Origin: a virus
Direction: 5' to 3' (one strand)
Virus record (IMG/VR): IMGVR_UViG_3300031823_000015
Span: 1-41,563 of that record
DNA: 41,563 nt
Shown: one piece after another, positions 1 through 41,563 of the stretch
Position numbering within the stretch: the first letter of the stretch is position 1
Layout of the letters: each line of letters begins with the position of its first letter
The notes under the pieces: generated by a model
What the model saw: only the letters and a program-made list of their open reading frames with translations
The model's database searches: none
What the model was told of the DNA's origin: nothing
Made by a program: the position numbers and the translations under genes

Positions 1-160
1 GCACCTCGGGATCGGCCAACGCCGCCTTGCGGGCGGCCGACATGCGGGCGCGCACCTCGGGATCGGCCAACGCCGCCTTGCTGGCGGCCGATATGCGGGC
101 GCGCACCTCGGGATCGGCCCACGCCGCCTTGCTGGCGGCCGATATGCGGGCGCGCACCTC
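1..160. repeat. 51-bp tandem direct repeats (coding)
   Basis: Copies begin at 1, 52, 103 and 154 (the last is partial), each starting GCACCTCGGGATCGGCC with a few substitutions. The period of 51 bp is exactly 17 codons of the minus-strand gene, so the array is an in-frame protein repeat and not a CRISPR. Such arrays readily gain or lose units by slippage. Confidence 0.9.
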
Positions 161-187
161 GGCCGAGTGCTTATAGGTCCGGCTCAC
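1..187 (-). CDS. Repeat protein of 17-residue units (partial, runs off the left edge)
   Basis: The minus-strand frame starts at a GTG (187-185) that overlaps the TGA of the exonuclease gene in a GTGA, the usual coupling in this operon. After a short head (SRTYKHS) the protein is built from near-identical 17-residue units of the type AAWADPEVRARISAASK. Units of this kind occur in phage proteins and beside HNH/homing endonucleases as DNA-binding NUMOD-like repeats. The function is not recognised, and a DNA-binding role is inference only. The gene continues beyond base 1, so the repeat number and any C-terminal domain are unknown. Confidence 0.7.
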   Translation of the reverse strand, partial: MSRTYKHSAEVRARISAASKAAWADPEVRARISAASKAALADPEVRARMSAARKAALADPEV

Positions 188-885
188 GCCATTTCTCCCG
201 GCAGCAGCGGCCCGAGATCGGCGCCATCGGCGAGGCCGTCGACGGCGGTGGCGAGCCTCCGGCGCTCGGCGAAGAGGCCGTGCCGCCGCGCGCGCTCCAA
301 AATTTCGTCGCGCATGTCGAGAAAGTCGGCGAGCGCCTGGCGCAGCATCTTTTGCTGCTCGTCGTCGCGGAAAGTGTGCGCCAGCACCGGAGGCATCGAG
401 GGGTGATACGAATAGCGCACGACGAAATCGAACTCGCCGACGAAGATCTGCCCTTGCGCCTGCGGCAAGTAATCAGCGCCGAACCCGTCGATCATGTATT
501 GCAGATGCGTCCACGGGGCCGGGCATTTCAGTTCCAGCGCCGCAGGCTTCCCGACAATGAGGCGGTCGGGGGTGGCGCCGATCCGCCCGTCGTCGGTCGT
601 CAGAAAGCCTACCCCGGCCGTCGCGACCTCTTGTTCGAACTCATACATGCGCAGGGCCGCGGGCTCGAGCTCCTGGCCGCGCTCCATCCACTCGATACCC
701 TCGATCGACTCGGTGACCTGGTTGAGCAGCAATTCGGCGGCGAGCCGGAAGGCGTAGCCGCGCGCCTGCTTCGAGAGCTGCCATTTCGCCGGCGTCACAA
801 TCCGGTGAAATTGCGAGGCGGTCGGGATGCCTAAACGAGCGCGGAGCCATGCCGCGCTTCCCTGTTCGCAATCGATGATCTTCAC
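184..885 (-). CDS. YqaJ-type viral exonuclease (lambda-exonuclease family)
   Basis: A 233-aa protein of the YqaJ/lambda exonuclease fold, which resects double-stranded DNA ends from 5' to 3' so that an annealing protein can load. The PD-(D/E)XK core is visible: GATPDRLI with Asp near residue 107, LELKCP with Glu near 118 and Lys near 120, and an upstream acidic motif ERGQELEP near 69-76. The GTG at 885 is chosen because GGAGG lies 7 nt upstream. The open frame extends to 1200 only as a shadow of the preceding gene. Its partner, the ERF-like protein, is two genes upstream, giving a complete exonuclease-annealase pair. It is coupled to the next gene by a GTGA overlap. Confidence 0.88.
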   Translation of the reverse strand: MKIIDCEQGSAAWLRARLGIPTASQFHRIVTPAKWQLSKQARGYAFRLAAELLLNQVTESIEGIEWMERGQELEPAALRMYEFEQEVATAGVGFLTTDDGRIGATPDRLIVGKPAALELKCPAPWTHLQYMIDGFGADYLPQAQGQIFVGEFDFVVRYSYHPSMPPVLAHTFRDDEQQKMLRQALADFLDMRDEILERARRHGLFAERRRLATAVDGLADGADLGPLLPGEMA

Positions 886-908
886 GGCCGCGCCTCCGTG
901 CAACGCAT

Positions 909-1235
909 TCAAATCCCCCATCCGCTTGAGGACGAGCAGCCGCCGGCGAGCGAGGCCGGCCCGGCCAGGCGCGCCGGCCCGTAGCGGCGCCGCGGCACGT
1001 CGTCGGCAAAGGGCTTGGTAGCCGCCATCTCGGCCGGCCATTCGCCGGCCGGGGCCGCGAGCCGGGGTGCTGTGTGGTTGGCGGCGACCTTGCTGCGCAG
1101 CTCGGTTATGCAGCGCTTGGCGCCGCAGGTCCGACGGTTGAAGAACGCCTTTGGGCTCTCGCCCTCCCCGCGTTGCAGCACCGTACGGCAGCATGCGCAT
1201 CTGCGCACGGCGTCGGCGCTCACGGGCCGGCTCAC
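909..1235 (-). CDS. Small Cys-rich protein between recombination genes
   Basis: A 108-aa protein starting at a GTG that overlaps the TGA of the ERF gene (GTGA). It has an early cysteine cluster, CACCRT, followed about 20 residues later by CGAKRC, which suggests a zinc-binding knuckle. The C-terminal half is low-complexity and ends in Ser/Gly. I do not recognise a family. Position between the annealing protein and the exonuclease suggests an accessory to recombination or DNA binding, but this is inferred from context only. Confidence 0.65.
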   Translation of the reverse strand: MSRPVSADAVRRCACCRTVLQRGEGESPKAFFNRRTCGAKRCITELRSKVAANHTAPRLAAPAGEWPAEMAATKPFADDVPRRRYGPARLAGPASLAGGCSSSSGWGI

Positions 1236-2002
1236 GACTGCCCCTCCCGCCTGGCCTTGCGCGCCATCAGCAGGTTGATCGCCACCGGGTAGGCGGCCTG
1301 CTGAATGTCGGGCAGCGCCTCGACATTCAGAGTGCGGCAGAAATCGTCGAGATTGACCGCCAGTTCGCGCATCAGGTCGGACAATTCCTTGACCTGCTCG
1401 GCGCCGATGTACTCGGCGCCGCCGCTTACGCCGTCGTCGTCCTCGCCCTCGAAGACCAGGTTGAGAACGTCCGAGCCCGCATAGCGCTTGCAATAGGACC
1501 GCGCCGAGCCCGAGCCCTGAATAGCGTTCTTGCCGCCCGAGGTATCGATCGGCAGGGGGCCGAAAGAAGAGCTGCGGCTGTGGCCGGCCTCGTGCAGCAG
1601 GATCGCGGTTTCGACAATCCGGCCGTCTGCACTCGGCGAGCTCTCAAAGATCAGCGCGAAGCCCTCGCTTTGCAGGAGCGGGCGGATCGCGCGGTCGATG
1701 TCCTCCCACCGCGCATATTTGATCCGCGCGCCTTTGCCCTTGCGATCGGAGTATTCGATGACGCCGTTTTTCTTGATGCGCGGCAACTTGCCGGCGAGCC
1801 GCACGTAAGCGGCGTTAAACAACACCCGCGCCTGGTCGACCTCCAATTCGCGCCGCATCTTTAACAGCGCCTCCATCTTGGCGACGTCGACCGCAGGGTC
1901 GGTCGCCGCCCGCGCGATCAACGCCAGCATCGTCGTCGGCGTGACGCGCTCCTCGGCGGTCGCGACCTCGCGCCCGGCTTCGATTAAATCAATCTCTGCC
2001 AT
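1232..2002 (-). CDS. ERF-family single-strand annealing protein
   Basis: A 256-aa protein with the features of ERF-superfamily annealing proteins (as in phage P22 Erf). These include a helical start, a central block around residues 75-110 (KNGVIEYSDRKGK, then the ARWEDIDRAIRP stretch), and FALIFES leading to a strand-rich section with HEAGHSRSS. The later GSARSYCKRYA motif matches the conserved T/S-YxxRY region of the family. It binds single-stranded DNA and promotes annealing, probably on ends made by the downstream exonuclease. The start is the ATG at 2002, which overlaps the end of the preceding small gene by 14 bp. Family recall is from conserved motifs, with no search run. Confidence 0.88.
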   Translation of the reverse strand: MAEIDLIEAGREVATAEERVTPTTMLALIARAATDPAVDVAKMEALLKMRRELEVDQARVLFNAAYVRLAGKLPRIKKNGVIEYSDRKGKGARIKYARWEDIDRAIRPLLQSEGFALIFESSPSADGRIVETAILLHEAGHSRSSSFGPLPIDTSGGKNAIQGSGSARSYCKRYAGSDVLNLVFEGEDDDGVSGGAEYIGAEQVKELSDLMRELAVNLDDFCRTLNVEALPDIQQAAYPVAINLLMARKARREGQS

Positions 2003-2195
2003 CCTCTTTCCCCTCCTCGAACAGCGGCCCGGCCTCGACGGCGTGCGTCGCGTCCCACGCGTCGAGCACGGTCAGCCAGCGCCGCAGCTCCGCACCCGTG
2101 GCGCTCTGCCTCCCGTGCGTCTTGACCGTCGCCTCGGCGTGCGCGGCGGCGGCGCGCGCAATGCGCCGCAGGATCCCATGCTCGGTGAACCTCAC
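1989..2195 (-). CDS. Small hypothetical early protein
   Basis: A 68-aa mostly helical, charged protein (GILRRIARAAAAHAEATVK near the start, acidic end EEGKEDGRD). The GTG start at 2195 overlaps the stop of the lipoprotein gene in a GTGA, and the gene overlaps the ERF start by 14 bp, so it sits within a translationally coupled chain. No family is recognised. Confidence 0.6.
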   Translation of the reverse strand: MRFTEHGILRRIARAAAAHAEATVKTHGRQSATGAELRRWLTVLDAWDATHAVEAGPLFEEGKEDGRD

Positions 2196-2362
2196 GGGTG
2201 ACAGCTCGGATCGCCGGCGTGCTGGGCGCACCAGGTCTCGTGCGCGTCCTTTTGCGCCATCTGGTAGCCGACATAGCCGCCGATCATCAGCGGCACGCAG
2301 CCGCCCAACCCCGACATCACCAGAGCCGCCAGCAGCAAGCCGCGCGCAAATTTCCCGATCAT
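2192..2362 (-). CDS. Small predicted lipoprotein
   Basis: A 56-aa protein with a classic lipoprotein signal: MIGKFARG, a hydrophobic core (LLLAALVMSGLGG) and a lipobox LGG|C near residue 22. The mature part has a glycine-zipper-like segment (MIGGYVGYQM) and two more cysteines near the end (WCAQHAGDPSC). A ribosome site AGGAGGAGA precedes the ATG at 2362. Placement in an early phage operon, not a lysis or virion module, is consistent with a membrane-anchored superinfection-exclusion lipoprotein, but that role is inference. Confidence 0.72.
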   Translation of the reverse strand: MIGKFARGLLLAALVMSGLGGCVPLMIGGYVGYQMAQKDAHETWCAQHAGDPSCHP

Positions 2363-2586
2363 GGCGCGGTCTCCTCCTCGAGCGTCGGCTGGACGTGAGT
2401 GCAATCGAGGCACAGCGCATAGCCGCGCGGTTTGGGCGCCACCTCGGCGGTGAGGTCGAGCAGCTTGAACTCGCCGTTGTGGTACTCGCCCCAGGCGATG
2501 ACCTGGACCGCGAGCCGCCCCGAGCCGCAGCGCCGGCACCTGGCCCGGATGGGCTGCTGGCAGCTCTGTTGGATGTGCCCCATCAT
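2359..2586 (-). CDS. Small zinc-ribbon protein
   Basis: A 75-aa protein with two CxxC pairs, CRRCGSG near residue 17 and CLDCTH near residue 61. They frame a beta-rich segment (LAVQVIAWGEYHNGEFKLLDL) as in a zinc ribbon. The start is the ATG at 2586, which overlaps the preceding TGA (ATGA); a second ATG follows immediately. Likely a nucleic-acid or protein-binding ribbon; no family is assigned. Confidence 0.65.
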   Translation of the reverse strand: MMGHIQQSCQQPIRARCRRCGSGRLAVQVIAWGEYHNGEFKLLDLTAEVAPKPRGYALCLDCTHVQPTLEEETAP

Positions 2587-2714
2587 CCGATGGCCGCGAG
2601 AAAAAAAGCGAGCAGCAGCCAGATGACCGGGAGCGCCATGACGGCGCCCATCGCCAGGCGCAGCGTCCGCAGGCGCTCGCCCCGCCGTTGCGCTCGCGCG
2701 GCATCCCAACTCAT
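2583..2714 (-). CDS. Tiny single-span membrane protein
   Basis: A 43-aa protein with a basic N-terminal half (AARAQRRGERLRTLRL) and one membrane segment (about residues 23-43, AVMALPVIWLLLAFFLAAIG). The positive residues lie before the span. The ATG at 2714 overlaps the upstream TGA, and its own TGA overlaps the next ATG. Function unknown; small membrane proteins in early phage operons often affect infection by other phages. Confidence 0.6.
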   Translation of the reverse strand: MSWDAARAQRRGERLRTLRLAMGAVMALPVIWLLLAFFLAAIG

Positions 2715-2902
2715 TGCCGGTTCCCCAAGTGCCAGCCGCCGCAATGCGGGCAGCGATAGGCGGCGCGGGGGCGCTCGCCGCGGCGGCGGGCCGCCTTGCC
2801 GGCGCGCACCTGCACGCGGTGCGCGAGGGCCGGGCTGCGAAACCGTTTCTTGCCGGCGCACCCCGCCTGGCGGTGCCAGGCTTCTCCCGTAGCCCGGCTC
2901 AC
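2711..2902 (-). CDS. Small basic zinc-ribbon protein
   Basis: A 63-aa, strongly basic protein. A possible N-terminal cysteine (AGCAGKKR) precedes a C-terminal YRCPHCGGWHLGN, a CxxC-GxWH element common in small phage proteins of alphaproteobacteria. The GTG at 2902 overlaps the preceding stop (GTGA). A role in binding nucleic acid is plausible from charge and zinc motif but unproven. Confidence 0.65.
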   Translation of the reverse strand: MSRATGEAWHRQAGCAGKKRFRSPALAHRVQVRAGKAARRRGERPRAAYRCPHCGGWHLGNRQ

Positions 2903-3204
2903 CGGTGCGTCTCCGGCACCGGCTCGATCATCAGCCGATAGGTCTTTCCCGTGCCAAGAAGCTCGAAGACGAGCGTATGCCGGCCGCTCGCGACGTAATC
3001 GGTCGGGACCGATATATCGGCGCGGCGGGCGAACCGCAGCCCCTCGACCTCGAACACGCCCGCGCGCCGGATCGCGGCGGCAAAGGCGTCGGCGTAGCTG
3101 GTGATCCCGGCCAGTCGCCGCTGGTAGGCCTCGCGATCGCGCTGGCGCGCTTCGGGCGTGCCGTAGAGTGCGGCTTCCGCCGGCGACAGCCGCAGGTCGC
3201 TCAC
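2899..3204 (-). CDS. Hypothetical early protein
   Basis: A 101-aa protein starting at a GTG within a GTGA overlap (SDLRLSPAEAALYGTPEARQ). A helical first half is followed by beta-rich sequence (VFEVEGLRFARRADISVP). No catalytic motif or family is recognised. It is the second gene of the leftward early operon. Confidence 0.6.
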   Translation of the reverse strand: MSDLRLSPAEAALYGTPEARQRDREAYQRRLAGITSYADAFAAAIRRAGVFEVEGLRFARRADISVPTDYVASGRHTLVFELLGTGKTYRLMIEPVPETHR

Positions 3205-3530
3205 GACGCCACCTCGTGGCGCAACAGCGTTTCGACCCGCGCCGAGAGGAGCGCCATCGTCTGGGAGGCGCCGGCGAGGCCGCCGATCTCGGCGGCGACC
3301 GCTTGCGCCAAGGCGGGCTCGCCGGCGAGCCGCAACGCCGCGGCCGCCTGGTCCAAGACCTGGTTGCGCAGATACCCGATGCGGGGCTCCTCGCTCGCGG
3401 CATAGAGCCGGGCCGCCGCCGTCGTCAGGTGCCACTCGCGGGTGTCGGGGAGCGCGCGTCTCAACGCCGGCAGCACCGCCGGCGCCGCATCGCTCTCAAC
3501 CTCGGCCGCTGTCGGTTTTTTCGATGCCAT
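3201..3530 (-). CDS. First gene of the leftward early operon, hypothetical
   Basis: A 109-aa helical, Ala/Glu-rich protein starting at the ATG at 3530, preceded by GGGGGAGAGTGCG, a good ribosome site. An in-frame upstream extension to 3614 exists but crosses the -10 hexamer and the operator, so it is not used. It lies about 35 nt downstream of the predicted transcription start and is therefore the first gene expressed from the repressor-controlled promoter. It has no recognised domain. Its position matches where phages place early takeover or anti-repressor-type functions, which is context only. Confidence 0.65.
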   Translation of the reverse strand: MASKKPTAAEVESDAAPAVLPALRRALPDTREWHLTTAAARLYAASEEPRIGYLRNQVLDQAAAALRLAGEPALAQAVAAEIGGLAGASQTMALLSARVETLLRHEVAS

Positions 3531-3570
3531 CGCACTCTCCCCCTGCCCGCGTGGTTGCGTTCGGGGAGAG

Positions 3571-3598
3571 ATTATGCGGACTATTTTCCGCAGGTCAA
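3571..3598 (-). promoter_or_regulatory. Leftward early promoter (PL-like)
   Basis: On the minus strand TTGACC (3598-3593) is followed by 16 bp and then CATAAT (3576-3571), each 5/6 to the sigma70 consensus. The operator TGCGGA-N6-TCCGCA occupies the spacer exactly, so a bound repressor would block polymerase. Transcription would start near 3564 and read the whole early operon. Confidence 0.75.
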
Positions 3599-3623
3599 TA
3601 TATTTTGCGGACATTTATCCGCA
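3575..3623. promoter_or_regulatory. Two 18-bp repressor operators (OL-like)
   Basis: Operator 1 (3575-3592) and operator 2 (3606-3623) both have the form TGCGGA-N6-TCCGCA with perfect half-sites. They are 31 bp apart, about three helical turns, which would allow cooperative binding on one face. The same sequence occurs three more times beside the CI-like gene, linking this promoter to that repressor. Confidence 0.8.
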
Positions 3624-3755
3624 TTGGAATTGCGTCCGGTTTCAGATGGCGATCTTCCGGCGATAGGCACGACGCGTGAGGAAGTTAGCGAGGAGATCAA
3701 GTCGGCCCTCGACGACACGCCAAGCAGCTGCCCGCAGTGCCAAAGGGCCGGATAA
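3624..3755 (+). CDS. Possible 43-aa protein just after the operators
   Basis: An open frame from TTG at 3624, the first start-like codon after operator 2, runs to a TAA that overlaps the next ATG (TAATG). The peptide is acidic in the middle (TREEVSEEIKSALDD) and ends CPQCQ. No ribosome site is visible. Coding-like composition and the stop/start overlap argue for a real gene, while the TTG start and missing Shine-Dalgarno argue against. Low confidence. Confidence 0.35.
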   Translation: MELRPVSDGDLPAIGTTREEVSEEIKSALDDTPSSCPQCQRAG

Positions 3756-3985
3756 TGCCCCGCGGACCCCGAGGCGAGAAGCGCCCCGCCGACGTGATTG
3801 GCAACGCCGTCAAGGTCATGCGGATCGCGACCGGCGAGGAATCGGACGATATCGATCCTGCCAAATCAGCGGCGGCAGAGCTGGGCGCGCGCGGTGGTAA
3901 GGCGCGGGCCGCGAAGATGACCCCCGAGCGGCGCGCCGAAATTGCTCGAACTGCCGCAGCAAAACGATGGAACAAAGAGACTTGA
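3755..3985 (+). CDS. Small basic protein of a family common in Bradyrhizobium relatives
   Basis: A 76-aa protein starting MPRGPRGEKRPADVIGNAV, with a C-terminal Lys/Arg/Ala region (GARGGKARAAKMTPERRAEI) resembling a nucleic-acid-binding tail. I recall near-identical N-termini in many rhizobial genomes, often multicopy, with no settled function. The ATG at 3755 is chosen over an in-frame GTG at 3737 because it makes a TAATG overlap with the preceding frame. Role unknown. Confidence 0.7.
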   Translation: MPRGPRGEKRPADVIGNAVKVMRIATGEESDDIDPAKSAAAELGARGGKARAAKMTPERRAEIARTAAAKRWNKET

Positions 3986-3996
3986 TCTGAGATCAA
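3982..3996. promoter_or_regulatory. 15-bp perfect palindrome upstream of the toxin-antitoxin-like pair
   Basis: TTGATCT-G-AGATCAA overlaps the stop codon of the preceding gene and lies 45 bp before the first gene of the pair. A palindrome here is where an antitoxin with a helix-turn-helix would repress its own operon. Operator role is inferred. Confidence 0.45.
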
Positions 3997-4040
3997 CAAC
4001 CCGGTAGATTGCTCCCTGCCATTGTCTTGGAGGGGCGGGA

Positions 4041-4385
4041 ATGCCCAAGAAAGGCGTCAGGAAGCAGGTTCAGCGGTTCCCGCACGAGGAGACGTGGCTG
4101 AAAGAATTTGTCGGATTTCACGGTACCGACCAAGTGACAGAGTACTCGAAAGATGATCTTGGGGGCGTATCGTTGACCCGAATTGTGGAAGCGATAGTGT
4201 GCGGCGCAGTAGTATGGGCCGATAAGTCAGACGGACCAGGGGTAGATTGCATCGTCGAACATTACGCGGACGAGGGGGATTGCGTTCGTGCCTTTCTCCA
4301 TTTTGTAAGCAACGAAGAGAAATTGACGATCTCTGCGGCGGAGAGAATTGAGGAGAGCGGGCATGAGCCAAATCGCGCGGCATGA
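4041..4385 (+). CDS. Toxin-like protein (DUF4258-like) of a two-gene module
   Basis: A 114-aa protein with a ribosome site GGAGGGGCGGGA before its ATG. The second half has alternating strands (AIVCGAVVWADKSD, then VDCIVEHYADEGD, then VRAFLHFVSN), the layout of small DUF4258/MqsR-like toxins. It overlaps a helix-turn-helix gene by 23 bp, as in toxin-first modules. GC content is visibly lower than in flanking genes, suggesting separate acquisition. Assignment rests on layout plus partner; the catalytic residues are not evident, so the toxin call is moderate. Confidence 0.5.
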   Translation: MPKKGVRKQVQRFPHEETWLKEFVGFHGTDQVTEYSKDDLGGVSLTRIVEAIVCGAVVWADKSDGPGVDCIVEHYADEGDCVRAFLHFVSNEEKLTISAAERIEESGHEPNRAA

Positions 4386-5004
4386 CTTTGAGGCCAGTGG
4401 GCCACCGACGACGACATCGTACTACGAGGCTACGGAGGATCTTGGAACTCCCTTCAAGGTCTTCCTTGCTGGCGGCGTGGTATCGAAACGCGATCCGGCC
4501 ACAGGAAAAGAAAAGACCAGCATCGCTGACTTGCCGGGACTAATCGCTACGGTTGTTCGGTCGCGGGTGCTGCATTCGCGTAAGCTGTCGGGCGCGGACC
4601 TGCGCTACATTCGGTCGGCGCTGTGCATGAAAGCGAAGGTTCTGGCTGCCGCAGCCGATATGACGGCGGAAAACTACAGCCGGTGCGAAGCTGGTCGCAA
4701 GCCAATGTCCTCCACGACTGAGAAAGTGTATCGGTCGTTTGTGTTCCTGATCACCTTCGCAAGAGACAAGGGCGTTCAGGACACAATCAAGCAACAGCAG
4801 GCCAATAGCCCGGTGCCTCCGGATGAGGCCCAAAAGGCATTGGCAGGCTTTCAGAAACTGTTCCTGGAGATGAAGATCAGCCCGATTTTCGATCCGGCAG
4901 AACAGTTAGAGTTCACCTTCACCCGCGGACGCCGCCCTAAGGCTGCGCCGTGCGGGGGTGACGATGGCGAATGGAAGAGCGACCTAGACCAAATCGCAGC
5001 CTGA
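4363..5004 (+). CDS. Helix-turn-helix antitoxin-like regulator (MqsA-type C-terminal fold)
   Basis: A 213-aa protein. The N-terminal part (YYEATEDLGTPFKVFLAGGV) and the middle (SIADLPGLIATVV) match the pattern of alphaproteobacterial antitoxins, in which a YTESGLDNV-like segment precedes an XRE helix-turn-helix. The helix-turn-helix is around residues 80-120 (LSGADLRYIRSALCM, then AENYSRCEAG). The ATG at 4363 has GGAGAG upstream; the frame opens earlier at 4348, but that start lacks a site. It likely neutralises the preceding protein and represses the operon through the upstream palindrome. A terminator follows. Confidence 0.6.
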   Translation: MSQIARHDFEASGPPTTTSYYEATEDLGTPFKVFLAGGVVSKRDPATGKEKTSIADLPGLIATVVRSRVLHSRKLSGADLRYIRSALCMKAKVLAAAADMTAENYSRCEAGRKPMSSTTEKVYRSFVFLITFARDKGVQDTIKQQQANSPVPPDEAQKALAGFQKLFLEMKISPIFDPAEQLEFTFTRGRRPKAAPCGGDDGEWKSDLDQIAA

Positions 5005-5013
5005 GACCCCATC

Positions 5014-5048
5014 AACCCCGCGCCCGGCGCTCGGTCGCGGGGTTTTTT
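5014..5048 (+). terminator. Rho-independent terminator after the toxin-antitoxin-like pair
   Basis: A 9-bp stem AACCCCGCG / CGCGGGGTT with a 13-nt loop is followed by TTTTTT. It isolates this two-gene unit from what follows. Confidence 0.85.
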
Positions 5049-5062
5049 GTATGATGCGCGCC

Positions 5063-5107
5063 ATGAACAAGCTGCCCCTTACCAAGCGCGCCCAAATCCT
5101 TAGATGA
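5063..5107 (+). pseudogene. N-terminal stub of an IS1-family transposase
   Basis: ATG then 14 codons encode MNKLPLTKRAQILR before TGA. This matches my memory of the N-terminus of IS1-family transposases common in Bradyrhizobium, which then continue with a helix-turn-helix. Here the similarity ends abruptly where the oppositely oriented small gene (5100-5246) ends. It is probably the remains of an insertion later deleted. No search was run. Confidence 0.5.
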
Positions 5108-5246
5108 TAATTTTTTGCACCGGCTTAGGCGTCATGACATCGCCTGCGCGCCCTAGCGCAAGCGCCACTCGAATGACGATCGCGACTTGTGTTGTCGGCG
5201 GCGAGGCGGCGAGTGGTGGGATTGCCGCCGCCGCGCGCTCCATCAT
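5100..5246 (-). CDS. Small protein, 3' end probably altered by the IS scar
   Basis: A 48-aa protein starting at an ATG that overlaps the stop of the immunity-like gene (ATGA). The first part is Ala/Pro-rich (ERAAAAIPPLAASPPTT), followed by a hydrophobic stretch (QVAIVIRVALALG). The last residues (KPVQKIII) are encoded by the AT-rich junction next to the transposase stub, so the natural C-terminus may be missing. Function unknown. Confidence 0.4.
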   Translation of the reverse strand: MMERAAAAIPPLAASPPTTQVAIVIRVALALGRAGDVMTPKPVQKIII

Positions 5247-5668
5247 GGGTTCGCCCAGCCGGCGGTGAGATCGCGGCGGCAGAAACGGCATATCGTCGCC
5301 GCCGGAAGGATCGGCTCGGCGCAGTAGGGGCAGGGTTGCCGCCACGGCTTGTCCGCGGGTTCGGCTTCCGGCCGCGGCGCCCCCGGATCGGCAAGGGCCC
5401 AGGCCAAAGCCCCGATCCAGCCGATCAAGGTCCAGCCAGCGAGCAGGTTGACGGCAAAGATTGCCTGCCGGCTCGGGTGACGGCGGCGCCGGGCGACGAT
5501 CGCCGGGGCGAAATAGGCCGCGAGCACGAGCGCGAGGATCACGGCCGCAACGAGGGAAGCCGAGCTGTCGGCGCTGCCGGGCGCCGGTGCGCGATATTGC
5601 TGATCGATCGCCCATATCACCAAGAGCGATGCAAAAAGCACAAACAGCCCTTGCAGGACCCGCCTCAT
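5243..5668 (-). CDS. Superinfection-immunity-like membrane protein with C-terminal zinc ribbon
   Basis: A 141-aa protein with three membrane segments: about residues 6-24, 41-60 and 74-96. The last pair carries the pattern of the T4-Imm-like superinfection immunity family (AAYFAPAIVARRRRH, then AVNLLAGWTLIGWIGALAWAL). A zinc ribbon follows, CPYC...CRFC, near residues 117-135. The ATG at 5668 has GGGGGAGG 7-8 nt upstream; an in-frame GTG at 5704 overlaps the repressor gene. It is transcribed with the repressor, so it would be made in lysogens and could block DNA entry of related phages. Role inferred from family and context. Confidence 0.72.
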   Translation of the reverse strand: MRRVLQGLFVLFASLLVIWAIDQQYRAPAPGSADSSASLVAAVILALVLAAYFAPAIVARRRRHPSRQAIFAVNLLAGWTLIGWIGALAWALADPGAPRPEAEPADKPWRQPCPYCAEPILPAATICRFCRRDLTAGWANP

Positions 5669-5693
5669 TGGGCGCCTCCCCCTTGCTGCTCGG

Positions 5694-6470
5694 TCATTTG
5701 TCACGGCGCCCGCTACGGCGCGGCGTTGTGGCCTTCTCGATCACGCCGAGGATCTCGGCGGGGTCTTCGGGGCGCGGGCGGTAATCCACCTTCTTTGATC
5801 TTGGTCGGTAGACGCGGCCGCGTTCGGCGAAACCCTCGCTCTCGGCAACGACAGACTGGATCTCTATCGCTGACGGCAGGGAGAGCCCCGTCGTCGCAAT
5901 AAGGTCGCCGGTTGCCGACAGGCCAAGCGTGCCGATCAGCACTTCTATCGTCTCATCGGTCTCGGGCAGCCGGTGACGCACAAGCACGCGGTCGCCGAGC
6001 GACAGGGCGGCATCGGCTAACGCGCGCACGATGACGACGGCGCCGGGCTTGTAGCCAAAGGCCGCAGCACTCTTGTCGAGAATCCGCGCGCCAAAGCATT
6101 GAGCCGGGCTGCCGCCGAAGACAGGGGCTGGCGTGGCTTTTCCCGTGACCTCGAACTTGTCGGGCGTCTGTTCGGTCATCGCGAGCGAGACGAGATATCG
6201 GATCGGGATCTCGGCGCGGTTCGCTGGGGGCGGCGCGGTGTCGTCGGCACCGATGGCGAGCAGCGTCGCCAGCGGCACCTGCAGCACCGGCGCCAGCTCG
6301 CGCAGGGTTTCGAGCTTTGCCGGGTTGCCGCGCGTGAGAGTGCGGATTTTGTCTCGGCTGCGGCCGTCCGACGCCTTGAGCGACGCCGCGTTCGCGCTGA
6401 GGCCGAGCTCCCGCAATCTCTCTTCGATAAAAGCGAGCTGCGCCGCGGCGAGGTCGGGGCCTTTTAACAT
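5694..6470 (-). CDS. CI-like phage repressor
   Basis: A 258-aa repressor. An N-terminal helix-turn-helix domain lies around residues 15-75 (LSANAASLKASDGRSRDKIR), and a C-terminal S24/LexA-like fold around 115-215 (PAQCFGARILDKSAAAFGYK, then GDRVLVRHRLPETDE). The usual self-cleavage Ser-Met and the later Lys are not clear: KSAAAF stands where the serine motif is expected and EVLIGTL where the lysine strand is expected. Induction by RecA cleavage is therefore doubtful. Its ATG at 6470 abuts operator 3 with no ribosome site, so the maintenance transcript may be leaderless as in lambda cI. It is predicted to bind the five TGCGGA-N6-TCCGCA sites. Confidence 0.85.
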   Translation of the reverse strand: MLKGPDLAAAQLAFIEERLRELGLSANAASLKASDGRSRDKIRTLTRGNPAKLETLRELAPVLQVPLATLLAIGADDTAPPPANRAEIPIRYLVSLAMTEQTPDKFEVTGKATPAPVFGGSPAQCFGARILDKSAAAFGYKPGAVVIVRALADAALSLGDRVLVRHRLPETDETIEVLIGTLGLSATGDLIATTGLSLPSAIEIQSVVAESEGFAERGRVYRPRSKKVDYRPRPEDPAEILGVIEKATTPRRSGRRDK

Positions 6471-6546
6471 GCGGACGATTATCCGCGCGCTGCGCGGTCG
6501 TCGTATGCGGATAGAAATCCGTTGACGATGCGGACTAATGTCCGCA
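6470..6546. promoter_or_regulatory. Three 18-bp repressor operators between CI and Cro (OR-like)
   Basis: Sites are 6470-6487 (TGCGGA-N6-TCCGCG), 6506-6523 (TGCGGA-N6-TCCGTT) and 6529-6546 (TGCGGA-N6-TCCGCA, perfect). The perfect copy fills the spacer of the rightward promoter, the middle copy overlaps its -35, and the third overlaps the -10 of the leftward maintenance promoter. This order reproduces lambda OR1-OR2-OR3. Confidence 0.85.
6471..6507 (-). promoter_or_regulatory. Repressor maintenance promoter (PRM-like)
   Basis: On the minus strand GATAAT (6483-6478, 5/6 to consensus) lies 7 nt before the repressor ATG. Transcription would begin at or next to the A of the start codon. The -35 position (near ATACGA) is poor, as expected for a promoter activated by repressor bound at the adjacent middle operator. 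Confidence 0.6.
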
Positions 6547-6550
6547 TGCT
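6522..6550 (+). promoter_or_regulatory. Rightward early promoter (PR-like)
   Basis: TTGACG (6522-6527) and, 17 bp on, CATGCT (6545-6550). The -10 is weak, but the architecture matches the leftward early promoter, in which the operator also fills the spacer. The predicted start is at 6557, the A of the Cro-like ATG, so this message may also be leaderless. Confidence 0.6.
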
Positions 6551-6556
6551 TGGGGC

Positions 6557-6814
6557 ATGTTGGATTCGAGATCGAAACTCTTGCTGCTCGTGCGGCGCTA
6601 TTGCGAGGCGACCGGGCGGTCGCCGGCGCGGGTGGCCACTCTGATCCACGATCAGGGAGCTTTTTTCAAAAATCTGGAAAGCGGCGGCAGCTGCACGATC
6701 GACACTTTCGACAAGGCGGTGCGCTGGTTTTCCGCGCATTGGCCCGCCGACCTCCCGTGGCCCGAAGGGGTCGAGCGGCTGGCGGCGGCCGTCGCCGAGG
6801 ACGCGCCGCGATGA
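6557..6814 (+). CDS. Cro-like small DNA-binding protein
   Basis: An 85-aa protein encoded divergently from the CI-like gene directly after the operators, the Cro position. The sequence pattern (LLLVRRYCEATGRSPARVAT, then DQGAFFKNLESGGS) matches small helix-turn-helix regulators found in this place in rhizobial prophages. A weak GGGG lies close to the ATG. It probably binds the same operators and turns down the repressor during lytic growth. The ATGA overlap with the next gene indicates a rightward early operon. Confidence 0.72.
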   Translation: MLDSRSKLLLLVRRYCEATGRSPARVATLIHDQGAFFKNLESGGSCTIDTFDKAVRWFSAHWPADLPWPEGVERLAAAVAEDAPR

Positions 6815-7062
6815 TGGCGAGCCCGCAAGAGAGCGCGCTGCGGCTGGACTGCCTGCGGCTGGCGGTGGAATCGGGGCGCTATTACCTCCCCGATGATCTG
6901 GCGTCCGCACCGGGCGAGATCGTGGCGCGGGCGCAGGCGTTTTACGATTTTGCAGTCAGGGGTGCTGCAACGGCCCCGGTGGCCGGCAAGGCCCCCGAGA
7001 CAGCAGCTGCCGGAAATCCTTTCCACACCAGTTTCAGGGCGTGGAACCCTCGAAGTGATTGA
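6811..7062 (+). CDS. Small early protein whose C-terminus runs into an inverted repeat
   Basis: An 83-aa protein with start coupled by ATGA to the Cro-like gene. The N-terminal 45 residues (ESALRLDCLRLAVESGR, then a helix ending AQAFYDFAV) resemble short helical phage proteins. The final residues (FHTSFRAWNPRSD) are encoded by the left copy of a 29-bp inverted repeat, so the original ending may have been replaced when that element arrived. Function unknown. Confidence 0.6.
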   Translation: MMASPQESALRLDCLRLAVESGRYYLPDDLASAPGEIVARAQAFYDFAVRGAATAPVAGKAPETAAAGNPFHTSFRAWNPRSD

Positions 7063-7373
7063 CGATCCCGCACGAGGCATGGGGCCGTTCGACCCGGCGG
7101 CGAGGGATCGTGTCGAGGCGCCGTGGCGCCAAAGTCATGCCGGCCGCTCTCGCAAAGCGGCCGGCAGCAAAGCTCGGGCGAGCGTTGGGGGAAGAAGTGG
7201 GCGGTTGTCCACTTGTCGAAGGTGGGCGCGCGGGCACCGTGCTCGAGCGGGCTCTGGCCGATGGGGGGAACTTCGGCCATGGCATCGCCCGCGCGCCACA
7301 TCGCCGTTCTTGCTTTGGCTTCGTCAACTCCTTTGCTGCGCTGTGGTTCCACGCCCTGAAACTGGCGTGGAAA
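7020..7373. mobile_element. 354-bp segment bounded by 29-bp inverted repeats (MITE-like)
   Basis: Left copy 7020-7048 and right copy 7345-7373 are inverted and match at 28 of 29 positions. Each copy is also a dyad: TTCCACGCC and GGCGTGGAA arms around AGTTTCAG (the left has one change). Similarity extends outward with two gaps (CGGAAATCC versus CGGAATC). Between them lies a perfect 10-bp hairpin (7139-7165). No transposase or convincing gene is inside, and no clear target duplication is seen. This covers most of the gene-free stretch 7063-7442. A non-autonomous mobile element is likely; a replication or regulatory site is an alternative. Confidence 0.55.
7139..7165. repeat. Perfect 10-bp hairpin inside the inverted-repeat segment
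   Basis: GCCGGCCGCT and AGCGGCCGGC flank a 7-nt loop (CTCGCAA). There is no T-run, so it is not a standard terminator. Confidence 0.7.
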
Positions 7374-7442
7374 GATTCCGTGCGCGCAGAATTTTCGTCC
7401 GCGAGCGCGGAATCCCCGCTGCCGCCGTCAGCGGAGCCTGCC

Positions 7443-7844
7443 GTGGCGTTTACCGCTGAGGTCTTCAGCCCCGAGGCGGTGCGGGCCGAGCTGTCGGCCC
7501 GGATCCGCGAACTCGTCGAGGCTTCCCCCGGCCTGACCGTCAAGGCGCGGCTGCGCGCGGCGGCCCGTGCGCTGGGCCTGCCGCCGGGGCGCGTCACCCG
7601 CTTTTTTTATCGCGAGGTGCGCCGGGTTGAAGCCCACGAAGCCGACTGGATCCGCTATCGCGCCGCCGCGGCCAAGCGCCGGCGGCTCGCGGCACTCGAA
7701 GACGAATACGCCGCACTCGTCGCCGAGCTGGTGGCCGAGGCTCCTCTTGGCCTGGCTCATCTGGTGCCGCCTCGCCTGGGGGCGCCGACGGCGGGCGCGG
7801 CAGCGGGCGCGCCGCCCGCGCAACAGAAGGAGGGGGAGCGATGA
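7443..7844 (+). CDS. Hypothetical helical early protein
   Basis: A 133-aa protein starting at a GTG with GGAG 8 nt upstream. A central region (TVKARLRAAARALGLPPGRV followed by RFFYREVRRV) matches the pattern of small rhizobial-phage proteins with a helix-turn-helix-like element that I have seen near replication genes. A coiled region around residues 70-100 (AKRRRLAALEDEYAALVAEL) follows. The frame is open upstream through the inverted-repeat segment, but that part is not protein-like. It probably binds DNA. Confidence 0.65.
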   Translation: MAFTAEVFSPEAVRAELSARIRELVEASPGLTVKARLRAAARALGLPPGRVTRFFYREVRRVEAHEADWIRYRAAAAKRRRLAALEDEYAALVAELVAEAPLGLAHLVPPRLGAPTAGAAAGAPPAQQKEGER

Positions 7845-8014
7845 CGATAGGCGCCGCTGGGCGCGGCGAATCGGGGTTGCTCGAAATTCGGCGGCACCGC
7901 GACCCCGAAGGGCTGGGCGCGGGCGCCGGCCCCGCAGCCCGTGCCGATGGGGGATCGGCGCTGCGGGGCCGCTACCTTTTTGCCCGCTCGGGGGGAAGAG
8001 CGGGCGTCGACTGA
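7841..8014 (+). CDS. 57-codon leader ORF before the GapR-like gene
   Basis: Starts at an ATG overlapping the previous TGA and has a very strong ribosome site (GGAGGGGGAGCG). The peptide is Gly/Ala/Arg-rich and has no recognisable domain. Its second half is encoded by two strong hairpins, and its stop codon (8012-8014) lies inside the 5' arm of a third hairpin that holds the ribosome site of the next gene. This suggests a translated leader that controls downstream translation, more than a functional protein. Confidence 0.45.
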   Translation: MTIGAAGRGESGLLEIRRHRDPEGLGAGAGPAARADGGSALRGRYLFARSGGRAGVD

Positions 8015-8028
8015 AAGGGAGATCAGTC
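7928..8028 (+). promoter_or_regulatory. Structured mRNA leader with three hairpins
   Basis: Hairpin 1: 11-bp stem (7928-7938 with 7960-7970) enclosing a second 6-bp stem (7943-7948 with 7954-7959) around a GGGGG loop. Hairpin 2: 8-bp stem GCCCGCTC/GAGCGGGC (7982-8005). Hairpin 3: GACTGA/TCAGTC (8009-8028), whose loop AAGGGAGA is the ribosome site of the following gene and whose 3' arm touches the ATG at 8029. It is probably a cis-acting translational control element. Confidence 0.65.
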
Positions 8029-8598
8029 ATGGCGGAAATGGGAGACGGCTCGGCCGCCGTCAATATCGGCAAGCTTTCCGGCTTGGTGCAGCGCATCGAA
8101 GCGAAGAAACAGGCCGCCGACGACGTGCGCAGCGACTTGGGCAACCTCTACCAGGAGGCCGAGGATTACGGCTTCAACCGGGCGGCGCTGAAGATGGCGC
8201 TCAAGCTCAAGCACATGGAGGACGATAAGCGCAGCGACTTCCTCGCGTCCCTCGCGACTTATTGCGACGTGCTGGGCGTGTGGGCGCAGGGCGACCTCTT
8301 CGGCCATCAGCCGCGCACGCCCCAGCCCCGCGACCCCGGCCTCGTCGAGCGCACGCCCTGGCAGCTCGGCCAGGTCGCGTTTCGCGCCGGCGAAGCCGCC
8401 TCGCGCAACCCCTATCCGGAGGGTGGGGCGCAGAACGAGGCGTGGCGCGACGGCTGGACCGCGGCATTCGCGGCGCAGCGCGAGCGCCCGCCCGACGACG
8501 CCGAGCCCGAGCCGCTATCGCGCCGCCGCGGCCGGCCGCGCAAGACCACGAACGGCGCGGCAAACCTGCGCGACGCCAGCCCGGGCGGCTCGGCATGA
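8029..8598 (+). CDS. GapR-like (DUF2312) protein fused to an RMF-like segment and an AT-hook
   Basis: A 189-aa protein. Residues about 12-90 match the GapR/DUF2312 helical pattern (QRIEAKKQAADDVRSDLGNL, then YQEAEDYGFNRAALKMALKL), a nucleoid protein that binds overtwisted AT-rich DNA. Residues about 117-147 match the ribosome-modulation-factor-like pattern (AFRAGEAASRNPYP, then AWRDGWTAAF). Residues 165-172 form an AT-hook-like RRRGRPRK. It could compact or redirect DNA and modulate ribosomes in the host. The start is the ATG at 8029 in the structured leader; the stop overlaps the next ATG. The domain calls are motif-based. Confidence 0.75.
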   Translation: MAEMGDGSAAVNIGKLSGLVQRIEAKKQAADDVRSDLGNLYQEAEDYGFNRAALKMALKLKHMEDDKRSDFLASLATYCDVLGVWAQGDLFGHQPRTPQPRDPGLVERTPWQLGQVAFRAGEAASRNPYPEGGAQNEAWRDGWTAAFAAQRERPPDDAEPEPLSRRRGRPRKTTNGAANLRDASPGGSA

Positions 8599-8960
8599 GG
8601 CCACTCGGCTTTCTCACCGGCAAGCGCGGGCGCCGCGGTCGGCTGCCGCCGGCGGCGCAGGTCAAGGCGGCGGAGGCGCTGTTCGCGCCGCGACAACAAC
8701 AGATTACCCCAGAGGAGCGGCCCGGTACGGCTCGCGAGGCCCCCGGCACCAAGAGGGACGGCACAGCGCCGCCAGCGGTCCAAACGCTGGCGGCGACTTC
8801 CGTAGGGGCTCAGCCCGCCGCTCAACGCCCTTCCGCACTTCCCGGCTCGCTTGCCGGCGGGGTCTGCCGCGGTTGCGGCTGCACCGACGATCGCGCCTGC
8901 CCCGGCGGCTGCTGGTGGGTCGAGACCGATCTGTGCTCGAGCTGCAAGGGCGCCGCATGA
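8595..8960 (+). CDS. Small protein with C-terminal Cys-rich zinc motif
   Basis: A 121-aa protein with a basic start (GKRGRRGRLPPAAQVKAAEA), a disordered Pro/Ala/Thr-rich middle, and a Cys-rich end from about residue 90 (CRGCGCTDDRACPGG, then CSSC). The motif with CWWVE between cysteines is frequent in alphaproteobacterial phage proteins. Starts and ends in ATGA overlaps. A zinc-dependent nucleic-acid role is inferred. Confidence 0.68.
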   Translation: MRPLGFLTGKRGRRGRLPPAAQVKAAEALFAPRQQQITPEERPGTAREAPGTKRDGTAPPAVQTLAATSVGAQPAAQRPSALPGSLAGGVCRGCGCTDDRACPGGCWWVETDLCSSCKGAA

Positions 8961-9280
8961 GCGAGGAGACGGCCGCGGCACCGCAGACCGAGGACGCCGC
9001 ACCGGCGCCCTATTGGGCTGTCGTCGAGATTTTCGGCCATCGCCGGCATGTCGGGATCGTCTGCGAAGCCGAGCAGTTTGGCACCAAACTGCTGCGCATC
9101 GATGTTCCCGGCACCGTCGCCGAAACGATCGAGGCGACGTTCTTTTACGGCGGCGCGTCAATTTTTGGCATTACGCCGATCACCGAGGAACGCGGCCTCG
9201 CCGAGCTCGCCCGTATGCGCCAGATGCAGGCGCCGGCGCGCCTCGGCGTGCGCCACGATTTCGACGACGACGACCCATGA
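8957..9280 (+). CDS. Conserved small phage protein (beta-rich)
   Basis: A 107-aa protein with an acidic N-terminus, a central set of strands (YWAVVEIFGHRRHVGIVCEA), a loop with GASIFGITPITEE and an acidic tail (DFDDDD). The layout matches a group of short phage proteins often found next to VRR-NUC genes; I know no experimental function. ATGA-coupled on both sides. Confidence 0.65.
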   Translation: MSEETAAAPQTEDAAPAPYWAVVEIFGHRRHVGIVCEAEQFGTKLLRIDVPGTVAETIEATFFYGGASIFGITPITEERGLAELARMRQMQAPARLGVRHDFDDDDP

Positions 9281-9687
9281 CCGGCGTCCATGTCCAGGCC
9301 GAGCGCGCGCTCTTGGCGGAGATCCTGCTGCGGCTCAGGGCCGGCGGCTATCCGGTGCTGGCGCTCGCTACCCCGAACGGCCTCCACATCCCCGACCGCG
9401 ACGCCGACGAGGGGCGGATCAAAGCGCGCATCGTCGGCCGCATGAAGGCGGACGGCATGCTCCTCGCCGGGGCGCCGGACCTGGTGCTGCTGTGGCGGGG
9501 CGGCGGCGGGTTTGTCGAATTGAAGCGGCCGGCGTTTCGCGACGTCTTCGGCCATCACCCCGCCGGGGTGGCGAGCGAGGACCAGAAGGAGTTCGCGCGC
9601 CGCTGCGCCGCACTCGGGATCAACCACGCTTTTGTCCGCTCCTGGGAGGGGCTGAGAGAGCGGCTCGGCGAATGGGGGGCGCTATGA
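9277..9687 (+). CDS. VRR-NUC domain nuclease
   Basis: A 136-aa single-domain VRR-NUC protein of the PD-(D/E)XK fold, a structure-specific nuclease class. Visible motifs are GAPDLVLLW near residue 66-74, FVELKRP near 78-84 (E-x-K) and the helix with DQKEF near 105 followed by INHAFVRSWEG. Phage versions probably act on branched recombination or replication intermediates. Its place in the replication module fits. Typical length for the phage standalone family. Confidence 0.85.
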   Translation: MTGVHVQAERALLAEILLRLRAGGYPVLALATPNGLHIPDRDADEGRIKARIVGRMKADGMLLAGAPDLVLLWRGGGGFVELKRPAFRDVFGHHPAGVASEDQKEFARRCAALGINHAFVRSWEGLRERLGEWGAL

Positions 9688-9908
9688 GCGTCGAGATCGA
9701 GCGTGCTGTGCGTGTCGAGCTCAGCGCCATTGGCGACGGCCGGGTCGTTGTCACCATCTGTTTTCCCTGCGGCCGCCTGGCGCGCATTTGCGACGGCGCC
9801 GACGAGTTGCGCGTTCTCGCGCACCTGATCCTGCGGACCTGCGACACCGCCGATGCGCTGAAAGCCGCACCCGAAGCGCTGCAGGGCAAGGTCGAGGGCC
9901 GGGCATGA
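9684..9908 (+). CDS. Hypothetical small protein
   Basis: A 74-aa protein with two hydrophobic strands (VVVTICFPCGRLARIC) and a helical second half. ATGA overlaps on both sides. No family recognised. Confidence 0.6.
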   Translation: MSVEIERAVRVELSAIGDGRVVVTICFPCGRLARICDGADELRVLAHLILRTCDTADALKAAPEALQGKVEGRA

Positions 9909-10021
9909 GCACGTTTGTCTGGGGATTTGTCGCCGGGGTCGCCGCGTGGCCGCTCGTCGTGCTCCTCGCGGCCTGGTTCCTCGCGAGCTGCCTGCCGGTC
10001 GACTACGGCGATTGCGAATGA
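9905..10021 (+). CDS. Tiny membrane protein
   Basis: A 38-aa protein that is almost entirely one membrane span (residues about 4-29, VWGFVAGVAAWPLVVLLAAW) ending in an acidic tail (VDYGDCE). Coupled to its neighbour by ATGA. Function unknown. Confidence 0.55.
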   Translation: MSTFVWGFVAGVAAWPLVVLLAAWFLASCLPVDYGDCE

Positions 10022-10071
10022 GGGGGGCGCCTGCGCAGGGCGCTAAGTTTTTTCGTTGGGGGAAAGCAACG

Positions 10072-10938
10072 ATGTTCTGGGGGAAGCATCACGTCGGCAT
10101 GATCACCGACGACAAGCTGGTGACGGCGGCTGATATGGCCGGCGCGTCGCCGCTTCTGGGGCCGGTCGTGTTCGGCGCATTGTTCGAGCGCACGATCGAA
10201 AATGGCGACGGAACGTTCCGCGGTTTTCAGCCGCGCGTGCTGGCGTACAAATTCCGCGTCAAGGTGCAGGAGGTCGAGCGCCTCATCGCCGCCTTTGTAG
10301 AGCTCGGGATCGTCGCCGGCGAGCGCTTGGTCAACTGGGCTAAGCGCCAGGGCGCCGCTGCCGCCGCCGCTAGCGCGGCGCAGAAGATGGAGCGGACAGT
10401 CTCCAAGGCGACCGAGCGGGTGCGGCGCTTTCGCGCGACACGCCGCGAGGCGGCGCGTCAAGGCGATCTTTTTGGCCGCGTTTCATCGGGCGTTTCACCC
10501 GTTACACCCCCCGTTTCACGTAACGCTCCCCCTGCACCCCCTTATAAAGATTCAGATTCAGATTCAGAAAGAGACCGCCCCTTTCCCCTCCTGACGGAGG
10601 GGGAAATCCCCCAGCCCCGCAGAGCGGGGAGCACGCGCGCTGCCGGGATAAATCCGCGAGCATTAGGCAGCAGCCCAAGGTCGAGGGAGGCGCCGCCGCG
10701 AGAGACCGGCCGAAACCCGCGCGCCACCGGCCAAAACCCGCGGGCGCTGAGCACCAACCCGAATGCCGTTGCCGACTGGAACGGCCGCGCTCTGCAGGGC
10801 GAGATCCTGATGCCATTCGCCGGCGGCCGACGATTGCGCCCCACGGTTCGCGAGCAGCGCCAGGCGGAGTTCCGCGAGCGCTTGTTTCGCGTGGCGATGC
10901 GGATGACCGCGGAGGGCGCCAATGGCGTCGCTGCCTGA
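10072..10938 (+). CDS. Phage replication initiation protein (lambda O-like role)
   Basis: A 288-aa protein. The N-terminal about 110 residues (KHHVGMITDDKLVTAADMAG, then YKFRVKVQEVERLIAAFVEL) look like a winged-helix replication-initiator domain. A basic linker follows (ERVRRFRATRREAARQ). Then comes a disordered segment with SDSDS and six seven-residue repeats of type NPRAxG (about residues 193-234). The repeats fall at a candidate origin in the DNA. The start at 10072 has GGGGGA upstream; a coupled ATG at 10018 would add 18 residues. It probably binds origin repeats and recruits the host helicase with the next gene product. Confidence 0.68.
   Translation: MFWGKHHVGMITDDKLVTAADMAGASPLLGPVVFGALFERTIENGDGTFRGFQPRVLAYKFRVKVQEVERLIAAFVELGIVAGERLVNWAKRQGAAAAAASAAQKMERTVSKATERVRRFRATRREAARQGDLFGRVSSGVSPVTPPVSRNAPPAPPYKDSDSDSERDRPFPLLTEGEIPQPRRAGSTRAAGINPRALGSSPRSREAPPRETGRNPRATGQNPRALSTNPNAVADWNGRALQGEILMPFAGGRRLRPTVREQRQAEFRERLFRVAMRMTAEGANGVAA
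10479..10772. repeat. Candidate origin: 21-bp repeats and AT-rich patch inside the replication gene
   Basis: Three CGTTTCA repeats (10479, 10491, 10512) precede a locally AT-rich patch (10542-10574) with three tandem GATTCA copies. Then six phased 21-bp units begin near 10647; the clearest carry AAACCCGCG at 10713 and 10734, with related AAATCCGCG at 10650 and CAACCCGAA at 10755. In-gene iterons next to an AT-rich patch are how lambda O carries its origin. The repeats also encode protein, so selection could be on either. Confidence 0.45.
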
Positions 10939-11455
10939 GATCATGCGCGTGCTCGACGACCTCGGCGAAATCTTTGGTGGTCAATTGGGCGAGCGGGCCT
11001 GCGAGCTCTACGTCAGGGCCCTGGCCGACCTGACGACGGTTGCGCTGACGGATGCGGTCGACCGGCTGATCCGCGACCACGAACGCTTTTTTCCGACCCC
11101 GGCCGAGATCCGCGCCGCCGCGGGGTTTGTCGGCGACGATGCCGCTTCCGGTGCACTGCCGCTGTTTCCCCCCGACCCGCGCAGCCTCGACGAGATAGCC
11201 GACACCCGTCGGCGGCTGGCGCCGCTGTGGGGCGAGGTGCGGCGCGTGTTCAACGGGGGCGAGCTGCGGCCGTTCGCCGAGGTTTTGGCCGATCTCGATG
11301 CCGGCAGGCTCGGCACGGCGTCCTTGCCGGCACCGGCCGCGCCGCGCCGCCCGTCGCCGTGCTATGTCGCCGACGGGCCGGACGACGACCCGTGGCCACC
11401 GCTGGGCGACGCTCTCGGGCCGATGTCCGCTATCGCAGAGGAGGAGAGGTCATGA
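10922..11455 (+). CDS. Helicase-loader-like protein (G39P-type N-terminus)
   Basis: A 177-aa protein. The first about 75 residues (EIMRVLDDLGEIFGGQLGER, then LTDAVDRLIRDHERFFPTPA followed by EIRAAA) follow the pattern of the phage G39P helicase-loader domain, where helices end in a FFPTxAEIR motif. The rest is Pro/Ala/Asp-rich. It overlaps the replication gene by 17 bp, and no DnaB-like gene is in the window, so it likely loads the host helicase. Family call moderate. Confidence 0.6.
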   Translation: MASLPEIMRVLDDLGEIFGGQLGERACELYVRALADLTTVALTDAVDRLIRDHERFFPTPAEIRAAAGFVGDDAASGALPLFPPDPRSLDEIADTRRRLAPLWGEVRRVFNGGELRPFAEVLADLDAGRLGTASLPAPAAPRRPSPCYVADGPDDDPWPPLGDALGPMSAIAEEERS

Positions 11456-12252
11456 ATTTCGAGGATCTGGTCGACCGGGTGACGCGGCGTCTGGCGTGGC
11501 CGGAAGCAAAAGCGACGGTGCGCGAGGTGTTGCGCGCCGAGTTCGCGATTATCGGCGAGGCGTTGGCGACCGAGAGCGAGGTGGTCCTGCCCGAGCTCGG
11601 GCGGTTCAAGGTCGAGCATGTCGGCTCGCGCACCGGGCGGCATCCGCGCACCGGCGAGCATCAGCGCGATGTAGATACGTGGCTGCGGCGACAGCAGCAG
11701 GTCCGCGGTCGCCGGCTCCAACCACCAATGCGCCGGGCGCTGACGCGGGCCGAGCAGATTGAGCCTGGCATAAGTGACGGCCTCCAACTTAACCCCATAG
11801 CGCACCGCAAAATCCGCCGTCGTCATTGCCTCCAAATCGTCCATCCGCCGCAACCACCAGCGCTCCCCGTCCTCATACCAGTTGTGGCCCAACGCTCGGC
11901 GCAGCCGCTTGACAGTTGTCCGGCTGAGCGGCAGGTCGATGAGGTCGGGGGCGCGGCGAAAACGCTCCAGGTAGGCGACCAGCTCGGCAGTCAGGATCAC
12001 CGCGGCGCCGCCCGGCCCCGACATTGCGAGCGGCCGGCCCAAATACAGCGCAAAATCGTGCGCGGTCAGGCGGGCGGCGTCTACCTGCCAGATCGCCCGC
12101 CAGGCATCCTCTATGTGGCTGCCGATCCGCCATGCGACCGAGCGCGGCGTCGGGCCGGCGGCCAGCCGATCCCACTCGTCGTCAGGCAGGTCGTCCGGGT
12201 CAATATGCCGGACCGGGAGCTGGCCCGGCGGCAGTCGCGAGGGGCTCGGCAT
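11362..12252 (-). CDS. Last gene of the leftward accessory operon, 3' end lost
   Basis: From the ATG at 12252 about 190 residues are protein-like (DDLPDDEWDRLAAGPTPRS, then DFALYLGRPLAMSGPG, LSRTTVKRLRRALGHNW and ERWWLRRMDDLEAMTTADF). Below about 11664 the frame reads antisense through the HU-like gene and runs on to 11362, so the last 100 codons are not native. The central helix-rich part with SRTTVKRLRRALG could bind DNA. Family not recognised. It faces the HU-like gene tail to tail across what looks like a deletion junction. Confidence 0.5.
   Translation of the reverse strand: MPSPSRLPPGQLPVRHIDPDDLPDDEWDRLAAGPTPRSVAWRIGSHIEDAWRAIWQVDAARLTAHDFALYLGRPLAMSGPGGAAVILTAELVAYLERFRRAPDLIDLPLSRTTVKRLRRALGHNWYEDGERWWLRRMDDLEAMTTADFAVRYGVKLEAVTYARLNLLGPRQRPAHWWLEPATADLLLSPQPRIYIALMLAGARMPPGARADMLDLEPPELGQDHLALGRQRLADNRELGAQHLAHRRFCFRPRQTPRHPVDQILEIHDLSSSAIADIGPRASPSGGHGSSSGPSAT
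11452..11664 (+). pseudogene. HU/IHF-like DNA-binding protein lacking its C-terminus
   Basis: The first 69 residues follow the HU fold: helices (FEDLVDRVTRRLAWPEAKAT), then LPELGRFKVEHVGSR and the DNA-binding arm motif TGRHPRTGE. The expected last 20 or so residues (IPAxxxxxFKPGK type) are absent. After RTGE the frame continues through sequence that is antisense to the next gene and stays open to 13173, so the native stop is gone. The ATG at 11452 overlaps the upstream TGA and has GGAGAGG. It is probably inactive or an abnormal fusion. Confidence 0.6.
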
Positions 12253-12280
12253 TGGAGGTCCTGCTCAAGGGTGGCTGCGG

Positions 12281-12493
12281 CTAGTGCGGCGCCGATGCTG
12301 TGTCGAGCTCGCGCGCAAGGTCGCGGGCGGCGCGCTGCACCAAGAGCGGCACCGGGCACGGCGCCTTGCTGGTGCGGTCGACGCCCGCCTCGTAATCATG
12401 CAGGCGGCCGGTCGACAAGCCGAGGGCGGCGGCGAATTTCGCTTGCGTCAGCCCAAAGCGTTTGCGCAGCTCGCGCAGATCGAGGCCGGTCAT
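12281..12493 (-). CDS. XRE-family helix-turn-helix regulator
   Basis: A 70-aa protein that is essentially one XRE helix-turn-helix (DLRELRKRFGLTQAKFAAAL followed by GLSTGRLHDYEAG) and a short tail. The ATG at 12493 overlaps the TGA of the preceding gene. A small repressor inside a short operon is a natural candidate to bind the TGCCGTTACGGCA palindrome in the operon promoter (14446-14458). Together with its neighbour it could also be an antitoxin-type pair. Both are inference. Confidence 0.75.
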   Translation of the reverse strand: MTGLDLRELRKRFGLTQAKFAAALGLSTGRLHDYEAGVDRTSKAPCPVPLLVQRAARDLARELDTASAPH

Positions 12494-13062
12494 TTCGCCC
12501 GCCGGACGATCCGGCACCCGGCCAGCAGCGGCTCGCCATCGGCGCCATGGCCGATTTCGCGACCGGCGACGATATAGAGCGCGGCGCCGAGGCCGGCGAA
12601 ATTGACCTGTCCCACCCATTCGGCGGTGCCGCGCGGAAGGGGGCGGGCCTCGCCCGTCGCCAGCATCTCGCCGTGGTAGACCGACACCCCGGCCTCGAAT
12701 GTGCCGTCGGCGTGATTGCGCGAGCGGCCGCCGGCCGGCAGGCGGCCATATCGGACATAGCACGGGGTGGCGCTGCGCCATTTCTCCTCGGCCGTCGCCC
12801 GCTGCGCCGCGAGGGCGGCAGCGGTCTCGATGTGCTCGACGGTCAGCAGCTCGGCGCCGTAGCCGTCGCGCGCGCACCCGACGACGGCCCAGCCCTCGGC
12901 CAAGAGCGCGACTTCGGCGGCGGCGGGGTCGCCAAACCGGCGGCCGTTGACTTCGGCCGCCAGCGAGGACAGCAACCAATATCCGCCGCGGCCGTAGCTG
13001 CCGCCGCGGTGCCCGATGGTGGCGCGCGGCTCCAGGCCGCCGAGGATGTTGGTGTAGATCAT
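12490..13062 (-). CDS. Hypothetical protein coupled to the XRE regulator
   Basis: A 190-aa protein of mixed helix and strand (ATIGHRGGSYGRGGYWLLSS, later WVGQVNFAGLGAALYIVAG, ending CRIVRRAK). No catalytic signature or family is recognised. The ATG at 13062 begins MIYTNILGG, and its stop overlaps the regulator's ATG. Because it is paired with a small helix-turn-helix protein, a toxin or effector role is possible but unsupported. Confidence 0.6.
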   Translation of the reverse strand: MIYTNILGGLEPRATIGHRGGSYGRGGYWLLSSLAAEVNGRRFGDPAAAEVALLAEGWAVVGCARDGYGAELLTVEHIETAAALAAQRATAEEKWRSATPCYVRYGRLPAGGRSRNHADGTFEAGVSVYHGEMLATGEARPLPRGTAEWVGQVNFAGLGAALYIVAGREIGHGADGEPLLAGCRIVRRAK

Positions 13063-13072
13063 GCTTATCCGG

Positions 13073-13222
13073 TTAGCTCGATGAGCTCCGAGATTGGGCG
13101 AGATCGTGCAAAGCTTGTAGGAAAGCTAGGTAGTTCGGATCGCGTCGTTTTAGACGCGCGACCGCGTCCTTGATCCACTGCGGAGTAGCTGGATCACAAA
13201 TGATAGCAGCAGCTGTCTTCAT
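13073..13222 (-). CDS. Small 49-aa protein
   Basis: Starts at an ATG preceded by AAGGTGG and reads MKTAAAIICDPATPQWIKDA, then RLKRRDPNYLAFLQALHDL. It fills the space between two other leftward genes with 10-bp gaps on each side, which supports it being expressed. No family is recognised. Confidence 0.5.
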   Translation of the reverse strand: MKTAAAIICDPATPQWIKDAVARLKRRDPNYLAFLQALHDLAQSRSSSS

Positions 13223-13232
13223 CCGTTCCACC

Positions 13233-13337
13233 TTAGTCGAAGCTGAAGGCCCGCGACGAGCGAAAGAGCCGCTGAAACTCCGGGAGCGAGCGGGGGAACG
13301 GCAGGTTTTCGGGATCGAAAGAGGCGCTGCCGATCAT
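13233..13337 (-). pseudogene. N-terminal stub resembling an IS1595-family transposase
   Basis: The ATG at 13337 overlaps the stop of the preceding gene. The 34-aa frame contains PENLPFPRSLPEFQRLF, which matches my memory of the N-terminus of IS1595-type transposases, where it is followed by PDDAAC. Here the likeness stops after FQRLF and the frame ends at TAA. It is probably a deletion remnant that stayed in the operon, alternatively a small gene with a shared start. No search was run. Confidence 0.45.
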
Positions 13338-13714
13338 GACTCGCGCCTCAGCCGCAACAGGACGCCAGCGATGGTCAGGGGCGTCCAGTCTTGGATTTTC
13401 TTGGTCAGCATCCCAGCGCGGAGAATGTCGTCATCGGTCGCGCCGTCGCACCAACTCTCGATCTCGGCAACGACTGAGCCGCCTCTCGGCAGGCTGTCAT
13501 CGCCAGCCAGAATGCGGTGCTGCTCGATCCCGTCGAGGACATGCGACAGCAGCCCCCATTGCCATTCCGTCAGGGGCGGAACCGCTTGCTCGGCGAGCCA
13601 ACGGTATCGTGCCGTATCTGTTGTCAGCAGAGCCGGGAACGAGACGCCGAGGCGATCCGCTTCCTCGCGGATCGCCGTCAGTAGCGGGGACAGATTGAGG
13701 GTGGCTTTTGCCAC
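13334..13714 (-). CDS. Hypothetical accessory protein
   Basis: A 126-aa helical protein beginning at a GTG one base after the upstream stop (AKATLNLSPLLTAIREEADR). It has a Trp-containing middle (LTEWQWGLLSHVLDGIEQHR) and a C-terminus with DGATDDDIL and LTIAGVLLRLRRES. The open frame extends to 13819 only over the neighbour. No family recognised. Confidence 0.65.
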   Translation of the reverse strand: MAKATLNLSPLLTAIREEADRLGVSFPALLTTDTARYRWLAEQAVPPLTEWQWGLLSHVLDGIEQHRILAGDDSLPRGGSVVAEIESWCDGATDDDILRAGMLTKKIQDWTPLTIAGVLLRLRRES

Positions 13715-13715
13715 G

Positions 13716-13964
13716 TCAGTCTTCCTGCGCCCAGGACGGCGCGCCCCACCATTTCGGTGCCCGCCAGATGTGACCGGCGGGCGTGACTCGGTAGACTTCC
13801 TCGGTGCCCCGATCCTCAACGATCACGCTACGGCCTTCCTCGCGGGCGATGCGCCGGGCCGTGTTGATCGTGGCATCGCAAACCTTCTGCGACTGCACCC
13901 CGTCCGTCAGGGCATAGCCGGTGCGCATGTCATAGATCGTGCTGTAGCTCATCTGGCTCTCCAT
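13716..13964 (-). CDS. Hypothetical accessory protein
   Basis: An 82-aa protein with ribosome site GGAGG 5 nt before the ATG at 13964 (a second in-frame ATG at 13952 also has GGAG). The sequence MSYSTIYDMRTGYALTDG and IAREEGRSVIVEDRGTEEVY suggest a small alpha-beta fold. Function unknown. Confidence 0.65.
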   Translation of the reverse strand: MESQMSYSTIYDMRTGYALTDGVQSQKVCDATINTARRIAREEGRSVIVEDRGTEEVYRVTPAGHIWRAPKWWGAPSWAQED

Positions 13965-14087
13965 TCGGCCTCCGAAGGGCCTCTCTGGCTTCGGGCGGCG
14001 AGGTTGCCGTCCCGACAGTCACAATATAGGGATCGTGGGTGTGGGTGTCGACCGGATAAGCATGGTGTAGATCGTCGCCGCCTCCCG

Positions 14088-14415
14088 TTACCAGGCGTAT
14101 TGCCGGGTGATCGCGTCGATGTAGTCGCCCTCGCCCATGTGGACCGCGGCGAGAAAGCCGTCGATGTCGCCGGCGGCGAGGATCGCGACGGCGTCATGCG
14201 TCGCTGCGGTCGCCTCGTCGAGCTCCGGCGCCTCGCCGTTGCCGAGCGCGGCGGCGAGCGAATGGTGGGCCGTCCAGCACGACGCGGTAGGTGCTGCCGA
14301 GGAACTCGAATGCCGGCGACACCCGGACCGCGTAATCGCCGGCCAGCTGCTTTTCGGCGACGATCGCGTCGTCGAGGTAGTGTTGGCTGGTGATGAGGGT
14401 GGCGGTTGTCGTCAT
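14088..14415 (-). pseudogene. Frameshifted ParB-like small protein (DGHH motif)
   Basis: The ATG at 14415 (ribosome site GGAG) gives ITSQHYLDDAIVAEKQLAGD and later TYRVVLDG, then loses coding sense. One base removed from the GGG at 14267-14269 restores HHSLAAALGNGEAPELDE and a sensible C-terminus ending DAITRQYAW at 14088. The restored VLDGHHSLAAAL is the motif of small ParB-like proteins. Total span is 109 codons plus one base, as expected for a single-base insertion. Either a real mutation or a homopolymer sequencing error. Confidence 0.65.
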
Positions 14416-14441
14416 GGCCGGCTCCTTTTTGGTGACTTGAG

Positions 14442-14468
14442 ATTATGCCGTTACGGCAGATTTGTCAA
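14442..14468 (-). promoter_or_regulatory. Promoter and palindromic operator of the leftward accessory operon
   Basis: On the minus strand a perfect TTGACA (14468-14463) is followed by 15 bp and CATAAT (14447-14442). The spacer and -10 contain the 13-bp palindrome TGCCGTTACGGCA (14446-14458). Transcription would enter the 14415 gene within about 25 nt. The remaining gene-free sequence up to 14643 contains an AT-rich stretch with two GGTATTAA copies (near 14570 and 14588), possibly part of a rightward promoter, but no clear gene. Confidence 0.7.
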
Positions 14469-14643
14469 TCAGGAAATGTGCGATGGCGGCATATTTTTTC
14501 GTCTCGGCGGTTTTGCGGATTTGCGCAGGTTGCCGGATCCCCCTCGCGTTGCCCCAAGCTGACGCGGGGTATTAAACATCCTACTTAGGTATTAAGTGCG
14601 GTATCGCCTGTCTTGGGGGAAAGCACTTGTCGCATGAGGCGGC

Positions 14644-14982
14644 ATGCTCGGCTGGCGGGGGCGGATGCACATGGCTGGACTGCGCCAGCGCACGATCGCG
14701 CGGCTCCTCGGCTGGAGCGAGGGCGGCGTGTCGAAAGGGCTGCGCCGCGACCCGGTGCCGGGGCCGATCCGGGCTGTGATCAGCGCGTGGGAAGTGATGC
14801 CGCCTCAGCAGCGCGCCGATTGGCTCGCTGCGCACGGCCTGCGCCACCGATTGCCGCGGCAGCGGCTGGTCTCGCCCGGGTTGCCGGCGAAGAGTGCATC
14901 GCGCGCCGCCGGGCAAAAAACAACCAATCTGCAACCGGGTTGCATTTTACCGCCGCACTCGGATCGGAACTTTCCGGTATGA
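14644..14982 (+). CDS. Small helix-turn-helix protein
   Basis: A 112-aa protein whose first 60 residues form a helix-turn-helix (GLRQRTIARLLGWSEGGVSK) followed by GPIRAVISAWEVMPPQQRAD. GAGG precedes the ATG by 5 nt. The C-terminal 40 residues look non-conserved. It is likely a DNA-binding regulator read divergently from the accessory operon. Other overlapping frames lack comparable structure. Confidence 0.55.
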   Translation: MLGWRGRMHMAGLRQRTIARLLGWSEGGVSKGLRRDPVPGPIRAVISAWEVMPPQQRADWLAAHGLRHRLPRQRLVSPGLPAKSASRAAGQKTTNLQPGCILPPHSDRNFPV

Positions 14983-15035
14983 TTCGGGCTACCCTGGGAT
15001 AATTCGACCCTTGAGCGCTGCGGGGCGTCACGAAT

Positions 15036-15572
15036 GTGAGCAAAAAAACTCGCAGCGCCCATGGCGCTCGCCTGGTCTCCCCCCTACCAGGCGAGCGTTT
15101 TACGCACGGACCGGTCGAACTCGTCCAAAACCCGATCGCCGATGACGCGGGGGTGATCTCGCGCCCCTACCGCGCTATCAACATCCTCGCCGCGATGGAG
15201 CGCCGCGGTGCGATCACCGCCCGGATGCGCACCGCCGGCGACGACTTCAACGAGCTTTTTCGGCGCGCCGCGCTCGACCCGCTGCGCGCCGCTCCGTTTG
15301 TGCGCCAGAGTCGCGGCCGGACCGAGCCGAGCCTGGCGCTCGAAGTGGCGCGCGAGCGGGTGTGGCGCGCCATCACCGCCGTCGGAGGGATCGGCTCGCC
15401 CGGCGGGTCCTGCCTGTGGCATGTCGTCGGCTGGGAAACCTCGCTGAAGGAATGGGCGCTGGGCCAGGGCTGGAACGGCCGCCGCGTCAGCCAGGAAGCG
15501 GCCTCGGGCATCCTGATCGCCGCGCTGGGCGCGCTGCATCAGCATTTTCAGGCCGTCGCCCGCGCCGCCTGA
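15036..15572 (+). CDS. DUF6456-like conserved phage protein
   Basis: A 178-aa protein whose end (LWHVVGWETSLKEWALGQGW, then AASGILIAALGALHQHF) matches a conserved domain of alphaproteobacterial phage and host proteins that I recall as DUF6456. It starts at GTG 15036, with no strong ribosome site. A TATGAT hexamer lies at about 14980 as a possible -10. It may be a regulator, since the family often sits beside late control genes. Confidence 0.62.
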   Translation: MSKKTRSAHGARLVSPLPGERFTHGPVELVQNPIADDAGVISRPYRAINILAAMERRGAITARMRTAGDDFNELFRRAALDPLRAAPFVRQSRGRTEPSLALEVARERVWRAITAVGGIGSPGGSCLWHVVGWETSLKEWALGQGWNGRRVSQEAASGILIAALGALHQHFQAVARAA

Positions 15573-15634
15573 AACCCTCACACCACCGACAAACCGACGT
15601 TTTAGTCTGTGACGCGCTCGGAACGGCGTTACAG

Positions 15635-16354
15635 GTGCGCAAGAAGCTTGTCGGCGCCCCGGTTTCGGGGCCGCGCTTTGTCGCCTATTTCCGGGTTTCG
15701 ACCGATAAGCAGGGCGCCTCGGGGCTGGGGCTTGAAGCGCAACGCGAGGCTGTCTCCCGCCATGTAGGTGCTGCGGGCGGGCTCGTCGTCGCCGAGTTCA
15801 CCGAGGTCGAGACCGGCACCCGAAAACGCCACCGGCCGCAGATGATGGCGGCGCTGGCGGCATGCCGGCTGAGGCGCGCCGTCTTGGTCATCGCCAAGCT
15901 CGATCGGCTGGCGCGCAACGTCCATTTCGTCTCGGGGCTAATGGAAGCCGGCGTCGAGTTCGTCGCCTGCGACAACCCGCATGCGACGCGCGTTCTGGTC
16001 CACATCATGGCGGCCTTTGCCGAGTACGAGGCTGAGGCGATCTCGCGCCGCACGAAGGAAGCCTTGGCCGCCGCCAGGGCGCGCGGCGTCAGGCTCGGCA
16101 ACCCGCATTTGAAGCCCGGCGACCGTTTCGGCCTGGCGCGTGCGGCGCGCCGTGCCCGTGCGGTGCGGGCGCAGGAGCGCGCCGCCGATGTCATGCACTT
16201 TGTCGCCGCCGCGCAAGCCGCGGGCTGCAAGAGCCTCGGCGAGATCGCGCGCGCTTTAACCGCGCGCGGCATCGACACGCCGGGCGGCGGCCATGAGTGG
16301 CGCTCCGAGCAGGTCAAGCGAGTCATTCAACGCGCGGGGGACGCGAACCGGTGA
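15635..16354 (+). CDS. Serine recombinase (resolvase/invertase family)
   Basis: A 239-aa small serine recombinase. The catalytic serine is in YFRVSTDKQ (near residue 22), followed by LEAQREAV, VLVIAKLDRLARN and AAFAEYEAEAISRRTKEAL. The C-terminal DNA-binding part has GCKSLGEIARALTARGIDTP. It is too short for a large serine integrase, so a resolvase, invertase or locus-specific role is more likely than phage integration, although some phages use short enzymes. The GTG at 15635 has only a weak site. Coupled by GTGA to the GcrA-like gene. Confidence 0.85.
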   Translation: MRKKLVGAPVSGPRFVAYFRVSTDKQGASGLGLEAQREAVSRHVGAAGGLVVAEFTEVETGTRKRHRPQMMAALAACRLRRAVLVIAKLDRLARNVHFVSGLMEAGVEFVACDNPHATRVLVHIMAAFAEYEAEAISRRTKEALAAARARGVRLGNPHLKPGDRFGLARAARRARAVRAQERAADVMHFVAAAQAAGCKSLGEIARALTARGIDTPGGGHEWRSEQVKRVIQRAGDANR

Positions 16355-16665
16355 ACATCGAAGCCGAGATCGATTTCGGCTGCGCCTATCCCCTCGAGGA
16401 TGCGCCGATCCGCTATTGCGGCTGCCGGCGGCGGCCCGGATCGAGCTATTGCGAGGCGCACCATGCGCTGTGCTACCTGCCGCGCGGCTCGCGTGCCGAA
16501 GAACGCCTCCTAGGCTATCACCGATGGCTGGCGCGCGTCGGGGAGCGGACGATCCGCGATTGCCTGTGGGCGCAGCGTGAAGACGCTCGCCGCGCGGCTG
16601 CGGCTGTTGCCGGCGCGGGTCAATCTCCCTCCGAAGAAAGCTGCCCCGCTCTACGCCTCGCCTGA
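16351..16665 (+). CDS. GcrA-like Cys/His protein
   Basis: A 104-aa protein with CGCRRRPGSSYCEAHH near residues 24-39, preceded by YPLEDAPIRY. This matches the C-terminal zinc-like segment of GcrA, the alphaproteobacterial cell-cycle regulator that acts with sigma70 at methylated promoters. The GcrA N-terminal DNA-binding helix is missing, so the protein may compete with host GcrA or bind sigma factor. The GTG overlaps the recombinase stop. The last 30 residues overlap the HNH gene in another frame. Confidence 0.6.
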   Translation: MNIEAEIDFGCAYPLEDAPIRYCGCRRRPGSSYCEAHHALCYLPRGSRAEERLLGYHRWLARVGERTIRDCLWAQREDARRAAAAVAGAGQSPSEESCPALRLA

Positions 16666-16924
16666 ATGGCGCTCGCTGATCGCGTCGATCATCGCCGAGC
16701 GCGGCCGGCGCTGCGAAGACCCGGCCCATGATCCGGGGCGTCCGCGCGCCGGGGTGCGTCTCTTTGGCGACCACATCAGGGAACTCGCCGACGGCGGGGC
16801 GCTCCTCGACCGGCGCAACATCATGCTGCTTTGCGGCGCGTGCCATTCGCGCAAGACCGCGGCGGCCCGCGCAAGGCGCCAAGGGGATGGGGGTTTCCCG
16901 TCACTGTCGCCGACGCACGAGTAA
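16577..16924 (+). CDS. HNH endonuclease
   Basis: A 115-aa HNH nuclease with the core LFGDHIRELADGG, then RRNIMLLCGACHSRKTA (DH, N and H residues, plus CxxC for zinc structure). Small HNH proteins directly before the terminase genes are common in HK97-type phages and assist packaging-related DNA cleavage. The GTG at 16577 overlaps the previous gene by 89 bp; this overlap and start are inferred from the conserved LPPARVNLPP-like beginning. Confidence 0.85.
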   Translation: MKTLAARLRLLPARVNLPPKKAAPLYASPEWRSLIASIIAERGRRCEDPAHDPGRPRAGVRLFGDHIRELADGGALLDRRNIMLLCGACHSRKTAAARARRQGDGGFPSLSPTHE

Positions 16925-16988
16925 CCGCACCGGACCGCACGCGCAGAGTTTTTTTGGCATCCTGAGAATTTTTGGGGAAATCCTCGAT

Positions 16989-17387
16989 TTGACCGAAAAA
17001 GTCACCGGCCGGCCGCCATTCAAGCCGACGGCGAAGCTACGGCGCGCGGTCGAGGAGATGCGCGCCTGTGGCGAGGCGCAGGAGACGATCGCGCGGGCGA
17101 TCGGGTGCAGCGACGAGACCTTGCGCAAGCATTTTGCCAACGAGCTGGCGACCGGCCATGCGGTGCGCCGGCGCGAGGTCATCGGGCTCCTGTTCGAGAG
17201 CGCACGCGGCGGCAACGTCTCGGCCCAGCGCAAGCTCGACGACATGACGCGGCCCGGTACGGCGCGACCGGAAGGCGAAAGGGCGCCCCCACTCGGCAAA
17301 AAGGAAGAGGCGCAGGAAGCAGCCCTCCATCCCGATGCCGCGACTGACATGGGCGAGCTGATGGCGCGCCGCGCGCGAATGCACTGA
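16989..17387 (+). CDS. Small terminase subunit
   Basis: A 132-aa protein with an N-terminal helix-turn-helix (LRRAVEEMRACGEAQETIAR, then GCSDETLRKHFANEL) and a C-terminal charged region, directly before the large terminase. This fits a small terminase that recognises packaging DNA and regulates the motor. Start TTG at 16989 has GGGGA about 10 nt upstream; the frame is open further up, but no better start is visible. Confidence 0.7.
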   Translation: MTEKVTGRPPFKPTAKLRRAVEEMRACGEAQETIARAIGCSDETLRKHFANELATGHAVRRREVIGLLFESARGGNVSAQRKLDDMTRPGTARPEGERAPPLGKKEEAQEAALHPDAATDMGELMARRARMH

Positions 17388-17446
17388 TGGCGGTCGAAAC
17401 CGTCGCGATCGGCGACGCGACGCTCCGTCCGAAATTATCTAGTTAA
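17387..17446 (+). pseudogene. N-terminal stub of a DNA methyltransferase
   Basis: The ATG overlaps the small-terminase TGA (TGATG). The 19-aa frame reads MAVETVAIGDATLRPKLSS. The segment ETVAIGDATL matches the start of phage DNA methylases, which continue YxGDCLE. The likeness stops at a switch to AT-rich sequence containing GTTAAC and GTTAAT repeats (17440-17460). It is probably a deletion scar between the terminase genes. Confidence 0.45.
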
Positions 17447-17489
17447 CAAACCAGTTAATGTGAACTTTATGCTTGGTTGAGCGGCGGTC

Positions 17490-19181
17490 GTGTGGGACCT
17501 GTCGTGCCGCGATTGGGAAGAGCGGATACGGCAGGGCCGCCCGCTGGTGCCCGAGCTGCCGCTGTGGCAGGACGAGGCCGACATCGCGGTCGAGTTCTTC
17601 GATAAGCTGAAGCTGCCGGACGTCTCGGGCATGCCGGAGATGGCGGAAGCCGCCGGCGATTGGTGGCGCGACATCGTGCGCGCCTTGTTCGGCTCGCTCG
17701 ATCCCGCTGCGATGGTGCGCTGGATCGAGGAGATCTTCGCGCTCGTCCCGAAGAAGAATTCGAAGACGACCTATGGCGCCGGGCTGATGCTGACGGCGCT
17801 CTTCATGAACCGGCGGCCGCGCGCCGAGTTTCTGTTTGTGGCGCCGACGCAGGCAATCAGCGACCTCGCCTTCAGCCAGGCGACGGGCATGGTCGAGGCG
17901 GACCCCGAGCTCGGGCGGCGCTACCGGGTCCGCGACCACATCAAGGAAATCCGCGACCGGGTCAACGCCGCCCGGCTCAAGGTCAAGACCTTTGACCTGA
18001 ACGTCCTGACCGGACCGCGCCCGGCGGGGGTGCTGCTCGACGAATTGCACCTGTTGGGGCGCAATGCCGCGGCCTCGAAGGTGATCCGCCAACTGCGCGG
18101 CGGCCGACAGGCAATCCCCGAAGGGTTTCTCGTCATCGCGACGACGCAGTCGGACGAGCCGCCGGCGGGTGCCTTTTCCGAGGAGCTGGCGACGGCCCGG
18201 GCGATCCGCGACGGGCGCCGCCCCGGCAAGATGCTGCCTGTACTCTACGAGTTGCCGCGCGAATTGCAGCGGCCGCCGATTGCGGTCGGCGAGCCGGCGC
18301 CGTGGGAAGACCCGCGCGTCTGGCCGATGGTGCTGCCCAATCTCGGGCGTTCGCTGCGGCTCGAAAGCCTGATCGACGATTTCGCCGGCGAAAAGGACAA
18401 GGGCGAGGCTGCAACGCGGTTGTGGGCCTCGCAGCATTTGAATGTCGAGATCGGGCTGGCGCTGCATTCGGCGCGCTGGGCCGGCGCTGATTTCTGGGAA
18501 GGGGCGGCCGACCCGAGCCTGTCATTGCTGGCGCTATTGGCGCGCAGCGAAGTCGTGTGCATCGGCATCGACGGCGGCGGCCTCGACGACCTATTGGGGC
18601 TGGCGGTATTGGGCCGCGAGAGCGGCAGCGAGCGCTGGCTGCATTGGGGCCGCGCGTGGGCGCACACCTCGGTATTGGAGAGGCGCAAGAGTGAGGCAGC
18701 GCGGCTGCGCGACCTCGCCGCAGCCGCGGAATTGGTCATCGTCGAGCGGCTCGGCGACGACATCGACGAGTTGGCCCAAATCTGCGAGCACGTGCTCAAA
18801 ACCGGTCTTTTGGCGCAGATCGGTCTCGACCCGGTCGGGATCGGCGTCGTCGTCGACGCCTTGGCGCAGCGCGAGATGACCGAAGAAAGCGGCCATGTCA
18901 TCGGGATCAGCCAGGGCTGGAAGCTCTCGGGTGCGATCAAGACAGCCGAGCGCAAGCTCGCCGAGGGCAGCCTCGCGCATTGCGGCCAGGCGCTGATGGC
19001 GTGGGCGGTCGGCAACGCCAAGGTCGAGCCGCGCGGCAACGCGATCACGATCACCAAGCAAGCCGCCGGCTACGCCAAGATCGACCCTGTAATGGCGCTC
19101 TTCGACGCGGTCGCGTGCCTGTCGCAGAACCCGCCGTCGCGCCGCTCGATCTACGAGGAGCGCGGGCTGCTGGTTGTTTGA
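17490..19181 (+). CDS. Large terminase subunit (packaging ATPase-nuclease)
   Basis: A 563-aa HK97-type TerL. The Walker A is of the terminase type (PKKNSKTTYGAG near residue 86-97), Walker B is GVLLDELHLLG near 177-187, and the nuclease domain has GIDGGGLDDLLGLAVLGR near 357-374 and later acidic motifs (LDPVGIGVVVDAL near 446). It cuts and translocates DNA into the prohead through the portal. GTG start at 17490 begins WDLSCRDWEERI, a typical beginning for rhizobial-phage TerL proteins. Confidence 0.92.
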   Translation: MWDLSCRDWEERIRQGRPLVPELPLWQDEADIAVEFFDKLKLPDVSGMPEMAEAAGDWWRDIVRALFGSLDPAAMVRWIEEIFALVPKKNSKTTYGAGLMLTALFMNRRPRAEFLFVAPTQAISDLAFSQATGMVEADPELGRRYRVRDHIKEIRDRVNAARLKVKTFDLNVLTGPRPAGVLLDELHLLGRNAAASKVIRQLRGGRQAIPEGFLVIATTQSDEPPAGAFSEELATARAIRDGRRPGKMLPVLYELPRELQRPPIAVGEPAPWEDPRVWPMVLPNLGRSLRLESLIDDFAGEKDKGEAATRLWASQHLNVEIGLALHSARWAGADFWEGAADPSLSLLALLARSEVVCIGIDGGGLDDLLGLAVLGRESGSERWLHWGRAWAHTSVLERRKSEAARLRDLAAAAELVIVERLGDDIDELAQICEHVLKTGLLAQIGLDPVGIGVVVDALAQREMTEESGHVIGISQGWKLSGAIKTAERKLAEGSLAHCGQALMAWAVGNAKVEPRGNAITITKQAAGYAKIDPVMALFDAVACLSQNPPSRRSIYEERGLLVV

Positions 19182-19192
19182 GCGGAGGGGCG

Positions 19193-19288
19193 ATGGAAAA
19201 GCTCGACGCCCGGCCGCTGTGGCCGCTCGACCTCGCGGCACTCGCCGCTGCGGTCATCATCTTCGCGATCGTCTGTGGCTTCGGCTGA
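19193..19288 (+). CDS. Tiny membrane protein
   Basis: A 31-aa protein with one membrane span (LDLAALAAAVIIFAIVCGFG). The ribosome site GGAGGGG is excellent and lies directly after the terminase stop. It is too short to be found by length filters. Function unknown; a role at the membrane in late infection is possible. Confidence 0.55.
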   Translation: MEKLDARPLWPLDLAALAAAVIIFAIVCGFG

Positions 19289-19291
19289 ATT

Positions 19292-19555
19292 GTGTTCGGG
19301 TTTCGCCGGCGCTGGCGGCCGCGGCTGCGGGTGACCGCGCTCAACCACGACTTCGCCGCCGCCCAGCCGCATTACGCGATCGTCGCCGACCATGAACTGA
19401 CCCCGGCGCAGATGCACCTCGTGTCGCGCGCCTGGCATGCGCTGGCGCCCGGAGGATCGGCGCTGATCATCGACGGCAACGCCGAGATCCTGTCGCATCG
19501 CCTCGAAGCCGCCATTGCTGAGCTGCAGGGCGGCGCCGAATTGCTGGACTCCTGA
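19292..19555 (+). CDS. Hypothetical head-module protein
   Basis: An 87-aa protein starting at GTG, with a basic start (FGFRRRWRPRLRV) and a mixed fold (HELTPAQMHLVSRAWHALAP). The TGATG overlap ties it to the portal gene. No family recognised. Confidence 0.55.
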   Translation: MFGFRRRWRPRLRVTALNHDFAAAQPHYAIVADHELTPAQMHLVSRAWHALAPGGSALIIDGNAEILSHRLEAAIAELQGGAELLDS

Positions 19556-20892
19556 TGGCCGGCCTCTTTCGCCGGCTCGCCACTGCGTTTCGCAAGGACG
19601 CAGTGGTCGGGTCCGAGCTCGTCCATGCCTTCAACGAATGGGGCTTGTCGACCGCCGGCATCGCGGTCAACGACGTGACGGCGCTGCGCTATGTCGCGGT
19701 CATGACCTGTGTCGCGATCCTCGCCGAGGACATCGCGAAATTGCCGGTCAGGATGATGCGCCGGCTGCCCAACGGCGGCAAGGAGCAGGTCGCCAACCAT
19801 TTCCTCGCCCGGCTGTTGCGCCATCCCAATGCGTGGCAGACCCGGTTCGAGTTTATGGAAATGATGATGGGCTCGGTTGTGCTGCGCGGCAACGCCTGGG
19901 CGGTCATCCTGCGCGACGCGAACGGGTTTCCGACGCAATTGGTGCCGCTGCACCCCGACCGGGTGACCCTGTTCGAGGCGCCGGGCGGCGAATGGTTCTG
20001 GGTCGTGACGCGCCAAGGGCTGCACGAAATGGCAGTCCTTCGCGACATGCCGGTCATGATCCATTCCGACGATATGCTGCACATCCGTTGGCTGCAAACC
20101 TGGCATAGCCTCTTGGGCACGCATCGCGTGGCGCTGATGCGCGAGACGATCGGCCTCGGCATGGCGCAGGAGCAATACGCGACCCGGCTGATGGGCTCGG
20201 GTGCGCGGCCGGGCGGTGTTCTCCAGACCGACCGAAAGTTGTCCGAGGGAGCTTTTGAGAGGCTGCGGGACGGCTTCAACCAAAATTACGCCGGGCTGCG
20301 CAATGCCGGCCGCACCGCGATCCTCGAAGAGGGGGTCAAGTGGCAGCCCTTGGCGATGACGGCGGAGCAGGCCGAAGCGCTCAAATCGCGCGAGTTCCAG
20401 CTCGAGGATGTCGGCCGCGGCTTTGGCGTGCCGCGGCACCGGCTGGGCTTGCCGATCGAGCGCGGCGACCTCGTGCAACTGCAGCAGCTCTACCTGAACA
20501 CGACCTTGACCGCCTGGGCCGAGCGCTGGGTCCCGAAATTCGAGGATCTGGGCGAGCTCGACGGCCAGAAACTCTTTGTCGAGTTCGATTATTCGCACTT
20601 TCTGAAGGCCGATCTGCAGACGCGCCTTACTGCGATGCGCACCGGCGTCGTGGGGATGGTCTATACCCCCAACGAGGCGCGGCTCGGCGAGGATTTGGGG
20701 GCGGTCGAGGGCGGCGACACGCTCTACCAACCAGTCAACGTGGCGCCGATCGGCTATGTCCCGCAATCGGCGGCGAACGGCAACAACGCGCCAAACGGGC
20801 CCGGCAGCGACCAGTCGGGCGAAGCCGCCCCGGGCGGCCGAGGCGACGGCTCGCGGCCGGCGGATTTGCCGGACGAAGCGCCGAACGTGTGA
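19555..20892 (+). CDS. HK97-family portal protein
   Basis: A 445-aa portal, usual length for the family. Landmarks are TALRYVAVMTCVAILAEDIA near residue 42-61, FEFMEMMMGSVVLRGNAW near 100-117, an internal GSGARPGGVLQTD and the conserved AFGVP-like block (here GRGFGVPRHRLGL, about residues 288-300). The C-terminus is Gly/Asn/Pro-rich and disordered. It forms the dodecameric channel at the head vertex where TerL docks and the connector attaches. Confidence 0.92.
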   Translation: MAGLFRRLATAFRKDAVVGSELVHAFNEWGLSTAGIAVNDVTALRYVAVMTCVAILAEDIAKLPVRMMRRLPNGGKEQVANHFLARLLRHPNAWQTRFEFMEMMMGSVVLRGNAWAVILRDANGFPTQLVPLHPDRVTLFEAPGGEWFWVVTRQGLHEMAVLRDMPVMIHSDDMLHIRWLQTWHSLLGTHRVALMRETIGLGMAQEQYATRLMGSGARPGGVLQTDRKLSEGAFERLRDGFNQNYAGLRNAGRTAILEEGVKWQPLAMTAEQAEALKSREFQLEDVGRGFGVPRHRLGLPIERGDLVQLQQLYLNTTLTAWAERWVPKFEDLGELDGQKLFVEFDYSHFLKADLQTRLTAMRTGVVGMVYTPNEARLGEDLGAVEGGDTLYQPVNVAPIGYVPQSAANGNNAPNGPGSDQSGEAAPGGRGDGSRPADLPDEAPNV

Positions 20893-20929
20893 ACCGCAAG
20901 GTACGTCACGGTACAACGAGGTACGTCGA

Positions 20930-21115
20930 ATGTACGTCGATCGCATGCTGCGGCCGGCCTATCGGTCGCGCGAGGAGCGCACCCGCAACCGGATGAACGG
21001 CCGCGTCGTGCTGATCCGCGGCGCGGACCGGGTCACCGTGCAGCATTCGAAAGCGCGCGAGAACGCCCGGCGCGCCGAAAAACTACGCGAGCAAGCACAA
21101 AAATGCCCGAGCTGA
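20930..21115 (+). CDS. Small basic protein between portal and protease
   Basis: A 61-aa, highly basic protein (RPAYRSREERTRNRMNGRVV, later ARENARRAEKLREQ). GAGG lies 8 nt before the ATG. It overlaps the protease start by 13 bp. The leader contains three GTACGTC copies. Function unknown. Confidence 0.5.
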   Translation: MYVDRMLRPAYRSREERTRNRMNGRVVLIRGADRVTVQHSKARENARRAEKLREQAQKCPS

Positions 21116-22626
21116 TCGACGTTGCGCGGGTGCGCGAGGGATTGCGCGCGGGGCAGAAGCCTGCGGGTGCGGTGTGGCGGCTGGCGACGGTCGAGCCGTT
21201 TGCCGATGTCGACAGCAGCCGGCGCATCCCATTCTGCCTGTCGGACGGGACGGTCGACCGGATGGGCGACACGATCGCCGCCGATGGCTGGGTCCTCGAC
21301 GGGTATCAGAAAAACCCGGTGGTGCTGTGGGCGCATGACGCTTCCTCGCCGCCGATCGGCCGCGGCATCAATATCCGCGTCTCGGACGAGCGCCTCTTGG
21401 GCGAAGTCGAATTCGCCGGCGCCGAGGTCTACGACTTCGCCGACCTGATATTTCGCCTCGTCAAGGCGAAATACGTCAATGCCGGCTCGGTCGGCTTTAT
21501 GCCGCTCGACCTCGAATTCTCGAACGATAAGGGGCGACCCTGGGGCATCGACTTCACCCGCCAGGAATTGCTCGAATTCTCGGTCGTGCCGGTGCCGGCG
21601 AACGCCAACGCGCTCGTCGAGGCGCGCGCCAAAGGCATCGACACCCGGCCGCTTGCCGAATGGGCCGAACGCGTGCTGGACGGCGGCGGGAGGGTCATTG
21701 TGCCGAAAACCGAATTGGAGCGGCTGCGGCGCCTGGCGCAGGAACCACGACGCCGCGGCGGGGCTGCGGCCGACTGGAAATGCGGGGCGGCGCGCGATCT
21801 GGCGCTCGACGACAGTGATGCGTGGGATGGCGGTGCGGCCGCGGCCTCGATCTTTGAATATGCCGGCGGCGACGATTTCGACCCGGCAAAGGCCAGGCGC
21901 GGCTTCCTCCTCTACGACGCGGCCGCTCCCAAGCTGCGTGGGTCGTACAAGGACCCGTTCGCGCACGTGGCGGGCGGTGAATTGAAGGCGGTCAAGGGCG
22001 GCATCCGGGCGGCGGCCTCTCGCCTGCCGCAGACCGATGCGCCGCAGGAAGCACTCGACGCGGCCGAAATCGTCGTCAAGCATTACGAGGAGAAGTTCGG
22101 GATGGCCGGAGACAAGAATTTGCGCCCGGGCGCTCACGCTCGCGCGGATGGCGGCGGCATGGGCGAGGGCGACCCCTCGACCGGCGGCTACCTCGCCAAT
22201 TGCGGGCGCGGGCTCGACAGCGAATGTGGCCTCAAAAACCCCGAGGAATGCATGGTCCACGGCCCGTCGACGGCCGACAAGGCATTGGCGGGTGCGGTGG
22301 CGCGCGCGGTCGGCGCCGAATTGCGCCGCGAGCTCGCGCCCCTGGTGGCGCGCGGCATGCCCGATGACGGCGCCGACGACCACCTCGATCGCGCGATGGA
22401 GCACGTCCGCGCGGCGCACGGCCACGCCAAGGACCTCGCCGACGGCGACGGGCCCAAGGGCAAGATGCGTGACGAGGCGATCTGCGCAATGCACGCCCAC
22501 GTCAAGGCGGCCGACGGCTACATGGAAAAGTGCCGCAGCCTGATGGCTGACGGCGGTGACGACGGCAAGCGTACGGTTGAGGACATCGAAGCCCGCGCTG
22601 CGCGCGTCGCGGCACTCGCGGCCTGA
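21103..22626 (+). CDS. Prohead protease fused to a long scaffold-like region
   Basis: A 507-aa protein. Residues about 30-175 are an S78-type HK97 prohead protease: the catalytic His in VLWAHD (near 75) and the catalytic Ser in YVNAGSVGFMPL (near 128), followed by LLEFSVVPVPANANA. The C-terminal 300 residues contain a conserved block (WKCGAARDLALDD, then AAASRLPQTDAPQEALDAA) and a helical Asp/Gly/His-rich tail. This probably acts as scaffold and is degraded. About twice the length of a plain protease. Confidence 0.88.
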   Translation: MPELIDVARVREGLRAGQKPAGAVWRLATVEPFADVDSSRRIPFCLSDGTVDRMGDTIAADGWVLDGYQKNPVVLWAHDASSPPIGRGINIRVSDERLLGEVEFAGAEVYDFADLIFRLVKAKYVNAGSVGFMPLDLEFSNDKGRPWGIDFTRQELLEFSVVPVPANANALVEARAKGIDTRPLAEWAERVLDGGGRVIVPKTELERLRRLAQEPRRRGGAAADWKCGAARDLALDDSDAWDGGAAAASIFEYAGGDDFDPAKARRGFLLYDAAAPKLRGSYKDPFAHVAGGELKAVKGGIRAAASRLPQTDAPQEALDAAEIVVKHYEEKFGMAGDKNLRPGAHARADGGGMGEGDPSTGGYLANCGRGLDSECGLKNPEECMVHGPSTADKALAGAVARAVGAELRRELAPLVARGMPDDGADDHLDRAMEHVRAAHGHAKDLADGDGPKGKMRDEAICAMHAHVKAADGYMEKCRSLMADGGDDGKRTVEDIEARAARVAALAA

Positions 22627-22628
22627 TT

Positions 22629-22826
22629 TCAGCGTATCGAGTGCCGCCGTTTATACCATTCGCCGCTTAGGTATCGCCCCAGAAGCCAACCCTGACCGTC
22701 GCCGTCGATCCAAAATTGCGGCGTATCTTCATCGACAAAGTGCGCGCCGACTTCGGCGCTTCGGCTGACATCGAATTCGGGCAGCGCGTTCAGCTCTGCC
22801 CGGGGTTTTGGCGGTTCGTCGCTCAT
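22629..22826 (-). CDS. Antisense small protein between protease and capsid genes
   Basis: A 65-aa protein on the strand opposite to the whole late operon, ending 3 bp after the protease stop. AAAGGACGG precedes the ATG at 22826. The sequence is protein-like (FDVSRSAEVGAHFVDED, then FWIDGDGQGWLLGRYLSGEW). Short, reversed genes in structural operons are typical morons that can be expressed in the prophage state. No family recognised. Confidence 0.55.
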   Translation of the reverse strand: MSDEPPKPRAELNALPEFDVSRSAEVGAHFVDEDTPQFWIDGDGQGWLLGRYLSGEWYKRRHSIR

Positions 22827-22944
22827 TCCGTCCTTTTCTAACGCCCACTCCGCCCTTGGCCAAGCCTAGTTACAATTCAAACTGAGACACTACCGGCAAG
22901 GCGACCGGCTCGCCGCGCTCGCCAGCGCCTGATCCCCTTCACCC

Positions 22945-22991
22945 TCGCCCGAAAGGGCGACCCCGCAAGCCCGCACTCCGCGGGCTTTTTT
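22945..22991 (+). terminator. Two hairpins ending in a rho-independent terminator just before the capsid gene
   Basis: TCGCCC-GAAA-GGGCGA (22945-22960, a GNRA-type tetraloop) is followed after 6 nt by AAGCCCGC / GCGGGCTT with a 5-nt loop and a T-run (22967-22991). The capsid ribosome site begins only 6-7 nt later. Possible -10 TACAAT at 22871 lies upstream. The structure may act as an attenuator, a processing site or the end of the protease message. Confidence 0.75.
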
Positions 22992-23010
22992 ATTGACCGG
23001 AGCCCGCTGA

Positions 23011-24270
23011 ATGGACCCGAGACCGAAACTCCACCAGCTGAAGCAACAGCGGGCGGCCGCCTATGACGAGCTGCAAAAGCTGCAGAGCCACCCCGACCAG
23101 CGCAAGTTCGACGCCAAGGCCTCCGAGGTCGAGAGCCTCGATATCGCAATCGCGCGCGCCGAAAAGACGCTCGAGCTCGCCCGCACGGACGCAAAGCTGA
23201 CGCCGGGCGGCGAGCTGGTGCCGAACGACGGCTGGAAGAACGCCGGCGAGCAGTTCCAAGCGGTCATGCGCGCCGCCTTCAACGACGGCCGCGGGGTCGA
23301 CCCGCGGCTGATCCGGGCGCCGGCGGGGCTGGGCGAAACCGACCCGTCGGGCGGCGGCTTTACGATCGCCCCCGAATTCTCGGCGACGATCCTGACCCGC
23401 GCCTACGACATGGGCGAGCTCGCCAAGCGCGTCTTCAAGCTCCCGATCGAAGGCCCCGGCATCCGCATCCCGTCGATCGACGAGCAGAGCCGTGTGACCG
23501 GCTCGCGCTGGGGCGGCGTCCAGTCCTACTGGGTCGGCGAAGGCGACACGGTGACCGCGACCAAGCCCAAATTCCGGCTGATCGAGCTCTACCTCAAAAA
23601 GCTGATGAGCCTGTGGTACGTCACCGACGAGATGCTCGCCGACTCGACGGCGCTGACCGGCATCGCGAACCAGGCCTTCGCCGAAGAGATCATGTTCATG
23701 ATCGAGGACGCGATCTTCGAGGGGTCGGGCGCGGGCCAGCCGCAGGGCTACATGAACGCCAACGCGCTCGTGACGGTGCCGGCCGACAAGGGCCAGGCGC
23801 CAAAGACGCTGACCTACACGAACGTCACCAACATGTGGCAGCACGCCTGGGCGCGGGCGCGCAAAAACATGGTGTGGCTGATCAACCAGGACTGCGAGTC
23901 GCAGCTCTTGAGCCTTTCGACCGTGGTCGGGACCGGCGGCCAGCCGGTCTACCTGCCGGTCGGCTCGATCGGCTCGCAGGCGGCGAACGCGCCGAACGGC
24001 ACCCTCTTGGGGCGCCCGGTGATCCCGATCGAATATGCCAACACCCTCGGCACGACCGGCGACATCACGCTTGTCGACCTGTCGCAGTTCGTCGTCGCCG
24101 ACCGCAACGCGATGCAGCAGATGTCGTCGATCCACGTGCGGTTCACGACCGACGAGATGACCTTTCGGTTGACCTACCGCGTCGACGGCAGCCCGATCTG
24201 GCACACGGGCCTGACCCCGTTCAAGGGTTCGAACACGCTCTCGCCGTTCATCGCGCTGGCGAGCCGCTGA
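23011..24270 (+). CDS. HK97-family major capsid protein
   Basis: A 419-aa capsid protein with an N-terminal helical delta region (LHQLKQQRAAAYDELQKLQS, about residues 5-65), which is removed by the protease, and the HK97 fold after it. Landmarks are GGGFTIAPEFSATILTRAYD near 112-131, SRWGGVQSYWVGEG and IEDAIFEGSGAGQPQGYMN near 231-249. GGAG precedes the ATG. It forms the icosahedral shell. Confidence 0.93.
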   Translation: MDPRPKLHQLKQQRAAAYDELQKLQSHPDQRKFDAKASEVESLDIAIARAEKTLELARTDAKLTPGGELVPNDGWKNAGEQFQAVMRAAFNDGRGVDPRLIRAPAGLGETDPSGGGFTIAPEFSATILTRAYDMGELAKRVFKLPIEGPGIRIPSIDEQSRVTGSRWGGVQSYWVGEGDTVTATKPKFRLIELYLKKLMSLWYVTDEMLADSTALTGIANQAFAEEIMFMIEDAIFEGSGAGQPQGYMNANALVTVPADKGQAPKTLTYTNVTNMWQHAWARARKNMVWLINQDCESQLLSLSTVVGTGGQPVYLPVGSIGSQAANAPNGTLLGRPVIPIEYANTLGTTGDITLVDLSQFVVADRNAMQQMSSIHVRFTTDEMTFRLTYRVDGSPIWHTGLTPFKGSNTLSPFIALASR

Positions 24271-24300
24271 CTTTTTGATCCGCTGCCTCCGGCGGCTCGC
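24259..24300. repeat. Hairpin at the end of the capsid gene
   Basis: GCGAGCCGC (24259-24267) pairs with GCGGCTCGC (24292-24300) around a 24-nt loop that includes the capsid stop codon. It lacks a 3' T-run, so it is likely an mRNA-stability or processing structure and not a terminator. Confidence 0.5.
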
Positions 24301-24330
24301 GTCCCGCCCTAGCTGAAGGTCTCCCCTCTG

Positions 24331-24849
24331 ATGGCTACTCCGTTCCGCCTCTGGGAAAACGCCCAGATCGTCAACCTGCTGCCGGCCGCGGCCGACGCCG
24401 CCGGCCGCACCTCGAGCTACGTCTCGGTCAAATACGGCCACAAGGCGTTCCTCGTCTGCGGCGTCAACCAAGGGAACGCCGCGACCGTCACCTTTACCCC
24501 GCTGCAGGCGACCGACAACCTCGGCACCAACTCGGCCGGGTTGACCGCCGGGTCGCCGATCGCCGTCGACCTCGACACCTCGACCTCGACCGGGTCGGAC
24601 CAGTTCACGTTCCCCGCGGCGGCGGCGAGCTATACGACCGACGCCGGGCTCAAAAACAAGATCGTGGTCTTCGAGATCGATCCGGTCGAGCAGATGAACC
24701 CGAACAACCTCGCGTCGGGCAACCCGCTGCCGTTCAACCACATCGCGATCCAGACCGGGGCCTCGAACGCGGCCAACATCACCTCGGCCTATCTCCTCGT
24801 GATGCCGCTGCGCGACCAGCGGCTCAACCCGCCGACGACTTACGTCTGA
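24331..24849 (+). CDS. Virion structural protein after the capsid
   Basis: A 172-aa beta-rich protein (TSSYVSVKYGHKAFLVCGVN, then TVTFTPLQATDN), the usual position of a head decoration or stabilising protein. It lacks catalytic motifs. It could be a capsid decoration protein or minor head protein; the call is by position and composition. Confidence 0.6.
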   Translation: MATPFRLWENAQIVNLLPAAADAAGRTSSYVSVKYGHKAFLVCGVNQGNAATVTFTPLQATDNLGTNSAGLTAGSPIAVDLDTSTSTGSDQFTFPAAAASYTTDAGLKNKIVVFEIDPVEQMNPNNLASGNPLPFNHIAIQTGASNAANITSAYLLVMPLRDQRLNPPTTYV

Positions 24850-24893
24850 GCCCGGCGCCAAAAGAACCCCAGCAAAGGCAGGAGGCGGGCATC

Positions 24894-25646
24894 ATGTCGC
24901 TCAGATCGCACAAGGACGGCGTCGGCAACGACACGTCGTTTTTTGACGACGCGACCTTCGAGCGGGTGATCCCGCTGAAGCGGGTCGGGTTTACCAACGA
25001 TTTCTTCGGCGCCGAGGCGGCGATCCCGACCTCGGCCAATGTCGGCTTTCCGTTTATCGCCAAGCTCGTGCAAACGGCGGGCACCCCGACCGCGGCGCGG
25101 GTCGCCAACGCGGTCGCCGGCGTCGTCGGCCTGGCGCTCGACGCAACCTCGGAAAAGCAGGAGGCAACGCTCTATTTTGGCGACAGCCTCGAATTCGACG
25201 TGACCAAGGCGCTCGAATTCGAGTTTGTGCTGCAACTGCACGCACTGCCGAGCGCGGCCGCGGTCGAGATGGTGTGGGGGATGCAGAGCGCCTGGATCGA
25301 CGGGCCCGACAACGCGTCCTACTACGTCGAGTTTCAATGCCTCGGCAATGGTGCGGTCAATGTCCGCACCAAGGACGGGGTCAACACGCTCTCGAATGCC
25401 GCGGGCGTGAGCTTGACCACCACCGGGCAGCATATCTTCCGCGTCGACTGCACCGATGTGACCAACATCCAGTTTTTTGTCGACGGCGCCAAGGTCTCGC
25501 CGGTGCCGCCGGCGGCCCTCATGGCGTTTGCCGCGACCGGCGCCAACGCAGTGCTGCAGCCCTATGTCTCGGTCTACAAGGCCTCCGGCACCGGGGTCGG
25601 CACGATCTATGTCGACGCCGTGCGCGCCTGGATGAACCGGTCCTGA
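24894..25646 (+). CDS. Beta-sandwich-like structural protein
   Basis: A 250-aa protein starting SLRSHKDGVGNDTSFFDDAT. From about residue 100 the strands FEFVLQLHALPSAAAVEMVW, VEFQCLGNGAVNVRTKDG and HIFRVDCTDVTNIQFFVDG follow the order of a concanavalin-like sandwich. Such proteins decorate heads or tails and can bind sugars. GCAGGAGG precedes the ATG. Function inferred from fold pattern and location. Confidence 0.55.
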   Translation: MSLRSHKDGVGNDTSFFDDATFERVIPLKRVGFTNDFFGAEAAIPTSANVGFPFIAKLVQTAGTPTAARVANAVAGVVGLALDATSEKQEATLYFGDSLEFDVTKALEFEFVLQLHALPSAAAVEMVWGMQSAWIDGPDNASYYVEFQCLGNGAVNVRTKDGVNTLSNAAGVSLTTTGQHIFRVDCTDVTNIQFFVDGAKVSPVPPAALMAFAATGANAVLQPYVSVYKASGTGVGTIYVDAVRAWMNRS

Positions 25647-25687
25647 CCTTTCTGCCAGATAGCGCCGTAAAGCGGGGCCGCCAGTAA

Positions 25688-26053
25688 ATGTCGCTCTTTA
25701 CCGACATCGAATACTTCACCGCGACGATCGCCGCCGGTGCGGCTTTGTCGGGGCCGGTGCAGCTCGGCCGCAAGTCGCTCGTCGGCATCGTCATGCCAGC
25801 GGCGTGGACCGCTGCGAGCCTCAGCTTTCAGGCCTCGCCCGACGGCGCCACGTTCGACGAGCTGTTCTACCTCGCGGCACTCGCCTCGACCGCGTTTGTC
25901 ATCACCGCCCCCGGGGCGAGCCAGTTCATCATGCTCGACCCGACCATCTGGCGCGGGGTGGACACGCTGAAGGTGCGCTCCGGAACCTCGGGCTCGCCGG
26001 TCAACCAGGTGGCGCAAGCCGTCCTGACCCTCCTCGCCCGCGGCATCACCTGA
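25688..26053 (+). CDS. Small structural protein
   Basis: A 121-aa beta-rich protein (LSGPVQLGRKSLVGIVMPAA, then ASLSFQASPDGATFDELFY). The pattern of sugar- or ligand-like strands is common in accessory virion proteins. No specific family; assigned from location between capsid and connector. Confidence 0.55.
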   Translation: MSLFTDIEYFTATIAAGAALSGPVQLGRKSLVGIVMPAAWTAASLSFQASPDGATFDELFYLAALASTAFVITAPGASQFIMLDPTIWRGVDTLKVRSGTSGSPVNQVAQAVLTLLARGIT

Positions 26054-26056
26054 CCC

Positions 26057-27040
26057 ATGGCGCTGCGCCGCGTTGTCGCCGTCACCTCGCCTGCTTCGGC
26101 TCCGGACGCGCCCAGCGACAACCTGCCGGCGCCCGGCGCCTATGACCTCGTCGACTTTCCGACCGTGCTCAGCGAGCTCGGCGTCAACGCGTCCGACCCG
26201 AACCTGCCTTTGGCGTGGATGGCGCGCGCGGTGACCGACGTATCGCTGCGCATCCAGGACTATTGCAACCGCGTCTTCCAGGTCGAAGGGCTGAGCGAGC
26301 TGTTGCTCCTCGACGGCGGTTCGGGGCTCACCCCCGGCACCGTCGCGCCGCTGACGTTGTCGCGCTGGCCGGTGGCGAATTTTGTCAGCCTCCTCGCTGC
26401 CGCCGAAGCCGACAGCGGCGCGGTGTTGACTTTTGTGTCAACCGCCGGGGTTGCAGCCGGCATGCCGGCGAGCCACCGCGCGATCCCGCCCGGGACCACA
26501 GTGGCGAGCCTAACGCCGACGACGGTCACCCTGTCGGCGCCGCTCAGCACGGATCCCACCGCGGCGTTGGCGACGAGGGTGCTCGCCGGCGGCGCCGTCG
26601 TCTTTGGGCTCTCGGCGGCACGCATCCTCGCGACCGGCCAGTCGCCCTATCTGCCGGTGAGCCTCGGCTTGCTGAACAGCGGGCCGCTGCCGGCGCAGTC
26701 GCTCGGCCCTTATGTCGACTACCTGGTCGACAGCAAGATCGGGCGGCTCGTGCGGCTCAACCCGTTCGACGCGGCCCCCTGCACCTGGGACACCTTTCCG
26801 ACCTGGGTCAACTACAGCGCCGGCTACCCGGCGATCCCCGACGACATCGCGGGTGCGGCACTCGAGTGGATCAGCTGGCGCTATTACGAGCGCAAGCGCG
26901 GCGACCCGGCGCTGAAAACCCGCACCCAGCCCGAGCTCGGCACCGAAACCTGGTGGGTCGGCGGCCCGCCTTCTTCGGGCGGCGTGCCGGAATCGATCCG
27001 CGGCGTGCTCGACCATTACCGCGTGCCGGTGGTGGGATGA
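26057..27040 (+). CDS. Head-tail connector (gp6-like) with an inserted domain
   Basis: A 327-aa protein. The N-terminal part (VSLRIQDYCNRVFQVEGLSE, LLLDGG and LTLSRWPVANFVSL) and the C-terminal IAGAALEWISWRYYERKRGD match head-tail connector adaptors that sit under the portal. About residues 120-185 (ASHRAIPPGTTVASLTPTTV...) look like an inserted beta domain, which makes the protein longer than usual. The inserted stretch has the GxPPGTTVxSLTPTTVTLS style seen in phage surface repeats. Confidence 0.75.
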   Translation: MALRRVVAVTSPASAPDAPSDNLPAPGAYDLVDFPTVLSELGVNASDPNLPLAWMARAVTDVSLRIQDYCNRVFQVEGLSELLLLDGGSGLTPGTVAPLTLSRWPVANFVSLLAAAEADSGAVLTFVSTAGVAAGMPASHRAIPPGTTVASLTPTTVTLSAPLSTDPTAALATRVLAGGAVVFGLSAARILATGQSPYLPVSLGLLNSGPLPAQSLGPYVDYLVDSKIGRLVRLNPFDAAPCTWDTFPTWVNYSAGYPAIPDDIAGAALEWISWRYYERKRGDPALKTRTQPELGTETWWVGGPPSSGGVPESIRGVLDHYRVPVVG

Positions 27041-27074
27041 AAGCGGCGACCCTGTAATTGCTGCGGGTGCTGTG

Positions 27075-27575
27075 ATGGTCGAGTTCGATGTGCTGGCGGT
27101 CGGCGAGCGCCGGCTGCAGGCGTTTTTTGACGATTTCCCGGCGCGGCTCGACGAGCGGCTCTATGCCGCGATGGAGCGTATCGCGGGGCGGCTCTTGAGT
27201 GCGGTCGAGGCGGCCGAGCCGCAGCGCACCGGCGCCCTGCGGAGCGAAACGACGAGCTTTGTCAACAAGACCGCCGCCGCGATCACCGCCGGCGTCGCCG
27301 TCGAGGCGCCGGAGGGCGACAAGGCGGCACACGGCAAGGCGGCGGCCCTCGAATACGGCGCCCACCGGCCGGCGACCGTCGCCGAGCATTGGGCGATCCG
27401 CGCGAATTTCTGGGGCCGCTACTCGGCACCGCGAGCGGTGCTGATCGAGGAATACCGCCGCCGCGTCGAGATCGGCGAGGAGCGCTATCTGCGTGGGCCG
27501 TTCGCCGCCCTGCGGGGCACGATCCTGGCCGACATCGAAGCTGCGGTAGGCCAGGCCGCCAACGCGCCCCTATAG
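27075..27575 (+). CDS. HK97-gp10-like tail completion protein
   Basis: A 166-aa protein with the pattern of HK97 gp10: RLLSAVEAAEPQRTGALRSE, then AALEYGAHRPATVAEHW. It helps close the head-tail joint. ATG at 27075; a GTG 3 nt earlier is possible. Just before it, a six-codon frame (27037-27057, MKAATL) starts in an ATGA overlap with the connector; it may be the stub of a lost head-closure gene. Confidence 0.72.
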   Translation: MVEFDVLAVGERRLQAFFDDFPARLDERLYAAMERIAGRLLSAVEAAEPQRTGALRSETTSFVNKTAAAITAGVAVEAPEGDKAAHGKAAALEYGAHRPATVAEHWAIRANFWGRYSAPRAVLIEEYRRRVEIGEERYLRGPFAALRGTILADIEAAVGQAANAPL

Positions 27576-27578
27576 GCG

Positions 27579-28010
27579 ATGAACCGCGAAGCGATCATGC
27601 AGGCGTTGCTGACCCTGGTCAGCGAGAGCGCCGGGTTTGTCACGATCGGCCGCCGCCTCGAATGGGTCGCCAAGGTCGCCGGGCTGCCGGCGCTCTATGT
27701 GATCGCGACCGACAACGAGTACCAGCAGCACGGCACGACCTTTCCGCCGCGCCGCACGATCGGCGCCGAGATCTGGGTCTACGCCGCAACCGACCTGCAG
27801 CAGCCGCCGGGCGCCCAGCTCAATCCGCTGCTCGATGCGATCGAGGCGGCCTTGGGCGTCATGCCCGGCCAGGCGCAGACCCTGGGCGGGCTCGTCGTCC
27901 ATTGCTGGATCGGCGGCGACGACGGGCAAAAGGCGCGGATCGAAATCTTTGAAGGCCATGCTTCGAGCCGTGCCGTCGCCATCATCCCGGTGAGGATCCT
28001 CGTGCCATGA
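27579..28010 (+). CDS. Tail terminator-like protein
   Basis: A 143-aa protein with EAIMQALLTLVSESAGFVTI, then LPALYVIATDNEYQQHG and IGAEIWVYAATDLQQPPG. The order and length fit minor tail/tail terminator proteins that cap the tail tube. ATGA overlap with the next gene. Confidence 0.6.
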   Translation: MNREAIMQALLTLVSESAGFVTIGRRLEWVAKVAGLPALYVIATDNEYQQHGTTFPPRRTIGAEIWVYAATDLQQPPGAQLNPLLDAIEAALGVMPGQAQTLGGLVVHCWIGGDDGQKARIEIFEGHASSRAVAIIPVRILVP

Positions 28011-28276
28011 GCGAGATCGACCAGAAACCGCCTCCGGAGCCCGTGGGCGCGCCATCGGCGCCAGCGCTTGTCGAGCCCGGCAAACCCGAAACCCCCACCG
28101 TAGCGGCTTCCCCGCCGGCCCCGATCGCCATCCAGGCGATCGACGGCGCGATCGAGGCCTGGTGGAGCGACCACTTCCCCGGCTCGGCGGTGGCGCGCGA
28201 CACCGCGGCGTGGAACGTCGCCTTTACCGCCAAAGAGGATTTGAAACGCCGCCTCGCGGCGCTGAGCGGAGTTTGA
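28007..28276 (+). CDS. Small tail-module protein
   Basis: An 89-aa protein: a Pro-rich N-terminal half (residues 8-45) and a helical C-terminal half (GAIEAWWSDHFPGSAVARDT, then KRRLAAL). Located between terminator and tube genes. No family recognised. Confidence 0.55.
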   Translation: MSEIDQKPPPEPVGAPSAPALVEPGKPETPTVAASPPAPIAIQAIDGAIEAWWSDHFPGSAVARDTAAWNVAFTAKEDLKRRLAALSGV

Positions 28277-28277
28277 A

Positions 28278-29045
28278 ATGCAGCTTTCTTTTGGGTCCGG
28301 CGCCTTGTGGGGCGAGCGCGTCGACGTGACCGGGTCGGGCATCGGCCCCCACCAGTTTGGCGTCCTCCAGGATATCCAGATCGATTTCGACTGGACCGAC
28401 AAGGAGCTCTACGGCCAGACGCAGTTCCCGGTCGCGATCGCGCGCGGTCAGGGCAAGATCTCGGGCAAGGCGAAACTCGCCCAGATCCTCGGCCTCCTCT
28501 ATACCGACATCTTTTTTGGCCTGGCGTCGGCGGCGGGCCAGCTCGCGGTCACCCAGCTCGAGGCCGGGAGCGTCCCGGCGGTGTCGACCTACACGATCAC
28601 GGTCGCGAATTCCGCCAACTACGTCGACGACCTCGGCGTCGTCTATGCCGCAACCGGCAAGCCGTTCACCCGGGTCACGACGCCCGCATCGGCGGGCCAG
28701 TATTCGGTCAACTTCGCGACCGGGGTCTACACCTTTGCCGCCGCCGACGCCTCGGCGGCGGTGCTGCTGTCCTACACCTACAATATCACCGCCGCCGGCA
28801 ACAAGGTGACGATCACCAACCAGCTGACCGGCACCACCCCGGTCTTCAAGGCGACCTTTTACACGCGCTCGCCCTACAGCCTCGGCGGCAGCGCCGGCGA
28901 AGGCTACGCGCTCAGGCTCAACGCCTGCACCGCCAACAAATTGTCGTTCCCGACCAAAATCGACGACTGGACGATCCAGGAGCTCGATTTCATGGCGTTC
29001 GCCGACGCCTCGAACACGATCGGCTATCTCTCGACCGTCGAATAA
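28278..29045 (+). CDS. Major tail tube protein
   Basis: A 255-aa beta-rich protein. The start (ERVDVTGSGIGPHQFGVLQD, then IDFDWTDKELYGQTQFPVAI followed by GKISGKAKLAQILGLLYTD) is characteristic of tail tube proteins of siphophages. It stacks as rings around the tape measure. Residues about 90-180 look like an extra Ig-like or loop domain, giving longer than usual length. Confidence 0.8.
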   Translation: MQLSFGSGALWGERVDVTGSGIGPHQFGVLQDIQIDFDWTDKELYGQTQFPVAIARGQGKISGKAKLAQILGLLYTDIFFGLASAAGQLAVTQLEAGSVPAVSTYTITVANSANYVDDLGVVYAATGKPFTRVTTPASAGQYSVNFATGVYTFAAADASAAVLLSYTYNITAAGNKVTITNQLTGTTPVFKATFYTRSPYSLGGSAGEGYALRLNACTANKLSFPTKIDDWTIQELDFMAFADASNTIGYLSTVE

Positions 29046-29061
29046 GGGGCCGAGCGCGCCG

Positions 29062-29445
29062 ATGGCGAAGATCAAGGGCGTCCCGATCGAGATGGGCGGC
29101 AGCGAATGGATCGTTGCGCCATTGACGATCGCCCAAATCCGGGAGTCGCAAGCGGACCGCGCGACCTGCGAGAGCGAGGAAGCCTCGCTCGAGGCCCGCA
29201 CCGATGCCGCGGCACGGATCATCCTGCCGGCATTGCAGCGCAATTACCCCGAGATCACCGCAGCGACGCTCGAGGGCGAGCTGCTCGACGCCGGCAACGT
29301 CTTTGAGACCCTGCGCGCGGTCCTGACCGGGTCGGGGCTGCGCCCGGCGCAAGCGGGGGAAGCCGCGGCGGCGAGGACTGGGCCGGCCTCTACGGGCTCC
29401 TCGCCACCGCCTGCGGCTACCGGCCCGGAGACATCGACGGGCTGA
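29062..29445 (+). CDS. Tail assembly chaperone, short form (G-like)
   Basis: A 127-aa protein with MAKIKGVPIEMGGSEWIVAP and later RIILPALQRNYPEITAATLE, which fits the N-terminal part of tail assembly chaperones. From about residue 95 it becomes low-complexity (Ala, Thr, Pro, Ser), a sign that translation normally leaves this frame before its stop. Confidence 0.75.
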   Translation: MAKIKGVPIEMGGSEWIVAPLTIAQIRESQADRATCESEEASLEARTDAAARIILPALQRNYPEITAATLEGELLDAGNVFETLRAVLTGSGLRPAQAGEAAAARTGPASTGSSPPPAATGPETSTG

Positions 29446-29735
29446 CCCTCCATCAGGTCCAGGACCTTTTCGATTATTGGGAAGACCACCCGCCGGTGCA
29501 TGTGCTGCTGGCGGCGTTTCTCGGGGTCGAGCCGCGCCGCGCCGGCCCCAATCGGGAGAACCCGGCGGGGAACCCCCCGCTTCATGCCCCGATCGCCGAC
29601 CACGAGGCGGCCGAACTCGCGTTGTCGGGCCAGTTCGCGGTCGGCGAGCGCCCGCTGCATGACGACCTCGGGGCGCCGGGCATCATCGATTTCGCGGCGC
29701 TCAAAGAAAAGCACCAGGCGCTAAAGGCGGGGTAG
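29062..29735 (+). CDS. Tail assembly chaperone, probable -1 frameshift product (GT-like)
   Basis: A second conserved frame, -1 relative to the first, encodes EDWAGLYGLLATACGYRPGD, then LHQVQDLFDYWEDHPPV, to the stop at 29735. This frame has a stop at 29304-29306 and no ATG, GTG or TTG until about 29493, so the conserved part has no start of its own. A slip near AGCGGGGGAAGC (29352-29363), from GCG-GGG to GGA, would join the frames. The genes lie directly before the tape measure, where a lambda G/GT switch belongs. Confidence 0.65.
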
Positions 29736-29737
29736 GC

Positions 29738-32731
29738 ATGGCCTCGAACCTGTCGATCGCGGTCCGCGCCGACACCGCCGAGGCGCGCGCCCAGCTCGCC
29801 CTCGTCCAGGCCGACGTCAAAGCGCTCGGCACCGCGTTGCGGCAGGCTGCGGCCGACGCCAGAAGCGGCGGCGGGATCGGCGCCAACGACAATTTGCGCC
29901 AGGCGGCAGGGCAATTCGAGGAGGCCCGCGCCAAGGCCTCGGCCTTGACACAGGAGCTGAACGGGGCCGCCACCGAGGGCTCGCTCCTCGCCCGCAGCTT
30001 TGCCAATGTCAAAGAAGAGGTCGAGCGCGTCCGCAGCCCGATCGACACCTTCCGGCAAGGGATGGCCGGCATCCTCGAGGTCACCGGGGCGGCCTTTGCC
30101 TTCGAGAAGATCTCCGAATGGGTCGAGGAGATCACCGAGGGCGCGGAGCGGACCAAGATCCTGGCGGAATCGCTCGGCACCAGCTCGGAACGCCTGTCGG
30201 AGTTTCAGAACATCTCGTTGCTCGCCGGCGGCGAGAGTCAAAACCTGATCCGCATCGTCACCCAGCTCGGGCACCAGCTCGAGGTCGGTCTCAACAAGCC
30301 GCTCTCCGACCAGGGCCAGGCGATCCGCGCCGCCGGCATCGACATGGCCGAGCTGAAAGAAGCGCTGCGGGACCCGATCGACACGATCGAGCTCTTGCGC
30401 CGGACCTGGCAGAACATGGCGGGGAGCGTCAACCGCCTCGACATCTTCCGCAGCCTCGTCGGGCCGCGCGGCATCACCCAGCTGGCACCCGTTCTGAGCC
30501 TGACCGCCGAGGAGTTTGAAAAGGTCAAGCAGGCGGCCGAGGCGAGCGGGGCCAATCTCAACGACGCGCAGATCGAAGCACTGTCGGACACCTGGGAAAA
30601 GGTCCACGAGCTCGAATTGGCCTTTACCGGGCTCAAATCGCACATCCTTCTCGACTTCAAGGAGCCGATCGACGCCACCACCACGTCGTTGAAGGCGTTT
30701 GTCGAGACGATTACGAATTCGGGCGCTGCCACCGCGGCGTTCAAGAGCTTTTTCGACGCGATCCACGGGATCATCGACGCGACCAAGACCGACATCGACA
30801 ATCTGAAGACGGTGTGGAACGCGTTCGCGAGCGGTTGGCAGCAGCTTCAAAACAATACGCTTCTGCAGCATCTGGGGATCGTCCCGCCCGCCAACGCGCC
30901 CTCGCTCGTCCCGGGGGTGTCGCCCTTGGGGTTGACGGACGCCGGGCGCCCCGCGGCACCCGCCGAGGTGAGCCTGCCCGAAGTTTCGGTGACGGCGCCG
31001 GCCCCGGCCGGGGCCTCGGGGCGCGAGGGCGCCTCGTTCGCCGGCAACGCGATCGCGAACCTCTCCGGCAACGCCGCAATCGTCGCCGACGCCCTCGCCA
31101 AGATCGGCGCGTCCGCCAACACCGTGGCGGGGGTTCTCGCCAATCTCAAGGCCGAGAGCGGCATCAGCCCGGAGGCCGTCAACCCGAGCGGCGCCACCGG
31201 GATCGCGCAGTGGGCCGGCGACCGGCTGGCGCAGCTCAAGGCCGCCGAAGGCCCGGCGTGGAACACGCTGCAGGGCCAGGTCGATTTTCTCGTGAAGGAG
31301 CTGCAAGGCAAGTTCGCCGGCGTCTTTCACGCCGCGAATGCCGCGGCCGACGCGGCGTCCGCCGCCAAAATCGTCTATTCCGGCTACGAAATCCCGGGGT
31401 CAAAGGACACGACGGGGCCGGCCCGCGAAGCGCTCGCCACCCAGATCGCGGCGGGCGGCGGGGTCGGGTCCAGCACCGGCGGCACCGCCGCGAGGTTCGA
31501 CCCCGAGGCCGGCCGCGTCGCGCGCGAGCAGCAATATGCCGAGCTCGAGGCGCAGATCAGGCAGGCCGAGTACCAGCAGGATTTCGCCGCCGCCCGCCAG
31601 CTCCTCGACAAGAAGCTCGCGATGCTCGCCGAGGACAAGGCCAGCACGGCCTCGGTCACCGCCGAAAAGGTGCGCCTCGACCACGAGGAGGTCGCGGCCG
31701 CGATCGAGCTCGCCCAGCAGAAATACACCTCGCTCAAAAGCGAGGACACCTCCTATCTCGCGGACTTCAAGGCCAACATGGCTCAGCTCGTCGCCGAGCA
31801 TAAGATTTCGACGCAGCAGGCGATCGGCTTTGAGATCGAGTACACCGCCAAGCTCTACGCCGAGGAGCGCCGCCGCCTCGAAATCATGATGGCGGACGAC
31901 CGGCTGACGGCGGCGCAAAAGCAGCGGCTCTATGACGAGCTCGTCGAGCTCGACGCGAGCTATACCGCCAAGATCAGCGAGGCCCAGGCGAAGACGGCGC
32001 AGGACACCGCGAAAAGCTGGCAGGAAAGCATCAAGCAGGTGTCGGACGCGTTCGCGAGCATGGCGACCGACGTCGTCCTGCGTACGAAGTCGATCGGCCA
32101 GGCGTTCGACCAATTGGCGCAAAGCCTCGTCAAGGACACGCTCAACAGCGCCTTCAAGAGCATTTTCAGCTCGGCGCTCGGGGTCGGCGGCGGTTCGGGC
32201 GGCGGCGTCGGCGGCGGGATTTTCGACAGCCTCGGCAAGGACATTTTCGGCGAGGGGCTCGCGGGGGCCGTCGGCAGCACTGGCGGCGGCGGCCTCTTGG
32301 GCTGGCTCTTCGGCGGCGCTTCGGGTGCGGCCGACCAGGACTTCTCGGGCGGCATCGGCGCAGCGGCCGATGTCGGCGGCGGCGGCCTCTTCAGCGGCCT
32401 CTTCGGCACCTTGTTCAAGGGCCTCGGCTCGCTCTTCGCCTTCTCGAAGGGCGGGATCGTGCCGTCGGCGGCGGGCGGCTGGGCCGTACCGCAGCTCGGG
32501 CCGGGAGGCACCCTGGCACAGCTGCACTCGAACGAGATGGTCTTGCCGGCGAATATCAGCCAGGGGCTGCAAGGCATGATCGCCAACGGCGGCGGCGGCA
32601 ACTCCTTTGGCATCAACATCAACGCGACCGATGCGGCGTCGGTGCAGCGGCTCTTCATGGCGAACGGCTCGGCGCTGGTCGCGGCATTGAACACTGCGAT
32701 CCGCCGCGGCTCGATGCTGACGCCCGGCTGA
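29738..32731 (+). CDS. Tape measure protein with tail-lysozyme domain
   Basis: A 997-aa protein that sets tail length. The N-terminal part is coiled-coil (AVRADTAEARAQLALVQAD). Residues about 440-500 carry a phage-tail-lysozyme pattern (VAGVLANLKAESGISPEAVN, then TGIAQWAGDRL) with a candidate catalytic Glu near 471. Next comes a charged coiled region (about 585-790) and a Gly-rich hydrophobic block near 810-910. It would help the tail pass the cell wall. Located directly after the chaperone genes. Confidence 0.92.
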   Translation: MASNLSIAVRADTAEARAQLALVQADVKALGTALRQAAADARSGGGIGANDNLRQAAGQFEEARAKASALTQELNGAATEGSLLARSFANVKEEVERVRSPIDTFRQGMAGILEVTGAAFAFEKISEWVEEITEGAERTKILAESLGTSSERLSEFQNISLLAGGESQNLIRIVTQLGHQLEVGLNKPLSDQGQAIRAAGIDMAELKEALRDPIDTIELLRRTWQNMAGSVNRLDIFRSLVGPRGITQLAPVLSLTAEEFEKVKQAAEASGANLNDAQIEALSDTWEKVHELELAFTGLKSHILLDFKEPIDATTTSLKAFVETITNSGAATAAFKSFFDAIHGIIDATKTDIDNLKTVWNAFASGWQQLQNNTLLQHLGIVPPANAPSLVPGVSPLGLTDAGRPAAPAEVSLPEVSVTAPAPAGASGREGASFAGNAIANLSGNAAIVADALAKIGASANTVAGVLANLKAESGISPEAVNPSGATGIAQWAGDRLAQLKAAEGPAWNTLQGQVDFLVKELQGKFAGVFHAANAAADAASAAKIVYSGYEIPGSKDTTGPAREALATQIAAGGGVGSSTGGTAARFDPEAGRVAREQQYAELEAQIRQAEYQQDFAAARQLLDKKLAMLAEDKASTASVTAEKVRLDHEEVAAAIELAQQKYTSLKSEDTSYLADFKANMAQLVAEHKISTQQAIGFEIEYTAKLYAEERRRLEIMMADDRLTAAQKQRLYDELVELDASYTAKISEAQAKTAQDTAKSWQESIKQVSDAFASMATDVVLRTKSIGQAFDQLAQSLVKDTLNSAFKSIFSSALGVGGGSGGGVGGGIFDSLGKDIFGEGLAGAVGSTGGGGLLGWLFGGASGAADQDFSGGIGAAADVGGGGLFSGLFGTLFKGLGSLFAFSKGGIVPSAAGGWAVPQLGPGGTLAQLHSNEMVLPANISQGLQGMIANGGGGNSFGININATDAASVQRLFMANGSALVAALNTAIRRGSMLTPG

Positions 32732-32744
32732 GAGCCCCCGGCTG

Positions 32745-33935
32745 ATGACCGATGTCGGCATCATGGCGATCGCCGCCGGCGGCCTCGCGATCAGCCCGCT
32801 GTCCGGCAGCCCGCTCACGATCCTCCCCGGCGTCGGGTGGAGCGTCACCAAGGCGCCGACGATGCAGACGCGCATCCAGCGCGCGGTCTCCGGCCGCGAG
32901 CTGCGGCTGCAGGATTACCCCTACCCGCTGTGGCAGTTCTCGCTGACTTTCGAGGTGCTGCGCGACCGTTGGGACAGCCGCGGCCGGGGTTTTGGGGTCG
33001 TCGGCAACTACGACGAACTGCGGACCCTCTTCGGGTTCTACCTCGCCTGCGGCGGCGCCTTTGGCACGTTTCTGTTCGACGACCCGAGCGACGACCAGGT
33101 CACGGGGCAGCCGTTGCCGCTGGCGACGAGCTATGTCTCGGCCTCGTTCCCGGCCGCGGGCGGCAGCGGCTACAACATCGGCGACCAGCTCTCGCCCGCC
33201 GGCGGATCGCCGCCGCTTGCGGCCTCGCTGATCGTCAACAGCGTCGGCGGCGGGGGCGCGATCACCAATCTCGGGCCGAGCCTCGGCGGCATCTATTACA
33301 CCGTGCCCGGCACGAGCGGCGTGCCGTTGACGACGGTGACGGGCGGCGGCTCGGGCGCCACCGCGAACCTGACCTGGGTAACGAGCGTCCAATTGCAGCG
33401 CGGGCTTGGTGTCGGCCCGTTTTTCAACGAGCCGATCACCGCCCCCAACAAGGTCGCCGCGCTTTATTTCGCCGGTGTGCCGCAGATCACATTGGTCAAC
33501 ACCGGGATCGTCGCGGGCGGCGGCGGCTACAACATCGGCGACCAGCTCTCGCCGACGATCGCAGGGCCGCCGCTCGCCGCCTCGCTCTTTGTCCAGAGTG
33601 TGAGCGGCGGCGCCGTCACCTCGCTCGGCGTCTCGAATGGCGGGCTCTATCTCGGGACGCCACCCTCCGCCGCAGTGCCGTTCACCAGCGTCACCGGCAG
33701 CGGCTCGGGGTGCACCGCGAACCTGTTGTGGAGCAATGTCGCCGGCTGGCCGGTCGATCCCGCAACCGGCCTCGTGTCGCTGCCGCAGCCCTTTGTCGGC
33801 AGCCAGCCGGCGCTGTCGGCGGATTTCTCGTATTTCTTCCGATGCCGCTTTGTCGACGACAGCAACAGCTTTGAGAACTTCATGCTGCAATTGTGGCAGC
33901 TTAAAAAGTTGGCGTTTATTTCGGTGCTGCCGTGA
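32745..33935 (+). CDS. DUF2460 distal tail protein with two inserted repeat domains
   Basis: A 396-aa protein. Flanks match DUF2460/GTA gp12-like distal tail proteins (FSLTFEVLRDRWDSRGRGFG, then NYDELRTLFGFYLACGGAFG followed by FLFDDP, and at the end FFRCRFVDDSNSFENFMLQL). Inserted in the fold are two about 73-residue repeats starting GYNIGDQLSP (near residues 137-211 and 258-329), each ending in a GSGxTANLxW motif. These make it about twice family length. It connects tube and baseplate. Confidence 0.82.
   Translation: MTDVGIMAIAAGGLAISPLSGSPLTILPGVGWSVTKAPTMQTRIQRAVSGRELRLQDYPYPLWQFSLTFEVLRDRWDSRGRGFGVVGNYDELRTLFGFYLACGGAFGTFLFDDPSDDQVTGQPLPLATSYVSASFPAAGGSGYNIGDQLSPAGGSPPLAASLIVNSVGGGGAITNLGPSLGGIYYTVPGTSGVPLTTVTGGGSGATANLTWVTSVQLQRGLGVGPFFNEPITAPNKVAALYFAGVPQITLVNTGIVAGGGGYNIGDQLSPTIAGPPLAASLFVQSVSGGAVTSLGVSNGGLYLGTPPSAAVPFTSVTGSGSGCTANLLWSNVAGWPVDPATGLVSLPQPFVGSQPALSADFSYFFRCRFVDDSNSFENFMLQLWQLKKLAFISVLP
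33150..33735 (+). repeat. Two tandem-type repeats inside the distal tail gene
   Basis: Copy 1 spans about 33158-33378 and copy 2 about 33515-33732. Both begin with near-identical GGCTACAACATCGGCGACCA and CTCTCGCC stretches. The high identity at the start suggests recent duplication. Encoded repeats look like small beta units common in phage fibres. Confidence 0.7.
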
Positions 33936-34792
33936 AGCAGGCGTCCTCGACCCTGATTGCGCTACTGAACGGCGGCGCCAAGTTCCAGATGGCCGACCTC
34001 TACACCTTTACGCTGCAGGGCGGCACGGTCCTGCGCTATTCGGGTGCGCTGACCCAAATCGTCGATTTCGCCACCGGGCGGGTCTTTCCGCTCGGCCCCA
34101 AATTCGAGCGCTCGCTGATCAATACCGTCATCGGGACCCAGGTCGACCAGCTCGACGTCAAGATTTACCCGACCGCAACCGACACGATCGGCGCTACGCC
34201 GTTTTTGGAGGCGGCATGGACCGGCGCGCTCGACGGCGCGCTCCTACAGGTCGAGCGCGCGTTTTTCGCCGCCGGCTGGGGCGACACCAGCCCGGGAACG
34301 GTGGTGCTCTTCGCCGGCCGGGTGTCGGACCTCGACTGCACCCGCTCCGGCATCGACATGAAATGCCGCTCGCACCTCGAATTGCTCAATATCCCGATGC
34401 CGCGACGGCTCTACCAGGCGGCGTGCAACCACGTCTTTGGCGACGCGATGTGCCAGTTCTCGCGGCCGAGCCTGGCGCTGACGTTTGGCGCCGGCGCCGG
34501 CTCGTCGCAGACCTCGATCAATGGCGCGCCGGTGACGACGACCCCGTTCGCGCAAGGATCGATCAGCGGCAAGAGCGGCGCCAATTCGGGGCAGACTCGC
34601 ACGATCTTCGGGTTTCAGTCGGGGGGCAGCATCAGCGTCAAGCTCGCCTTTTTGTCGCCGGTGCTGACCGGCGACCAGTTCGAGATCCTGCCGGGCTGCG
34701 ATCACATGCTCGCGACCTGCACCAACACCTTCAACAACGCCGTCCATTTCGGCGGCATGCCGTTCATCCCGCCTCCGGAGACCGCCGTATGA
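33932..34792 (+). CDS. DUF2163 / BR0599-type tail protein (GTA gp13-like)
   Basis: A 286-aa protein. KFQMADLYTFTLQGGTVLRY, then RSGIDMKCRSHLELLNIPMP, and a Cys-containing end (CNHVFGDAMCQFSR, CDHMLATCTN) match the DUF2163 baseplate family, whose cysteines bind an iron-sulfur-like or structural centre in some members. GTG start overlaps the previous stop. Normally followed directly by an NlpC/P60 gene; here a different gene intervenes. Confidence 0.85.
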   Translation: MKQASSTLIALLNGGAKFQMADLYTFTLQGGTVLRYSGALTQIVDFATGRVFPLGPKFERSLINTVIGTQVDQLDVKIYPTATDTIGATPFLEAAWTGALDGALLQVERAFFAAGWGDTSPGTVVLFAGRVSDLDCTRSGIDMKCRSHLELLNIPMPRRLYQAACNHVFGDAMCQFSRPSLALTFGAGAGSSQTSINGAPVTTTPFAQGSISGKSGANSGQTRTIFGFQSGGSISVKLAFLSPVLTGDQFEILPGCDHMLATCTNTFNNAVHFGGMPFIPPPETAV

Positions 34793-35865
34793 CGACCCCG
34801 GTGCTGCACGTCTTTACGGCGCGGTTCAACCCGCTGCGCTGGCGCCAGCCGCAGCGGCACTATCTCGACTGGGCCCATCGCATGCGCGATCTCGGCGCCG
34901 AGGTCACGGTCGTCGAATGCGCCTATGGCGAGGCGCCGTGGGTCTGCGCAATTCCCGGCGTCGTCCACCACATCGGGGTGCGCGCCGATTCCTGGGCGTG
35001 GGCCAAGGAATGCCTGCTCAACCTCGGCATCCAGCGCCGCCCGGAGGCGCAATACGTCTGCTGGGCGGACAGCGATGTTTTCCCGCGCCGCAACGACTGG
35101 GTCGAGGCCACGCTCGACGCATTGCAGCACTACCACGTGGTGCAGCCGTGGGAGACCTGCTACGACCTCGGCCCCGGCGACAGCCACGCGCATGTCTGGC
35201 GCTCGTTCGCGCGCCAATACCTGCACGGCCACCCGATCGTCGTCGGCGAGGGCGAGGACTTTCACAAATTTTGGGGCGGCGAGCACGACTACCCGCATAC
35301 CGGCTATTGCTGGGCGGCCAAGCGCTCGATGCTGAACGAGGTGGGCGGGCTCTTCGAATACGGCGGGATGGGTGCCGCCGACCACCACCAGGCGGTGGCG
35401 ATGCTGGGCCGCGTCAAGAGCTCGTTCCCGAAGACGATCTCGCCCGCTTACCGCGTCCTCCTCGAGGCCTGGGAAAAGCGCGCTACGCACGCGGTCAACG
35501 GCCGGATCGGCTATGTGGCGGGCACGATCGAGCACCGCTTTCACGGTGCGAAGCAAAACCGCCAATATTGGGACCGCTGGCAGATGTTTCTGCGCCACGG
35601 GTTCGACCCGATGACGGACCTGAAGCGCAACACCTGGGGGGTGCTCGAATTCGCCGGCAACAAGCCGGCACTCGAGCTCGAATGGGACCAGTATCTGCGG
35701 ATGCGCTGGGAAGACGACAATGGCGAGGGGTTCGCCGCGTTTCACCGGCCGGGCCACCCGCCGGCACCCCCGCCGCGCGACCCGCCGGTGTCGCATCCCC
35801 ACCACCCGCCACACCGCCATCATCACCCCGAGCCACCGCACCGCCGCCATCCCGGCCGTGACTGA
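34789..35865 (+). CDS. Glycosyltransferase-like protein embedded in the tail module
   Basis: A 358-aa protein with the pattern of a GT-A-type glycosyltransferase: RHYLDWAHRMRDLGAEVTVV near residue 22-41, then YVCWADSDVFPRRNDWVEAT near 87-106. The DSD is the usual metal-binding DxD. ALQHYHVVQPWETCYDLGPG follows. The end is a His/Pro-rich tail (HPHHPPHRHHH). It is inserted between the DUF2163 and NlpC genes but coupled to both by overlaps. It could modify host surface sugar or virion. Substrate unknown. Confidence 0.7.
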   Translation: MTTPVLHVFTARFNPLRWRQPQRHYLDWAHRMRDLGAEVTVVECAYGEAPWVCAIPGVVHHIGVRADSWAWAKECLLNLGIQRRPEAQYVCWADSDVFPRRNDWVEATLDALQHYHVVQPWETCYDLGPGDSHAHVWRSFARQYLHGHPIVVGEGEDFHKFWGGEHDYPHTGYCWAAKRSMLNEVGGLFEYGGMGAADHHQAVAMLGRVKSSFPKTISPAYRVLLEAWEKRATHAVNGRIGYVAGTIEHRFHGAKQNRQYWDRWQMFLRHGFDPMTDLKRNTWGVLEFAGNKPALELEWDQYLRMRWEDDNGEGFAAFHRPGHPPAPPPRDPPVSHPHHPPHRHHHPEPPHRRHPGRD

Positions 35866-36283
35866 CCAGCGCCGCGCCGCGGTCGTTGCCGAGGCCCAAA
35901 CCTGGCTCAAGACACCCTACCACCACATGGGCCGGGTAAAGGGTGCCGGTGCGGACTGCCTCACACTCCTCGCCGAAGTCTATGAGCGCGCCGGGGTGCT
36001 GCCGCATATCGAGCTGCCGTACTATCCGCCCGATTGGCACCTGCACCGCGGCGAGGAGCGTTACGCCGACGGCCTCCTCGCCTATGCGCGCGAGATCGAC
36101 CCGCCGCCGCAGCCGGCCGATATCGCGCTGTGGCGCTATGGGCGCTGTTTTGCCCATGCCGCGATCGTCGTCCTCTGGCCCACGATCGTCCACGCCCAGG
36201 CCGATGCGCGGCTCGTCTGTTGGGGGGACGCGACGCAGGGCTCGCTCGCCTGCCGCGCGGTGCGGTTTTTCGACCCGTTTTAG
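35858..36283 (+). CDS. NlpC/P60 cell-wall hydrolase of the tail tip
   Basis: A 141-aa protein of the NlpC/P60 cysteine hydrolase family (GTA gp14-like). Catalytic Cys34 is in GAGADCLTLLAEVYERAG; the catalytic His is in CFAHAAIVVLW. It cuts peptide stems of peptidoglycan during infection. GTG start at 35858 overlaps the glycosyltransferase end by 8 bp. Next gene starts immediately after the stop. Confidence 0.9.
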   Translation: MTDQRRAAVVAEAQTWLKTPYHHMGRVKGAGADCLTLLAEVYERAGVLPHIELPYYPPDWHLHRGEERYADGLLAYAREIDPPPQPADIALWRYGRCFAHAAIVVLWPTIVHAQADARLVCWGDATQGSLACRAVRFFDPF

Positions 36284-37999
36284 ATGACCAACATCCTGGG
36301 GATCGGCCCCAACGCCAAGCAGCAGCAGCTCGCGGGCTCGCTGCGGTTCCAGACCTCGCAAGCGGGCAGCGTCATCCCGCTCGTCTACGGCACCACCCGG
36401 ATCAGCCCGAACGTCCTCGACTACCAGGATTTCGAGGCCGTGGGCGGCAGCGCCGGAAAGGGCAAGGGCGGCGCCGGCGGCAGCGCCGGCAAAGCCGGCA
36501 AGTCGTCGCAGACGATGTACTCGGCCTCGGTCATCCTCGGCCTCTGCCAGGGGCCGATAACCCAGTTCGGGGAGGTCTGGTACAACAAGAGCGTCGGAGC
36601 ACTCCTCGACCTCTTGGGGCTGTCGACCAAAAATCTCGGCACCGACGGGCAGCCGGCCGACCCCTATTGGGTGACCAACCACGCGCCCAACGCCATCGGC
36701 TATTCCGGCACCGCCAACATCACGCTCGACAAGTACAACCTCGGCGCCTCGGCCTCGCTGCCGAATTTCACGTTCGAGGTCTATGGCATCGGCTCGTCGA
36801 CCTGGCTCAATGGCGCCGACGCCAACCCGGCCTTTATCGTCAGCGATTTTCTGACCAATGCGCGTTACGGCGCCGGGTTTCCGGCGGCGAACCTCGACAG
36901 CCTGACGAGCTATTCGGAGTATTGCACGGCGTTGGGGGTGGCGCTGTCGCCGTCGATCGACACCCAGATACCGGCACAGCAGCAGCTCGCCGACATCGCA
37001 AAAATCACCAACTCGGCGATCGTGTGGTCGGGGGGCCTACTAAAGATCATCCCCTATGGGGACATGCCGCTCAGCACGTCGTTCACGCTGATCACGGTCG
37101 CCGGAGCCGTCGCCGGCGGCGATACGATCACCGCGACCTTTACCGGCGCCGGTCTCGGCTCGCCGGTCGCGGTCTCCTATACGGCCGGCGCCGCCAACGT
37201 CAACGCCGACACCCTGTACATGAGCTCGTTCACCGGCGCGCTCGCCGGCCAGATCAACGCGAGCGGCCTCCAGGCGTTCGGCGTGCACGCCGGTGTGGCG
37301 CCGAACGGGCTGATGATCTTCGACACTTCCGGCACCGGCACATTGGCGGTCGCGGTCACCTTTTCCGGCGCCGGCGGCGAAACCGCCACGATCAGCCCGC
37401 TCGGGACCTATTCCTGGCAGCCCTACACGACCCCGGTCTACAGCCTCGACGACGACGATTTCATCGTCCAGGAATCGACGGTCGGCTCGTATCTCGGGGT
37501 TACCCCCGGAACCGCGGCATTGCGCCAAGGGGCGACCCCGGTCACCGGCGGCTTTACCGACGACCCGGTGCACGTGCAGCGCTCCTCGCCGGCCGACGCC
37601 CCGAACTGGGTCGAGATCGAGTGCGTCGACCGCTCGAACTCGTACAACAAATGGCCGGTCGTCGCCTTCGACCAGGGGGCGATCGACCTCTACGGGGTCC
37701 GCAAAGACAGCAGCGTCAAGGGCAACGCGATCGTCGACGTGCAGCATGTCGGCCCGGTCGTGGCCCAGCTGGTGTTGCAGCGCAATCTCTATTACCGCAA
37801 TACCTACACCTTCAATCTCGGCTGGAAATTCTGCCTCCTCGAGCCGATGGATTTGGTGCAGCTGAGCGACCCCTACCTCGGCCTCGACAATCTGACGGTG
37901 CGGATCACCGCGGTGAGCGAGGACGAAGAGGGCACCTTGGCCATCACCGCCGAGGATTTTTTCGGCGTGCCGGCGGCCGTGCAATACCCGCAGGCCTGA
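36284..37999 (+). CDS. Tail hub / baseplate protein, first part (GTA gp15-like)
   Basis: A 571-aa protein. The start (SLRFQTSQAGSVIPLVYGTT) and a Gly/Lys-rich loop near residues 50-75 are typical of TipJ/GTA gp15-like hub proteins. A beta block near 265-380 looks like an inserted fold. The end (LLEPMDLVQLSDPYLGLDN, then ITAVSEDEEGTLAITAEDFF) is the usual hub-domain signature. It forms the central tail tip that contacts the cell. Confidence 0.85.
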   Translation: MTNILGIGPNAKQQQLAGSLRFQTSQAGSVIPLVYGTTRISPNVLDYQDFEAVGGSAGKGKGGAGGSAGKAGKSSQTMYSASVILGLCQGPITQFGEVWYNKSVGALLDLLGLSTKNLGTDGQPADPYWVTNHAPNAIGYSGTANITLDKYNLGASASLPNFTFEVYGIGSSTWLNGADANPAFIVSDFLTNARYGAGFPAANLDSLTSYSEYCTALGVALSPSIDTQIPAQQQLADIAKITNSAIVWSGGLLKIIPYGDMPLSTSFTLITVAGAVAGGDTITATFTGAGLGSPVAVSYTAGAANVNADTLYMSSFTGALAGQINASGLQAFGVHAGVAPNGLMIFDTSGTGTLAVAVTFSGAGGETATISPLGTYSWQPYTTPVYSLDDDDFIVQESTVGSYLGVTPGTAALRQGATPVTGGFTDDPVHVQRSSPADAPNWVEIECVDRSNSYNKWPVVAFDQGAIDLYGVRKDSSVKGNAIVDVQHVGPVVAQLVLQRNLYYRNTYTFNLGWKFCLLEPMDLVQLSDPYLGLDNLTVRITAVSEDEEGTLAITAEDFFGVPAAVQYPQA

Positions 38000-38006
38000 C
38001 CCCATA

Positions 38007-38828
38007 ATGGGTGTCAAGAGCCTCGGCGCCGGCATCGGCACGCCTGCGTTTTTCGCGCGCCAAGCGGCCGCACCCACCACCTCGGTCCCGGCCTACAATG
38101 CTGCCGCACCGAGCGTGAACATGCCCTTTTTTGTCGAGCCGACGCAGCAATTGCTGGCAGCGCTCGGCGTCGCCGGGCCGGCATTGATCGTCGGGCTCAG
38201 CGGCGGCCCCGCCGGCGCCTACAGCCCGCTGTGGGGCGGGGCCGAGGTGTGGGCATCGCTCGACGGCACGAATTACGGCCAGCCTTTTGCCGACGACGCC
38301 TTTTTCGGGGTGTCGGCGATGGGGCTCACCACCGCGGCACTCGCGGCCTATGGCGGGGTCAACCCCGACACCGCCGACACGCTCGCGGTCGACCTCAGCC
38401 AGTCGAGGGGCACGCTCGCGAGCGTCAGCCCGACGAGTGCAGCCGCCTTTGTCAGCTTGTGCGCGGTGCAGGCGACCGGCGGCCCAATCGAGTTTCTGGC
38501 GTTCGAGACCGCGAGCCTGGTCGGCGCCAGCGCCTACCACCTGACGACCCTCTATCGCGGCCTCTACGGGACGGATGCCGCGAGCCACGCGCTGGGCGCG
38601 CAGTTCGTCTATCTCGGCAGCGGCGAATATTTCGCGCAGCCCTTGCCGGCGCAATACACGGGGGTGCCGTTGGAATTCAAGTTCCCGTCGTTCAACACGA
38701 CCGGCGGCGGCCTGCAATCGCTTGCCGCGGCGACGGCCTATTCCTACACCCCGGCCGGGTCCGGCAGCCTGCCGGGGCCGGGCTTTCAAACCGACGTCAT
38801 CACCACCAACACGAATATCAGCCTGTGA
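38007..38828 (+). CDS. Tail hub protein, second part (host-specificity region)
   Basis: A 273-aa protein. It continues the GTA gp15-type hub: PSVNMPFFVEPTQQLLAALG, then GGAEVWASLDGTNYGQPF and YHLTTLYRGLYGTDAASHAL. In GTA and many phages these are one long polypeptide; here they are two genes separated by 7 bp. It is likely to bind host surface structures. Confidence 0.78.
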   Translation: MGVKSLGAGIGTPAFFARQAAAPTTSVPAYNAAAPSVNMPFFVEPTQQLLAALGVAGPALIVGLSGGPAGAYSPLWGGAEVWASLDGTNYGQPFADDAFFGVSAMGLTTAALAAYGGVNPDTADTLAVDLSQSRGTLASVSPTSAAAFVSLCAVQATGGPIEFLAFETASLVGASAYHLTTLYRGLYGTDAASHALGAQFVYLGSGEYFAQPLPAQYTGVPLEFKFPSFNTTGGGLQSLAAATAYSYTPAGSGSLPGPGFQTDVITTNTNISL

Positions 38829-38837
38829 CGTGATGAT

Positions 38838-39098
38838 GTGGCGGCGAATGCGTTCTTGCGGATCTTCGAGCCTGCGGGCGGCGGGAGCTTCAACGCCACC
38901 TTGCGGCCCCGGCCGCAAGACGGGGAGACGTGGCGCTTTACCCTGATTGGCGCCAATGCGGCCCAAGTCGTCGTGACGCTGACCCCCAATACCGGGCAGA
39001 CGATAAACCTCGGCTCCGCCGGGATGCCGCTCACCGGGCACGGGGCGACCCGCACCCTCGTGTGGAACGCGCAATTATCAAGCTGGGTCGGCGGGTGA
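38838..39098 (+). CDS. Small beta-rich tail tip protein
   Basis: An 86-aa protein: AFLRIFEPAGGGSFNATLRP and VVVTLTPNTGQTINLGSAG. It starts at GTG 38838. Two overlapping ATG codons at 38833/38836 belong to other frames. Probably an accessory of the receptor-binding complex. No specific family. Confidence 0.5.
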   Translation: MAANAFLRIFEPAGGGSFNATLRPRPQDGETWRFTLIGANAAQVVVTLTPNTGQTINLGSAGMPLTGHGATRTLVWNAQLSSWVGG

Positions 39099-39101
39099 CC
39101 G

Positions 39102-39986
39102 ATGATCAGGCTCCTCCTCGCCATCGTGCTGTCGCTCGCGGCGGCGGGCGCCGCATGCGCGCAACAGGTGCCATTCGACCGCACCTGGCTCTATCCCGGC
39201 GGCGCCAGCTATGCCGCCGGGCTCGGCGACGACAACAAGGTCATCTCGGCGCTCAACGCCGGCGGCACCCTGACCGTCACCCTGCCCTCGACGACGGCCT
39301 TGGCGGCGAGCGGCTGGCAGATCGCGGTCGAGAACGACGCGGCGCATACCGTCACGGTCCAGGTCAACGGCACCGCCGGCGGCCATATCCTCTACCCGAC
39401 GACATCAGGCGGGGCTTCGGCGACCTCGTTTTCGACCGCCGCCGGGAACAACGAGATCGCGGTCGTCGAATATGACGGCAGCGGCAATTTCCGGATCGTC
39501 GGGGCGACCCCGGCAACCGCATTGGCGCTGGGCTTCTTCTCGGGCGGCAGCATTCCGGCGGCGGCCGATCTCTTGGGCAGCAGCGGGTCTGCTTTTGGCG
39601 GGGTGACGGTCGGCACCGGGTTGTCGCTGAGCGGGGCGTTTGGCTCGCAGACATTGTCGGCGACGGGCGGCGGGGTCGCGTGGTCGACCTCGGTCTACAC
39701 GCTGACGACGACCCCCCTCGTCCTGCCGGCGACCAACTACCTGATCGAAATCGTCAGGCAGAGCGTCGCCGCCCCGATCACGGTCGATCTCGCCGCCTCG
39801 CCGCCGGCGAATTTCGTGCAGTGCGTAAAGGACGGCGGCAACAACTTCCAGGCCAACGCCGCCACCGTCAAGACCACCGACGGCACCGCGATCGACGCCG
39901 TCGCGGGCTCGACCGGCTACGTGATGAACCAGGCCCGGCAATTCGGATGCTTCATTTTCGATGGAACGCAATGGGATATAATCTGA
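39102..39986 (+). CDS. Fibre-like protein with Sec signal peptide
   Basis: A 294-aa protein. The N-terminus (MIRLLLAIVLSLAAAGAACA, then QQ) is a clear signal peptide with AxA-type cleavage site. The mature part is beta-rich with repeats of TxTVTLPSTTAL and SGSAFGGVTVGTGLSLSG. The C-terminal segment (CVKDGGNNFQANAATVKTTD ... FDGTQWDII) matches the end of the 40319 gene product. Structural genes of cytoplasmic assembly normally lack signals; this is unusual. It may be a fibre or an exported adhesin. Confidence 0.68.
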   Translation: MIRLLLAIVLSLAAAGAACAQQVPFDRTWLYPGGASYAAGLGDDNKVISALNAGGTLTVTLPSTTALAASGWQIAVENDAAHTVTVQVNGTAGGHILYPTTSGGASATSFSTAAGNNEIAVVEYDGSGNFRIVGATPATALALGFFSGGSIPAAADLLGSSGSAFGGVTVGTGLSLSGAFGSQTLSATGGGVAWSTSVYTLTTTPLVLPATNYLIEIVRQSVAAPITVDLAASPPANFVQCVKDGGNNFQANAATVKTTDGTAIDAVAGSTGYVMNQARQFGCFIFDGTQWDII

Positions 39987-40315
39987 GGCTCGCTTTGGCC
40001 GCGTCCGCAATTTCGTTACTCGCGCTCACCCCGGCCGCGCGTGCCGGTGGCGCGGCCGAGTTTCCGCCGCCGATGTGCGCGCCCGGCACCGCGACCGTGA
40101 TCTGCCAGCTGATGATCGAGCGCAACAGCGTCTCCGACGAGCTGGCGCTGAGCGAGACCCGGCGCGTCGACGAGGCCAAATCGGCGCAGGCGAGTGCGGC
40201 CGCACTCGCCGATTACTGGCGGCATTATGTCATCGGCGCCGCGGCCAAGGCCGATTACTGGGACCGCCTCTGGGGCTGGCTCGCCGAGCATTTCCACCAT
40301 CGCCGGGGCCGCTGA
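39971..40315 (+). CDS. Small secreted protein
   Basis: A 114-aa protein with a signal peptide (RLALAASAISLLALTPAARA), two cysteines just after it (MCAPGTATVIC), and a helical remainder (RVDEAKSAQASAAALADYWR, then WDRLWGWLAEHFHHRRGR). It overlaps the preceding gene by 16 bp. It could be a periplasmic chaperone, a spanin-like factor or accessory of the fibres; I cannot decide. Confidence 0.6.
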   Translation: MGYNLRLALAASAISLLALTPAARAGGAAEFPPPMCAPGTATVICQLMIERNSVSDELALSETRRVDEAKSAQASAAALADYWRHYVIGAAAKADYWDRLWGWLAEHFHHRRGR

Positions 40316-40318
40316 GCC

Positions 40319-41386
40319 ATGCGCATCGGACGGCACCTCGTAGCGGCGGCGCTGATCGGGTCGCTGATCAGCACCGCCACAACCCCGGCGGCGGCGTCCT
40401 ATATGGGGACGCCCCCGCTGCTCGTCGTCAACGGCGGCTCGGGTTTGACGACCGCGACGGCACACGCGGTCTTGACCGGCGAAGGAACCTCCGCCTTTGG
40501 CCAGGTCGGCCCCGGCGGGGCCGGCACCTTGCTCGCCGGTGTGGCGAGCGCCGACCCGACCTTCACCTCGACCCCGACCCTGGGGGCCAACGGCGGCACC
40601 GGCGGCACCTTGACGCTCGAGGGCTCGACGAGCGGCTCCGGCGTCATCCAGGTCGCCGCCGCGGCCGGCGCCGGCATCGTCTTCCAGCTGCCCTCGGCAA
40701 ACGGCTCCTCCGGCAACGCGCTCACCACCAACGGCGCCGGCGTCACGAGCTGGAGCCCGGTCGGCACGCTGACCTCGGTCACCTGCGGCACCGGGCTCAG
40801 CGGCGGCACGATCACCACGACCGGCACCTGCTCGATTACCGCCCCGGTTACGGTGGCGCTCGGCGGCACCGGCTCGACATCGGCCTCGGGGACGGCGCTC
40901 GACAACATCACCGGGTTTGCCGGGACCGGCCTCGTCAACCGCACCGGCGCCGGCACCTATTCGTTTATGGCGACCAACGCCATCGCCTTTACCGGGGGCA
41001 CGATCGACGGCGTCACGATCGGCGGCACCACGCCGGCGGCGGGCCACTTCACGACCCTGAGCACGAGCGGGATCACGACCTTTGGCTCGGGCGAGATCGG
41101 GCCGGTACGGGTCGTCACCGCGTCGGGAGCGGTGACGATGGCGACCACCGACAACACGATCGAGGTCGACAAGACAACCGGGGCCGCGACCACCGTAAAC
41201 CTGGTGTCGTCGCCGACCTCTGGCACCCGGCTCTGCGTCAAGGATGGAAAAGGCGACGCGTCCGCCAACAACATCACGCTCTCGCCTGCCGCGGGGAATA
41301 TCGACGGCGCCACCACTTTCGTCATGAACCAGAATTACCAGGACACCTGTATTCAATACGACGGAACGAAGTGGATCATCTTGTAG
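40319..41386 (+). CDS. Tail-fibre-like repeat protein with Sec signal peptide
   Basis: A 355-aa protein with a signal peptide (LVAAALIGSLISTATTPAAA) and a mature Gly/Thr/Ser-rich beta-repeat body (ANGGTGGTLTLEGSTSGSG, GGTGSTSASGTAL, GGTTPAAGHFTTLSTSG), a style common in fibres and adhesins. The C-terminal part (CVKDGKGDASANNITLSPAA ... QYDGTKWIIL) resembles the end of the 39102 product and ends similarly to many rhizobial-phage fibres. Function probably adsorption. Confidence 0.7.
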   Translation: MRIGRHLVAAALIGSLISTATTPAAASYMGTPPLLVVNGGSGLTTATAHAVLTGEGTSAFGQVGPGGAGTLLAGVASADPTFTSTPTLGANGGTGGTLTLEGSTSGSGVIQVAAAAGAGIVFQLPSANGSSGNALTTNGAGVTSWSPVGTLTSVTCGTGLSGGTITTTGTCSITAPVTVALGGTGSTSASGTALDNITGFAGTGLVNRTGAGTYSFMATNAIAFTGGTIDGVTIGGTTPAAGHFTTLSTSGITTFGSGEIGPVRVVTASGAVTMATTDNTIEVDKTTGAATTVNLVSSPTSGTRLCVKDGKGDASANNITLSPAAGNIDGATTFVMNQNYQDTCIQYDGTKWIIL

Positions 41387-41404
41387 TGCCTGCGGCATGA
41401 GCTT

Positions 41405-41563
41405 ATGCGCTATGTATTCACGGCACTGGTGGCGCTCGTCGCCGGCGCACAAGCGGCGCGCGCCGAATTCGACGGCATCGTAAGGGTCCCCAACAACGCG
41501 GCGCTCGCCGCCCTCAAATCGACGCAGGCGGCATGGGTCGAACGGCTCGGCTTTACGACGATC
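41405..41563 (+). CDS. Fourth signal-peptide fibre-like gene (partial, runs off the right edge)
   Basis: From ATG 41405 the frame stays open to the window end (53 codons): a signal peptide (MRYVFTALVALVAGAQAARA) and then FDGIVRVPNNAALAALKST, WVERLGFTTI. The VPNNAALAAL and RLGF pattern matches the beginning of tailspike-like proteins of rhizobial prophages. Product and length unknown. Confidence 0.6.
   Translation, partial: MRYVFTALVALVAGAQAARAEFDGIVRVPNNAALAALKSTQAAWVERLGFTTI

What the first reader, a model, noticed from the sequence alone, without database searches (positions are those of the whole stretch)
3575..6546. Five copies of an 18-bp operator reproduce the lambda OL/OR circuit around a distant CI-like repressor
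TGCGGA-N6-TCCGCA occurs twice in the leftward early promoter (3575-3592, 3606-3623) and three times between the CI-like and Cro-like genes (6470-6487, 6506-6523, 6529-6546). I saw no other copy when reading the window. In both early promoters the perfect operator fills the -35/-10 spacer. The middle OR-like copy is the degenerate one (TCCGTT). Unlike lambda, a toxin-antitoxin-like unit and an immunity gene sit between the two operator clusters. This defines a specific DNA target for an otherwise unstudied repressor.
Basis: partly seen in the sequence, partly recalled or inferred. Interest (0 to 1): 0.7.

Follow-up and report, generated by a model that had tools for sequence, protein, structure and literature searches.

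The report
Phage switch with rewritable operator lock
This bacterial virus carries a lambda-like on/off switch whose five matching DNA landing sites are real, and the same layout with differently spelled sites occurs in many viruses of alpha-proteobacteria, where one amino acid of the repressor often predicts one letter of the site.

Summary
All five TGCGGA-N6-TCCGCA sites lie at the stated coordinates; their placement, more than their number, makes them credible. The two-plus-three plan recurs in related prophages: 12 of 20 listed viral contigs with a promoter-plus-operator pattern carry the linked Cro-like gene, and 11 of those 12 have left operator(s). More generally, the unannotated Cro-like family phrog_7669 sits beside three operators with nearly fixed spacing (about 35 + 23 bp): score >=65 in 42 of 79 upstream regions, some of them related, versus 0 of 700 control windows. 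The operator sequence varies: 21 distinct half-sites. Repressor residue 44 covaries with operator base -4 above all other columns. A rule noted beforehand predicted that base in 19 of 23 new loci; always guessing T gives 13. A Cro-like residue covaries with the same base, less robustly. I conclude: a CI/Cro-type switch, a new variant of a known kind, with two left and three right operators, probably leaderless repressor and cro messages, and a partly readable recognition code. No binding was measured. The toxin-antitoxin label is unsupported.

The parts
3575..3592 (.). OL inner operator, TGCGGACTATTTTCCGCA; fills the -35/-10 spacer of the leftward early promoter
3606..3623 (.). OL outer operator, TGCGGACATTTATCCGCA; upstream of the PL -35 box, dyad axes 31 bp apart
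3571..3598 (-). PL promoter: -35 TTGACC (3598-3593), N16, -10 CATAAT (3576-3571)
   Evidence: same arrangement at OL of relatives
3201..3530 (-). first gene of the leftward early operon (109 aa, no family match)
1232..2002 (-). ERF single-strand annealing protein, leftward operon
   Evidence: PF04404 E 6.8e-12; phrog_155 E 2.4e-31
184..906 (-). YqaJ-type exonuclease, leftward operon
   Evidence: PF09588 E 1.3e-16
4041..4385 (+).
4363..5004 (+). 213-aa protein with a weak HTH match, overlapping the previous gene
   Evidence: PF13560 E 0.005, below the gathering score; no PDB match
5243..5668 (-). superinfection-immunity protein, just downstream of the repressor on the same strand
   Evidence: PF14373 E 3.9e-17; phrog_1039 E 1.7e-19
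5694..6470 (-). CI-like repressor (258 aa): 434/lambda-type HTH at residues 1-76, diverged C-terminal part
   Evidence: model and fold search; profile of the window repressor and 14 relatives matches 434 repressor, E 4.4e-9
6470..6487 (.). O1 (OR3-like) operator, over the first base of the repressor start codon and its predicted -10 (GATAAT 6483-6478, minus strand)
6506..6523 (.). O2 (OR2-like) operator; right half runs into the PR -35; axis 44.5 bp from the repressor ATG
6522..6550 (+). PR promoter: -35 TTGACG (6522-6527), N17, weak -10 CATGCT (6545-6550)
   Evidence: read from the sequence; not reported by the scan
6529..6546 (.). O3 (OR1-like) operator, in the PR spacer
6557..6814 (+). Cro-like protein (85 aa), phrog_7669; predicted HTH; ATG begins seven nt after the end of the predicted -10
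   Evidence: phrog_7669 E 2.6e-25; model pLDDT 82.5; weak HTH fold matches

Best explanation
This is the immunity switch of a temperate phage. In the lysogen, dimers of the repressor (5694-6470, minus strand) bind O3 and O2 at PR and both OL sites at PL. This blocks the Cro-like/rightward operon and the leftward recombination operon. O2 lies about 44 bp upstream of the repressor start, where a bound dimer could activate the repressor's own promoter, as lambda CI does from OR2. O1 covers the repressor's -10 and reaches its start codon, so filling it would limit repressor synthesis. After induction the Cro-like protein reads the same sites and keeps the repressor off. The architecture is conserved while the operator sequence is rewritten from phage to phage. 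The recognition-helix residue aligned to repressor T44 (equivalent to 434 repressor Gln33) and the Cro-like residue aligned to Q33 covary with operator base -4, so both proteins seem to track the same site. Shown here: sites, gene layout, conserved geometry, covariation, out-of-sample prediction for the repressor (N and D classes). Inferred: binding, repression, activation from O2, leaderless messages, the Cro role.
For: Sites and promoters. Same 2+3 plan: 12 of 20 listed viral contigs have the Cro-like gene, and 11 of these 12 have one or two left operators. 7 of 20 listed genome contigs have the gene, all seven from alphaproteobacterial genera, 5 of the 7 with left operators. OL pairs also in phages with other operators: L001-L003, L005 and Rhizobium phage RR1-A; one left site in phiAX1. 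Geometry: score >=65 in 42 of 79 discovery and 21 of 31 new regions, 0 of 700 control windows; at >=61, 49, 23 and 7. O2 axis to repressor start 44-45 bp in 30 of 35 loci. Covariation: in 51 non-redundant repressors residue 44 vs base -4 has z 11.4, next column 3.6, of 82; Cro-like Q33 z 5.3, next 2.7, of 78 columns in 37 proteins. Pre-noted rule: 19 of 23 correct (N->T 12 of 13, D->G 7 of 8, G->C 0 of 2); always guessing T gives 13; N/D against T/G is 12-0 / 0-7. New repressors at most 53% identical to discovery ones outside the helix. Family profile matches 434 repressor.
Against: No binding or expression data. 30 of 79 discovery and 8 of 31 new regions fall below score 61; in phiAX1 the middle site is 34 bp from O3. 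No left operators found for L020/L044, L057, L004, L006, L013 and L014 in the flank held (1.7-9.3 kb). The right -10 is weak. Best Foldseek E for the Cro-like model is 0.45. In the discovery panel alone at 24 Cro clusters, Q33/-4 ranked only fourth (z 3.2; top I30/-6, 3.8). No new locus has A at -4, so K/T->A was not tested out of sample, and the Cro rule (D -> G or T) had little to discriminate there, as 21 of 23 bases are G or T. Four of 23 repressor predictions failed, one a 3/6 tie (L130). AmM-1 (N44, base mostly C) also breaks the rule; phage 16-3, outside the family, has N there with A at -4. The covarying Cro-like residue lies in the turn before helix 3 of the model. Shared ancestry can inflate covariation.
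Confidence: 0.85

Rival explanations
1. The sites belong to the Cro-like protein (or another phage regulator) only; the repressor has different targets.
For: The Cro-like family is the constant gene beside the sites, while repressors beside the same TGCGGA sites differ widely in their C-terminal parts (S24 or short HTH-only).
Against: Repressor residue 44 covaries with base -4 more strongly than any Cro-like column. It falls on the position equivalent to 434 Gln33, and the out-of-sample test favours it.
Confidence: 0.06
2. The repeats are part of the promoter or a host-factor site rather than phage operators.
For: Two of the five overlap the PR/PL -35 to -10 region, and the -35 TTGAC is common to the relatives' promoters.
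Against: The half-site differs between related phages (21 distinct half-sites) and tracks phage-encoded residues; O1 and the outer OL site lie outside the PR and PL core promoters.
Confidence: 0.03
3. The motif cluster is a chance clustering of GC-rich palindromes.
For: At <=2 mismatches the count (6) is not above shuffles.
Against: At <=1 mismatch 4 against 0.33 expected; recurrence in relatives at the same places.
Confidence: 0.01
4. The covariation is inheritance of whole immunity cassettes, not a contact code.
For: Repressor, operators and Cro-like gene are linked and could move together; some loci are close relatives.
Against: Non-redundant sets at 40, 50 and 60% identity all give residue 44 as top repressor column (z 6.7, 11.4, 12.1; next 3.7, 3.6, 3.9). 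Among pairs <30% identical outside the helix, residue 44 is shared in 53% of same-base pairs (n=445) and 7.8% of different-base pairs (n=1279).
Confidence: 0.17

Closest known systems
Lambda/434 CI-Cro switch with OL and OR
   Same: Divergent repressor and Cro-like genes around three right operators. One operator in the PR spacer, one beside the -35 and upstream of the repressor promoter, one over the repressor promoter; a second cluster at the leftward early promoter of an operon with recombination genes; 434-type HTH (lambda side from general knowledge).
   Different: Two left operators, not three; O1-O2 about 35 bp; Cro-like protein of an unannotated family; Cro-like message possibly also leaderless; no recognisable S24 protease in this repressor.
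Rhizobium phage 16-3 immC (C repressor, OL1/OL2, OR1/OR2; annotated in NC_011103)
   Same: Alphaproteobacterial phage; operators beside the -35 of PL and Pr; two left operators; C-terminal part similar to an S24-type repressor of this family (L025).
   Different: Two right operators, 12-14 bp, of the ACAA-N4/6-TTGT kind (motif recalled; OR sequences read); the gene after Pr (p069) does not look like the Cro-like family by inspection; N at the residue-44 position with A at -4 (aligned by eye).
Immunity regions of Rhizobium phage RR1-A, Acetobacter phage phiAX1, Aurantimonas phage AmM-1, Rhizobium phage RHph_N3_2, Pelagibaca phage vB_PeaS-P1
   Same: Carry the phrog_7669-like gene beside a divergent repressor or regulator with operator repeats.
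   Different: Other half-sites (GCGTA, GCGGG, GCGGC, GCGGT, TCGGT). No operators are annotated in the record stretches read.
Mycobacteriophage stoperator system
   Same: Phage repressor with several sites.
   Different: There an asymmetric sequence and numerous sites spread over the genome (title and abstract start of PMC9283540, listing); here five symmetric sites at two promoters.

Membership tests
Lambda-type CI/Cro switch (works like) | Three operators between divergent repressor and cro, one inside the cro promoter | tested here: met
Lambda-type CI/Cro switch (works like) | Second operator cluster at a leftward early promoter | tested here: met
   two sites; lambda has three (general knowledge)
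Lambda-type CI/Cro switch (works like) | Repressor with lambda/434-type HTH | tested here: met
   profile of the window repressor and 14 relatives to 434 repressor E 4.4e-9, lambda repressor E 1.3e-6; model blocks 1-80 pLDDT 66-95; best Foldseek match 434 repressor 1pra, E 0.0075
Lambda-type CI/Cro switch (works like) | S24 self-cleaving C-terminal domain | tested here: inconclusive
   no Pfam S24 match for the window repressor; weak partial similarity to relatives' S24 region; relatives L025, L006, L018, L019, L020, L005 match PF00717, while L016, L032, L001, L057 do not
Lambda-type CI/Cro switch (works like) | Cooperative binding and OL-OR looping | not testable with these tools
   needs binding or looping assays; OL-OR distance varies from about 0.8 to 7 kb in relatives
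Lambda-type CI/Cro switch (works like) | Repressor activates its own promoter from the middle site | not testable with these tools
   only the spacing (44-45 bp to the start in 30 of 35 loci) is known
phrog_7669 (Cro-like protein) | Profile match over nearly the whole protein | tested here: met
   E 2.6e-25, residues 2-81 of 85
XRE/Cro-type HTH fold (Cro-like protein) | Significant fold match | tested here: inconclusive
   four helices, best Foldseek E 0.45, VIA Z up to 5.6
Phage 16-3 immunity family | Two right operators with ACAA half-sites | tested here: not met
   three right operators with GCGGA half-sites
Type II toxin-antitoxin unit (4041-5004) | Match to known toxin or antitoxin families | tested here: inconclusive
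   no match above threshold for the 114-aa protein, weak HTH for the partner; the PADLOC library was not run

The most novel reading that the evidence does not exclude
Alphaproteobacterial temperate phages share an immunity module with fixed five-operator geometry and an interchangeable operator sequence. Specificity is written in a short, shared recognition code: the residue at the 434-Gln33 position of the repressor, and a turn/helix-3 residue of an unnamed Cro family, jointly set operator base -4 (N to T, D to G, K/T to A). Operators and immunity groups of unstudied prophages could therefore be predicted from sequence.
Probability: 0.62. Interest if true: 0.75.

Novelty: new variant of a known kind. 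Interest (0 to 1): 0.63.

Why it matters
A 2025 study of Sinorhizobium prophages found no operators identical to those of lambda or 16-3 and concluded that some of those prophages had partly or wholly lost their regulation (PMC12429752, passages seen). The geometry found here gives a way to look for operators without knowing their sequence. It also gives a testable set of 21 natural consensus half-sites, useful for predicting immunity groups and for protein-DNA recognition studies, and it suggests a function for phrog_7669. I did not test whether the phiLM21 prophages belong to this family.

Tried and rejected
Close relatives of the window's repressor: none in the phage collection and none confirmed in viral contigs, so all comparison goes through the Cro-like gene and the operator. 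A diverse Cro-like alignment was too variable for a protein scan; I used the operator-promoter pattern instead. Both pattern scans list exactly 20 loci, probably a cap, so '12 of 20' and '7 of 20' are shares of those listed. The other 8 viral loci have no Cro-like hit and I treat them as chance; one, L027, has a second near match. The other 13 genome contigs have no Cro-like ORF downstream; 12 of them have no second site within one mismatch, L053 has one.

Foldseek E-values for the Cro-like model are weak. The pdb_via matches (Z up to 5.6) may be only a common helical arrangement and include unrelated folds; I draw no family from them. The full repressor model is poor beyond residue 76. A -5 rule for Cro-like residue 32 (S to T) was seen in the discovery GCGTA loci but is not clean, so I do not claim it. 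The rule G to C for repressor residue 44 failed 0 of 2 out of sample. In the first covariation run, at 24 Cro clusters, Q33 was not the top column. Phage Rivra gave no three-site fit (score 51); by eye its half-site fits D to G, but I do not count it. The one search test of L013 used a wrong half-site; repeated, it shows no left operators.

Thresholds and dropped rows: the score threshold 65 was chosen after seeing the shuffle maximum of 64; at 61 the controls give 7 of 700. Of 99 Cro-like hits, those with E >1e-9, locus L010 (the window again) and duplicates with identical upstream DNA were dropped before the 79 regions; close relatives remain among the 79. Seven loci (L096, L071, L072, L110, L078, L083, L081) and those >80% identical were dropped before the 35, where repressor starts were taken as an ATG 7-14 bases from the O1 axis if there was one. 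For one search, the 72 loci (49 + 23) with score >=61 were used. My notebook holds wrong statements, corrected here: 12 (not 13) of 20 viral contigs; N to T 12 of 13; L020 is a genuine miss for OL, not truncated.

Literature: nine searches of the held library showed no description of this operator family in their listings. Two papers on 16-3 that I tried are not held, so 'not in print' cannot be claimed.
Full report
Observation. The five copies of TGCGGA-N6-TCCGCA are present at 3575, 3606, 6470, 6506 and 6529 with 0, 0, 1, 2 and 0 mismatches in the twelve specified bases. At up to one mismatch there are 4 matches against 0.33 expected, and no shuffle of 100 reaches 4. At up to two mismatches there are 6 against 4.6 expected, so the middle copy is credible through its place, not its score. 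The window is a 41,563-base IMG/VR virus record.

Setting. The leftward strand carries an ERF annealing protein and a YqaJ exonuclease. The repressor gene ends at 5694, and on the same strand a superinfection-immunity gene follows (PF14373). The Cro-like gene at 6557 is phrog_7669, a family of unknown function, with no Pfam or NCBIfam match. A serine recombinase (15362-16354) suggests a temperate phage. The repressor has no close relative in the phage collection or, confirmed, in viral contigs. Its HTH domain is modelled well, and the profile of it and 14 relatives matches 434 repressor, lambda CI and P22 c2; the model's best Foldseek match is also 434 repressor, at E 0.0075. Its C-terminal part is diverged: no S24 match, only weak partial similarity to the relatives' S24 region.

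Same operator elsewhere. A scan of viral contigs for TTGAC-N1-2-operator listed 20 loci. Twelve have a Cro-like gene downstream and a divergent repressor, and 11 of these 12 have one or two further operators 0.8-3.3 kb to the left, at a promoter of the form TTGAC-operator. L020 has none. In genome contigs 7 of 20 listed loci are of this kind, all seven from alphaproteobacterial genera (Rhizobium, Hoeflea, Sphingomonas, Azospirillum); 5 of the 7 show left operators, L044 and L057 do not.

Different operators, same geometry. Relatives of the Cro-like gene found by homology use many other half-sites. I fitted three symmetric sites without fixing their sequence. Score >=65 was reached in 42 of 79 discovery regions and 21 of 31 new regions, against 0 of 700 real control windows and none of 474 shuffled regions (maximum 64); at >=61 the figures are 49, 23 and 7 of 700. 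Some of the 79 are close relatives. At >=65, O2-O3 is 22-24 bp in 62 of 63 and O1-O2 33-36 bp in 61 of 63. The O2 axis lies 44-45 bp from the repressor start in 30 of 35 loci. The right half of O2 runs into the -35, which explains the degenerate middle copy; phiAX1 is spaced differently. Pairs of left operators are also found in L001-L003, L005 and RR1-A, which have other half-sites, and one left site in phiAX1; none was found in the flanks held for L004, L006, L013 and L014. The family occurs in 29 of 385 genomes of the Azospirillum class, 3 of 82 of its order and 43 of 297 of the Rhizobium family at E <=0.001, and in none of 14 control genomes.

Recognition code. Across 51 repressors less than 50% identical outside the helix, the column of residue 44 stands out for base -4: z 11.4, next 3.6, 82 columns. 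In the Cro-like protein Q33 is the top column: z 5.3, next 2.7, 78 columns, 37 proteins. With the discovery panel alone the Cro-like signal was weaker (fourth at 24 clusters, top at 39). Residue 44 aligns with 434 repressor Gln33. In a published model of 933W repressor, Lys46, which by my counting from the first recognition-helix residue is the same position, contacts inner positions 4 and 5 (PMC3317979, passages). N with T and D with G would place Asn opposite adenine and Asp opposite cytosine, chemically ordinary pairs (general knowledge).

Out-of-sample test. I wrote the rule down before fetching 31 further loci. Of the 23 with score >=61, 19 were predicted correctly: N to T 12 of 13, D to G 7 of 8, G to C 0 of 2. 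The failures are L127, L126, L152 and L130, the last a 3/6 tie. Always guessing T would give 13 of 23. Among loci with N or D and T or G the split is 12-0 against 0-7, Fisher p 2e-5 if loci were independent, which they are not fully: 18 of the 23 remain below 60% identity, 14 of them correct. The repressors are at most 53% identical to the discovery set outside the helix. No new locus has A at -4, so K/T to A rests on the discovery panel (K 16 of 17, T 3 of 3). For the Cro-like protein, D went with G or T in 18 of 19 (the other is the tie), S with C as allowed, A with G against the rule, H and a gap lie outside it; but 21 of the 23 bases are G or T, so this part discriminates little. In the discovery panel D goes with G or T in 18 of 18 and the other residues mostly with A (26 of 31). 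Among named phages, read by eye, RHph_N3_2 and vB_PeaS-P1 fit both rules; AmM-1 fits the Cro-like rule but not the repressor rule.

Mechanism. The anatomy fits a CI/Cro switch: repression of PR (O3, O2) and PL (OL pair), possible self-activation from O2, self-limitation at O1, and a Cro-like competitor for the same sites. In the window the repressor's predicted -10 lies in O1, with seven bases between it and the ATG, and the Cro-like ATG follows its weak -10 after six bases, so both messages may lack leaders. A GGGG before the Cro-like ATG leaves room for ordinary initiation. None of these functions was measured.

Known systems. Phage 16-3 is the nearest studied case that I found. Its record annotates OL1, OL2, OR1, OR2 and the promoters. 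By my reading OR1 runs into a TTGACG in the same manner, although the record places the -35 five bases further on. It has two right operators, other half-sites and, by inspection, no Cro-like gene of this family. It has N at the residue-44 position with A at -4, so the code should not be carried outside the family.

Verdict. A real variant of a known kind of switch, seen in several alphaproteobacterial groups. Novelty lies in the conserved two-plus-three plan with rewritable operators, the unnamed Cro family, and the partly predictive code.

Noticed in passing
window 7019-7048 and 7345-7374: 30-nt inverted repeat, 97% complementary, 296 nt apart, in the rightward region downstream of the Cro-like gene; no function known.
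   Followed up: no
window 1-180: GC-rich tandem repeat of roughly 50-60 bp at the edge of the record (read by eye; no repeat finder run there).
   Followed up: no
window 12281-12979 (-) and 11362-12252 (-): A second XRE-type regulator (matches phrog_2104, phrog_8 and others) beside a phrog_12823 gene.
   Followed up: no
window 15362-16354 (+): Serine recombinase or invertase, possibly the integrase (phrog_125 / phrog_95).
   Followed up: no
L001 and L005 repressors: L001's repressor has two HTH stretches and no S24 match, while L005, with nearly the same operators, has an S24-type repressor; C-terminal parts seem to be exchanged.
   Followed up: partly
L016, L032, L057 repressors: Short repressors (119-131 aa) beside the same TGCGGA operators, with no S24 match; they probably cannot be induced by self-cleavage.
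   Followed up: partly
L013, L014 and L161 (phages vB_ThpS-P1, RS1, vB_PeaS-P1): The same Cro-like family sits beside the repressor in records with a transposase, integrase, mobile-element or ParB-like nuclease gene; that these are Mu-like and that the place is that of ner is recalled, not tested.
   Followed up: partly

Follow-up and report, generated by a model that had tools for sequence, protein, structure and literature searches.

The right end of a virus record of 41,563 bases (IMGVR_UViG_3300031823_000015; the whole stretch analyzed, hereinafter the window) carries four neighboring genes, A to D, with leaders of the Sec/signal-peptidase-I type, and, judged from sequence, their products are very probably exported. 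These signal peptide (SP) genes appear to be the first part of a late block encoding fiber- or tailspike-like proteins. Under the explanation we favor, to which we give a somewhat better than even chance, the proteins would be made alongside the tail proteins, be carried across the inner membrane by the host Sec machinery, lose their leader, fold in the periplasm with disulfides introduced by the host Dsb system and be freed at lysis together with the virions. Outside the cell they would act as putative auxiliary adhesins or depolymerases beside the virion's own SP-less receptor-binding protein, for example by covering or trimming receptors on debris and neighboring cells, or by docking onto released virions. 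The parts of this scheme with support in the sequence are the signal peptides, cysteine pairing, fiber modules, recurrence and the packing of the genes in one direction with the tail genes.

Genes A to D lie behind a GTA-like tail-tip module, which comprises DUF2460, a phiJL001 Gp84-type baseplate hub, a two-ORF tail-tip protein and an Rcc01698-like C-terminus (Table 1). They point in the same direction as this module and follow each other at a spacing of 3 to 18 nt or with an overlap of 16 nt, as between the end of gene A and gene B. A search for sigma-70-like promoters, the only type covered, gave none in 32000-41563. The two tail-tip ORFs, 36284-37999 and 38007-38828, are in different frames in both the window and its near-identical relative G001, and correspond to one ORF of 864-891 aa in L022 and L023. 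The tail module also includes an ORF for a 358-aa glycosyltransferase-like protein without a Pfam match (34789-35865), and a similar ORF is found in L024 at 2070-3179.

Table 1. Genes and domains at the right end of the window (positions in the window)
Feature	Coordinates	Strand	Remarks
Tail-tip (megatron / central fiber J-like) protein	36284..38828	+	two ORFs; no SP
86-aa SP-less protein	38838..39098	+	between tail tip and first SP gene; no family
SP fiber-like protein A	39102..39986	+	294 aa; residues 1-20 signal peptide
C-terminal domain of protein A	39732..39983	+	cysteine codons at 39822 and 39948
SP protein B	39971..40315	+	114 aa; residues 1-25 signal peptide; two cysteines
SP fiber-like protein C	40319..41386	+	355 aa; residues 1-26 signal peptide
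C-terminal domain of protein C as folded	41081..41383	+	confident from about 41141; cysteine codons 41234, 41348
SP fiber-like protein D (partial)	41405..41563	+	complete in G001: 762 aa, 10 cysteines

All four leaders combine a positive n-region, an h-region and an A-x-A cleavage site, as demanded of Sec/signal-peptidase-I substrates by our own rule set. The likely cleavage sites (slash), chosen with a preference for A-x-A, are MIRLLLAIVLSLAAAGAACA/QQ in A (39102), MGYNLRLALAASAISLLALTPAARA/GG in B (39971), MRIGRHLVAAALIGSLISTATTPAAA/SY in C (40319) and MRYVFTALVALVAGAQAARA/EF in D (41405). The score from this rule set, which is distinct from SignalP, is 6.9-8.7 for A-D as against 6.1-8.5 for PhoA, MalE, OmpA and LamB. 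None of 75 control phage proteins without signal peptides passes the rule at its annotated start, nor does any window structural gene in 17490-38828 at its listed start. In phage Bcep781, 3 of the 65 listed genes pass, namely gp25 (small and lipoprotein-like), gp40 ("hypothetical membrane protein") and gp49 (a tail fiber). An earlier note had described four fiber-like genes with clear signal peptides and A-x-A sites; the leaders are confirmed on all four, and the fiber-like character for 39102, 40319 and 41405, whereas the small protein B (39971) has no family match, lacks fiber or spike modules and is probably helical. We can only guess that it might be a periplasmic fiber chaperone.

The extent of the block becomes apparent in G001 (IMGVR_UViG_3300031753_000008; 59,946 bases), which is 98% identical to the window over the SP-gene region, with too few substitutions for a comparison between the leader and mature parts. 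It completes gene D and continues with a fifth SP gene, whose 1233-aa product contains a PF12708 pectate-lyase beta-helix (E 7e-14), and with further SP genes for proteins of 128 and 990 aa. Thus, G001 has seven SP genes in one late region and none among the upstream structural and core genes. The mature parts of the seven proteins, taken over the window and G001, contain 2, 2, 4, 10, 16, 2 and 10 cysteines. The 990-aa protein (L018, 10895-13867), with its 10 cysteines, has no family or PDB match and is possibly an exported enzyme. G001 also carries integrase/recombinase-like genes. Its record stops at base 59946 within a portal-like gene that an ORF at base 5 seems to continue, and may represent a circularly permuted, nearly complete genome.

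Fiber or spike modules found in these proteins include repeats, a beta-helix and a connector-type domain. The N-terminal domain of protein A is repeated in the 1233-aa protein of G001 and is also present in L022. Protein C consists, after its signal peptide, of glycine/threonine-rich repeats followed by a C-terminal domain, and has four cysteines in its mature part. As the earlier note had stated, two of the genes, 39102 and 40319, have a C-terminal domain in common; the two copies are 36% identical and two of their cysteine positions line up, a pair that never occurs complete in the other 42 aligned copies. The predicted fold of the protein C domain (pLDDT 92-98 over the domain) places its cysteines on strands E50-55 and E88-93, and among solved structures it best matches the N-terminal region of TSP4 from phage CBA120 and a baseplate protein from a Klebsiella phage, and further down the list T4 gp9. 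Full-length P0003 and P0004 matched nothing in the phage collection, in Pfam above the cut-off, in PHROGs above chance level or in PDB by sequence. We rejected the cysteine pair of this domain as the sole marker of SP proteins, since SP copies in the soil phage L160 have no cysteine there.

The same trait is seen in more distant phages. In L022, whose tail tip is 69% identical, a 1013-aa SP protein is encoded directly behind the tail tip and shares the repeated domain with gene 39102. Gene D matches an ORF of Shewanella phage QDWS and Bcep781 gp49 (NP_705672; Bcep43 gp48, Bcep1 gp51), the latter over a stretch of 46 aa with 54% identity. Like the window proteins, gp49 is fiber-like (692 aa), has a signal peptide and 14 cysteines in its mature part, and is encoded in the tail operon; unlike them, it is the product of a single gene rather than an array. 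Its depositors annotated it as "possible tail fiber; possible signal peptide domain", a remark for which we found no follow-up paper in the open-licence literature. The corresponding Bcep43 gene (L078; NC_005342, 1062-3135) was deposited as two joined pieces, and in comparison with Bcep781 gp49 the A-run in its leader appears different and the frame is broken there, reflecting either phase variation or a sequencing error.

A search with the QDWS N-terminus recovered 36 viral loci; nearly all of those with the QDWS N-terminal family have a signal peptide, and loci that share only the QDWS repeat, with other N-termini, have none. QDWS gene 23 itself (L036; OK094664, 7461-9524) is annotated from an internal start, its full ORF encoding 687 aa with a signal peptide. 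As a side observation, OK094664 and OP650936 ("Hujiaoplasma phage zrk29-1", with a Tenericutes host) agree in length (47,902) and in their match identities, and one of the two host assignments is probably wrong. Further SP fiber-like genes are found in named prophages of Paraburkholderia, Caballeronia and Burkholderia, and in BcepC6B (gp19) and Xanthomonas phage PBR31 (gp35). The last two encode short SP fiber-like proteins, with an SP-less tailspike gene directly before and lysis genes directly after; they differ from the window in having one such gene each, with other repeats and another C-terminal domain. The soil phage L160/G003 has seven fiber-block genes in a row whose leaders are clear or probable; of its 55 ORFs, five are strict SP calls, all of them located in this 10-kb fiber block. 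Among its SP fiber genes lies one for a 228-aa SP protein with a KTSC domain (E 3e-7; L160, 2957-3640). The suggestion of the earlier note that the trait recurs is therefore borne out by unrelated phages, namely Bcep781, BcepC6B, PBR31, QDWS, the Paraburkholderia/Caballeronia prophages and the soil phage; of its further proposal of a distinct system, what stands is a system-like pattern, drawn from the very probable export and this recurrence.

An independent indication of export comes from the cysteines. Gram-negative exported proteins prefer an even number of cysteines, owing to disulfides, and this preference has been used as a filter (PMC7678975). Among 48 non-redundant SP proteins, 42 have an even cysteine count and none is cysteine-free (binomial p 5e-8), as against 20 of 52 core proteins (Fisher p 3e-7) and 27 of 60 SP-less fibers (Fisher p 3e-6). 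The 48 proteins are not fully independent, many of them sharing modules, and with stretches homologous to already counted proteins masked the figure is 24 of 29 (p 3e-4). A search of genome contigs for a host, made with the tail-tip protein of the window phage, gave no match. Because this cysteine signature is that of disulfide-bonded exported proteins, the signal peptides are probably used. Cysteine density was dropped as a discriminator in favor of parity, as SP-less beta-helix spikes can also be cysteine-rich (9 in BcepC6B gp18, 9 in L193 and 6 in PBR31 gp34). No support was drawn from Acinetobacter phage Loki, whose dsbA phenotype acts through the capsule.

The reading closest to the favored one, raised in the earlier note as fibers assembled outside, is that the virion is completed outside the cytoplasm, the SP proteins being true virion fibers that are exported, folded in the periplasm and attached to tails after lysis. 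This corresponds to the docking branch of the favored explanation (export, periplasmic folding and release), so that the probabilities of the two overlap, and taken by itself we regard it as a serious if tentative possibility. It accounts for the use of the same modules as in virion fibers and for the location of the genes directly behind the tail tip. The domain fold, too, matches CBA120 TSP4 and T4 gp9, both of which, like T4 gp10, serve for the attachment of other fibers. In the prophage L189, an SP beta-helix-like protein comes after a 249-aa protein that is anchor-only and similar to the PBR31 tailspike N-terminus, which gives the impression of a spike that was split off. Against this, no known virion-anchor domain was found on the mature N-termini of the SP proteins, and the same phages have SP-less fibers or spikes: BcepC6B gp18, PBR31 gp34, Bcep781 gp31, QDWS_25 and those of the prophages L193 and L195. 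Because these named phages encode a separate SP-less fiber or tailspike, the SP proteins are probably additional to the receptor-binding protein of the virion. Proteins of L160 and L060 retain an N-terminal module that is also found at the start of SP-less fibers. The idea that SP fibers are decoys with the specificity of the SP-less ones was discarded, as the two show no sequence similarity within one phage (best E 0.08).

The earlier note had also proposed exported adhesins of the lysogen or surface receptors that block or assist phage. A role of this kind in lysogenic conversion, with the proteins serving as adhesins (on the surface or secreted) or blocking receptors, would agree with exported proteins bearing adhesion modules, with the integrase/recombinase-like genes of G001 and with the example of lambda, where the exported Lom adjoins the fiber genes. 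We nevertheless regard it as improbable. The genes are tightly and co-directionally packed behind the tail tip with no sigma-70-like promoter site between them, seven large fibers in a row would be costly to a lysogen, and the same trait is present in Bcep781, for which no integrase is found among 66 listed features. The late tail-gene position, the lysis genes that come next in BcepC6B and PBR31 and the lack of a listed integrase in Bcep781 make expression in the lytic cycle likelier than a surface role in the lysogen, and the SP-less fibers or tailspikes of the named phages likewise speak against an adhesin of the lysogen only.

It is still less probable that the leader, instead of signaling export, stays uncleaved and serves as a hydrophobic N-terminus for anchoring or trimerizing a cytoplasmic virion fiber; the cytoplasm is the normal place of assembly for virion proteins, but the leaders, which differ between phages, have the positive n-region, h-region and A-x-A site, and the even-cysteine signature also argues against it. 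Miscalled start codons, leaving the leaders untranslated, are very unlikely: later in-frame starts do exist (M29 of 40319 and a GTG at codon 23 of 39102), but they would create unusually long gaps, whereas the called starts overlap the preceding gene or come 3-18 nt after its stop, and the leaders are kept across divergent homologs.

Returning to auxiliary proteins freed at lysis, several known systems share individual features with the block. CBA120 likewise encodes several spikes in a row in its branched tailspike cluster, and the TSP4 cluster and T4 gp9/gp10 resemble the window proteins in the fold of the shared C-terminal domain; these are not known to carry signal peptides. Conversion proteins of the lambda Lom/Bor type are similarly exported and encoded near tail-fiber genes; unlike the window proteins, they are not fiber-like and are expressed in the lysogen. 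Signal-peptide and SAR endolysins provide a precedent for late phage proteins using host Sec (PMC6116005), with the difference that they are lytic enzymes and not fibers. In a search of open-licence papers, we found no description of an exported fiber-like protein class.

Host range is set by the tail fibers and spikes, whose folding is generally placed in the cytoplasm. If our explanation is true, phages would use host Sec and Dsb for part of their adhesion equipment, and host dsbA would be a possible phage factor. It is conceivable, albeit speculative, that many Gram-negative phages make a second set of fibers in the periplasm by means of host Sec and Dsb, which virions collect on exit, and that this has been overlooked as the genes are filed as hypothetical. 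The explanation would likewise account for many unassigned late genes, and would draw attention to secreted depolymerases missed in gene calling through wrong starts.
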